This document shows positions 1-33,798 of a stretch of DNA of 33,798 bases, piece after piece. The DNA is taken from the NCBI GenBank assembly GCA_009783145.1, contig WRHR01000011.1, positions 1 to 33,798 on the forward strand, given 5' to 3'. The DNA is from Alphaproteobacteria bacterium. Lineage in GTDB: Bacteria > Pseudomonadota > Alphaproteobacteria > Rs-D84. Under the pieces are notes generated by a model. It ran no database searches, had not been told where the DNA came from, and worked only from the letters and a program-made list of their open reading frames with translations. The stretch's first letter is position 1. Each line of letters starts with the position of its first letter. Position numbers and translations under genes: made by a program.

Positions 1-148
1 AGCCCAAAATCAATGAACCGACCGATTCAGCAGTGAGAGATCGGTAATCGGAATTTTCGTCAGGCAGAACTTCATCGTGGTCCTGATAATATCCTTTCAG
101 GGCATCATCGAATTCGCCGCGCCGCCGTTTCATGTTCAAGTCGCTCAT
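1..148 (-). CDS. Partial unknown protein, N-terminal end only
   Basis: An open frame reads leftwards from ATG at 148 (alternatives at 160 and 133) and leaves the window still open. About 49 residues are visible. They are charged, with a basic KRRR stretch followed by acidic DDALKGYYQDHDEVLPDEN. I do not recognise the family. The support is a well-spaced TTGACA/TACAAT promoter just upstream on the same strand and the coding-like composition. There is no clear Shine-Dalgarno sequence. A competing frame on the same strand (105-311) overlaps it and ends at 105, so a frameshifted or decayed gene is also possible. Confidence 0.35.
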   Translation of the reverse strand, partial: MSDLNMKRRRGEFDDALKGYYQDHDEVLPDENSDYRSLTAESVGSLILG

Positions 149-155
149 AGCGTTC

Positions 156-184
156 ATTGTAATCCAATTCGGGGATTCTGTCAA
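156..184 (-). promoter_or_regulatory. Putative sigma70 promoter for the leftmost gene
   Basis: On the minus strand TTGACA (184-179) and TACAAT (161-156) are separated by 17 bases. The match to consensus is good, but it overlaps the antisense of a continuous plus-strand frame, so it may be fortuitous. Confidence 0.35.
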
Positions 185-281
185 AATGAACAGATCGGCT
201 CAGCGGACGGATTCGAGGAAACCGCCGGTGCTGTCTTGGCTCAAAAGGTTCGGACGATACTCCCCATTTGTCTTCCAAATT

Positions 282-290
282 TGCTACAAT
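282..290 (+). promoter_or_regulatory. Putative extended -10 promoter
   Basis: TGC followed by TACAAT (285-290) fits an extended -10 element, 43 bases upstream of the GTG start at 333. No convincing -35 element is visible. Confidence 0.3.
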
Positions 291-332
291 GGGGCGCAGA
301 GTCTGAACCAACCGTTAGCAAAGGAGAGTTTC

Positions 333-1886
333 GTGGGCCGCAAGCAAAAGAAAGTTTTAGTGAGCACCGCAGAGAAGGCACCCGCCGTGGCGACAACCGA
401 AACAGCGGAACCCTGCAAAGCAGTTGAGGATAATTCGGCGTTTGCCGTGACTTTAAGCGGGATGACCGCGAACAGTAATTTCAGTTTTCAGATGTCCGCT
501 GCGGGAGATTTTGAAATAGACTGGGGCGATGGCGGTGCGGTTCAGACCGTAACCAAAACGAGCGCGACGAATGAGACATATAGCCACACGTATTCAGCGG
601 CCGGGAATTATGCCGTTAAGCTGGCGGGGCTGGCGACGGGATATAATTCCGGCGAATCGGTTGCTGCGGTGAGTTTTGAAAACTCTGTGAACAAGAATAA
701 GATAACGGCGCTTTCCGGCAGCTTGGGCGCGATATTCCCGATATTGAACAATACGGCAACTGGCAAGCCGCGGTTTGTAAAAACGTTCTACAAACTGAAC
801 GGGATTACATCGATACCGGGCGGATTGTTCAGTGGAATCCAAGGCGCGCCGGCAAGTTATATGTTCGACAGCACCTTTGCCTGTGATATTACGGTTCCCG
901 ATGCTTGGGACAGAAGTTGGAGAACGAACAGCAATCTGTCCGGCGAAATACCGGGCGACTTGTTCAGTGGGCTCCAAGGTGCGCCGGCGCCATATATGTT
1001 CAAGAGCACGTTCGACGGATGTATGAAGCTGACCGGCATAGGCGGTCCGCTGTTTGCCGGAATCAGGGGCGCGCCTGCGGAGGGGATGTACCGGGAAACG
1101 TTCAATCTTTGCCGCGGCCTGACCGGCATCGGGCCGGACGGCACGGGCACGATTCCGCGCGGCCTGTTCGGTCACTTCGACAACGGGGCGCCGGCGCCAC
1201 ATATGTTCGCCGCCACGTTCTTCGGTTGCGCAAATCTTTGCGGTGAAATACCCGGCAATCTGTTTCAGGGAATGAAAGGTCGGCCGGCGCGAGCCATGTT
1301 TTTCGAGACGTTCAGCGGCAGCTTCAAGCCTCATGCTCCTATTGCCAGCGGCCATGCATGTTATGGTCTGCCAATAGTAGATTACATAAGTACTCCGAAA
1401 ATACCCTGTTATAACAATATAGGCGATGGGCTGTTTGACGGCATCGAAGGAATCGAGGATGTTGTTCAGTGCAACACATCGGGCTCGTCCCGCAATTTTG
1501 TCGCGTGCAACGGCCCCGGCTGGACCGATCCGACCCGCGTGGCTCCGGAAATGTTTTACGGCACATTCAATAATGCCCAGCTATGCGGCGACGGACCGAA
1601 ATCCGACGGGATGTATATATGGGAAAAGTTCCCCGGCAACTGCGGCAACACATATCGCGGCCCGATCACATGTTTCTTGGGGATGTCGACGATGGCAAAT
1701 ATCTTTGTTAAGACTTCCGGTCGCCCGGAAGACAATGTTCCGGGCAAGTGCGAATGTCATGCTGATGGGACAAAAACCCCTTGTTCAAGATTGCCGGGGG
1801 ACGGAAGCTCGGGCGGCATATATGGCCACACTTCCAATCTCGGCGTTACGTGTCCCAGCTCCGATACTAACTCTGTGGGAAATTAA
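333..1886 (+). CDS. PKD-like / leucine-rich-like repeat surface protein, no signal peptide
   Basis: The protein has 517 residues from GTG at 333, which is preceded by AAGGAG at 321-326. The frame is open upstream to ATG at 132, but that start has no ribosome site. Residues about 50-105 resemble a PKD-type beta-sandwich (IDWGDG, then YSHTYSAAGNY). After that come repeats of the form IPxxLFxGIxGAPAxxMFxxTFxGCxxLTG, like BspA/DUF285-type leucine-rich surface repeats, then a cysteine-containing tail. It is a clear paralogue of the protein at 7444-9018, which has a Sec signal peptide. This copy has none, so its 5' end may have been lost or replaced. Such proteins usually act at the cell surface in adhesion; the role here is inferred. 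Confidence 0.8.
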   Translation: MGRKQKKVLVSTAEKAPAVATTETAEPCKAVEDNSAFAVTLSGMTANSNFSFQMSAAGDFEIDWGDGGAVQTVTKTSATNETYSHTYSAAGNYAVKLAGLATGYNSGESVAAVSFENSVNKNKITALSGSLGAIFPILNNTATGKPRFVKTFYKLNGITSIPGGLFSGIQGAPASYMFDSTFACDITVPDAWDRSWRTNSNLSGEIPGDLFSGLQGAPAPYMFKSTFDGCMKLTGIGGPLFAGIRGAPAEGMYRETFNLCRGLTGIGPDGTGTIPRGLFGHFDNGAPAPHMFAATFFGCANLCGEIPGNLFQGMKGRPARAMFFETFSGSFKPHAPIASGHACYGLPIVDYISTPKIPCYNNIGDGLFDGIEGIEDVVQCNTSGSSRNFVACNGPGWTDPTRVAPEMFYGTFNNAQLCGDGPKSDGMYIWEKFPGNCGNTYRGPITCFLGMSTMANIFVKTSGRPEDNVPGKCECHADGTKTPCSRLPGDGSSGGIYGHTSNLGVTCPSSDTNSVGN

Positions 1887-1910
1887 ATGGAAAGTTTGGG
1901 TTTTAAATGT

Positions 1911-1945
1911 AATAAAAGACGCCGCATTCGCCGCGTTTTTTATTT
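1911..1945. terminator. Bidirectional intrinsic terminator
   Basis: AATAAAAGACGC pairs with GCGTTTTTTATT with one wobble around a short loop, giving A/T runs on both sides. It lies between the convergent surface-protein and priA genes and could serve both. Confidence 0.6.
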
Positions 1946-1978
1946 GATTGCAACTAGCGTTGTACGGATAATTTTTTC

Positions 1979-3055
1979 TCACATAAAATTCTGGGGATTC
2001 ACATCGATTTTCACGCGAATGTTCGCAGGCTGCTTTACTTTGCCCAGCCAGTGTTTGACCGCGGGCTGCAGCGCTGCGCGCTGATCCCCCGTAACCAAAA
2101 ACCGCATCCGGTACCAAGTCCTGACTTTATAAATCTGCGCCGGAATCGGCCCCAGGATTTTTGAGTTCTCTATTTTCGGCGCGGCGCGCGTCAATTCCGC
2201 GCAATACTTTTGCAAAACATTTTCTTTTTCCGCCTCTACTATGACCGCGATTAATTGACCATAGGGGGGCATTCTTGCCGCGCGGCGACCAAGCATATCT
2301 TGCGCCAGAAAAGCGTCGCGATCCCCTGCGACTATTGCGCGCAGGACCGGATGCTCGGGCTGATAAGTCTGCAGCAGCACGCGTCCCGGCGCGGTCCCGC
2401 GCCCCGCGCGCCCCGCGACCTGGAACAATTGCTGGAAAGTTTTTTCGCCCGCGCGAAAGTCCGCGCCGAACAAGCCCATATCAGCGTCGATCACGCCGAC
2501 CAATGTCAGATTAGGAAAATGATGCCCCTTGGCCAGAATCTGCGTGCCGATGACGATATCGATTTCGCCGGACTCCATCTGCGCGACCAAACGCTCCAAC
2601 GCTTGGCGCGACATCATCGTGTCGGATGATACCAAGGCGGTGTTTGCCTCCGGAAACTTTGCGGCAACTTCTTCCTGTATTTTCTCCAGGCCCGCGCCAA
2701 GCGTGGAAATTTCCGCCGCGCCGCAATCCGGGCAAGCCCGCGGCATCGGCATTGATTTGCCGCATATACGGCAAATCAGGTAGGAGGTAGGAGGTAGGAG
2801 GTAGGAGGTTTGAGGTTGAATGTTGTTATCTTTACCTCCAACCTCCAACCTCCAACCTCCTACCTGTTTATGTAAAGTCATGCCGCAGCTGCAGTCGGGG
2901 CAATCGGCGTGCCAGCCGCAAGCCTTGCATTGCACGATGGGCGCATACCCTCGGCGGTTGATGAACAGCATGACTTGCCGCCCCGCGTTCAGAGTTTCCG
3001 AAATCGCCGCGCAAAGGGCAGGGGAAAGATTGCCAGGATTTTTCTTTTCTTCCAT
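1979..3055 (-). CDS. priA: PriA primosomal helicase, C-terminal fragment of a split gene
   Basis: This is the C-terminal half of the replication-restart helicase PriA, about 358 residues from ATG at 3055. It starts at the conserved NLSPAL region and keeps the FINRRGYAP motif. Both zinc sites are present (CKAC, CPDC, CRIC, CPDC), as are the second RecA-like domain with VIGTQILAKGHHFPNL, the QVAGRAGRG motif and the C-terminal domain. A TTG at 3151 would extend it, but only through the antisense of a promoter for the gene inserted in priA. A heptamer hairpin is translated in frame between the zinc-binding pairs. The fragment is in the same phase as the N-terminal piece at 3488-4681. Whether it is translated separately is unknown, because no clear ribosome site precedes 3055. 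Confidence 0.8.
   Translation of the reverse strand: MEEKKNPGNLSPALCAAISETLNAGRQVMLFINRRGYAPIVQCKACGWHADCPDCSCGMTLHKQVGGWRLEVGGKDNNIQPQTSYLLPPTSYLICRICGKSMPMPRACPDCGAAEISTLGAGLEKIQEEVAAKFPEANTALVSSDTMMSRQALERLVAQMESGEIDIVIGTQILAKGHHFPNLTLVGVIDADMGLFGADFRAGEKTFQQLFQVAGRAGRGTAPGRVLLQTYQPEHPVLRAIVAGDRDAFLAQDMLGRRAARMPPYGQLIAVIVEAEKENVLQKYCAELTRAAPKIENSKILGPIPAQIYKVRTWYRMRFLVTGDQRAALQPAVKHWLGKVKQPANIRVKIDVNPQNFM
2778..2866. repeat. Paired 7-base tandem repeat (GGTAGGA type) inside priA
   Basis: Five tandem GGTAGGA-type units (2778-2810) are followed by a degenerate unit and a short loop, then by complementary ACCTCCA/ACCTCCT units (2834-2866), so the locus can form a long hairpin. It is translated on the minus strand as VGGWRLEVGGK, a linker, then TSYLLPPTSYL, in frame between PriA zinc-binding cysteine pairs. 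The coding-strand arm uses GGTTGGA variants that turn would-be TAG codons into TTG. Confidence 0.95.
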
Positions 3056-3102
3056 ATGCGACAAGGTACTTTTTTTCAATGCGTATTTCCACAAAAAACA
3101 GT

Positions 3103-3130
3103 TTGACAAACTTTTCAAATAGACTAGAAT
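3103..3130 (+). promoter_or_regulatory. Sigma70 promoter of the gene inserted in priA
   Basis: TTGACA (3103-3108) and TAGAAT (3125-3130) are spaced by 16 bases, about 50 bases upstream of the start at 3183. It reads against priA. Confidence 0.75.
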
Positions 3131-3182
3131 AAATATCAGGCGATTTGTCAATGCGAATAATTAAATTGAAAGGAACAGCAAA

Positions 3183-3491
3183 ATGAAAAAGCAACACGTA
3201 ACGTTAAATATAGAAGGCGGCAGCGCTTCGCCGATAGTTAAACTGAAAACTATAAATAAAATTTGCATTCGAGAAAATTGCGGCTTTTATGCCAAATCCG
3301 AATTGAACGGTCTGACATATCATAATTGCAACGCATTGCCCGGCTTGGACAGAACTTCTATTCCGGATGGCTGTCTGTGGTGCGGATATGCCCTGGAGGC
3401 ATGGTACAGAACGCAAGCAGAGACTCGCGCGCGCGATGCGGAAAAACGAAAAGTTTGGGAAGCGCGATTTACGAAGAAAAAAGAAGACTAA
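3183..3491 (+). CDS. Small cysteine-containing protein inserted within priA
   Basis: The protein has 102 residues, a start supported by AAAGGA eight bases upstream, and its own strong promoter. I do not recognise the family. The centre holds cysteines at CIRENC, HNC and CLWC, which could form a small zinc-binding fold. The C-terminal third is a charged helix ending in lysines (RARDAEKRKVWEARFTKKKED). No signal peptide or membrane segment is seen, so it should be cytosolic. It is transcribed opposite to priA and sits exactly between the two priA pieces, overlapping the stop of the N-terminal piece by four bases. It is therefore likely the cargo of the DNA that split priA. Confidence 0.75.
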   Translation: MKKQHVTLNIEGGSASPIVKLKTINKICIRENCGFYAKSELNGLTYHNCNALPGLDRTSIPDGCLWCGYALEAWYRTQAETRARDAEKRKVWEARFTKKKED

Positions 3492-4681
3492 TACGGCTCC
3501 GGCCTTTCCTTTCTCATATCGATTGTTTCAATAGTCGGCATAGTCGCGCCTCCAAAGCGGCTGGTCAATTTCAAGTGCTTGTATTTCCCGTCCGCCGCGT
3601 TGCGCAAAGTTTCCGCGGCCGGCGTCGCGCTGGCGAGTATTACCGGAAAGTTTTCAATGTGCGCGCGCAATATCGCCATATCCCGCGCATGGTAATTTCC
3701 CATATCTTCCTGTTTGTACGACCCGTCGTGCTCTTCGTCGACCACTATCAATCCCAAATTTTGCCAAGGCAAAAACAGCGCGCTGCGCGTTCCGACAACC
3801 ATGCGGATTTCGCCGGATGCTACGCCGCGCCAAATGTCGCGACGCTTTGCGGCCGTAAGATTGCTGTGCCATACAACGGGCCGCGCGCCAAAGCGCGCCG
3901 CAAACCTGTTCATAAATTGCGCGGTCAGCGCGATTTCCGGCATCATCAGCAATATGGATTTTCCCGCTGCATAAACCTTCCAAGCCGCGTCGAAATAAAC
4001 CTGGGTCTTGCCGCTTCCCGTAATGCCATCCAGCAATGCAACTGAGAACTGAGAGCTGAGAACTGAAATTTGGTCGGCGGCGGCTTGTTGTTCGGTGTTT
4101 AATGTAACGGATTTTGTGTCGCAGTATGTAGGGGCGTATTGCATACGCCCCGGGCGCGCTAGCCGCGCCCCTACATCATTTAATATTCCGTTTTTAATCA
4201 TCGTCCGTATGACTGCCGAAGAAACATGTGCGATGTTTTGAATGTCTGCTTGACTCATCGGCTCGTTATCATTAGATGCGAAAGCGTCGGCGACCGCTTG
4301 GCGCGGCGTGCTAGTACGAGTTTTTGTTGCCGCATTGTATGCAAATAATTGCTCGGTTTTTGGCGGCGCGAACGCTTCGGGGACATTTAGTATAAGGCGC
4401 AAGACAGCGCCTGGCGGCATCATCGTCCATTCGGACATACGCGCCAGCCAACGCAGGCAGGTAGGAGGTAGGAGGTAGGAGGTAGAAGGCGTTGCAGGTT
4501 TTATTTTTTCCGGCGATAAATTAGAATTGCCCGTGCCAACAACCACGCCGATATAATTGCGCTTCATAACGGACGCTTGAACAAACTGCCCGATATCCGC
4601 GGGCGCGTCCAGACGATAGTCATACCCGTCGCCGACCGCAATCGGAACCAAGACTTTTACAACATCGCCAGCTTTGAACAT
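3488..4681 (-). CDS. priA: PriA primosomal helicase, N-terminal fragment of a split gene
   Basis: This 397-residue product covers the PriA DNA-binding domain and first helicase domain. The Walker A motif GITGSGKT is at residues 219-226, followed by MMPEIALT, VVGTRSALF, the Walker B-type box DEEH and the SATP motif. It ends at IDMRKERPEPY, where an intact PriA would continue into NLSPAL, and the next in-phase codon is a stop. About 430 bp of foreign sequence separates it from the C-terminal piece. Three short repeats are translated within it: SYLLPPT (GGTAGGA type), SVLSSQFSV (GAACTGA type) immediately before the Walker A strand, and a TGTAGGGGCG palindrome. A full-length PriA is normally about 730 residues. 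The two pieces might act together or the gene may be dead. Confidence 0.85.
   Translation of the reverse strand: MFKAGDVVKVLVPIAVGDGYDYRLDAPADIGQFVQASVMKRNYIGVVVGTGNSNLSPEKIKPATPSTSYLLPPTCLRWLARMSEWTMMPPGAVLRLILNVPEAFAPPKTEQLFAYNAATKTRTSTPRQAVADAFASNDNEPMSQADIQNIAHVSSAVIRTMIKNGILNDVGARLARPGRMQYAPTYCDTKSVTLNTEQQAAADQISVLSSQFSVALLDGITGSGKTQVYFDAAWKVYAAGKSILLMMPEIALTAQFMNRFAARFGARPVVWHSNLTAAKRRDIWRGVASGEIRMVVGTRSALFLPWQNLGLIVVDEEHDGSYKQEDMGNYHARDMAILRAHIENFPVILASATPAAETLRNAADGKYKHLKLTSRFGGATMPTIETIDMRKERPEPY
4040..4067. repeat. 7-base tandem repeat (GAACTGA type), single arm, inside priA
   Basis: Four units of GAACTGA/GAGCTGA type lie in frame in priA and are read on the minus strand as SVLSSQFSV. 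The same heptapeptide is encoded by the repeat in tilS at 15442-15474. Confidence 0.9.
4127..4175. repeat. TGTAGGGGCG palindromic element inside priA
   Basis: A double hairpin is bounded by TGTAGGGGCG and CGCCCCTACA. It is translated in frame in priA as GARLARPGRMQYAPT. Related short palindromes lie at 9161-9194 and 20915-20941 in non-coding DNA. Confidence 0.8.
4459..4490. repeat. 7-base tandem repeat (GGTAGGA type), single arm, inside priA
   Basis: There are about four GGTAGGA units. On the coding (minus) strand they read TSTSYLLPPT without stops. No complementary arm is nearby. Confidence 0.9.
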
Positions 4682-4739
4682 GTTTTAATTATTCAAAAAT
4701 ACTTACTGTAATACCAGTGCAAAAACCAACAAGAATGTC

Positions 4740-4767
4740 TTGACAAACAGCCTCGTTATGTTAAGCT
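4740..4767 (+). promoter_or_regulatory. Putative sigma70 promoter
   Basis: TTGACA (4740-4745) and TAAGCT (4762-4767) are spaced by 16 bases and followed by AAAGGAG and the ATG at 4789. Confidence 0.55.
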
Positions 4768-4788
4768 CTTCGCAAAGGAGCAATTGTC

Positions 4789-5145
4789 ATGAAAATAACA
4801 GAAAAACTTAAATTTGAAAATCCTACAAAAAGAAAACTTGTCGCGCTTGGGATTATCGCCACTTCTCCAATATGGGGGCCGGTGTGGTTAGCGAAGGAAA
4901 TGTTGCGAGGCTGCGCGAATACGGTTGTTAAGTCAGTTCATCCGGAGTTTATATGCGATGCTAAAGAATTAGACAATTATCCGTCATGGTTAAGAATGCA
5001 GTATACCGGCAAAGATGACTTTAGGGCTGTTCCAGGGGTTTTAGGGAGCATTTTTCTCGGTCTTCCCATAGCGGTGGCTCCAATGGTATTAATGCAAGGA
5101 ATCGTTTATCCGACGATGCGTTGGTATAAAGATTTTACGAAATAA
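4789..5145 (+). CDS. Small predicted membrane protein, unknown family
   Basis: The protein has 118 residues and a good ribosome site (AAAGGAG at 4774-4780). Two hydrophobic segments are visible, about residues 17-37 (LVALGIIATSPIWGPVWLA) and 83-106 (VLGSIFLGLPIAVAPMVLM). Between them is a polar stretch with PSWLRMQYTGKDDF, and the N terminus is basic. It is probably an inner-membrane hairpin protein. No recognised domain. It is divergent from priA and has its own promoter. Its 3' side is a palindromic repeat rather than a standard terminator. Confidence 0.65.
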   Translation: MKITEKLKFENPTKRKLVALGIIATSPIWGPVWLAKEMLRGCANTVVKSVHPEFICDAKELDNYPSWLRMQYTGKDDFRAVPGVLGSIFLGLPIAVAPMVLMQGIVYPTMRWYKDFTK

Positions 5146-5160
5146 AAATTTTGTAATTAT

Positions 5161-5318
5161 GACTACCCCGAAAATCCAAGGGCGTTTGCTTCGCAAAGCC
5201 TAAGATTTTCTCCCCTTCTAGGAAGGGGAATTAGATTGTGCAATACCGAACTAAATTCCCCTTCCCAGAAGGGTCGGATTTCCCGGCAACTTGTTGCCGC
5301 AGGAAATCCGGGGTGGTC
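5161..5318. repeat. 158-bp palindromic element in a convergent gap
   Basis: The terminal inverted repeats start GACTACCCCG and, read from the other end, GACCACCCCG. Internal complementary blocks (CCCCTTCTAGGAAGGGG, AATTCCCCTTCCCAGAAGGG, GGCAACTTGTTGCC) give several nested hairpins. It holds no gene and fills the space between the convergent genes at 4789 and 5325. It may also end transcription. Confidence 0.8.
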
Positions 5319-5324
5319 TATTAA

Positions 5325-6119
5325 TTATTTTATCCCCGCGCGATGTAGCATTATCGACATTTTTTCGTTCAAGGCTTTCGCGCTTACCTTTCCTGGGCCC
5401 CCCGAAAACTTCACGTCCGTCCGCATAGCCAGCGTCTTTTGATTCTTCGCAACCACCGGCTTTGCTGCCATAAGGGTCGCTGCGGCGGCGGGCGGCAATT
5501 CGTTCAAATGCTTGTAAAGGTTCGCCACAGTTTTATATTTCTCCATTAATGCGGCCGCGTTCTTTATTCCCATTCCGGGCACGCCCGGCATCTTGTGTGT
5601 CCGTGTGCCGTCCAAGGCTTTGAAGTCTATGAATTGCGCCGGCTTTACGCCGAATTTTTCGACCACATCTCTCGCATCGAAGTCATTCAAAAACCCATGA
5701 AAATCATAAATCATCGTCACCTTGTCCGAGATGAATTGCACGAAGTCATAGTTGTTGGATGCGATGAAAACCTTGGCGCCGGTGCCTTTCCACTTTGCCG
5801 TCATGCTGGCGATTACGTCGATACCACGATTTTTTTCATCCTGAATCCACTTTATCCCGATTAAGTCCAACAGCTTTTTTATAAGCGGCAATTGTTTTAA
5901 AATAGGCCGGTCGCGCGCCAGAGATTTTTGCTCGGCTTCGGCGTCGAACACGATCAGAACTTCATTGTTCGGATGCATCGCAGTGGTCTGGCGCAGAAAC
6001 ATCATGAATCCGTAAAGCGCATTGACCATGGTCCCTCCGCGGGTTGCGGCGGCCGTCGGCACCACATAGAAAGCGCGGTACAGCCAATCATGTCCGTCGA
6101 TAATTGTGATGTTTTTCAT
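5325..6119 (-). CDS. 5'-3' exonuclease (FEN/PolA N-domain family) with degraded active site
   Basis: The protein has 264 residues and the fold signature of the 5' nuclease domain found at the N terminus of PolA. IDGHDWLYRAF is at residues 7-17, VFDA at 57-60, and a helix-hairpin-helix GVPGMGIKNAA at about 179-189. Compared with the PolA encoded at 27206-29941, several metal ligands are replaced. EADD becomes RGID, SDKD becomes NNYD, and GDCSDN becomes GTRTHK. About five of nine family acidic residues are gone, so catalysis is doubtful. It may be a DNA-structure-binding pseudoenzyme. The start is preceded by a G-rich tract that could serve as ribosome site. Confidence 0.75.
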   Translation of the reverse strand: MKNITIIDGHDWLYRAFYVVPTAAATRGGTMVNALYGFMMFLRQTTAMHPNNEVLIVFDAEAEQKSLARDRPILKQLPLIKKLLDLIGIKWIQDEKNRGIDVIASMTAKWKGTGAKVFIASNNYDFVQFISDKVTMIYDFHGFLNDFDARDVVEKFGVKPAQFIDFKALDGTRTHKMPGVPGMGIKNAAALMEKYKTVANLYKHLNELPPAAAATLMAAKPVVAKNQKTLAMRTDVKFSGGPGKVSAKALNEKMSIMLHRAGIK

Positions 6120-6199
6120 AAGCCCCCCCTGTTTTTCATGTATAAAAATACAGGAAGTTCAGGGGCAATTCCACAAGCATCAATTCCTTAAATCAAATG

Positions 6200-6316
6200 A
6201 CTGGATTGCCGCGCCCTGGCGGGCTCGCAATGACAATAAAGAGCAAAACGAAGTACCAAACTTAAAACAAACACCAAATTGTCATTGCGAGAAGCGAAGC
6301 GACGAAGCAATCCAGT
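6200..6316. repeat. CATTGCGAG element, copy 1 (117 bp)
   Basis: It is an imperfect palindrome bounded by ACTGGATTGC and GCAATCCAGT, with inner CGCAATGACA/TGTCATTGCG. The centre matches copies at 9203-9314 and 10437-10551 (AATTTGGTGTTTGTTT), but in the opposite orientation. It is non-autonomous and has no gene. It fills most of the 6120-6327 gap next to the stop of miaA. Confidence 0.9.
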
Positions 6317-6327
6317 CAATATTGTCT

Positions 6328-7275
6328 TCATTCAGCTAAAATCAAATCCAAATCTTCATCCGTCGGAATATGATCCAGGATTATATCTGGATGGAAGTTT
6401 GTTTTGAACCAGGTGTATTGATGCTTCATATTATGATTGCAGATTTTTATTCGCCACAGATCGACCGCTTCGTCAAAGCTAATCTCGCCGGAGAGAAAGC
6501 GCGATATTTCCGCAATCCCGTCGGCTTTCATAATAGGGAGCGCGGGAGACCAATTTTTCTTTAGAATATCGCCGACCTCGACCAAGACGGATTTGGCCAG
6601 CGCCGGCATCCGCGCGGCAATCCGTTCACGCAGCAATTCCCGGTCCGGCGATATGAGAATTTTTACTGGGGGCGCCGGTAATGTCGGCACGCGCGGCGCG
6701 CCTTGCCATTCGGACAGCGGTTTGCCGGTTGCTTGGAATACTTCAATTCCGCGGACTATCCGCTGGCGATCGTTTTTGTTTATCTTGTCGGCCCAAGCCG
6801 CATCGACCTTTTGCAAATATTCATACGCGGCCGCCAAGTCCCTTGAAGCAAATTCGCGCGCGGCATTTCGCGCCTCAGATGGGACTGCCGGAATAGGGGA
6901 CATGCCGTCCAAAAGTGCTTTCAGATAAAATCCAGCGCCTCCGACGAAGACCGGGGGGCGCCCCGCGGCAATCGCTGCGTCATATTCGCGTCGCGCCATT
7001 TGCGCCCACAGTCCGGCCGATAATGGCTTGTCGCCGTCCGTTATGGAAAAAAGGCGGTATGGAACGCCATCAATCTTATCTGTTATCTGTGCTCTGTTAT
7101 CTGTGCTCTGCGGCGAAGCCGCAAACGGGCTTGCTGATAAATTCTCTATCCCGCGATATACCTGGACGCTGTCGCAGTTGATGATGACGCCGCGGACGCG
7201 TCGCGCCAAAGCATGCGCGAAATCGGATTTCCCGGACGCGGTCGGACCCGTGACTATGTATGACTGGCATTTCAT
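6328..7275 (-). CDS. miaA: tRNA dimethylallyltransferase
   Basis: MiaA transfers a dimethylallyl group to A37 of tRNAs reading UNN codons, the first step to the ms2i6A modification. The P-loop GPTASGKS is at residues 10-17, followed by INCDSVQVYRGIE, VFVGGAGFYLKALLDG, NDRQRIVRGIEVFQATGKP and a C-terminal HQYTWFK motif. The start chosen is ATG at 7275, because the longer frame to 7311 adds residues before the conserved N terminus. The length, 315 residues, is normal. A heptamer repeat plus a small GC hairpin is translated in frame (residues about 50-70, PQSTDNRAQITDK) just before VPYRLF. Codon phase is kept. Confidence 0.93.
   Translation of the reverse strand: MKCQSYIVTGPTASGKSDFAHALARRVRGVIINCDSVQVYRGIENLSASPFAASPQSTDNRAQITDKIDGVPYRLFSITDGDKPLSAGLWAQMARREYDAAIAAGRPPVFVGGAGFYLKALLDGMSPIPAVPSEARNAAREFASRDLAAAYEYLQKVDAAWADKINKNDRQRIVRGIEVFQATGKPLSEWQGAPRVPTLPAPPVKILISPDRELLRERIAARMPALAKSVLVEVGDILKKNWSPALPIMKADGIAEISRFLSGEISFDEAVDLWRIKICNHNMKHQYTWFKTNFHPDIILDHIPTDEDLDLILAE
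7076..7110. repeat. 7-base tandem repeat (TTATCTG/TGCTCTG type), inside miaA
   Basis: Exactly five units: TTATCTG, TTATCTG, TGCTCTG, TTATCTG, TGCTCTG. In the coding direction the variant unit CAGAGCA falls where a uniform CAGATAA array would give a TAA stop. A small hairpin TGCGGCGAAGCCGCA follows. Confidence 0.92.
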
Positions 7276-7388
7276 AAGATTGATTATAAAACGGCAATAT
7301 CGGGAATACAACCGAATTTGTTTAGCTCAACCGAATGGAGTTTTGAACTTCTAATGTAATCAGTCTTTTTGTCAGGATAGTTTTTATT

Positions 7389-7416
7389 ATGACAAATTAT
7401 CTTTCTATGTTATAAT
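7389..7416 (+). promoter_or_regulatory. Sigma70 promoter of the secreted surface protein
   Basis: ATGACA (7389-7394) and a perfect TATAAT (7411-7416) are spaced by 16 bases, 28 bases upstream of the start at 7444. Confidence 0.7.
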
Positions 7417-7443
7417 GCGCGAAAATAAACAGGAGGGTTTGTT

Positions 7444-9018
7444 ATGAAACGCTTTGCATTCTCAATTTTATTTTTAATGACATTGATTCCAATGGTGGCC
7501 TATGGCGCCGTGACAGGGGTAAAGATGGGCGGCGGCGGTGGCGCGCCAGCGGCAGTGGTAAAAAAGAGCGGAGCATCCCCTGCGATTCCCGCGCGAGCAG
7601 CGACATCGGGTACGGTAAAAGTATCCACCGCCACCGTTAAGGGCGAAACTGGCATCAAATCCAGCGGCACCGGCATGGCTACAGCCAGGGCCGGCGCAAT
7701 AAAGCAAATTTCGAATGATTTGGTCGCAGAGGCTGTAAAGCTGGATCAATTCTTCTCCGATGAAGCGTTTTATATAATTTTGGACGGCATAAGCGGACAG
7801 TTCAGTTTTCAAATGTCGGCCATGGGAAATTTTGGAATAGATTGGGGCGACGGTAACGCCGAGCGAATCGAAAGGTTGAGCACGACTTTGGAAACTTATT
7901 CGCATAAGTATGAAAAGAGCGGAACCTATAAGATCAGATTATCCGGCCTGGCGACTGGATATAGTTCCGACGTAATGACGGCAGCGATAAGTTTTGAAAA
8001 TTCGACAAACAAAAACAAGATGGTTGAAGTTGTCGGCGACATGGGCGCGGTATTTCCGATATTGAGAAGACCCGCTGACGGAACTTTTGGCACCCCGCGG
8101 TTTGTTAAGACATTTTACGGTTGCGCCGGTCTGAATAAAATTCCGAACAATCTGTTTTACGGCCTTAATGGCGCGCCGGTAAGCAGTATGTTCAATAAGA
8201 CATTCTATGGTTGCAACAATCTGACCGGCGAAATTCCGGGCGATTTATTTAGCGGCATCAGAGGCGCACCGGCAGAAGACATGTTTAACAGCACATTCAC
8301 CGGCTGTAAGGTGACTGGTATTGGCGATGGATTGTTTGATGGGATATCCGGCGCGACGCGAAGCGGTATGTTCACCACCACATTCCAAAACTGCACATCG
8401 CTGACCGGTCCTTCGGCGACAAGCGGTGGACAGTTCTTATATGAAAAGTGGCCGGATGCGAATAGCTTTTGTTACTCTGGCGCGACAGGTCTGGAAGATT
8501 ATTGCGCTATCCCGGCAAACTGGGGAGGAAATCCTTCGGCCCCGGAATGCGACCCCATAAGTATCAACCCCATACTATGCCAACCAGGCCATTATGTTCC
8601 GGCGAATACATTATATTGTGCGCCTTGTATTGGGGGTAGCTATTGTCCGGGTGGAAGTTTCGAACCGGAAATGCATCCTGTCGATCGCGGTATAAACTTA
8701 TGCCCGGCGCCTGCTCTGTTCCAATTTTCTCATGCCACCATCTATGACTATCCATCCTATGTTAGTGTCACGGGAACGCCAACCATCGGCTCGAGCACGC
8801 CGATGTCGTCAATAGCAAACTGTTATATGGAGTGCGACAAAAACAAACTGTCCATAACGAACGGCACCATAACAGGCACCTTGTTTGCAACCGCGAAGTG
8901 GGGATTGTCGAATTCCTTTTCTGATAACTACGATTACTGTTATTGGAACGTAGAATGCGATTCGGGTTTCCAGCAACCAATGCAATATGTACCGCTGTGC
9001 CTGCCGACAGACATTTAA
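7444..9018 (+). CDS. Secreted PKD-like / leucine-rich-like repeat surface protein
   Basis: The protein has 524 residues, with AGGAGGG before the ATG and its own promoter. Residues 1-21 are a Sec signal peptide ending VAYGA. A low-complexity Gly/Ala/Thr stretch runs to about residue 85. A PKD-like unit (IDWGDG, YSHKYEKSGTYKIRLSGL) covers about 115-170, then repeats of LxxIPxxLFxGLxGAPxxxMFxxTFxGCxxLTG run to about 330. The C-terminal third is cysteine-rich, with CQPGHYVPANTLYCAPC and GGSYCPGG, as in TNFR-like cysteine-rich surface modules. It is a paralogue of the gene at 333-1886. Likely surface-exposed; the ligand is unknown. Confidence 0.85.
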   Translation: MKRFAFSILFLMTLIPMVAYGAVTGVKMGGGGGAPAAVVKKSGASPAIPARAATSGTVKVSTATVKGETGIKSSGTGMATARAGAIKQISNDLVAEAVKLDQFFSDEAFYIILDGISGQFSFQMSAMGNFGIDWGDGNAERIERLSTTLETYSHKYEKSGTYKIRLSGLATGYSSDVMTAAISFENSTNKNKMVEVVGDMGAVFPILRRPADGTFGTPRFVKTFYGCAGLNKIPNNLFYGLNGAPVSSMFNKTFYGCNNLTGEIPGDLFSGIRGAPAEDMFNSTFTGCKVTGIGDGLFDGISGATRSGMFTTTFQNCTSLTGPSATSGGQFLYEKWPDANSFCYSGATGLEDYCAIPANWGGNPSAPECDPISINPILCQPGHYVPANTLYCAPCIGGSYCPGGSFEPEMHPVDRGINLCPAPALFQFSHATIYDYPSYVSVTGTPTIGSSTPMSSIANCYMECDKNKLSITNGTITGTLFATAKWGLSNSFSDNYDYCYWNVECDSGFQQPMQYVPLCLPTDI

Positions 9019-9044
9019 ATTTTGCCGCTTTATCTCTCCGACTT

Positions 9045-9074
9045 AAAACCCCGGGCGCAAGCCCGGGGTTTTTT
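9045..9074 (+). terminator. Strong intrinsic terminator
   Basis: A 12-bp stem of AAAACCCCGGGC and GCCCGGGGTTTT around GCAA is followed by a T run. It ends the surface-protein transcript. Confidence 0.9.
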
Positions 9075-9083
9075 ATAAAATAA

Positions 9084-9124
9084 GGCTCGACTGGCGATAA
9101 GGGTATCTTCTTGTCAGTCGGACC
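9084..9124. repeat. GGCTCGACTG hairpin, short form of the 23605-23784 element
   Basis: GGCTCGACTG pairs with CAGTCGGACC. The internal GGGTATCTT and CTTGTCAGT blocks match the two ends of the element at 23605-23784. Both copies are preceded by TAA. Confidence 0.7.
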
Positions 9125-9160
9125 TTTTGAATCCTGCGGGATTTTTTTGCGTTGCATAGT

Positions 9161-9194
9161 CTTGTAGGGGCGAATGATTATTCGCCCTTACAAG
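9161..9194. repeat. TGTAGGGGCG palindrome
   Basis: A 34-bp near-perfect palindrome runs from CTTGTAGGGGCGAAT to ATTCGCCCTTACAAG. It belongs to the family seen at 4127-4175 and 20915-20941. Confidence 0.8.
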
Positions 9195-9202
9195 TTATAT
9201 TC

Positions 9203-9314
9203 ACTGGATTGCTTCGCTTCGCTCGCAATGACAATTTGGTGTTTGTTTCAAGCCTATGTGCTTCAAACAAACTCTCCCTTGTCATTGCGAGCCCGCAGGG
9301 CGCGGCAATCCAGT
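9203..9314. repeat. CATTGCGAG element, copy 2 (112 bp)
   Basis: Bounded by ACTGGATTGC and GCAATCCAGT, with CAATGACAATTTGG in the left inner arm and TTGTCATTGCGAG in the right. It lies in the same orientation as copy 3, and the two bracket gap. Confidence 0.9.
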
Positions 9315-9380
9315 AAAAAATTGGCGAAGCCGGGCGATTTTTTCTTGGGAAAAATAGCCTGTGAGTTTTTGTGCGGTCTG

Positions 9381-9389
9381 TGATAAAAT
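9381..9389 (+). promoter_or_regulatory. Putative extended -10 promoter of gap
   Basis: TGA directly before TAAAAT (9384-9389) fits an extended -10, 25 bases upstream of the gap start. The -35 region is poor. Confidence 0.4.
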
Positions 9390-9413
9390 GATTACATTAA
9401 AAAGGAGATGTTT

Positions 9414-10424
9414 ATGTCAAAGAAAACACGCATAGCGATCAACGGATTCGGCCGCATAGGGCGCCTGGTGTTGCGTGCCGCGATTGAATCCAAACGCGAC
9501 GATCTGGAATTCGTCGCAATCAACGATTTGATGCCCTTGGACCAGTCGGCGTTTCTGCTGGAGTACGATTCGGTTCATGGTCGAATGTCCGCGCCGGTTG
9601 ATACGGACGGCAATGTTATCAAAGTCGGCGGGCACAATATTACGGTATTGTCGGAAAAAGATCCGGCGTCGTTACCTTGGAAAGAATTGGATATAGATAT
9701 AGTCATGGAATGCACGGGCGTTTTCACGTCCGCTTCAAGCGCGCGCGTGCATCTGGACGCCGGCGCAAAGCGCGTCCTGGTTTCGGCACCATCCGACGGC
9801 GCGGATGCGACCATCGTTTTCGGAGTGAATGAAAAAACGCTGACCAAAAATATGAAAATCGTTTCATGCGGGTCTTGCACTACGAATTGCCTGGCGCCGG
9901 TCGCGCATGTCCTGGACGAAGCGTTCGGAATAATATCGGGGTGGATGACAACGGTTCATGCTTATACTGGCGACCAGCAGCTGCTGGATAAAAATCATAA
10001 AGACCCGCGCCGCGCGCGCGCTGCCGCGATGTCCATCATTCCGACCAGCACTGGCGCGGCCAAGGCAATCGGCCTGGTGCTGCCGAATTTGGCGGGAAAG
10101 CTGAACGGCACCGCAATCCGAGTCCCCGTGCCGGACGTATCGGTTGTCGAATTAATAGTTAACCTTAACAAGCCCGCGACCGAAGCATCGGCAAATGCCG
10201 CGCTGCTGGCCGCAAGCAAAGGCAAGCTGGCTGGCATTCTGGGATACAATGAAAAACCTCTGGTATCCGTAGACTTTACGCATGACGCGCGCAGTTCTAT
10301 CTTTGACGCGACGCAGACAAAGATGATTGGCGACAAGCTGCTGCATATTACCAGCTGGTATGATAATGAGTGGGGATTTTCAAATCGTATGTGTGATGTC
10401 GCAAACGAGGTGGGGAAATTATAA
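9414..10424 (+). CDS. gap: Glyceraldehyde-3-phosphate dehydrogenase, type I
   Basis: This NAD(P)-dependent glycolytic enzyme converts glyceraldehyde-3-phosphate and phosphate to 1,3-bisphosphoglycerate in the cytosol. The product has 336 residues, the usual length. The Rossmann motif INGFGRIGR is at residues 9-17. The catalytic cysteine is C155 in SCTTNC, with the partner histidine in TTVHAYTGDQ. The C-terminal SWYDNEWGFSNRM signature is present. ATG at 9414 is preferred over ATG at 9408, since AAAGGAG at 9401-9407 abuts the latter. It is monocistronic, bracketed by two CATTGCGAG elements, and ends at a shared terminator. Confidence 0.97.
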   Translation: MSKKTRIAINGFGRIGRLVLRAAIESKRDDLEFVAINDLMPLDQSAFLLEYDSVHGRMSAPVDTDGNVIKVGGHNITVLSEKDPASLPWKELDIDIVMECTGVFTSASSARVHLDAGAKRVLVSAPSDGADATIVFGVNEKTLTKNMKIVSCGSCTTNCLAPVAHVLDEAFGIISGWMTTVHAYTGDQQLLDKNHKDPRRARAAAMSIIPTSTGAAKAIGLVLPNLAGKLNGTAIRVPVPDVSVVELIVNLNKPATEASANAALLAASKGKLAGILGYNEKPLVSVDFTHDARSSIFDATQTKMIGDKLLHITSWYDNEWGFSNRMCDVANEVGKL

Positions 10425-10436
10425 TGTATTTTTTTG

Positions 10437-10551
10437 CTGGATTGCCGCGCCCTTCGGGCTCGCAATGACAAATCGGTATTTGTTTTAGGTTATATGCTTT
10501 AAGCAAACTATCCATTGTCATTGCGAGGAGTGTAACGACGAAGCAATCCAG
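10437..10551. repeat. CATTGCGAG element, copy 3 (115 bp)
   Basis: Bounded by CTGGATTGC and GCAATCCAG, with inner CGCAATGACA and TTGTCATTGCG. The centre keeps the GGTATTTGTTTTAGG core of the family. It is directly downstream of gap. Confidence 0.9.
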
Positions 10552-10560
10552 GTAATAATA

Positions 10561-10585
10561 AAAATCCGCCGAATGGCGGATTTTA
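10561..10585. terminator. Bidirectional intrinsic terminator
   Basis: AAAATCCGCC and GGCGGATTTT form a 10-bp stem around GAAT, with T-rich flanks on both strands. It is shared by gap and the convergent gene ending at 10583. Confidence 0.85.
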
Positions 10586-11422
10586 TTTTAGTTTTTTCTT
10601 TGTGTCGTTGGTTTTTTCTTCCCGCTGCAATTTCTTTTTTTCAAGCTCGCCCCACATATGCTCCGGGGTTTCCATCCAACGCCTTAGCATCTGCGGATTG
10701 TTCGCATAGGTCATCAGCTTTATAGTTTGCATTACGGCAATCTGCTTTTCTTTTGTGGATGTATCGGGTTCTGCCAGCAGGAAAGCTTTCGCTTCCGTGA
10801 AAGCCGTTTGCAACTCGATTTCTTTAAAAGCTTTTAATTTATCCGGAGTTGAATTTTCCAGAACTTCTTCTTCAACGAAATTTTCTATGGCTGTCGGAAC
10901 GCACAGAGTATTCATCATGTATTTTTGACGCAGCCGTTTTGCGTGCATCCAGTTTTTCGCGACGCCGGCGCGAACCCTTCTTGGCTGAGTGGGTTTGCGC
11001 CCCGGGCCCATCATTCCCCAATAGCCCGCGCCCATGCCGACGCCTGATAGCATGATGGCGCAATGCTGCGTGTCCGTTATGCTTTCATCCACCAAGTCGC
11101 CGATATATTTCGCGGTGAATTTCGCGGAATATTTTTTGAATTCGGGGCTTTCCCTGAACATTTCTACAATTTTATCTTCGTCGATCGAGTCGCCAGTGTC
11201 ATTAGGAATGCTCATGATGTAATTATGCAGTGCCAGTTTGTATCCGTAGTCATATTTATAACTTGCGCCGATGTTTTGGATTGCTTTGAATTTGGCCCTT
11301 ATTTCCGGGTCGTCATATAAGCGCGTGGTCAATTCATCCGCGAACCATTCGCTTCCGGCGGTCGCCGCGATAAAAACGATTTCTTCCGGTTGGGAGATTT
11401 CATAGTTTTGAACTTCGTTCAT
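10583..11422 (-). CDS. Unknown cytosolic protein
   Basis: The protein has 279 residues, AGAGGA before the ATG, and a near-consensus promoter. I do not recognise the family. The sequence is mostly helical and charged. Near the middle there is a glycine-rich LSGVGMGAGYWGMMGPGRKP patch followed by a basic stretch (RRVRAGVAKNWMHAKRLRQKY), and the C terminus is lysine-rich (EKKKLQREEKTNDTKKKLK). No signal peptide is present. It is divergent from the GNAT-like gene at 11530, and the two promoters are nine bases apart. Confidence 0.75.
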   Translation of the reverse strand: MNEVQNYEISQPEEIVFIAATAGSEWFADELTTRLYDDPEIRAKFKAIQNIGASYKYDYGYKLALHNYIMSIPNDTGDSIDEDKIVEMFRESPEFKKYSAKFTAKYIGDLVDESITDTQHCAIMLSGVGMGAGYWGMMGPGRKPTQPRRVRAGVAKNWMHAKRLRQKYMMNTLCVPTAIENFVEEEVLENSTPDKLKAFKEIELQTAFTEAKAFLLAEPDTSTKEKQIAVMQTIKLMTYANNPQMLRRWMETPEHMWGELEKKKLQREEKTNDTKKKLK

Positions 11423-11445
11423 GTTTTTTCCTCTTGGTTGGGAGA

Positions 11446-11473
11446 ATTATAGAATAAACAGAGGTTTTGTCAA
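11446..11473 (-). promoter_or_regulatory. Sigma70 promoter, leftward
   Basis: On the minus strand TTGACA (11473-11468) and TATAAT (11451-11446) have a 16-base spacer. Both hexamers are perfect. It drives the gene at 10583-11422. Confidence 0.85.
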
Positions 11474-11481
11474 TGATATAT

Positions 11482-11510
11482 TTGACAATAGCGCAATCAT
11501 TGTCCATAAT
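11482..11510 (+). promoter_or_regulatory. Sigma70 promoter, rightward
   Basis: TTGACA (11482-11487) and CATAAT (11505-11510) have a 17-base spacer. It lies back to back with the leftward promoter. Confidence 0.8.
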
Positions 11511-11529
11511 CTACGAAAGGCAAAAAAAT

Positions 11530-12120
11530 ATGACTAAACCCAAATTTATAATATTGGACAATAGTTTTCCGGTAAAATTCCATCAGGAAATGGTCGCATA
11601 TGCAACCAACCCTAATGATTTTGAAGTTATTGCCGACGGCGATCCCGCGCGATTCGGGACGATAGAGGCGCTGAACGCGTGGCTGCTGAAAGGGCGTACT
11701 TGCTTTACCTTGACCGATGCCGGGCAGTCGCGTCTGCTCGGATTATATTGGTTTGGGAAGTTGGAAATGCCGGGCGTAAATGAAATGCAGTATGACGCGC
11801 CTTTGAATCCCGCTAAGTATCAGCATACATATTCTTTGCGCCTGTATGCGCCGCTGCGCGGCACCGGCCAGGGTCGCGAAATATTTGCCGAAATCCTGCG
11901 GCGATATATGAACGGCTCGCATTATGACAACACCGGACTTTGGGGTTCTACCCAGCATGCGGGCACTATAAAAGTATCGGAGAATGTCGGGATGCATCAG
12001 ATGACGACGCCGAAAATCGATGCTAGATTTCGCTCTAATCCCATGGATAACCCGCGGGTTGTCATAGGCGGAACGGACGGGGAAGTTAGGGCCGCGCTGA
12101 AAAAATATCTCGGACGTTAA
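11530..12120 (+). CDS. GNAT-like acetyltransferase, tentative
   Basis: The protein has 196 residues from ATG at 11530. The frame is open to a TTG at 11467, but that lies inside the promoter region. The stretch YSLRLYAPLRGTGQGREIF fits the acetyl-CoA-binding strand and loop of GNAT folds (R/Q-x-x-G-x-G), followed by a helix. The tail is basic. The substrate is unknown, and the rest of the protein is not close to any family I know, so the GNAT assignment is inference from one motif. It is monocistronic, with a strong promoter and terminator. Confidence 0.6.
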   Translation: MTKPKFIILDNSFPVKFHQEMVAYATNPNDFEVIADGDPARFGTIEALNAWLLKGRTCFTLTDAGQSRLLGLYWFGKLEMPGVNEMQYDAPLNPAKYQHTYSLRLYAPLRGTGQGREIFAEILRRYMNGSHYDNTGLWGSTQHAGTIKVSENVGMHQMTTPKIDARFRSNPMDNPRVVIGGTDGEVRAALKKYLGR

Positions 12121-12123
12121 AAT

Positions 12124-12149
12124 AAAAACCCGCTTTCGCGGGTTTTTTA
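12124..12149. terminator. Bidirectional intrinsic terminator
   Basis: AAAAACCCGC and GCGGGTTTTT form a stem around TTTC. It is shared by the GNAT-like gene and the convergent lipoprotein gene, whose stop codon lies in it. Confidence 0.9.
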
Positions 12150-12443
12150 TTCTTCGATTATCTCTTTAACTTCGGTTATGGTTTCTTTGATTTCGGTTTT
12201 CTTCGCATTGTATGCGTCGACGCTGGTCTCCTTGGAGGCCTGCACGCTGGTCTTTACCGAATCTTTCGTCTGCTGTATGTTGGCTTTCACGGCTTCCTTG
12301 GTCTGCTTTATGTTATCCTTGGTCTGCGCCGCTGTTTCGTTCGCCAACTGCTTTTGCTGCGCCGCCGTCGCTTTGGATTCTTCCTTTGTGCTGGCGCAGG
12401 CACTCAGGCCCATAACAGCGGCGATAATTAAGAGTTTCTTCAT
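12147..12443 (-). CDS. Small helical lipoprotein
   Basis: The protein has 98 residues. The signal peptide ends in the lipobox LSAC (C16), so the mature protein is lipid-anchored. The rest is a continuous amphipathic helix with repeated QTKDNIKQTKEAVKA-like 11-residue units, rich in Lys, Thr and Gln, ending in EVKEIIEE. It resembles Lpp-type or apolipoprotein-like periplasmic helical lipoproteins, but the C-terminal lysine used by Lpp to bind peptidoglycan is absent. AAGGAAGGA precedes the start, with a promoter at 12472-12499. Confidence 0.8.
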   Translation of the reverse strand: MKKLLIIAAVMGLSACASTKEESKATAAQQKQLANETAAQTKDNIKQTKEAVKANIQQTKDSVKTSVQASKETSVDAYNAKKTEIKETITEVKEIIEE

Positions 12444-12471
12444 GGGTTCCTTCCTTTTTTAGAACTTTTCA

Positions 12472-12499
12472 ATTATATCATATTTTTTCTTACAAGCAA
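12472..12499 (-). promoter_or_regulatory. Sigma70 promoter of the lipoprotein gene
   Basis: On the minus strand TTGCTT (12499-12494) and a perfect TATAAT (12477-12472) have a 16-base spacer. It begins directly at the stop of the upstream hydrolase gene. Confidence 0.65.
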
Positions 12500-13153
12500 T
12501 TATTTGAAAAAGCGATTGTTTTCTTTCAGCCAGGCGATTGTAGTTTCCGGCCCATGCCCATGGATTACCAAGGTGTTGTCCGGCAGGTTCATGTTGTAAA
12601 TTTCGGCGATGGATTTTTTAAGCTCCGCGTGGCTCGCGCCCGGCAAGTCGTACCGTCCGACGCAGTCTTGGAACAACGTGTCGCCGAACAGCAAGGTTTT
12701 CTCCGTCGGGAAATAAAAGACCAGGCCTCCGCCGCTGTGTCCCGGCGACGCGATGATTGTCATATTTAGTCCCGGCAGGATTTCGGTTTTGCCCGGCGCC
12801 AGGTCCCGCAGTTTGGAAATATCTGTGACGCGCGGCAAGCCCGAGTAATCCAGCAGGTCGCTGAACTTATCCATCTGTATCAGGTCATGGTCGCGGCGAT
12901 TCACGAACCAAGGCACGCCGAGTTCAGGCGCCGCGGAAATATGATCCGGATGTCCGTGAGTGCAATAAACCGCGCACAAATTCAGCCCGCGCGTCCGCAA
13001 TAGTTTGTCCCAGTCTTCGGCGCGCCCCCAGGGGTCTATGATCACCGCACTTCGCTGCTGCGCAGCTTCGTGCGGCAGGCGGCCCGATTCTGAAATCAGC
13101 ACGGAGTTAGTGAATTCCGGCGCCATGTGGATAATTTCAAATTTTGGATTCAT
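12500..13153 (-). CDS. Metallo-beta-lactamase-fold hydrolase (glyoxalase II-like)
   Basis: The protein has 217 residues. The zinc-binding motif THGHPDH (HxHxDH) lies at about residues 66-71. Further ligands are SPGHSGG (about 138), FGDTLF (about 157) and VIHGHGPET near the end. The compact form without a C-terminal helical domain suits the YcbL-type glyoxalase II-like hydrolases of thioesters; the true substrate is unknown. It is cytosolic. A 31-bp hairpin is translated in frame near residue 30 (LPHEAAQQRSAV). The ribosome site is weak, and a heptamer array sits 12 bases upstream of the start. Confidence 0.85.
   Translation of the reverse strand: MNPKFEIIHMAPEFTNSVLISESGRLPHEAAQQRSAVIIDPWGRAEDWDKLLRTRGLNLCAVYCTHGHPDHISAAPELGVPWFVNRRDHDLIQMDKFSDLLDYSGLPRVTDISKLRDLAPGKTEILPGLNMTIIASPGHSGGGLVFYFPTEKTLLFGDTLFQDCVGRYDLPGASHAELKKSIAEIYNMNLPDNTLVIHGHGPETTIAWLKENNRFFK
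13045..13075. repeat. Small palindrome in the hydrolase gene
   Basis: CCGCAC and GTGCGG enclose GCTGCGCAGC, so the 31 bases fold on themselves. It is translated as LPHEAAQQRSAV, a loop before the first conserved strand. Only one copy is seen in the window. Confidence 0.45.
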
Positions 13154-13164
13154 GGTTTTCTTTT

Positions 13165-13310
13165 AGGTAGGAAGTAGGAGGTAGGAGGTAGGAGGTAGGA
13201 GGTAATTGTCCACTATAAATGACAATATATTTTATGTTTATCATTCTAATGTACTAAGAATGATAAAGATAATTTATCACTTCCTACTTCCTACCTCCTA
13301 CTTCCTACTT
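13165..13310. repeat. Paired 7-base tandem repeat (GGTAGGA type) between ftsH and the hydrolase gene
   Basis: Arm 1 (13165-13204) has about five GGTAGGA/GAAGTAG units. Arm 2 (13280-13310) is the complement. The 75-base middle holds two smaller palindromes, TGTCCACTATAAATGACA and one with CATTCTA and TAGAATG-like halves. Arm 2 encodes the last residues GSRR and the TAG stop of ftsH. Confidence 0.93.
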
Positions 13311-15180
13311 TTTTCTTCCCCAGCACGATTTCTTCAATCTCTTCGCGCGTGAGTGTTTCGCGCTTCAGCAATTCGTCGGCCAGCCGCTTGACGACCCTGC
13401 GCCCGCGAGACAATATTTTCGACGCGTCGTCGTGAGCGGCGTTCATCCAAGATTTTACTTCCGCGTCGACCGCTTCGGCCGTTTTCTCGGACGCGTTCTC
13501 CAATGCCGCGCGCATTCCGAAAGCCATCACTTGGTTGATCGCCGGCAACCCGATTTTCCGCGACAATCCCGCGACCGTAATCGCATAGCGCGTCAGCCTT
13601 GTCGCGGCCGCGATGTCGCCTTCGGCGCCAGTCGTGATTTTATCCGCGCCGAAAAATATTTCTTCGGCCGCGCGCCCCGCCATCAGTATCGCCAGTTTTG
13701 CTCGGACTTCCGCGACCGTCAGCGAAACCTTGTCGTCGATCGGCAAGTGCTGTACCATGCCCAAAGACCTGCCGCGCGGGATGATCGTCGCCTTGTGTAT
13801 CGGATCCGTAAGGTCCCGGTAATGCACGCTGACAAAGGCGTGCCCAGCTTCGTGATATGCGGTGAGGCGTATGTCCTCGGCGCGCATCTTGCGGTTTTTC
13901 CGCGGCCCCATCAGTGTTTTGTCGCGCGCTTCTTCAAGGTCTTCCTTTGCGATTTCTTTGCGATTCGCGCCGGCCGCATGCAGCGCCGCTTCGTTCAAAA
14001 GGTTTTCCAAGTCCGCGCCGGAAAAGCCGGTCGTGCCGCGCGCGATGTCCTGCAGGTTCACAGCTTTAGCGATTTTCATTTTTTTTGCGTAAAGGTTCAG
14101 AATTTCGCGGCGCCCGGCCAGATCGGGCAGCTCGATATAAACCTGCCGGTCAAAGCGCCCGGGGCGCAGCAGAGCGGTATCCAGCATATCCGGCCGGTTC
14201 GTCGCGCCGATTACTATAATCCCGTTGTCGTTCTGAAACCCGTCCATTTCTATCAGCAATTGGTTCAGGGTCTGCTCGCGGTCCTGGTCGTTGAAGCTGT
14301 GTTGGCTGCGGCGCTGGCCGATCGCGTCGATTTCGTCTATGAACAGGATGCAGGGCGCATTGCGCTTCGCCATTTCGAAGATTTCTTTGATTTTCGCAAC
14401 CCCCAGCCCGACGATAATCCCGGAAAAGTCGCTGCCGGATGTGGCGAAGAACGGCACGTTCGCCTCGCCCGCGATCGCGCGGGCGAGTAAGGTTTTGCCC
14501 GTGCCGGGCTCACCCGAAAGCAATATTCCGCGCGGCACGCGCGCGCCCAAGTCCTGGAATTTTTTCGGATTTTTCAGGAAGTCCACAATCTCCATCACTT
14601 CCTTTTTTTCCGATTCGATTCCGGCGACGTCGGCGAAAGTAGTCTTGGTTTTTCCGGTCGTGATTTTAGTCGGATTGTATTGCGAAATGCGCCCCAAGCC
14701 GCCTGCGCCCGCACCGCGGATTCCGCGGAATATCCACCAGATGAACAGGATTCCCATCAAAATCGGAACCCAAGTGCCCAAGTGATCCGTCCAGGATTTG
14801 GAGTTATCGATCTTCACAGCCGCGCCGCTGGCGGCGATTTTGCTCAGCAGTTCCGGGTCGTACGCGATGGTGGCCTTGTACTTGGCGCCGTCCGACAGCG
14901 TGCCGGTCGCGGTGTTGCCCTGAATTTCCATGGTGGATATCTGCTTGTTTTCCGTTGCATCCAGGATGCCTGAGAAAGAAAGTTCGACCACCGGGGCGCC
15001 CGCCTCGGCGCTTTGCGGATTGTCCGCCCTTTGATAGAATGCGCGGCCGACGATGAACGCCAGCATAATCAGGAAGACGATAAGATAGCCCAGCGATCCG
15101 TCGCGCCGCTTTTTCGTTACGGCCTCCTTCGTCTGCTCGATCGATTTATCAATTTTTTCTTTTATTTTTTGCTTCTGCAT
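13291..15180 (-). CDS. ftsH: ATP-dependent zinc metalloprotease FtsH
   Basis: FtsH is a membrane-bound AAA+ protease that degrades misfolded membrane proteins and regulators. The product has 629 residues, a normal length. A first membrane segment is at about 31-46 (GYLIVFLIMLAFIVG) and a second at about 120-136, enclosing a periplasmic domain. Walker A GEPGTGKT is at 223-230, Walker B FIDEID follows, then the SRH region. The zinc site HEAGH is at 443-447, with a downstream GAEGDIAAA segment. Its start overlaps the end of tilS by 32 bases, the usual tilS-ftsH order. The last four residues and the stop are built from heptamer repeat. Confidence 0.97.
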   Translation of the reverse strand: MQKQKIKEKIDKSIEQTKEAVTKKRRDGSLGYLIVFLIMLAFIVGRAFYQRADNPQSAEAGAPVVELSFSGILDATENKQISTMEIQGNTATGTLSDGAKYKATIAYDPELLSKIAASGAAVKIDNSKSWTDHLGTWVPILMGILFIWWIFRGIRGAGAGGLGRISQYNPTKITTGKTKTTFADVAGIESEKKEVMEIVDFLKNPKKFQDLGARVPRGILLSGEPGTGKTLLARAIAGEANVPFFATSGSDFSGIIVGLGVAKIKEIFEMAKRNAPCILFIDEIDAIGQRRSQHSFNDQDREQTLNQLLIEMDGFQNDNGIIVIGATNRPDMLDTALLRPGRFDRQVYIELPDLAGRREILNLYAKKMKIAKAVNLQDIARGTTGFSGADLENLLNEAALHAAGANRKEIAKEDLEEARDKTLMGPRKNRKMRAEDIRLTAYHEAGHAFVSVHYRDLTDPIHKATIIPRGRSLGMVQHLPIDDKVSLTVAEVRAKLAILMAGRAAEEIFFGADKITTGAEGDIAAATRLTRYAITVAGLSRKIGLPAINQVMAFGMRAALENASEKTAEAVDAEVKSWMNAAHDDASKILSRGRRVVKRLADELLKRETLTREEIEEIVLGKKKVGSRR

Positions 15181-16144
15181 TTTTTCTTCTTTTTATAAAG
15201 CTTACCGATTCGCCTTCGCGCGCGACCAGGATTTTATCACGCAGCCGCCGGACGGCGCAATTGCCAAGCGTCGCAATAGTATCATCGCCAAGCTTTTCAA
15301 GCAAGCGCTCAATTTCGCAAAGCCGTGGAGAATATTCCGCGCCGGCGACGCGCCGCAGCGCTTCGGACAGGAATTTCAACTGCAGTTCTCGCGGCAGGGA
15401 AAATAACCCGGCCGCCGGAAAAATCGCGCGCCCGTCGTCATCAGAACTGAGAACTGAAAACTGAGAACTGAGAGCAAACTCCATCGCTTCTCTTGCGCGG
15501 CCAAGGTTCTCCACCGCCAGCAGAATGCGCTCGTCCGAAATGTCTAGCTTGCCCTGCAGCCCGTGCCGGTTTTTTCTGATTCTGACGCGCATGAAATTTT
15601 CGTCTTCGTTCATTTCGTCTTGGAAGTATTTTACGCTATGCGAATCGCACCAGGGTTTCAGCTCCGCGCGGAACACATGCAACAGCGGCCGCGCGATGAT
15701 GACTCCGTCGCGTTCGGTTTCGGCGCGAATTCCGCCAAGTCCATATACCCCGCTGCCGCGTCCCAAGTGCATCAGGAAAGTCTCGATCTGGTCGTCGGCC
15801 TGATGCGCGGTCATCAGGACACCGATATTGTTCTTGCGGCACCAGTCCAGCATCAGGTCATATCGCGCTTTGCGGGCGGCAGCCTCCAGCCCTGTGCCCG
15901 GCTTTTCGCCAGTCCAATGCAAAGTCTCGTGCGAAATGCCCAGATCCGCGGCCATTTTTTTTACCGCAGCGGCCTCAACCGCGCTGTCGGCGCGCAGCCC
16001 ATGATCCACGGTCAGCGCGACGCAGGGAAGTCCGGCGGCCGCGTACCAATAGAGCAGGGCGACAGAATCCACCCCCCCGCTGACCGCCAGCGCTACGGTC
16101 TGAGATTTGTACTTTTCGATGAAATCAAGAAACTTAGCATTCAT
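15149..16144 (-). CDS. tilS: tRNA(Ile)-lysidine synthase
   Basis: TilS attaches lysine to C34 of the tRNA(Ile) CAU anticodon using ATP, which changes its identity from Met to Ile and is essential. The product has 331 residues. The PP-loop SGGVDS is at 22-27, with LTVDHGLR, TAHQADDQIETFLMHLGRGSG and IIARPLL following as in the N-type ATPase core. A GAACTGA-type heptamer repeat adds ALSSQFSVLSS in the linker after the core (about residue 222). The C-terminal domain is short. It is the first gene of tilS-ftsH. Confidence 0.95.
   Translation of the reverse strand: MNAKFLDFIEKYKSQTVALAVSGGVDSVALLYWYAAAGLPCVALTVDHGLRADSAVEAAAVKKMAADLGISHETLHWTGEKPGTGLEAAARKARYDLMLDWCRKNNIGVLMTAHQADDQIETFLMHLGRGSGVYGLGGIRAETERDGVIIARPLLHVFRAELKPWCDSHSVKYFQDEMNEDENFMRVRIRKNRHGLQGKLDISDERILLAVENLGRAREAMEFALSSQFSVLSSDDDGRAIFPAAGLFSLPRELQLKFLSEALRRVAGAEYSPRLCEIERLLEKLGDDTIATLGNCAVRRLRDKILVAREGESVSFIKRRKNAEAKNKRKN
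15442..15474. repeat. 7-base tandem repeat (GAACTGA type), single arm, inside tilS
   Basis: About 4.5 units of GAACTGA/GAACTGAA type are read on the coding strand as LSSQFSVLSS. The peptide and phase-cycle equal those of the copy in priA at 4040-4067. The reverse strand would hit TGA. Confidence 0.93.
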
Positions 16145-16196
16145 AATCTGCCCATTTTATGCTATTATTAGTAAAAAGCAAATATTTGAAGACAAT

Positions 16197-16221
16197 GGAT
16201 CCCGGCCTTCGCCGGGATGAC
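16197..16221. repeat. REP-like hairpin before the LOG-family gene
   Basis: GGATCCCGG, CCTTCG and CCGGGATGAC form a hairpin common as an extragenic palindrome in proteobacteria. It ends one base before the ribosome site at 16222, so it could affect translation of the gene at 16235. Confidence 0.7.
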
Positions 16222-16234
16222 GGAGGAAAAAATC

Positions 16235-16774
16235 ATGAAGAGCATTGCAGTCTATTGCGGACACCAATTCGGAGCCGATCCAGCGTTCGCACGCGACGCG
16301 GCCCGGGTCGGAGAATTGCTGGCCCGGAATAAAATCCGGCTTGTGTTCGGAGGGGGCGACGTGGGCCTGATGGGCGCGGTCGCGGGCGCCGCGGTCGACA
16401 ACGGCGGCGATGTGGTCGGCATCTCGACCCATCATGTCATCGCGATGCAAGAGCCCGCTCACAAAGGCGTTCATATCGAGATAGTCGACGGCGTGAACGA
16501 GCGCAAGCAAAGAATGTTCGAGCTGTCCGACGCCTTCGCAATTCTGCCCGGCGGAATAGGGACGCTAAACGAGCTGACCGATATCCTGACCATGCAGCAG
16601 ATAGGCGAAAGCAAAAAGCCCGTATATTTCCTGAACACCAGCAAGTATTGGGATATGTTCGGACGCATTTTCGTCCATATGCAGCATGCGGGATTCATAG
16701 TTTCCATGGACCATTACAACATGGCCGTCTGCGCCACTCCGGAAGAGCTGATTAAGCTGGTAACGAGGGAATGA
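16235..16774 (+). CDS. LOG-family protein (putative nucleotide phosphoribohydrolase)
   Basis: The protein has 179 residues from ATG at 16235, with GGAGGAA seven bases upstream. A Rossmann-like start SIAVYCG is followed by LVFGGGDVGLMG, the NERKQRM motif (residues 88-94) and PGGIGTLNE (105-113), the PGGxGTxxE active-site signature of LOG proteins. These hydrolyse the N-glycosidic bond of nucleoside 5'-monophosphates (cytokinin-activating type). The bacterial substrate here is probably a purine nucleotide. It is the first gene of an operon, overlapping the next gene by ATGA. Confidence 0.92.
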   Translation: MKSIAVYCGHQFGADPAFARDAARVGELLARNKIRLVFGGGDVGLMGAVAGAAVDNGGDVVGISTHHVIAMQEPAHKGVHIEIVDGVNERKQRMFELSDAFAILPGGIGTLNELTDILTMQQIGESKKPVYFLNTSKYWDMFGRIFVHMQHAGFIVSMDHYNMAVCATPEELIKLVTRE

Positions 16775-17688
16775 TGAAATACTTAACCGCTCTTTTTGGG
16801 ATTTTTGCATTTTTCCCGGTATTCGCGGAAAGCTTGCCTGTGGCCATTCAAAATACCCGTGCGAATTGCGACGGCATTTCGGACGAGCTTAAGTCCCTGC
16901 AAACATGGGCCGGCGTGAATACCGCGGTTACTGGCGCAGGAACTCTTGCCGGCGGCGGCGCGGTGTATGCGGGCTTTCGGAAACAACAGCAGGACAAGCT
17001 GGCCGAGCAAATTGCAAAGCAGCTTGAAGATATTGAAACTATGTCCGACGAACAGTTTTTGCAGCTGTTGGGAATGATGGCGGATTACAAGGCGGAAATG
17101 GACCGCGGAAAATTGGAAGATGAATTGGCGGAAGCGGAAAAAAAATCAAAAAACCTGGGCAACTGGCGAACTGGGCTGATGGCGGGAAACACCGCGACCA
17201 ATATCGCGGGGACGGTAATAGCGCAAAGAAATAAAAACGCTGGGAAAGATATTATAGAGGTTGTGCGAGCTTGTCTTAATTCGGTTGATGAATTAAAAGC
17301 GGCACGAATGCAAGCGCGATTGGATGGCGCTGCGGATTCCGAGTTGGCGCATGCGCAGGAAATAATAGATAAATGCGGAAAGCATGATATCAAGCACTTG
17401 GAGAAAATCCCGCGACGGTCGGATGTGGCAAAATGGTCCGCGGTGGTCGGGATAGGAACCGGCGCCAGCGGCACGATAACCAGCGCGGTTGCAAATACTG
17501 ACAAGACGCGCAATGACAATTCAGAAGCCGGCAGCAAGAAAGAAAAGAATCTTAATACGGCATCGAATGTCTTGGCCATCGCTTCCACCGCGGCCAGCGG
17601 AACGGCGACCGGATTCAATATAGCGACGATAACGGCGATAAACAACGCGATGAAAACGGCAAGCGAATGCGAAGAGGCGCTGGAATGA
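16771..17688 (+). CDS. Secreted helical protein of unknown function
   Basis: The protein has 305 residues. A signal peptide ends at FPVFAES (about residue 20). The mature part starts with a cysteine (NTRANCDG). It has two Gly/Ala-rich, weakly hydrophobic segments (TAVTGAGTLAGGGAVYAGF and GIGTGASGTITSAVANT), a coiled-coil-like charged region (about 70-130) and a third such segment near the end. The Gly/Ala segments resemble one in the partial protein at 32440-33798 (MLGAGVGTGVGAITNN). I do not recognise a family. Start and stop overlap both neighbours by four bases (ATGA), so translation is coupled. Confidence 0.75.
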   Translation: MMKYLTALFGIFAFFPVFAESLPVAIQNTRANCDGISDELKSLQTWAGVNTAVTGAGTLAGGGAVYAGFRKQQQDKLAEQIAKQLEDIETMSDEQFLQLLGMMADYKAEMDRGKLEDELAEAEKKSKNLGNWRTGLMAGNTATNIAGTVIAQRNKNAGKDIIEVVRACLNSVDELKAARMQARLDGAADSELAHAQEIIDKCGKHDIKHLEKIPRRSDVAKWSAVVGIGTGASGTITSAVANTDKTRNDNSEAGSKKEKNLNTASNVLAIASTAASGTATGFNIATITAINNAMKTASECEEALE

Positions 17689-18578
17689 AAAAAATTATCG
17701 CCGCATCTTTTATGATTTTATTGAATATCTCGATAGCGGAGGCATATATTGGCAGCAAGGATAATAGGGTAAACGTAGATAATTGGGATACTCCACCATA
17801 TAATCAAATTGTAAAAATCGGCGATGATTGTACGGGACAATTTGTTTCTCCGATTCATATCCTGACGGCGGCGCACTGCATAAATGGTAAAAGTAGCAGG
17901 CCCACAATCCATAAGTCCAACGGTTCCAAGACGTCGGCCAAAACACTACTTCTTGGTTATGAAGACAAGGACAAAACTATCGTGGACAAGGATTACGCTT
18001 TGCTGGAAATCCCGGAAGAATATAAAAGCCCGGCTTATTTTAAAATTGCAGATGTAACGTCGGCAAGCTTCGTAAACCTGGCGGGTTTTGGTAATTTAAG
18101 AATACTGGAAGATGACGAGCTTATTATTATAAGAAAAAAATTCGTTCGCATATTGCGGCAAAAAGTAAAACCTACTTCTATAGAAGAAAAGTTTCCGGAA
18201 CTGAGAACAGATGAACGATTGTTAGAAAATCATAATTTAGACGAATATGCAAGATTGCTTGAAAAGGCGCTGGCAAAGGATGACGAAGATGGTCGCGCGA
18301 TACCTAAAATATTTGGGGACTCAGATAAATTGAAGGTTCATATTGATTGCCGGTTGCAACGTAGCAAAGAACTTATGGATGTTTTTGAGTCTAATTGCGA
18401 TGGATTTGGAGGCAATTCCGGCGGTGCTCTTTATATAAATAATGAGATTCATGGAATCGCGTCCGTTTCCAATAAAACCATAAGCGCTAAAGATAGAAAC
18501 GATGGCTTGCTATCCCCCGACACCGGCAAATTTTATAAAGCGGTGCAAGATATAATAATTTTGTCCTTACCAAAATGA
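17685..18578 (+). CDS. Secreted trypsin-like serine protease 1
   Basis: The protein has 297 residues and an S1-type (chymotrypsin-fold) protease core. The signal peptide is residues 1-20 (SIAEA). The triad is H64 in LTAAHC, D103 in DKDYALLEI and S245 in GFGGNSGGALY. C49 and C65 match the Cys pair around the catalytic histidine. Between the Asp strand and the Ser loop lies an extra charged helical stretch, about residues 138-215 (RILEDDELIIIRKKF and on), longer than in trypsin. It is likely periplasmic or exported. It overlaps both neighbours by ATGA. A tandem paralogue follows. Confidence 0.9.
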   Translation: MKKIIAASFMILLNISIAEAYIGSKDNRVNVDNWDTPPYNQIVKIGDDCTGQFVSPIHILTAAHCINGKSSRPTIHKSNGSKTSAKTLLLGYEDKDKTIVDKDYALLEIPEEYKSPAYFKIADVTSASFVNLAGFGNLRILEDDELIIIRKKFVRILRQKVKPTSIEEKFPELRTDERLLENHNLDEYARLLEKALAKDDEDGRAIPKIFGDSDKLKVHIDCRLQRSKELMDVFESNCDGFGGNSGGALYINNEIHGIASVSNKTISAKDRNDGLLSPDTGKFYKAVQDIIILSLPK

Positions 18579-19540
18579 AAAAATTTATAGTTGCTCTTTT
18601 CTGCTACGGATTCGTTTTTTCGAACTGCGCCATCGCGGCGACTTATACGATTGATAAAAGACAGTATGTTGATTGGTCCGCACCGGAGTTTCAGAAAATT
18701 GTAAAAATAGAACTTTTGGCCAGAAGTTGTACTGGGCAATATGTGTCGCCAAATATTATCCTGACTGCCGCGCATTGTTTATATTATTATAGCGCACAAC
18801 CTTCACGTTTCTTGGAAGTGCGTAATTATAAAGGCGATGTTTTTCCTATCAGAGTAATTATGGCTTATAATGATTTTGAAGGCATGGGCAGAAAGCAGGA
18901 GGATAATGACTGGGCTTTGTTACTTGTAGAGGACCCGGCTTATTATGCTAGAAATTATTTTAATATCGCCCGGCAAGGCAGAATCGGCGCTGTTCAACAA
19001 GTCGGGTTCGGGGCTCTCAGGATATTATCAGATGAAGAAATTCACAAAATAAGAAAGAAGCTTCTTGAGCGCGTGAAGCTAAGTAAAAACGAACGCAATT
19101 TATTAAAATCCGGCGAGCCTGAAAAGGAACAGATTGTTATTAACGATTATCGTGCCCTCAATAATAGACAATGGGAGCGTTTTTTAAATGAATTAGACAA
19201 TGCAAATAAGCCAGAATCAGAGGGCGGATTAGGGATACCAGAATTGTTTAATAATGATAGAGATTTGAAAAGTAATGCAAGTTGCTCTATTGTAAGCGCT
19301 GACGGTTTCATCGCAACACATACTTGTATGACCTATGGCGGAGATTCAGGAAGCGCGCTTTGGGCAGGTCAAAATGAACTCCTCGGGGTGGCTGTAAAAT
19401 CAAATCCCCGAACCTCAGCGTTAATTGGCGGCGAATTCGGGCATGGTCAAGATAGTGTGGCAATAGATTCCAAACAATTTTACAACGCATTGCAACAAGC
19501 CATACAAAAATATCCTGTGAAGAATAATAATGAACAATGA
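18575..19540 (+). CDS. Secreted trypsin-like serine protease 2
   Basis: The protein has 321 residues and is a paralogue of the upstream protease. The signal peptide runs to about residue 22 (NCAIAA). The triad is H67 in LTAAHC, D112 in DNDWALLLV and S258 in YGGDSGSALW. C52 and C68 flank the histidine. It has the same helical insertion, starting RILSDEEIHKIRKKLLERV (about 149 onward). The Ser loop reads GDSGS rather than GNSGG, so the two enzymes have diverged. It overlaps xerC by 11 bases. Confidence 0.9.
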   Translation: MKKFIVALFCYGFVFSNCAIAATYTIDKRQYVDWSAPEFQKIVKIELLARSCTGQYVSPNIILTAAHCLYYYSAQPSRFLEVRNYKGDVFPIRVIMAYNDFEGMGRKQEDNDWALLLVEDPAYYARNYFNIARQGRIGAVQQVGFGALRILSDEEIHKIRKKLLERVKLSKNERNLLKSGEPEKEQIVINDYRALNNRQWERFLNELDNANKPESEGGLGIPELFNNDRDLKSNASCSIVSADGFIATHTCMTYGGDSGSALWAGQNELLGVAVKSNPRTSALIGGEFGHGQDSVAIDSKQFYNALQQAIQKYPVKNNNEQ

Positions 19541-20501
19541 ACTGGATTCTTTTGCGAATTATCTGCTGAATACGAAAAAGTATTCTGTTCATACGGCCGA
19601 TGCTTATCGCACCGACATTACGGATTTTATTAAATTTTACGGCGGCTATCGCGGCAATGCATGCCTGCGCGAAGATTTAGCGCGCGTGGATACCCTGGGT
19701 TTCCGCGCGTGGCTGGCGGATCGCGCGAGGCGCGGGCTTTCCGCGAAATCCACCGCGCGCGCGTTGTCGTCCCTGCGCGGATTCTACAAATTTTTGGGCG
19801 CGGAATATGGAATAAAAAACACCGCTATCGGGTTAATCTCCTCGCCGAAAATTCCGCGCAAACTTTCCAAAGCTATAGAGCCGGACGCAATCGAAGACAT
19901 GTCGGATATAATACGCGAGATGGATAACGAGCCATGGGTTGCCGCGCGCGATTGGGCCTTGGTCGTTTTGATTTTCGGATGCGGACTGCGAATTTCCGAA
20001 GCGCTGTCATTAACTTTGCGCGACGTGGCGGGGCGCCCGGAAGTATTGCGAATCCTGGGCAAAGGGTCTAAGGAGCGCCTGGTTCCCGTTCTGCCCGCGG
20101 TATATGACGCGATTGAAAAATATCTCGGGCTGCGCCCGAAAGTAGGAGGTATGAGGTATGAGGTAGGAGGTAAAGAATACGACGCCCTAACCTCCTACTT
20201 TCTACCTCCTACCTCCTACCTTTTTATCAGCATTCGCGGCCTTCCCATGACGGCGCGCATGGCGCAAAAGCAGGTTGAAAAAATCCGCCATTTGTTGCAG
20301 CTGCCTGATTACGTCACGCCTCATGCGCTGCGCCACTCATTTGCAACGGCAATGCTGGGCGGCGGCGTGGATCTGCGAAGCCTGCAGGAGTTGCTGGGGC
20401 ATTCGTCTCTCTCCACCACGCAGCTTTATACTAAAATAGATATGTCACAAATCGCGGCGGCTTATAACAAGGCGCACCCGCGCGCGAAAAAACCGAAATA
20501 A
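19530..20501 (+). CDS. xerC: Tyrosine site-specific recombinase (XerC/XerD type)
   Basis: Xer recombinases resolve chromosome dimers at dif. The product has 323 residues. The N-terminal core-binding SAM-like domain covers 1-100. The catalytic set is R154 (CGLRISEAL), K178 (GKGSKERLVP), H265 and R268 (HALRHSFAT), H291 (LGHSSLSTTQ) and Y300. All are present, so it should be active. A paired heptamer repeat is translated in frame at residues 204-231, just before the conserved LFISIRG strand. XerC rather than XerD is a guess from overall look. It is the last gene of the LOG/protease operon. Confidence 0.9.
   Translation: MNNELDSFANYLLNTKKYSVHTADAYRTDITDFIKFYGGYRGNACLREDLARVDTLGFRAWLADRARRGLSAKSTARALSSLRGFYKFLGAEYGIKNTAIGLISSPKIPRKLSKAIEPDAIEDMSDIIREMDNEPWVAARDWALVVLIFGCGLRISEALSLTLRDVAGRPEVLRILGKGSKERLVPVLPAVYDAIEKYLGLRPKVGGMRYEVGGKEYDALTSYFLPPTSYLFISIRGLPMTARMAQKQVEKIRHLLQLPDYVTPHALRHSFATAMLGGGVDLRSLQELLGHSSLSTTQLYTKIDMSQIAAAYNKAHPRAKKPK
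20141..20222. repeat. Paired 7-base tandem repeat (GGTAGGA type) inside xerC
   Basis: Arm 1 has GGTAGGA/GGTATGA units and arm 2 their complements, with a short loop around AAAGAATACGACGCC. It is read as VGGMRYEVGGK, a short linker, then TSYFLPPTSYL, nearly the same peptide as in priA. GGTATGA units replace the register that would give TAG. Confidence 0.95.
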
Positions 20502-20530
20502 AAAATCCGCCGAACGGCGGATTTTTTATT
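20501..20530. terminator. Bidirectional intrinsic terminator
   Basis: AAAAATCCGCC and GGCGGATTTTT form a stem around GAAC, with T runs on both strands. It ends the five-gene operon and the convergent FKBP gene. Confidence 0.9.
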
Positions 20531-20846
20531 TTTTAATCTCAACAAGCTTGACCTTGAATATCACATCCTTGCCCGCAAGGCCCGGCACGTACTGTTCAGG
20601 GAAAGTGATTTTCACATCTTTTTCCTGGCCTTTCTTCATGCCGATCAGCTGGTCTTCAAAGCCCGGCACGAACTGGCCGCTGCCCAGCGTTAACGGGAAG
20701 TTTTCCGCCGTGCCGCCCGGGAACTGCTCGCCGTCCAGGTATCCCGCGAAGTCGATAACAACCGTATCGCCGCTTTTCGCGCCGCTGTCGCAAGCGCCCA
20801 CGAACAACGCTGCTGCCATTGCAAATGCTGGAAATATTTTCTTCAT
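20526..20846 (-). CDS. FKBP-type peptidyl-prolyl isomerase lipoprotein
   Basis: The protein has 106 residues. A lipoprotein signal peptide with box VGAC is followed by a single FKBP domain. [42 protein letters not shown] and VKLVEIKK are typical, closest in style to the trigger-factor PPIase domain. Expected role: proline isomerase/chaperone at a periplasm-facing membrane. ATG at 20846 is chosen over 20852, because AAAAGGAGA abuts the latter. Confidence 0.9.
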
Positions 20847-20914
20847 AATCATTCTCCTTTTATTGATTACGCGGGAACTCTACAACGGCCGAATAAATTT
20901 TTCAAGTGGAAAAA

Positions 20915-20941
20915 TGTAGGGGCGGAACATGTTCCGCCCCT
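20915..20941. repeat. TGTAGGGGCG palindrome
   Basis: TGTAGGGGCGGAAC and GTTCCGCCCCT pair around a short centre. It lies in the gap between two lipoprotein genes and belongs to the family at 4127 and 9161. Confidence 0.75.
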
Positions 20942-20961
20942 GATATTTGTCAGACTGCCGT

Positions 20962-21513
20962 CTATTGAAATAAGCATCTGAATCCGAACTCGCGCATTGA
21001 CGAGCCGTTGTCCTGCACCTGGTAGTCGAAGTACGGGGTGGGGCGCACCACTTCGAACGAAGGCCGGTCGTATACTATCAGATAGGATTTCGCGTTTCTG
21101 CCGCATACGCGCTTCATCTCGAATTCCGCGACTTTGGACAGGACTTCGCGCATGTCTCCGTCGATATCCATCCCGTTGGCATTCTGAACCATGCGCAGCC
21201 GCATTTGGCGCAGCTCGCTGCTGCCCAGCAGAACTTCTATCCGTATCATGGCCCCATGGTATTCCTGCCAGCGGGTATCCTTTCGCGCGGTGTTCCACTT
21301 CGCGTCGTTGCCGGCTTTCTCTTCTTCGGATATCGGGCGGAACGAATCAACGTCCGAATAAGGATTATCGGATCGTATGACTTGCATCGACCGCTCGTTC
21401 AAATAAGGCGCGTTGGGTCCGCCCTGTTCGAAATCCTGAACGTCGTAAGGCTGGTCCGTTCCGCCGCAAGCGCAAAGCGCGAACAGCAATCCCAAAAAAG
21501 CAAATTTCTTCAT
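20962..21513 (-). CDS. Lipoprotein of unknown family
   Basis: The protein has 183 residues. The signal peptide ends in LCAC (lipobox, C16). The mature part has no recognised domain. It includes an acidic, Pro-rich N-terminal linker, a mixed alpha/beta centre, and cysteines near the end (KRVCGRN and FRCLFQ) that could pair. Its promoter is TTGAAT/TAGAAT with 17 bases between, at 21533-21561. It is likely anchored in the outer membrane; function unknown. Confidence 0.75.
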   Translation of the reverse strand: MKKFAFLGLLFALCACGGTDQPYDVQDFEQGGPNAPYLNERSMQVIRSDNPYSDVDSFRPISEEEKAGNDAKWNTARKDTRWQEYHGAMIRIEVLLGSSELRQMRLRMVQNANGMDIDGDMREVLSKVAEFEMKRVCGRNAKSYLIVYDRPSFEVVRPTPYFDYQVQDNGSSMREFGFRCLFQ

Positions 21514-21532
21514 AGCGAACTCTCTTTAGTTA

Positions 21533-21561
21533 ATTCTAACAAATTATGCTTTTTGATTCAA
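21533..21561 (-). promoter_or_regulatory. Sigma70 promoter of the lipoprotein gene
   Basis: On the minus strand TTGAAT (21561-21556) and TAGAAT (21538-21533) have a 17-base spacer. Confidence 0.6.
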
Positions 21562-21570
21562 GGGACTTTT

Positions 21571-21733
21571 CGTGAATCGTGAATCGTAAATCATGAATCG
21601 TAAGTCGAGGGTCTTTTATAATCTTTGCCATTCTAGTATACTAGAATGGCAAAGATAAAACACGATCGATTCACAAACTTACGATTCATGATTTACGATT
21701 TACGATTTACGATTTACGATTTACGATTTACGA
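21571..21733. repeat. Paired 7-base tandem repeat (GTGAATC/GATTTAC type) with a perfect 36-bp central palindrome
   Basis: Arm 1 (21571-21609) has GTGAATC/GTAAATC/ATGAATC units. Arm 2 (21664-21733) has about nine complementary ACGATTT units. The centre, 21621-21656, is a perfect 36-base palindrome with ATCTTTGCCATTCTAGTA as its left half. It occupies most of the gap between the divergent genes at 21513 and 21773. Confidence 0.95.
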
Positions 21734-21772
21734 AGTTTTGATTAAAATTCCATTTTATGATAAAATTAAATT

Positions 21773-22735
21773 ATGCCCGATGTAGTTCTCGACTCTTTGA
21801 TAAAGCCGCTGGAGGAATTCTTCAAGCCTTCGTTCGTGGAAGAAATCGCCATAAACCACGAGGGCGAGGTCTGGATGCGCCTGCACGGCGCGCGCGTCCC
21901 GTGGGTCGCGTACAGTTCCGAAAAGCTGAGCAAGCAATACCTGGTCGACCTTATCCACACCGTCGCTAATGTTTACGAGCGCCCGTTCGACCCGATACGC
22001 GGCATGCCGGTGGTATATGCGACTTTGCCGGGCAATCATCGTTTTTCCGCGATTGCGGGGCCGAATGTGATGTACGACGACCGCGACGTTACGGGCGGAG
22101 TGGCGATGAATATACGCGGCGGCGGCGCTCCGCCGGACGTGGGCTTCGAGAATTATCATCTGAAAAAAGGCCAAGAGCTGCTGAAAGTAAAACCGCGCGG
22201 CAAAAATAAGCCCGAAGATCCGTACGAACGCGTGATGGAGGCGATCAACGACGGCAGCCCGATTCTTATTTCCGGCGCGACAAGCACGGGAAAGACGACT
22301 TTCCTGAATCATATACTGACTCTGATCGACCAGAACGCGCGGATAATAACGGTCGAGGACGCGCGAGAAATCAAAGTGCCTCAGAAAAACCGCGTGCACT
22401 TCGTGCTGTCGCGAACGGAACAGAGCAACAAGTTCAACTATGCGCGGCTTTTGGACTTAGTTGTGCGCATGACGCCGGACGTGATAATAGGCGGCGAGAT
22501 TTCGACGGACAACGCGTCGGTTCTGTGGGAGATGATGGGCACGGGGCACGATCATTTCTATACGACGATACATGCCGAATCGGCCGAGGCGGCATATGCC
22601 GCGTTCGCGGACAGAATCTTGCACACTCAGCCGGCGTACGACCGCGGCGAGCTGATGGCGGAAATGAAACATAAATTGCGAGTGGTGCAACTCGCCCGCG
22701 ACGGAGCGTTGCGCGCGGTAACTGAAGTTGTATAA
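21773..22735 (+). CDS. virB11: VirB11-type secretion ATPase
   Basis: The protein has 320 residues. It is a hexameric cytosolic ATPase of the VirB11/secretion-NTPase family, powering type IV secretion or pilus systems. The N-terminal domain includes IAINHEGEVWMR. Walker A GATSTGKT is at 168-175. The Asp box TVEDAREI is followed by Walker B VIIGGEIS and the His box GTGHDHFYTTIHAES. It stands alone here, with no other T4SS gene nearby, so partner genes must lie elsewhere. No clear ribosome site is seen. A heptamer array ends 39 bases upstream, and a terminator follows. Confidence 0.9.
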   Translation: MPDVVLDSLIKPLEEFFKPSFVEEIAINHEGEVWMRLHGARVPWVAYSSEKLSKQYLVDLIHTVANVYERPFDPIRGMPVVYATLPGNHRFSAIAGPNVMYDDRDVTGGVAMNIRGGGAPPDVGFENYHLKKGQELLKVKPRGKNKPEDPYERVMEAINDGSPILISGATSTGKTTFLNHILTLIDQNARIITVEDAREIKVPQKNRVHFVLSRTEQSNKFNYARLLDLVVRMTPDVIIGGEISTDNASVLWEMMGTGHDHFYTTIHAESAEAAYAAFADRILHTQPAYDRGELMAEMKHKLRVVQLARDGALRAVTEVV

Positions 22736-22764
22736 AAAATCCGCGCATTGCGCGGATTTTTATT
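22734..22764. terminator. Bidirectional intrinsic terminator
   Basis: AAAAAATCCGCGCA and TGCGCGGATTTTT form a stem, T-rich on both strands. It lies between convergent virB11 and the gene ending at 22764. Confidence 0.88.
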
Positions 22765-23543
22765 TAGAAAATAATCTGACCGCGAACTCGCGCGTTGCGC
22801 GGGATCGGGCCGAACGATGAATCCGCCGAAACGTAAATGTCGCCGTTAACCGTAAAGCCTCCGCAAAAGTTCAGCACGCGCACTCCGCGGACAATCAGAT
22901 TGCCGTTGACCTTGATGCCGCAGGGCAGGGTAAAAGTGCGCATATTCTGCAGGATAAGATTGCCGTTGACTTGGGTCAGGCCGCACAAGCGTTCTCCGAT
23001 AACATCGCCGTCAATAATCAGGTCGCCGTCAATAACGGTAACTTTCGGCACACCCGGTTTTTTCATCGGCAGCTTCACCTTCGCCGACTCGGCGCCGGTT
23101 TTCATGGGTAGAACGATTCGCTTTTGCTCCGCGGGTTGAGCCTCGGCCTCGGCGTCGCGTGCGGCGACGGGACGGGCGGCGGCAGATTTCTCCGTAACGT
23201 CTACGTTATCGGGAATCGCGGGAGTCGGGACGATAACCGTCGGAACTTCGGCCGGAAGGGCGGCGGAACGGCGTTCGCAGTTCATGCTTACGACTTGCCC
23301 GATAAGAACCGAGAACAGAACGATAATCAGCAAAAGCATAGCCAGGTTGCACAGCCCGCCGATTTCAATGCTGCAAATCCAGTTCCAGATTGCGCGGGGG
23401 GCAGTGATGAAAATCCAGCGGAGCGCGCGGACGATAAAGTTCGGGCGATCGGCAACGGTTTTGACCGCAGCGGCCCCGGCCGCGGCGACGAAGCCAGCGG
23501 ACTTGTTGGTTTGTTTGTTGGTAAGTTTAGTTGTTTTTGGCAT
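22764..23543 (-). CDS. Membrane-anchored bactofilin-like protein
   Basis: The protein has 259 residues. A basic/Ala-rich cytosolic N terminus leads to a membrane helix at about 64-87 (LCNLAMLLLIIVLFSVLIGQV), then a Pro/Ala/Glu linker. The last about 90 residues have regular short strands (VIDGDLIIDGDVI, VNGNLILQN, VNGNLIVRG, VNGDIYV) spaced about 20 residues apart, typical of a right-handed beta-helix as in bactofilin-like polymer-forming proteins. The bactofilin link is inference from the repeat pattern; cysteines in the helix (RLCGL, LPCGI, NFCGG) are unusual. AGAGG precedes the start, with a consensus promoter. Confidence 0.75.
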   Translation of the reverse strand: MPKTTKLTNKQTNKSAGFVAAAGAAAVKTVADRPNFIVRALRWIFITAPRAIWNWICSIEIGGLCNLAMLLLIIVLFSVLIGQVVSMNCERRSAALPAEVPTVIVPTPAIPDNVDVTEKSAAARPVAARDAEAEAQPAEQKRIVLPMKTGAESAKVKLPMKKPGVPKVTVIDGDLIIDGDVIGERLCGLTQVNGNLILQNMRTFTLPCGIKVNGNLIVRGVRVLNFCGGFTVNGDIYVSADSSFGPIPRNARVRGQIIF

Positions 23544-23564
23544 AGTTTAACCTCTTTTGACAAA

Positions 23565-23592
23565 ATTATAGGGCAAAAATTAGGTTTGTCAA
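23565..23592 (-). promoter_or_regulatory. Consensus sigma70 promoter
   Basis: On the minus strand perfect TTGACA (23592-23587) and TATAAT (23570-23565) have a 16-base spacer, 22 bases before the start at 23543. Confidence 0.88.
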
Positions 23593-23604
23593 GTGAAATT
23601 ATAA

Positions 23605-23784
23605 GGCTCAATTGCCAGGAATGTATCTTTACCGTCATTCCGGAGCGCGGCGGAATCGCCGCGACTCCGGAATCCAGGTGAATTAATATGCATTATTAAC
23701 CTGGATTCCGGCGTTCCGGCCCTACGGCCGGCCGCCGGAATGACGAACATTGGTCTAAAAAGGTACACTCTTGTCAGTTGAGCC
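23605..23784. repeat. 180-bp composite palindromic element
   Basis: The outer inverted ends are GGCTCAATTGCCAGG and, from the right, GGCTCAACTGACAAG. Nested inside is a second palindrome from GTCATTCCGG to CCGGAATGAC, with GGAATCCAGG/CCTGGATTCC in the middle. The outer ends match the short hairpin at 9084-9124, which lacks the inner part. Confidence 0.85.
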
Positions 23785-23844
23785 AATTATAAAAAAGGGC
23801 TTTTATTAAAATAATGTAATTTTTACAATTTTTCGTTAGAAAAA

Positions 23845-23943
23845 TTGTCATTGCGGACTTGGTCCGCAACAGGGTCTTTAAGACCTTTGGCTCGCTACGC
23901 TCGTGGTTCATAGGCCCTATTGCGGCCTGCGCCGCAATGACAA
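23845..23943. repeat. TTGTCATTGCGG palindromic element (99 bp)
   Basis: The ends TTGTCATTGCGG and CCGCAATGACAA are perfect inverted repeats. Internal short hairpins lie at ACTTGGTCC-like, GGGTCTTTAAGACC-like and TCGCTACGCTCG-like positions. The outer bases resemble the CATTGCGAG family, but the interior differs. Confidence 0.8.
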
Positions 23944-23962
23944 AATCACAAAGTGATTTTGT

Positions 23963-23992
23963 AAAAAGAAAAACCCCGCGCGACGCGCGGGG
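23963..23992 (-). terminator. Intrinsic terminator of the cysteine-rich operon
   Basis: The GC stem CCCCGCGCG/CGCGCGGGG is followed on the minus strand by a T-rich tract. It lies about 20 bases after the stop at 24011. Confidence 0.88.
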
Positions 23993-24010
23993 CTGGGGAC
24001 ATTATGTATA

Positions 24011-24706
24011 TTATTTTTGAAGTACGATTACGAATTCCGTCGGGTCGGTCGTAACTATGGAGGAAGCCATATCCGACTCGCAAGTCGGCACGCACTGGCC
24101 GTTCTGCCGCGTGTTGGCCGGAACCGTCTTGCCGTTCACAGTAACGGTCGACGAGGTGTCGCATGGAAATACGGGAATTCCATCCGCGCTGTATTCCAGG
24201 TTAGGGTCTTTCTTCTCGCATGCTAATTTGTCCGAAGTGAAAACCCAATCTTTCTCCTTGCACTTCCAGCTCCAGCATCCCTTGGTGAAATCGAATGTGG
24301 ATGTCATGGTCGCGCTGTCGAAAGCGCCTTCCATAAAACCGGAGCAAAGCGTAGATTCTACTTCTTCCCATTTATTCGTTCCGCTGGTAACGCATCTTGC
24401 GGCCTTTGGAAACGCCAATGCCACATATTGGCCGTTCGGGTATATATAGCTTTTCGCGACATTGCCGACAAGTCCGTTTTTTTTGCAACTGCAATTCACT
24501 TCGACATTGCTTGCCGCAACCGTGTTGGTTCCGTATTTAGGAGCCTGGGCGGCGGTTGTCTTGCCTTTGGCGGCGCATATGTTGTTGCCTTTGAATTCGT
24601 ATCCGCTAAGGGACACTCGGTCGGCGCCCCAGCCGTCGGAGATTCCGAACGCGGCAATCGAACTCGCGCAAAGCATAATCTTGAGTATTTTATTTATTGA
24701 TTTCAT
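24011..24706 (-). CDS. Secreted cysteine-rich protein
   Basis: The protein has 231 residues from ATG at 24706, which has AGG about eight bases upstream. A GTG at 24715 would add three residues and overlap the upstream stop. The signal peptide ends near GISDGWGA. The mature part has about 11 cysteines (NCSCKK, STLCSG, KGCWSWKCKE, PVFPCD, CVPTCES) and no recognised domain. The pattern suggests a disulfide-rich extracytoplasmic protein. It follows the 801-residue cysteine-rich protein with almost no gap, so the two are co-transcribed and perhaps partners. Confidence 0.75.
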   Translation of the reverse strand: MKSINKILKIMLCASSIAAFGISDGWGADRVSLSGYEFKGNNICAAKGKTTAAQAPKYGTNTVAASNVEVNCSCKKNGLVGNVAKSYIYPNGQYVALAFPKAARCVTSGTNKWEEVESTLCSGFMEGAFDSATMTSTFDFTKGCWSWKCKEKDWVFTSDKLACEKKDPNLEYSADGIPVFPCDTSSTVTVNGKTVPANTRQNGQCVPTCESDMASSIVTTDPTEFVIVLQK

Positions 24707-24711
24707 TTTTT

Positions 24712-27117
24712 TCACCTGTTTGCCGGTTTCGTGACGATATTTGTAGAAGGAGAATTATTGACAGTCGGCGTCGTTTGAGTTATCGGATTATTATTTGCCG
24801 ATACGGGGCTCAGCGTCGCGGCATTAAGGCAGATATTCACCTTGCCGGCGGCTTTGTCTTCTTCGACTTTTGCCATCGCCAGCGACATCGCGTCCTTTTT
24901 GAACTCGTCCAGCTTCGCGTTATAGTTCCTTTGCGCCGTTTCCAATCCGGCATTTATCAAAACCGGAATATAAGGAACCAGCAAGTCCGGAAATCTGGCT
25001 TCGTTGGCAGCATTGCGCTGACCCCTGACCTGCGCCAGGTTGCGTCCTTCGACGCATCCCTTTATCTTTGTGTCGCTGGTAAGCGTTGTTATGACCCGGT
25101 TGATCTTGTCCGCGATATTCCGCAAGCCTTGGTTGGATGAAGTGGCGGAAGTGCCGCTCATCGTTCCTGCGTTTACCGATTGCCCATCATCGGCTACTTT
25201 CAGCAGGCTGAAGTCCAGCAAGCCTTTGATGGCAATTCTGTTCGGATTGAACGAATCGTAAAGCAGGCTTTCCGTTCCAAAGCTCTTGTCGCCGAACGAG
25301 GCGGGACAATTGTTTCCGCCGCAAATCTCGTCCATTTTCGCATCCACCGCGGCCTGGCATTCGTTCAGCAGGTTGTTGTCTATGCCCAGCATAACGCCTG
25401 TAACGATATCAAGCATATAATCCCGGTCATATTTGGCGTTTTTAGAGCAGGCGATAAGCTTGTCCGTCGGGCACATATTAACTATGTTGTTATAGTCCAG
25501 CCCCCAGCATTTCGTAAAGTCTTCGCCGCAGCGATCGTCGGACTGAATGCACTGCTTGAACTCGCGCGTGCAGGCGTCGACTTTCATCGCGTTCAGACGC
25601 GCCGTGACATAGCCCCAGATTTCATGACTTTCCGCGGCCGCCTGAGAGCTGGTCGGTATTCCGCAGGCTTCCAACTGCACCTTGCAGATATTTATCATCG
25701 CTTCGGGGCGCGTCAGGCACAAATCGAAACTCCCGTCCGGATTGTTCGGGTCCATATTCTCGCGGCACCCCTGTTGAAAGCAGTCCGCTATATTCCCGAT
25801 GCAGCTCATGCGATTGTTGGATTCGGCCGCCAGTTCCGCGGTCTTCAAGGTCGGGGCGATTTCGCGCAGGAACACGTCCCAGACTTTGTCTTTCACCGCG
25901 ATGCAGGAATTCGTAACCGATTCGCATAACGGCTTTTTCGACAGCATCGCGTCCATGGTGCTGGCCGCGATTTCTATCTTCGTCGTCACGCCCGTAATGG
26001 CGACCGTTTTAGCGCCGCGCGCGCCGGCCGCATTCTGGGCCGCCACGATTCCAACGCAGCCCGTAAAGTCGTCCTTGCATCCGCCGGTGGTGATCATGCA
26101 CTTGCGCATCTCGACCGCGCATTGGCCCAGATCCCACTTGTTCGCTGTTTCGAAAGATTCCAGCGCGGCATCGCGCAAGGCGCGTTCCGCCGCCGCCAGT
26201 TTCTGCTGGCTGGAAGTCTTTCTGCGGCTTAACTCGTTACGATATGCATTGCAATCAGATTGTACGTTCTGAGCGTACATCATCTGCAGCATGCGCAGGT
26301 CTTTCGCGCATTCCGGAATCTGCTGTACGCAAATATTGCGCACCGTGGAGTGCAGCGCGTCGCCGGATTTGCCTTTCAGCGGATCGCCGATTTCCACGGT
26401 TTCCGCAAACGGATCGGCATCGAACGCTCCTCCGAAACTGTCGTTATTCCATGCGCTTAAATCCAATTGAGGGCGCGCGGGGCGTCCCGTGACGGCCGTC
26501 GCCGGCTTGTCTTCCATGCTTTCGGCCGCGATTGCGCCGGCGGTGCTCATCACATAATCCGCCTTGGCGCCCAGCTCTATCTTTTCGACTCCGCGCGTCG
26601 CCATATCGTAAGACTGGCGGTCCAATTTTTCTATTTCCGCAAGAACTACGTCCAGCTCGGCCTTTTGATCGCTGCAAAGGCATCTTCCGCCGCTGTCGTT
26701 ATCCAGCATGCAGAAAGAATCCATACAGCCGTAATATTTGTTTTTGCAAGCCTCGTCCACGACGGTGTTGGCGGTCGCGGCCGCAACGCCGGTGCCTGCC
26801 TGAACCACATTCTGTTTCGGAACGGTCGCCGCGCGTGCGGCCGCCACAGGGGCCGCCGTCGGAGTGGTCCCGGAACGCGCCGCAACTGCCGGAGCGTTTG
26901 CAACCGGCGCGCTTCCGCGTACCGCTGCGCGCGCGTTGCTTACTGGCGCGGCCGCGGTTGTCGCCGCGGGCGCATTCGCGCGATTGCCGGTTGTTGTCGC
27001 AGGAGCAGGCGCTGCGCCGCCGCCAGCCGTTTGGGCTCGCCCCCTCGCCGGCACTGCTGCCTGGGCCGCAAACGCGACCATTAAAGAACAAACTGCAAAA
27101 AGTGAAATTTTTTTCAT
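24712..27117 (-). CDS. Large secreted protein with four-cysteine modules
   Basis: The protein has 801 residues. The signal peptide is residues 1-20 (AAQA). An Ala/Pro/Thr-rich linker runs to about 110, followed by a helical, cysteine-rich body. A recurrent unit C-x6-C-[IM]-x3/5-C-x6-C is seen at about 331-353 (CAVEMRKC, GGC, DDFTGC) and 515-537 (CTREFKQC, DRC, GEDFTKC). Related units lie at about 122 (CKNKYYGCMDSFC) and in CIGNIADCFQQGC. The C-terminal part is less cysteine-rich and ends in an Asn/Thr/Pro tail. The family is unknown to me. Two homologous proteins lie at 31527 and 32440. A -10 TATAAT lies at 27154-27159. The modules probably form disulfide-stapled helical hairpins outside the cytoplasm. 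Confidence 0.8.
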   Translation of the reverse strand: MKKISLFAVCSLMVAFAAQAAVPARGRAQTAGGGAAPAPATTTGNRANAPAATTAAAPVSNARAAVRGSAPVANAPAVAARSGTTPTAAPVAAARAATVPKQNVVQAGTGVAAATANTVVDEACKNKYYGCMDSFCMLDNDSGGRCLCSDQKAELDVVLAEIEKLDRQSYDMATRGVEKIELGAKADYVMSTAGAIAAESMEDKPATAVTGRPARPQLDLSAWNNDSFGGAFDADPFAETVEIGDPLKGKSGDALHSTVRNICVQQIPECAKDLRMLQMMYAQNVQSDCNAYRNELSRRKTSSQQKLAAAERALRDAALESFETANKWDLGQCAVEMRKCMITTGGCKDDFTGCVGIVAAQNAAGARGAKTVAITGVTTKIEIAASTMDAMLSKKPLCESVTNSCIAVKDKVWDVFLREIAPTLKTAELAAESNNRMSCIGNIADCFQQGCRENMDPNNPDGSFDLCLTRPEAMINICKVQLEACGIPTSSQAAAESHEIWGYVTARLNAMKVDACTREFKQCIQSDDRCGEDFTKCWGLDYNNIVNMCPTDKLIACSKNAKYDRDYMLDIVTGVMLGIDNNLLNECQAAVDAKMDEICGGNNCPASFGDKSFGTESLLYDSFNPNRIAIKGLLDFSLLKVADDGQSVNAGTMSGTSATSSNQGLRNIADKINRVITTLTSDTKIKGCVEGRNLAQVRGQRNAANEARFPDLLVPYIPVLINAGLETAQRNYNAKLDEFKKDAMSLAMAKVEEDKAAGKVNICLNAATLSPVSANNNPITQTTPTVNNSPSTNIVTKPANR

Positions 27118-27205
27118 ATTACATTCCTACATCTTTTACAATTTTATCATAAAATTATAACGAAAACAAACAAAACAAGTTAATACGCAATCATTTAGTC
27201 AATTA

Positions 27206-29941
27206 TCATTTTCCCCATTCTTTGCTTATGGAAGTATCCGCCGACAAGGGCACCGACAGCTTCGCGACGCTCTCCATCGAATCCTTTACGGCCGTCGCAA
27301 AGCCGTGGGCCATATCTTCGTCGCACTCGAACACGATTTCATCATGAACCTGCATAATCATCCGGGCGCGGGGGAAGCGTTCGGAAATCATATCCGAAAT
27401 CTTTATCATGGCATGGCGCATCAGGTCCGCCTCGAACCCCTGTATCGGCGCGTTTATCGCCGCGCGGAGAGCATACGCCCGCATCCGCGGATTGCGCACG
27501 TCCGGCAATTCTATCTTGCGCCCCCAAGGAGTATAAACGCATCCGTTATCCAGCGCGAAGCGCTTCGTCTTTTCAATATACGCGCCTATTTCCGGCAGGC
27601 CCGCAAGATAAGAATCTATCAGCTGCTGAGCCTCGAACCGCGACACGCCCATCTGCGCGCTCAATCCGAAAGAAGAGATTCCATAGATAATCGAGAAGTT
27701 CACGGTTTTTGCCTTCGCGCGCAAATCTTTCGGCACATGCTCGTCCGCTTTGATCCCGAAAATCTTGCGCGCCGTCTCCATGTGAATATCGCGCCCGGCG
27801 TCGAAAGTATCCTTGAAAGTCTTCACGTCCGCCACGTCCGCCAACAGCCTCAGTTGAATCTGCGAGTAGTCCGCCGATACCAAAACCCGCCCCGGCTGCG
27901 CGACGAAGCATTTTCTTATCTGCTCGCCCAGGTGCGTTTTTATCGGGATATTCTGCAGGTTAGGGTCGCGCGACGACAGGCGCCCGGTGTTCGTGCTGGT
28001 CTGCAAATATGTAGTATGAATACGTCCGTCGGACGCGATCTGACGCGGCAATGCGTCCGTGTAAGTTCCCGCCAGCTTCGACAGCGAACGCCATTCCAAA
28101 ATCTTGCCGGCGATTTCGTGCTCTATCTCCGCCAGAGTATCTGCGTCCGTCGACTTGCGCCGGGGCAGCCCCAGCTCTTCGAACAATACGGCCGCAAGCT
28201 GCATGGGGCTGGCGATATTGAATTCGCGCCCCGCCATATCCCAGATTTCTTTTTCAAGCTTCGCCATGTCGTCGTGGAAAACGGCCGACAGCCCGCGCAG
28301 CTTCGACTTGTCCACGCCGACGCCCGCGCGCTCCATATTCAAGAGAATTTTCAATAACGGCCGGTCGCAGTTTTCATATAGTTTTTTCAGCCGCTGATTC
28401 TTGTCCAGCTTTTCGCGGAACAATCTGTAAAGAGCGAAGGCGACGGCCGCGTCCTCGGCCGCGTACGGGGTCGCGACGCCGATCGGCAGAGCTTCGAAAT
28501 GCTTGTCCCGGCTTTTCGTCTTCGGCGCGAATAGCGAGTCGAAAGTTATCGTATCATGGTCCAGATATATTTTCGATAATTCGTCCAAGTTGTGCGCGTG
28601 CGCGGTTCCATGCAAGACATAAGACAACAGCATCGTGTCGTCGACCGGCTCGATAGCGTCAACGTCCCATCCTTCGTTCGCCAAGATATGCAGGTCGTAT
28701 TTCAGATTATGCCCGACTTTCACGATGCTTGGGTTTGTCAGTATCGGCCAAAGCTTGCGCTGGACTACGTCCAGCGGTAATTGAGAATTGAAAATTGAAA
28801 ATTGAAAATTATCGTTTCCAAACAAATCTTGGGATTTTTGCTGATGTCGTATCGGGATATAAACACCAGTATGAGAATCCGCTGCCAGGGAAATTCCGAC
28901 GATTTTATCGGCCATCTGGTTCAGTCCGGTGGTTTCGGTATCGATCGCCAGCACTCCGCGCACAGTCGCGATAAACGCGTCCAGCTGGGATTCCGTGGTG
29001 ATGGTGATATAATTTTCGCCCAAGGCTATGTTGCACTTTCCGTCGTCCGCATCATTCGCGGCGGGCACGCATACGGGCGGCAAGTTGTTATCCGCGAACA
29101 GCCTGTTCGCTTTCGCCACCAGAGAATTGCTTTCCAATTCGTTTTTGGCGAAGTTCAAAAACGCATCGCGGTCAAAGCGGAACGCGCCGTCCTCAAAGTC
29201 TGGCAAGTCCACATCGCTTTTTAATGACACCAATTGCCGCGAGATGTAAGCTTTCTCTTTATTATCAATCAGCAACTGACGCAGGCGGTCGTTTTTCACC
29301 GACCCTATATTGGCGTACAGGTTGTCCAAGGTACCGAACTCGTTTATCAATTCGGCCGCTTTTTTCGGGCCTATGCCGGGAACGCCGGGAACGTTGTCGC
29401 TGCAGTCTCCCATCAGGCTTTGCACGTCGACGACCTGATCCGGCGCTACGCCGAATTTTTCAAGTACCTGCGGCTCGCGCACTTCCTTTTCCTTCATCCC
29501 GTCGTATAAAAACCCGCAGTGCGACACAAGCTGCATCAAGTCTTTATCGCTGGTCACGATTCTTGTCTGTCCTGTTCCGCATTGCCGCGCGGTCAGCGTC
29601 GCGATGACGTCGTCCGCCTCGACTCCTTCTATGACCAGCACGGGCATTCCCATGGCGCGCGCGGCGCTTCTCGTCAGCTCTATCTGCGCCAGCAGATCCG
29701 CCGGAGTATCCGACCGGTTCGCCTTGTATTCGGGATAGATATCGTTGCGGAAATTCTTGCGCGCGGCGTCGAACACGCAGAAGAATCTGTCGCCCGGGGC
29801 GGATGCCGCCAACAGGGGCAGCACCATATTGCAAAAGCCGAAAACGGCGTTCACCGGAGTGCCGTCGCTGCGCGTCAGGCGGCCATGCACGCCGTAATAT
29901 GCCCTGAATAATAAAGAGTTCCCGTCTATTAATGTAAGCAT
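27206..29941 (-). CDS. polA: DNA polymerase I
   Basis: PolA does gap filling and Okazaki fragment processing. The product has 911 residues and all three domains. The 5'-3' nuclease domain has VEADD at 107-111, SDKD at 131-134 and GDCSDN at 178-183. The proofreading domain has DTET at 334-337, GHNLKYD at 410-416 and YAAEDAA. The polymerase domain has ADYSQIQLRLLA, KTVNFSIIYG and MQVHDEIVFE. A heptamer array is translated in the exonuclease domain at about 376-389 (NDNFQFSIFNSQLP), between strands where family length varies. The start lacks a ribosome site; a hairpin-forming heptamer pair abuts it. Confidence 0.97.
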   Translation of the reverse strand: MLTLIDGNSLLFRAYYGVHGRLTRSDGTPVNAVFGFCNMVLPLLAASAPGDRFFCVFDAARKNFRNDIYPEYKANRSDTPADLLAQIELTRSAARAMGMPVLVIEGVEADDVIATLTARQCGTGQTRIVTSDKDLMQLVSHCGFLYDGMKEKEVREPQVLEKFGVAPDQVVDVQSLMGDCSDNVPGVPGIGPKKAAELINEFGTLDNLYANIGSVKNDRLRQLLIDNKEKAYISRQLVSLKSDVDLPDFEDGAFRFDRDAFLNFAKNELESNSLVAKANRLFADNNLPPVCVPAANDADDGKCNIALGENYITITTESQLDAFIATVRGVLAIDTETTGLNQMADKIVGISLAADSHTGVYIPIRHQQKSQDLFGNDNFQFSIFNSQLPLDVVQRKLWPILTNPSIVKVGHNLKYDLHILANEGWDVDAIEPVDDTMLLSYVLHGTAHAHNLDELSKIYLDHDTITFDSLFAPKTKSRDKHFEALPIGVATPYAAEDAAVAFALYRLFREKLDKNQRLKKLYENCDRPLLKILLNMERAGVGVDKSKLRGLSAVFHDDMAKLEKEIWDMAGREFNIASPMQLAAVLFEELGLPRRKSTDADTLAEIEHEIAGKILEWRSLSKLAGTYTDALPRQIASDGRIHTTYLQTSTNTGRLSSRDPNLQNIPIKTHLGEQIRKCFVAQPGRVLVSADYSQIQLRLLADVADVKTFKDTFDAGRDIHMETARKIFGIKADEHVPKDLRAKAKTVNFSIIYGISSFGLSAQMGVSRFEAQQLIDSYLAGLPEIGAYIEKTKRFALDNGCVYTPWGRKIELPDVRNPRMRAYALRAAINAPIQGFEADLMRHAMIKISDMISERFPRARMIMQVHDEIVFECDEDMAHGFATAVKDSMESVAKLSVPLSADTSISKEWGK
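28779..28810. repeat. 7-base tandem repeat (AATTGAA type), single arm, inside polA
   Basis: Units AATTGAG, AATTGAA three times, then a decayed AATTATC. On the coding strand they read as an NFQFSIFNSQ peptide without stops. No second arm is present. Confidence 0.92.
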
Positions 29942-29942
29942 A

Positions 29943-30015
29943 ATTAATTAGCAATTATCAATTAGCAATTAGCGATTACACTCCCTGATAATTGCTAATC
30001 GCTAATTGATAATTA
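29943..30015. repeat. Paired 7-base tandem repeat (TTAGCAA type) before polA
   Basis: Arm 1 (29943-29980) has TTAGCAA, TTATCAA, TTAGCAA, TTAGCGA. Arm 2 (29986-30015) is its near-exact complement, and the loop is only about five bases. It fills the whole gap between the beta-barrel gene stop and the polA start. Confidence 0.95.
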
Positions 30016-30017
30016 GA

Positions 30018-30551
30018 TTAAAACGCGTACCGCAATTTCAAACGCACTTCGTTCTGCCAAAAGTCCGCGTGCTCGAAGATGTTCGGCGCGTATGCCGTGC
30101 GGTACTCCACGTCCACGAACAGGCTGGTCGCCGGAATGTTGGACTGCACGCCCAGCATGCCTTGGTACGCGACTTGCGTGTTCATGTCCTCGGATACTCC
30201 GCCCGCCGATACGCTTCCCGCGAACAGCGTTCCTATGCCAAGCCCGACATAGGGTTTCACCATTGGGGTCGGCGTCAGCTTTACATATCCGTTCACGAAC
30301 GCAAGATTGGCGTTCAGGTCGGCACCGCTGCGGGTGCTGTGGATATAGCTATATTCCACTTCCGCGCGGACGACGGGCATGTCCAGTCCGACAAGCGCGC
30401 CGTACGATTGCGCGAACGAATTCGTGCCGCCCGTCTGCAGCGACCCAAGCCCGGCCATAGCCCCGACATAGAAGTCGACCGTGGCCGCGTTAGCCGCGCC
30501 TATGCAGAGCATAGAGCACAGAGCATAGAGCATAGATTTTTTTATATTCAT
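30018..30551 (-). CDS. Outer-membrane beta-barrel protein
   Basis: The protein has 177 residues. The signal peptide MNIKKSMLYALCSMLCIGAANA has its hydrophobic core encoded by TATGCTC-type heptamers. The mature part has alternating strands (VDFYVGAMAGLG, RAEVEYSYIHS, PYVGLGIGTLF, SLFVDVEYRTAY, EVRLKLRYAF) of an eight-stranded barrel like OmpW/Omp25-type porin-like proteins. It ends in phenylalanine, the BAM recognition residue. AAAGGAG precedes the start. It is divergent from pth across a shared -10 region. Confidence 0.85.
   Translation of the reverse strand: MNIKKSMLYALCSMLCIGAANAATVDFYVGAMAGLGSLQTGGTNSFAQSYGALVGLDMPVVRAEVEYSYIHSTRSGADLNANLAFVNGYVKLTPTPMVKPYVGLGIGTLFAGSVSAGGVSEDMNTQVAYQGMLGVQSNIPATSLFVDVEYRTAYAPNIFEHADFWQNEVRLKLRYAF
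30500..30535. repeat. 7-base tandem repeat (TATGCTC type) forming a signal peptide
   Basis: On the coding strand TATGCTC, TATGCTC, TGTGCTC and TATGCTC, then TGCATAG encode MLYALCSMLCIG, the hydrophobic core and start of the c-region. It is single-armed. Confidence 0.93.
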
Positions 30552-30576
30552 ATTTTTCTCCTTTGTGTGATAGTAT

Positions 30577-30582
30577 TATAAT
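30577..30582. promoter_or_regulatory. Symmetric -10 element between divergent genes
   Basis: TATTATAATA is self-complementary, so TATAAT reads on both strands. It could serve the beta-barrel gene leftwards and pth rightwards. The -35 elements are poor. Confidence 0.45.
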
Positions 30583-30601
30583 AGAAAAAAGACGGCGCGA
30601 T

Positions 30602-31372
30602 ATGCAAGAGAATAAACCTATTTCAGACAACGTAAAGGAAATATCGCACGATTTGTGCGAGGGAAAATCATCCGATGCGAGGAAATCCGGCGCAGATGTA
30701 TATAATACATCAAGCCGGATTGACAAAGCAGCGGGGGATTTAACCCGCACGGCTTCGCCGCGGCGTCAATTTGAATCAATAACTTCGGATTCCCGCTCGC
30801 CCGTGTGCTCACACGGGCTTCGCGAAAATCCTCGTTCTTGCTCCAAATTACCTGCCGCAAATCGCGCGATATTTCCTTCACGTTGTCTGATTATTGGCCT
30901 GGGCAATCCCGGCACTGCGTATTCGCAAACGCGGCATAACGTCGGGTTTATGGCGCTGGATGCGCTGGCCGGACCGGATGCGGTTTGGAAGAAAGAGAAG
31001 AACGCGCTGGTGGCGAAACAAGGGAATATTATATTCGCAAAGCCCCAGACTTTTATGAACTTGTCCGGAGTGTCGGTGCAGGCTTTGATGACTTTTTATA
31101 AAGTCCCGCTTGAAAATTTAGTGGTGATTCATGACGATATGGATTTGAAGCTGGGCGACGCGCGCGAAAAAACCGGAGGCAGCAGCGCGGGCCACAACGG
31201 AATCAAAAGCATCGACGCCGCGATCGGAAACGAATACCATCGTATAAGGATAGGGGTAGGGCGGGTCAGCAGAACCGAAATGGACCCGTCGGATTGGGTT
31301 CTGGGGAGATTCTCGGCTGAAGAGTTGAAGAAGATAAAGGAAGTACTTGAAAAAATAGTAGCTAGTCGTTAG
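30602..31372 (+). CDS. pth: Peptidyl-tRNA hydrolase with element-encoded N-terminal extension
   Basis: Pth frees tRNA from stalled peptidyl-tRNA and is essential. The product has 256 residues from ATG at 30602. The true enzyme starts at LIIGLGNPGTAY (residue 96). It keeps the catalytic histidine (TRHNVGF), asparagine residues (FMNLSGV, GGSSAGHNGIKS) and aspartate (IHDDMDL). Residues about 8-96 are encoded wholly by a 266-bp palindromic element, whose right end supplies the first residues of the enzyme. Normal Pth is about 190 residues. A start inside the element (GTG at about 30804, or non-AUG) cannot be excluded. The C-terminal VASR and the stop come from a heptamer repeat. Confidence 0.9.
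   Translation: MQENKPISDNVKEISHDLCEGKSSDARKSGADVYNTSSRIDKAAGDLTRTASPRRQFESITSDSRSPVCSHGLRENPRSCSKLPAANRAIFPSRCLIIGLGNPGTAYSQTRHNVGFMALDALAGPDAVWKKEKNALVAKQGNIIFAKPQTFMNLSGVSVQALMTFYKVPLENLVVIHDDMDLKLGDAREKTGGSSAGHNGIKSIDAAIGNEYHRIRIGVGRVSRTEMDPSDWVLGRFSAEELKKIKEVLEKIVASR
30624..30889. repeat. 266-bp palindromic element in the 5' part of pth
   Basis: The inverted ends match over about 32 bases with two mismatches: CAGACAACGTAAAGG at the left and CAGACAACGTGAAGG read from the right. Internal hairpins include CGGCTTCGCCGCG and CGTGTGCTCACACG, plus GATGTATATAATACATC. The frame stays open through the element. One copy is seen in the window. Confidence 0.92.
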
Positions 31373-31473
31373 TCGCTAGCAATTCGGCGCAACAAATAGC
31401 ATTGTCCATTATAATGGACATTGTTCATATCGGCACATACCTACTAGCGACTAGCTACTAACGACTAGCGACT
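31356..31473. repeat. Paired 7-base tandem repeat (TAGTCGC type) after pth
   Basis: Arm 1 (31356-31381) encodes the pth C terminus and its TAG stop. Arm 2 (31439-31473) is complementary. The middle holds the perfect 18-base palindrome TGTCCATTATAATGGACA at 31403-31420, similar to one in the 13165-13310 locus. Confidence 0.93.
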
Positions 31474-31526
31474 TTTTCCACTTTTAACTTTTTGTAATTT
31501 ATGTTAAAATCTATAGATAGAGAGAA

Positions 31527-32393
31527 ATGAAGAAATTTGCCATTTGCTATTTGCTATTTGCTATTTGCGCCGGCGCGGCCGGTGCTGCCGCGACTTGCTC
31601 GAAGCAATCTCTCAACGCTTGCATCGATTCATCGTGCGCGATAAACATCGGCGCTAATCCGGCCGCCAGATGCCAGCTATGCGGCACGGCGACCGCAGGC
31701 GACGCGCCAACCGGCACAGGAATGCAACAACTGGCCCTCGGCGCATCAAGCAAGAATACTTTGTCGGAAAGAGAGCTGCGGGCCGCGCCGCGCGATCCGG
31801 CGGACAGATATGCCTGGACAGTTGCCCAATGCATTAAGAAAATCGGCGGCGCCTGCACTCTGGACGATGTCGAGGATTACGACAAACTTATAGAGCAATC
31901 ATGCCGCGCGGCGGGCCTGGATATGCAATTCGCAAGCGCGCAGAAAAAAGCGACGACCCAAAAGACAAGGTCCGCATGCGAATCCGAAATAAGCCTGTGC
32001 ATACGCGGCGATAAAAGATGCGGCTCCGGCTTTACCGCTTGCAAAGAGGACGCCGACTTCGACAAGTTCTTTGCGGCCTGCGCGGTGGAGGCCACGGGCT
32101 GCGACCAGTTCACGAAAGACATCCGTACGGCAAGCATATCCGCGCGCGACAACAGCATAAAGAATGCAAGCGGGCTGCTGGCCAGCATAGTCGCGGGATA
32201 CAGGACCGCGCGCGAAGACAGGCTTAACGCGGCGAAAGAAGGCTGCAAAAGCAACGCTTCGCGCGACGCATGCGTTCAGATGGTGTGCGCTGAAAATATG
32301 AGGAACAAATGCGCGAGCGGCTTCGAATCCGAAGTATCGATGGCGAACTTGCTGTGCAAGTTTCATGAGACTGCCTGCGGCCGTCTCAAGTAA
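31527..32393 (+). CDS. Secreted cysteine-module protein
   Basis: The protein has 288 residues. The signal peptide MKKFAICYLLFAICAGAAGA is mostly encoded by TTTGCTA heptamers. The mature part begins with a CSKQSLNACIDSSC unit. At residues 151-172 it has the four-cysteine module CESEISLC, KRC, GSGFTAC. A third cysteine region (CAVEATGC, CKSNASRDACVQMVC) is near the end, with charged helices between. It is homologous in module to the proteins at 24712-27117 and 32440-33798 and lies directly before the latter. A weak ribosome site (GAGAG) is present. Function unknown; probably a disulfide-bonded periplasmic or surface protein. Confidence 0.8.
   Translation: MKKFAICYLLFAICAGAAGAAATCSKQSLNACIDSSCAINIGANPAARCQLCGTATAGDAPTGTGMQQLALGASSKNTLSERELRAAPRDPADRYAWTVAQCIKKIGGACTLDDVEDYDKLIEQSCRAAGLDMQFASAQKKATTQKTRSACESEISLCIRGDKRCGSGFTACKEDADFDKFFAACAVEATGCDQFTKDIRTASISARDNSIKNASGLLASIVAGYRTAREDRLNAAKEGCKSNASRDACVQMVCAENMRNKCASGFESEVSMANLLCKFHETACGRLK
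31536..31569. repeat. 7-base tandem repeat (TTTGCTA type) forming a signal peptide
   Basis: TTTGCCA, three TTTGCTA units and TTTGCGC encode FAICYLLFAICA, the hydrophobic core of the signal peptide. It is single-armed. Confidence 0.94.
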
Positions 32394-32528
32394 AGAATAA
32401 AGAATAATGAATAAAGAGAAAATAATCTTTGTTGATAATATGAATACCGGCAGGACTGATGTTCACGCTGCGTCATCTATTCGCCATTCTTTATTCTTTA
32501 TTCTTTATTCTTTGTTCTTTATTCTTTG
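32391..32528. repeat. Paired 7-base tandem repeat (TTTATTC type) enclosing a gene start
   Basis: Arm 1 (32391-32417) begins with the TAA stop of the upstream gene and carries AAAGAAT/AATAATG-type units. Arm 2 (32486-32528) has about six TTTATTC units and encodes the signal-peptide core SLFFILYSLFFILC of the next gene. The ATG at 32440 lies in the loop. Confidence 0.94.
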
Positions 32529-33798
32529 CATCGGCGCAGCTGATGCGGCGGTTGTTTCGCGCCCAACGGCGGCAGCGCCCGCGGCTTCGCGCGGGCGTCC
32601 CGCGCCTGCGGCCGCAGCGACTCCGCGCGCTACCTCGGTCGTGGCCGCACCGGCCGCTCAGCCGGTCGTGGAAGAAGTCGTTGTAGTTGAAGCAACTCCT
32701 GCGCCGGTAGTTGTCGAAGAGATTGCACTGCCGCCGGAAGATAAGGCCTTGCGGTTTGACGAAGTATTGCAAGGTTCGGGCGGCGGGTCGGCAGCATCGG
32801 AATCGGAGCTTAAAAATCTTATAGCGGCGCAGCGCACTGCGGGAGCCGCAAGCGAGGCGATTATGCTCAGCGCGTCATCCACCGGCGGAGCGGTAACCGG
32901 CGCGCGCGGCTGCGATGACGGCCTTCGCGCTTGCATGAAAGATAAGTGCGGCGAGAATTTTGAGAAATGCGCAACGGATGGCGACACCGCTTGGGGCGAC
33001 AAGATAGATTCGTGCAGGCGCGGTACCGCATGCACGTCCGAGGAATACAACGCGCTGGCGCCGGAGATAAAAGCGGACCGCGACGCGTTCCTGACTATCG
33101 GCTCGTTCGACAAAGTTTTGAACTGCGGGATAGAATATAACGAATGCATAGTGGCGGGATGCGGACAACAGCTTAACGCATGCAAGGGCAAAGCCGCGGG
33201 AGACAAGGTTATCGCGGACTGCAAGAAAATCGCGGACAGATGCCGCGAGCAGGACAGCGGTCTTGCGGCGCGGGCGATGGAAGTATTCGCAACCCTTCGC
33301 ATCGATGCGGAAAAACAGATCAAGGCGGACGAACAGAAGCTTTACGCGCTGCGCGACAAGATGTCGGAATTATGCCGCAGAACCGGCGCGATGTTCGACG
33401 ACCGGTCGTACGAATGCGTGTTCACGGTAGAGCTGACCTCGACGGATTCGCATTGGCGCACGGCGGCAAACCCGAGCGGGCTGGTCGCTTCGCAGAAATT
33501 GCACCCAAGCGCGACTTATGATTGCGATCCGGGATGGTTCGGAATCGACGTCACGACGTTCATAGAGAACGCGTTCCGCTTGACTCGATCGCAGACCGCG
33601 GCATCCAGCGCGATGCTGGGGGCGGGCGTCGGCACTGGGGTGGGCGCGATAACTAATAACTTGATGACCACGGGGCAAATGTTCGGCGGAACTTCCAAGG
33701 CTCAAGACGACAGGGATAACGCGAAGAAAGCATTGGAAGACGAATGCGAGAATCAAGGCGGCGTTATTGTAAACAGCAAGTGCAGCTTTGACCCGAAA
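32440..33798 (+). CDS. Secreted cysteine-module protein, C terminus beyond window
   Basis: At least 453 residues, still open at the window end. The start is ATG at 32440 (MNTGRTDVHAASSIRH), followed by the repeat-coded hydrophobic core and the cleavage region CIGAADAA. No good ribosome site is seen. An Ala/Pro/Val linker runs to about residue 95. Four-cysteine modules start at about 158 (CDDGLRAC, DKC, GENFEKC) and 229 (CGIEYNEC, AGC, GQQLNAC). A Gly/Ala-rich hydrophobic segment (MLGAGVGTGVGAITNN) near 390 may insert in a membrane and resembles those of the protein at 16771. It is homologous in module to the proteins at 24712 and 31527. Confidence 0.8.
   Translation, partial: MNTGRTDVHAASSIRHSLFFILYSLFFILCIGAADAAVVSRPTAAAPAASRGRPAPAAAATPRATSVVAAPAAQPVVEEVVVVEATPAPVVVEEIALPPEDKALRFDEVLQGSGGGSAASESELKNLIAAQRTAGAASEAIMLSASSTGGAVTGARGCDDGLRACMKDKCGENFEKCATDGDTAWGDKIDSCRRGTACTSEEYNALAPEIKADRDAFLTIGSFDKVLNCGIEYNECIVAGCGQQLNACKGKAAGDKVIADCKKIADRCREQDSGLAARAMEVFATLRIDAEKQIKADEQKLYALRDKMSELCRRTGAMFDDRSYECVFTVELTSTDSHWRTAANPSGLVASQKLHPSATYDCDPGWFGIDVTTFIENAFRLTRSQTAASSAMLGAGVGTGVGAITNNLMTTGQMFGGTSKAQDDRDNAKKALEDECENQGGVIVNSKCSFDPK

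Follow-up and report, generated by a model that had tools for sequence, protein, structure and literature searches.

Heptamer-armed hairpins in an alphaproteobacterial genome as probable non-coding relatives of S23 gene units

What is a perfect palindrome doing between two complementary arrays of tandem heptamers? The question is raised by a locus at 21571-21733 of the window, by which we mean the whole 33,798-nt stretch of DNA analysed, contig 11 of the 947-kb genome (24 contigs) of an Alphaproteobacteria bacterium of the Rs-D84 lineage. The original prediction saw in this and two other loci a plan of arm, palindromic core and complementary arm, and proposed either a transposable unit or a structured protein-binding or replication site. 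Here we present a comparison of such units within the genome, with a sister species and with further genomes, most of them drafts; gene family names are profile matches unless marked as assigned by eye. The reading that we favor, with a probability of about 0.62, is that the units of the window are non-coding members of a family of S23-type armed hairpin insertion elements lying outside rRNA.

Direct reading of the sequence bore out the predicted parts. At the center of the main locus is a perfect 36-base palindrome (21621-21656, halves ATCTTTGCCATTCTAGTA and TACTAGAATGGCAAAGAT) with complementary heptamer arrays on both sides, and within 31356-31473 there is a perfect 18-base palindrome (31403-31420) with TAGTCGC-type arrays around it. 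The two weaker palindromes claimed for the locus at 13165-13310 are also there, both imperfect, at about 13206-13225 and 13240-13266 between GTAGGAG-type arrays. Half-sites are common to the cores as claimed, and define core A, TTCTAGTATACTAGAA, and core B, TGTCCATTATAATGGACA. No S23 ORF was found between the arms of any window unit, and Rfam at gathering thresholds gave zero matches within the window. The features are as follows:

21570..21605, + strand: left arm, tandem heptamers TCGTGAA/TCGTAAA
21621..21656, no strand: core A, perfect 36-base palindrome
21677..21733, + strand: right arm, TTACGAT array, reverse complement of the arm at 21570..21605
21563..21753, no strand: entire block of 191 nt; the orthologous site in the sister species G001 has 6 nt instead
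13165..13208, + strand: left arm, GTAGGAG-type heptamers
13206..13225, no strand: imperfect core B (TTGTCCACTATAAATGACAA)
13240..13266, no strand: imperfect core A (TATCATTCTAATGTACTAAGAATGATA)
13277..13312, + strand: right arm, reverse complement of the arm at 13165..13208
31353..31379, + strand: left arm, TAGTCGC-type heptamers
31403..31420, no strand: core B, perfect 18-base palindrome
31443..31477, + strand: right arm, reverse complement of the arm at 31353..31379
2774..2868, no strand: core-less heptamer hairpin of GTAGGAG type with a short loop, missing from the sister genome
20138..20224, no strand: core-less heptamer hairpin, in frame within the XerC-like recombinase ORF 19530-20501
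29945..30014, no strand: core-less heptamer hairpin of AATTAGC type
32388..32528, no strand: heptamer arm pair TAAAGAA/ATTCTTT, about 60 nt between the arms, with neither an A nor a B core

The word "structured" in the original prediction proved apt: as a single strand, 21570-21719 is predicted to fold at -81.5 kcal/mol (z -16.4), and two other units reach z scores of -11.7 and -13.6. Two further repeats of the window were noted in passing. One ORF begins with an ATTTGCT heptamer array (31527-31571), which codes for its hydrophobic N-terminus (MKKFAICYLLFAICAGA, read from the DNA), and a TCATTGCGAG...GCAATCCAG repeat is present in inverted copies at 6261-6291, 9222-9320 and 10430-10557.

Exact copies of core A number 12 across the genome, and 46 copies of core B were counted at no more than three mismatches; the same patterns written backwards, as a control, gave 0 in both cases. 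These 58 cores make up 52 units, 36 of which lie between inverted arms at a score of at least 12, compared with 11 of 583 random positions. Counted from the unit rows, arms accompany 33 of 40 units with B only, 2 of 5 with both cores and 1 of 7 with A only, so that the expectation of cores always lying between heptamer arms is true of B and false of A. Four of the seven armless B-only units are cores of one gene-bearing array, the outer ends of which do have arms.

Between its arms, the core B unit is conserved, asymmetrically, for about 30 bases on each side of the center. Among 33 distinct sequences, two inner pairs show two-sided changes from A-T to T-A, in 6 and in 5 sequences, and 2 of 500 shuffles reached the covariation score; pair counts and type counts for the same 33 sequences were no higher than in shuffles. 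Core B may be a protein-binding site. Its use as a replication site found no support, the 46 copies being dispersed and the sister genome having no B. Beyond its own lineage, core B matched 56 stretches, several of which probably reflect chance or coincidence in coding sequence, as in three Bacteroidota within a dnaA-like gene (named by eye), and such matches were set aside. On six Patescibacteria/MAG contigs (L104, L112, L118, L126, L150 and L152), a core TTGTCCTTTATAAAGGACAA was seen by eye near TGTGGATA-like words with an extra TGTCCTTTA half-site, and at L148 (2923) a core B pair is flanked by inverted copies of the TCATTGCGAG repeat rather than by heptamers.

Core B might also serve single-gene cassettes, as an integron-like or pdif-like site of recombination or as an operator, the armed single cores being empty attachment sites. 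The locus L090 (8484-9874, G000 contig 15) would suit this; it reads arm, B, HTH gene, B, chorismate mutase, B, AAA-like gene, B, arm, with ATGACTA-type arms. The same HTH gene is B-flanked in two other genera (G008 and G012), as is a methyltransferase in G002, and B gives a promoter-like spacing upstream of cassette genes (by eye). However, most armed pairs have no B, the A-only and S23 units have arms without B, and in other genomes the cassettes are mostly armless. Nor was an integron integrase identified: PF00589 has three matching proteins, of which the window's is XerC-like and the two others were left unclassified. We regard this account of the units as unlikely. XerCD dif and pdif sites have an 11-6-11 layout, and core B was rejected as such a site because it is, by eye, a 20-base palindrome lacking that layout. 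Core B separates single-gene cassettes at L089, L090, L091, L094 and L095 (HTH antitoxin-like, chorismate mutase, Nmad3, short-chain dehydrogenase and methyltransferase genes); these B-flanked stretches look cassette-like, and they lie outside the reach of the S23 model.

The arms tell a more uniform story. At one threshold, the window holds 17 arrays of period 7 and none of periods 4-6, 8-13 or 15 (14 being a multiple of 7). The heptamer itself varies by locus (ATTAGCA, CGAAACG, TAGTCGC, GTAGGAG, TCGTAAA, ATGACTA, ATTAACA and others), and GTGCAG hexamers occur too. In a 194-kb sample of the genome (the window and eight 20-kb stretches), 21 inverted array pairs were found less than 320 nt apart; the pair at 31356-31473 is not among them, its left arm falling below the threshold, and the unpaired arrays include one run of N and one GC-rich row, which were dropped or are weak. 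A recognized core is present in 4 of these 21 pairs, the others having a short loop or another interior. The predicted plan thus stands as regards its complementary arms, which are the constant part of the unit, and not as regards its palindromic core, which is optional and does not define the unit. Complementarity is kept mostly at the level of the heptamer family, since arms pair strictly best with their own partners in only 7 of 36 units; strict pairing of own arms was for this reason dropped as a proof of inverted duplication.

The original prediction had suggested looking for empty sites in relatives. G001, a syntenic sister species of the same genus, was compared through a 400-kb sample. 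At one threshold it has 5 period-7 arrays in 400 kb versus 52 in 190 kb of the genome studied here; arrays of period 9 in G001 number 8 at a looser threshold and 1 at a stricter one. Flank pairs were found in the sample for 14 of the 36 core units, the other 22 having none, and at 13 of the 14 comparable sites the whole block of arms and core is missing, one site (L041) being unclear and none having the arrays. At the main locus, 191 nt correspond to 6 nt. Of 17 core-less hairpins, 6 could be compared, with 3 absent and 3 unclear. Since whole units are absent from 13 and present at none of the 14 sister sites, the armed units are probably insertions, in support of the transposable unit of the original prediction. 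For the hairpin in the XerC-like ORF the direction is indicated by the protein: the G001 orthologue is 79% identical and has no counterpart of the roughly 20 residues at the hairpin, which makes the hairpin the derived state there. At the other sites, gain is the simpler reading of the comparison between the two genomes. No target-site duplication was consistent across sites; a TA duplication is possible at L004. We also observed a small gene between two different armed B units (L059, 804-1601, G000 contig 16), where gene and both units together correspond to 8 nt in G001.

The same comparison bears on whether the units are intergenic RNA hairpins kept by selection as terminators or mRNA stabilizers. 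Very stable folds fit this idea, several units adjoin intrinsic terminators (by eye), and B units lie between convergent genes in 15 of 35 classified cases as against 31 of 151 adjacent gene pairs. Yet a close relative has no units at most comparable sites, one hairpin lies within coding sequence, and there is the link to S23 genes described below; we judge such an origin very improbable.

Two arm pairs in the sample of the genome, about 360 and 410 nt apart, enclose genes, and these match PF05635 (23S rRNA intervening-sequence protein) and TIGR02436 ("four helix bundle protein"). The genome has 6 such S23 copies, the sister G001 0 and 14 control genomes 0. All six lie between inverted arms, one with a period of 8; four of these six units are comparable with G001, where two are absent and two unclear. 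Among relatives, 19 of 60 genomes carry S23, with 70 matches in all; of the 34 loci examined, 32 have arms at a score of at least 12 and 30 at a score of at least 14, compared with 6 and 2 of 393 random intervals. S23 is also present in 10 of 21 distant genomes reached through unrelated core-pattern matches, with arms in 20 of 25 rows; among the 25, L223 and L227 are two parts of a single gene, and L231 matches only partially, with a score under the cut-off of the family. On plasmids of Bacillota, Bacteroidota, Spirochaetota, Cyanobacteriota and Chloroflexota, all 11 loci examined (of 26 records) are armed, one just at the threshold. Arms at a score of at least 12 were missing from L184 and L202 in relatives, from L218, L222, L227, L231 and L234 in distant genomes and from the one phage locus examined of 2 records (L257). 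Altogether, the S23 loci examined number 71 and come from several phyla; inverted arms enclose 63 of them, with a median arm length of 29 nt and a median span of 446 nt, and period 7 is present in 43 of these 63 versus 2 of 500 random pairs. No earlier description of S23 between heptamer arms was found in the literature searched, which included few subscription papers.

Other small ORFs are seldom placed in this way, with 3 of 38 between arms in the genome (one S23, two GIY-YIG) and 2 of 90 in G001. The GIY-YIG nuclease genes (PF01541; L063, 17880-18640, and L064, 16850-17650) lie between long inverted arms of other repeats (TCATTGCGAG..., CACTCCTGCGTAGGCAGGAGTG) and are analogous armed gene units without heptamers. 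Judging by annotations, S23 units on plasmids (L246, L250-L253, L255) are often found among restriction, helicase, methylase or CRISPR genes.

Are the coding and the non-coding units kin? Within the genome, the longest word shared by an S23 arm with non-coding sequence is 16-32 nt, compared with 10-20 nt for the S23 arms of 26 loci elsewhere. One S23 locus (L180) and a core-less hairpin in L066 have a 30-nt arm in common, and another S23 locus (L176) has a 24-nt arm word in common with a B unit (L044). Across 22 genomes, represented by small samples and uncorrected for phylogeny, the density of period-7 arrays rises with the number of S23 genes (Spearman 0.71, p 2e-4; Mann-Whitney p 0.003); in the small samples of these 22 genomes, inverted array pairs were seen in S23 carriers only. 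The six S23 copies of the genome are 14-61% identical to each other, and all but one are closer to a match elsewhere, so that no recent copying of S23 units is visible within the genome.

Arms of this kind could also arise where they stand, as local products of replication. Quasipalindrome correction and slippage are known processes: slippage at hairpins would expand the heptamers, template switching at imperfect palindromes would make the arms complementary, and nothing would move. Such an origin would agree with complementarity that is largely at family level and with the general frequency of heptameric repeats in bacteria described in PMC4692102. Against this, the sister lacks entire units at corresponding sites, and stretches of about 24-32 identical arm bases turn up at unlinked loci with different interiors between them. 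A constant cargo family, S23, is enclosed by arms across phyla, and one hairpin sits in frame within XerC. We consider local replication quite unlikely.

The favored reading, in which the window units belong to the S23 family of insertion elements, can be put as follows. A unit consists of a 5' arm of about four to five tandem copies of a locus-specific heptamer, an interior and a reverse-complement arm. Some interiors are short loops, others have a palindromic core (B, A or both), and others again contain an S23 four-helix-bundle gene. It would insert as a whole, mostly between genes and sometimes in frame inside one. The relation would be that of transposons to MITEs, with self-sufficient members coding for S23 and non-autonomous derivatives in the form of hairpins with or without a core. 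Recognition would act on the long stem, either in RNA or in extruded DNA, and this would account for arm sequences that vary freely while complementarity and period are kept. We infer that S23 protein, by binding the stem, may support the hairpin units in trans.

Several known systems share parts of this anatomy. As described in PMC4990558, intervening sequences (IVSs) are stem-loops inserted into rRNA genes and cut by RNase III, and some of them contain an S23 ORF; in the Coxiella 23S IVS, two to three tandem heptamers adjoin the S23 ORF, and mobility of IVSs is one hypothesis among several. The present units resemble them as inserted stem-loops with complementary arms and an interior that is either an S23 ORF or non-coding. 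However, IVSs belong by definition to rRNA genes, and RNase III excises them, whereas the present units number in the dozens and lie in or between protein genes; the genome's own 23S gene (2,893 nt versus a 2,925-position model) has no insertion of IVS size. Having the complementary stem arms and not the location in a 23S or 16S rRNA gene that defines IVSs, the units are called S23-type hairpin elements here. Like MITEs and REP/REPIN sequences, they are short, non-coding, intergenic and multicopy with inverted arms; unlike these, their arms vary by locus, the genome has no Y1/RAYT and no target duplication has been established. As MITEs do, they have inverted repeats in common with a coding relative, which is S23 and not a transposase. 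Rickettsia palindromic elements are likewise palindromic insertions in frame in a protein gene, but the arms here are tandem heptamers of changing sequence. Cyanobacterial STRR sequences are also tandem heptamers, mostly intergenic, as are the TAACTGA arrays of Beggiatoaceae (PMC4679880). Unlike the present arms, they are described as direct repeats of one main word, and no link to S23 was found in the passages of PMC4679880 consulted. On cyanobacterial plasmids, S23 genes do have inverted heptamer arms on both sides.

The predicted structure of S23 (pLDDT 97) matches the S23 structure 2rld (Z 21.1), 2gsc (Z 16.2) and, with the same fold, Avd of the ribonucleoprotein of diversity-generating retroelements (Z 14.3, unrelated helix bundles reaching 13). 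Six polar residues are near-invariant (Q36, R39, S43, N47, E50 and E73), and we know of no enzymatic activity of S23. No retroelement was demonstrated in the genome, and a reverse transcriptase is not present in all S23 carriers: it was found in 11 of 19 S23-bearing genomes (one weak) versus 14 of 41 without S23, some genomes being incomplete. Because the sister has one in spite of lacking S23, and several S23 carriers have none, the enzyme was rejected as a general partner. The reverse transcriptase gene of the genome (L182, 1297-2313, G000 C1:39501), for which the best NCBIfam models score far below cut-off, is one that the sister has too. A Y1/RAYT transposase was also rejected as the mover, PF01797 having 0 matches in the genome and matches in 5 of 14 control genomes.

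A wider proposal, which we offer tentatively as one possibility, is that bacteria have a general class of mobile hairpins, the S23 elements, mostly outside rRNA, of which the rRNA IVSs and many heptameric tandem repeats are footprints. The S23 protein, which forms a homopentamer and has the Avd fold, would attach to the stem, perhaps with one heptamer per subunit, and would copy or place the hairpin, possibly as RNA. Copying at the RNA level is suggested by the S23 genes lying in the sense direction of their neighbors: 46 of 53 are co-directional with both, compared with a baseline of 183 of 440.

The mobility of IVSs and the role of S23 have been open since IVSs were first described, and strain comparisons can now serve as a test. 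Genomes rich in coding and non-coding armed units, beside a sister species without them, make the question of mobility testable. Furthermore, the link between S23 and heptamers offers an origin for the heptamer arrays known from several bacterial groups.

Follow-up and report, generated by a model that had tools for sequence, protein, structure and literature searches.

Predicted signal peptides with hydrophobic cores built from heptamer repeat arrays in an alphaproteobacterial genome and its relatives

Rickettsia palindromic elements are palindromic repeat DNA lying in frame inside protein genes of a reduced-genome alphaproteobacterium, and in the cyanobacterial heptanucleotide repeats STRR and P6b degenerate heptamers face each other as the two arms of a stem and do not code for protein. 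Heptanucleotide long simple sequence repeats in bacteria have a sporadic phylogenetic distribution and exceed chance expectation (Mrazek et al. 2007, cited in PMC4679880), and repeats in coding DNA are usually multiples of three (PMC4679880). The TAACTGA repeats of marine Beggiatoaceae consist of 2-6 direct heptamer copies near gene starts, where a translational role has been proposed (PMC4679880), and the tandem repeats of Borg elements generate new protein segments in the form of disordered regions (PMC9879509). Our search of the open-access literature found no account of heptamer arrays that code for signal peptides.

The window studied here, i.e., the whole 33,798-nt stretch analyzed, is contig C11 of an alphaproteobacterial genome (G000; 0.95 Mb in 24 contigs). 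A sequence-only reading had claimed that three secreted proteins in it carry signal peptides whose hydrophobic core is itself a tandem heptamer array, and we confirm the three arrays and their peptides: SMLYALCSMLC (30506-30536), KFAICYLLFAIC (31535-31568) and HSLFFILYSLFFILC (32486-32527). The first, a TATGCTC/TCTRTGC array on the minus strand, encodes the core of the signal peptide MNIKKSMLYALCSMLCIGAANA of an outer-membrane beta-barrel protein (OMP_b-brl; 30018-30551, minus strand; Pfam PF13505, E=1.5e-11). The second, a plus-strand TTTGCTA array of ~4.9 units, encodes the core of the signal peptide MKKFAICYLLFAICAGAAGA of a predicted exported Cys-rich protein (31527-32393, plus strand, from an ORF call), for which a Pfam search matched no family and orthologs were found across the family. 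The third, a plus-strand TTTATTC array of six units, encodes the core in a predicted exported protein (32440-33798, plus strand) that runs off the window end, has an uncertain start (32440 or 32407) and gave no match in a Pfam search.

Each of the three arrays closes at C, followed by (I/A)GAA(N/G/D)A, so the claim that they share a stopping point holds relative to the cleavage region; it does not hold relative to the N-terminus, because the 32440 protein has a long, uncertain n-region. Signal peptides and genes were called throughout by simple heuristic rules and not by SignalP. By these rules the features of a Sec-type signal peptide are present, i.e., a positive n-region, a hydrophobic core and a small-residue AxA-like cleavage motif, and the rule-based prediction marks the n-region of the 32440 gene as atypical.

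As 7 is coprime to 3, a heptamer array yields one heptapeptide per strand. The further claim that any T-rich heptamer makes a hydrophobic peptide stands for stop-free T-rich units and fails as a universal rule. The units used in signal peptides translate to FILYSLF, SMLYALC, FALCSLL or ICYLLFA, and variants that remove a stop occur, e.g., in LLIANCSLLIA. Common units such as AATTGCT, ACGATTT and TCCTACC contain stops, charged residues or proline and are seldom or never found in signal peptides; the frequent intergenic units likewise translate with stops, charges or prolines. The opposite strand of signal-peptide-type units gives hydrophilic inserts, e.g., EHRAQS, in other proteins.

Period-7 arrays were surveyed in 20-kb stretches of G000 (390 kb, ~41% of the genome) at a score cut-off of >=10, with a dinucleotide Markov sequence as the shuffle control; L052, L053 and part of L051 consist of N and stand outside this sample. 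There are 179 such arrays in the 390 kb vs 1 in the shuffle; periods 5, 6, 8, 9, 10 and 11 yield 1-13 arrays each in the 434-kb set used for the period scans, which includes N stretches. A chance origin of the period-7 arrays is excluded, and as tandem units beyond chance they are long simple sequence repeats, here belonging to ~12 heptamer unit families. Array density per 100 kb is 30 in G003, 45 in G005 and 17.5 in G011; arrays are rare or absent in the remaining family members sampled, and small stretches sampled from other families of the order and class contained none. The relatives of G000 include MAGs labelled Alphaproteobacteria or Rickettsiales, plus Candidatus Enterousia; isolate names suggest a termite-gut origin for several, and others were sampled from ruminant, horse and further gut sources. 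The nearest is G001, the sole further genome that we found in the genus, and 400 kb of it was scanned.

Genome-wide, rule-based signal peptide calls are enriched in period-7 arrays, both in the G000 sample and in relatives, as the sequence-only reading had expected. Heptamer arrays form 16 of 78 predicted signal peptide cores in the G000 sample, where they occupy 16.4% of the bases of these cores, 4.7% of intergenic DNA, 0.72% of other coding DNA and 0.37% of internal TM-like segments; their density in signal peptide cores is ~4 times that of intergenic DNA and >20 times that of other coding DNA. Six of the eight arrays found in the 400 kb of G001 sit in signal peptide cores. Random intergenic windows of equal length average 4.2 hits in G000 (maximum 12 in 2000 draws) vs 16 observed, 0.2 vs 6 in G001 and 1.65 vs 8 in G005, and the observed count was unmatched in 2000 intergenic draws in all three genomes. 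At codons 3-17 an array is present in 4 of 255 genes without a signal peptide vs 16 of 78 with one (p=5e-8), and two of those four encode exported-type proteins by Pfam (M23 peptidase and LptD). That arrays just track gene 5' ends was rejected, since genes without signal peptides rarely carry them at those codons. The rules overlooked at least three more signal peptide arrays (window 32486, L043 7876 and L044 10271), owing to how starts were assigned or to small gene size. Of the 34 arrays whose units are hydrophobic, half are in signal peptides, five more are upstream partner arms of signal peptide arrays and most of the remainder are antisense hydrophilic inserts.

The Pfam families of array-bearing genes are LptD, SurA, D-Ala-D-Ala carboxypeptidase, M23 peptidase, VirB9/CagX, OMP and LspA, i.e., envelope proteins wherever Pfam gave a family, an indirect pointer to the predicted export and N-terminal cleavage of the array-bearing proteins. 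Signal peptidase II (LspA) also has a membrane segment encoded by an array (L048 5856-5884), and a second array (L044 4049-4080) encodes a hydrophobic internal segment of a protein that we take, from our own reading and not a family search, to be Lnt-like; internal transmembrane use of arrays is otherwise rare.

Five orthologous exported protein families, chosen for the arrays that G000 carries in each of them, contain signal peptide arrays in 35 of 104 gene-genome cases, which is not an unbiased rate given that choice; in another exported family, selected for the absence of an array from its G000 member, none of the 10 members examined has one. Signal peptide arrays of the D-Ala-D-Ala carboxypeptidase (DacA-like), for example, are found in 10 of 22 genomes, and their units include TTTATTC, TTTTGCC, TCATTGT, TTGTCAC, TGCCTTA, TATCTGT and TTTTCAC. 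The six array-bearing members of the L049_11316 family each have a heptamer of their own and are interspersed with array-free relatives. Array-bearing members are scattered in both of two trees, and the sister pair G000/G001 differ in unit in both families; many branches of these trees are weakly supported, so counts of array gains are qualitative. Relatives carry different heptamers at one and the same position of a gene, which would amount to repeated recruitment of repeat DNA as an export signal. The trait is not uniform, since just 3 of the 80 orthologs of 31527 across the wider family (named loci, mainly from animal-gut MAGs) have a signal peptide array.

The proposal that such repeats create export signals was not borne out: ortholog sets keep their signal peptides with or without an array, and since array-free orthologs still have them, the arrays replace the cores of existing signal peptides. 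Nor was lengthening supported, as members of the 31527 family have 26.0 residues before the anchor Cys with an array vs 23.8 without (averages that ignore phylogeny), a gain of ~2 residues that is far below the 7-10 contributed by an array; the signal peptide of one ortholog (G003, L188) is clearly longer. A scan of array-free signal peptides for a decayed period-7 signal found no excess, so no continuum from array to non-repeat is visible. Elsewhere, the EHRAQS insert at L043 16189-16219 aligns gap-free to the non-repetitive stretch ECEERRAKSTD in G001 (L061), which is possibly a decayed array.

The reading we favor, at a probability of roughly 0.6, is that the signal peptides are of the Sec type and functional, and that their cores were overwritten by ~31-bp arrays that spread from a genome-specific pool and were kept for their hydrophobicity. 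Beneath it lie the observed enrichment in signal peptide cores, the recurrence of different heptamers in orthologs, unit sharing within genomes, a fixed length class and the existence of array-free signal peptides. Every array-rich genome would hold its own heptamer set, and arrays would arise at, or be copied into, many genomic sites. T-rich, stop-free units with hydrophobic readings would provide an h-region of fitting length and be kept by selection for hydrophobicity, because hydrophobicity is all that a core requires and its length is roughly that of one array; units with other readings would survive as hydrophilic inserts or in intergenic DNA. On the time scale of genera an array could then be swapped for another heptamer or for non-repetitive codons with export retained. 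Signal peptide function, the selection behind retention and spread from a pool are what we infer here. Passive tolerance alone is insufficient, because signal peptide cores hold more arrays than intergenic DNA, and there must be stronger retention or targeting at these cores than in intergenic DNA. A bolder version, which we hold possible though doubtful, is lineage-wide active copying of genome-specific arrays preferentially into signal peptide cores, as a favored target and not a tolerant site; if so, the export signals of housekeeping envelope proteins would be periodically rewritten by repeat DNA.

In situ slippage is an unlikely alternative, in which a local microrepeat would grow by 7-nt steps under frame selection for three added units (+21 nt), signal peptide cores being the most tolerant sites. 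Array lengths in G000 are indeed quantised at ~7n+4 bp with the chief peak at 30-33 bp, and the 4.5-unit class contains 16 of 16 automatically detected signal peptide arrays (29-35 bp), 52 of 73 arrays in other CDS and 40 of 89 intergenic ones. Since coding arrays cluster at 4.5 units and intergenic lengths are broader, local slippage with a frame filter would fit; slippage by itself predicts a wider length spread. Heptanucleotides have also been reported to be, in most genomes, the commonest of the long simple repeats, and polymerase slippage has been proposed (Mrazek 2007, cited in PMC4679880); several different units occur among the signal peptide arrays of G001. Against this, the frame-preserving 3-, 6- and 9-nt arrays are nearly missing, array-bearing signal peptides are only slightly longer than others, and TTTATTC recurs in at least six signal peptide or transmembrane genes of G000. 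Different genes share a unit in 27% of within-genome pairs vs 9% of between-genome pairs (p=0.001 without G000), so spread from a genome-specific pool is favored over purely local slippage. Speaking against such a pool, the G001 unit TTTTGGC is present in two signal peptide arrays only, and no intergenic donor pool is therefore visible today in that genome.

We consider it improbable, more so than slippage, that mobile or templated inverted-repeat hairpins landed on gene starts, their downstream arm becoming the h-region and the hairpin perhaps coupling translation to the upstream gene. Array pairs in the 390 kb of G000 are inverted in 36 cases and direct in 4, and the partners of signal peptide arrays always lie upstream: 5 of the 16 G000 arrays have one, as do window 32486 and L043 7876, no downstream inverted partner was found in G000, and G013 and G003 show the same arrangement. 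In the window, the 32486-32527 array pairs, in inverted orientation and as the downstream arm, with TAAAGAA units at 32391-32414 (plus strand); this upstream arm starts inside the stop codon of 31527-32393, an overlap that would suit translational coupling. Predicted folds of signal peptide array plus upstream arm range from -38 to -69 kcal/mol (-43.7 kcal/mol for 32391-32527), with the start codon in the loop; the stems predicted at window 32391-32527, L046 4545-4676, L048 11767-11919 and L043 7876-8000 have -44 to -69 kcal/mol. Most signal peptide arrays are nevertheless unpartnered, including all those tested in G001 and G005, which led us to reject them as invariable hairpin halves; in addition, the loops of the pairs are ordinary gene starts without a common core, and no transposase or target duplication was found.

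Inverted pairs also occur away from signal peptides as in-frame insertions in other genes, which would suit hairpin elements. In the window, one pair with a hydrophilic reading lies in a priA-like gene (2778-2865) and another in a tyrosine-recombinase (xerC/D-like) gene (20142-20221); more were observed in conserved enzymes at L040 14523-14633 and 15651-15775 and at L051 4770-4840 and 7493-7563, and these inserts in conserved enzymes are absent from relatives. An intergenic pair of TAGTCGC/ACTAGCG arrays (31356-31473), separate from the signal peptide array, flanks a palindrome at 31402-31421. This 20-bp palindrome, TTGTCCATTATAATGGACAA, has 17 copies in the 390 kb of G000, 0 in the shuffle and 0 in the 400 kb of G001, its sites including window 31402-31421, window 13206, L040 15704, L042 1594 and L046 15001. 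Twelve copies sit amid inverted heptamer arms and two (L040 16264 and L042 12614) amid hexamer-like TGCAGG/TGCACC arms, an arrangement that looks like a family of small inverted-repeat elements. The core is shared by 17 intergenic or CDS elements and not by signal peptide arrays.

Very improbable is a role as contingency loci, in which copy-number change in the array would switch or tune export. The arrays do lie in coding DNA at the starts of surface-protein genes, where a one-unit change shifts the frame. The switching proposed in the sequence-only reading is not supported, however: all 16 automatically detected G000 signal peptide arrays fall in one length class and lack the broad copy-number spread of contingency loci (the hand-added window array 32486, at six units, departs from the class), orthologs vary less in copy number than in which unit they have, and several of the array-bearing genes are probably essential (LptD and LspA by Pfam). 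We give hardly any credence to an RNA-level role, in which a regulator, e.g., a cold-shock protein, would attach to U-rich heptamers in the 5' coding region with the signal peptide reading as a by-product, since, although signal peptide arrays are T-richer than other cores (0.53-0.61 vs 0.42-0.46) and B. subtilis CspB has been reported to bind heptamer repeats, preferring TTCTTTT over TTTTTT (PMC4679880), that T-richness follows from hydrophobic codons, array position tracks the h-region and not the start codon or UTR, and genes without signal peptides largely lack arrays.

Replacement of signal peptide cores by arrays from a genome-specific pool, the reading we prefer, would be a natural and repeated demonstration that such a core can be exchanged wholesale for repeat DNA with hydrophobicity alone kept. 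It shows a route into coding sequence for a repeat unit that is not a multiple of three, makes testable why heptamer arrays favor signal peptide cores over non-coding DNA, and offers an ortholog series (one protein, varied heptamer cores) ready for measuring signal peptide function.

Compared with known systems, the arrays resemble the repeats of Mrazek et al. in their tandem 7-nt units, sporadic distribution and statistical excess, and differ in that each genome contains many unit families, lengths are narrowly set at ~31 bp and the arrays are concentrated in signal peptide cores. They share with the TAACTGA repeats of Beggiatoaceae heptamer direct repeats near gene starts, but those are copies of one unit, lie for the most part in untranslated sequence immediately before the start codon, and do not encode signal peptides. 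As in the Borg repeats, tandem DNA repeats yield protein segments, here hydrophobic signal peptide cores from a unit of 7 nt, a length not divisible by 3. The in-frame palindromic inserts in priA, uvrC and xer genes are like Rickettsia palindromic elements, and a palindrome inside the CDS is found in these inserts and not in the signal peptide arrays; unlike those elements, the present inserts have arms made of heptamer arrays from many families, and most signal peptide arrays are single. The cyanobacterial STRR and P6b would be alike in placing heptamers in facing stem arms, and differ in that the signal peptide arrays are protein-coding.
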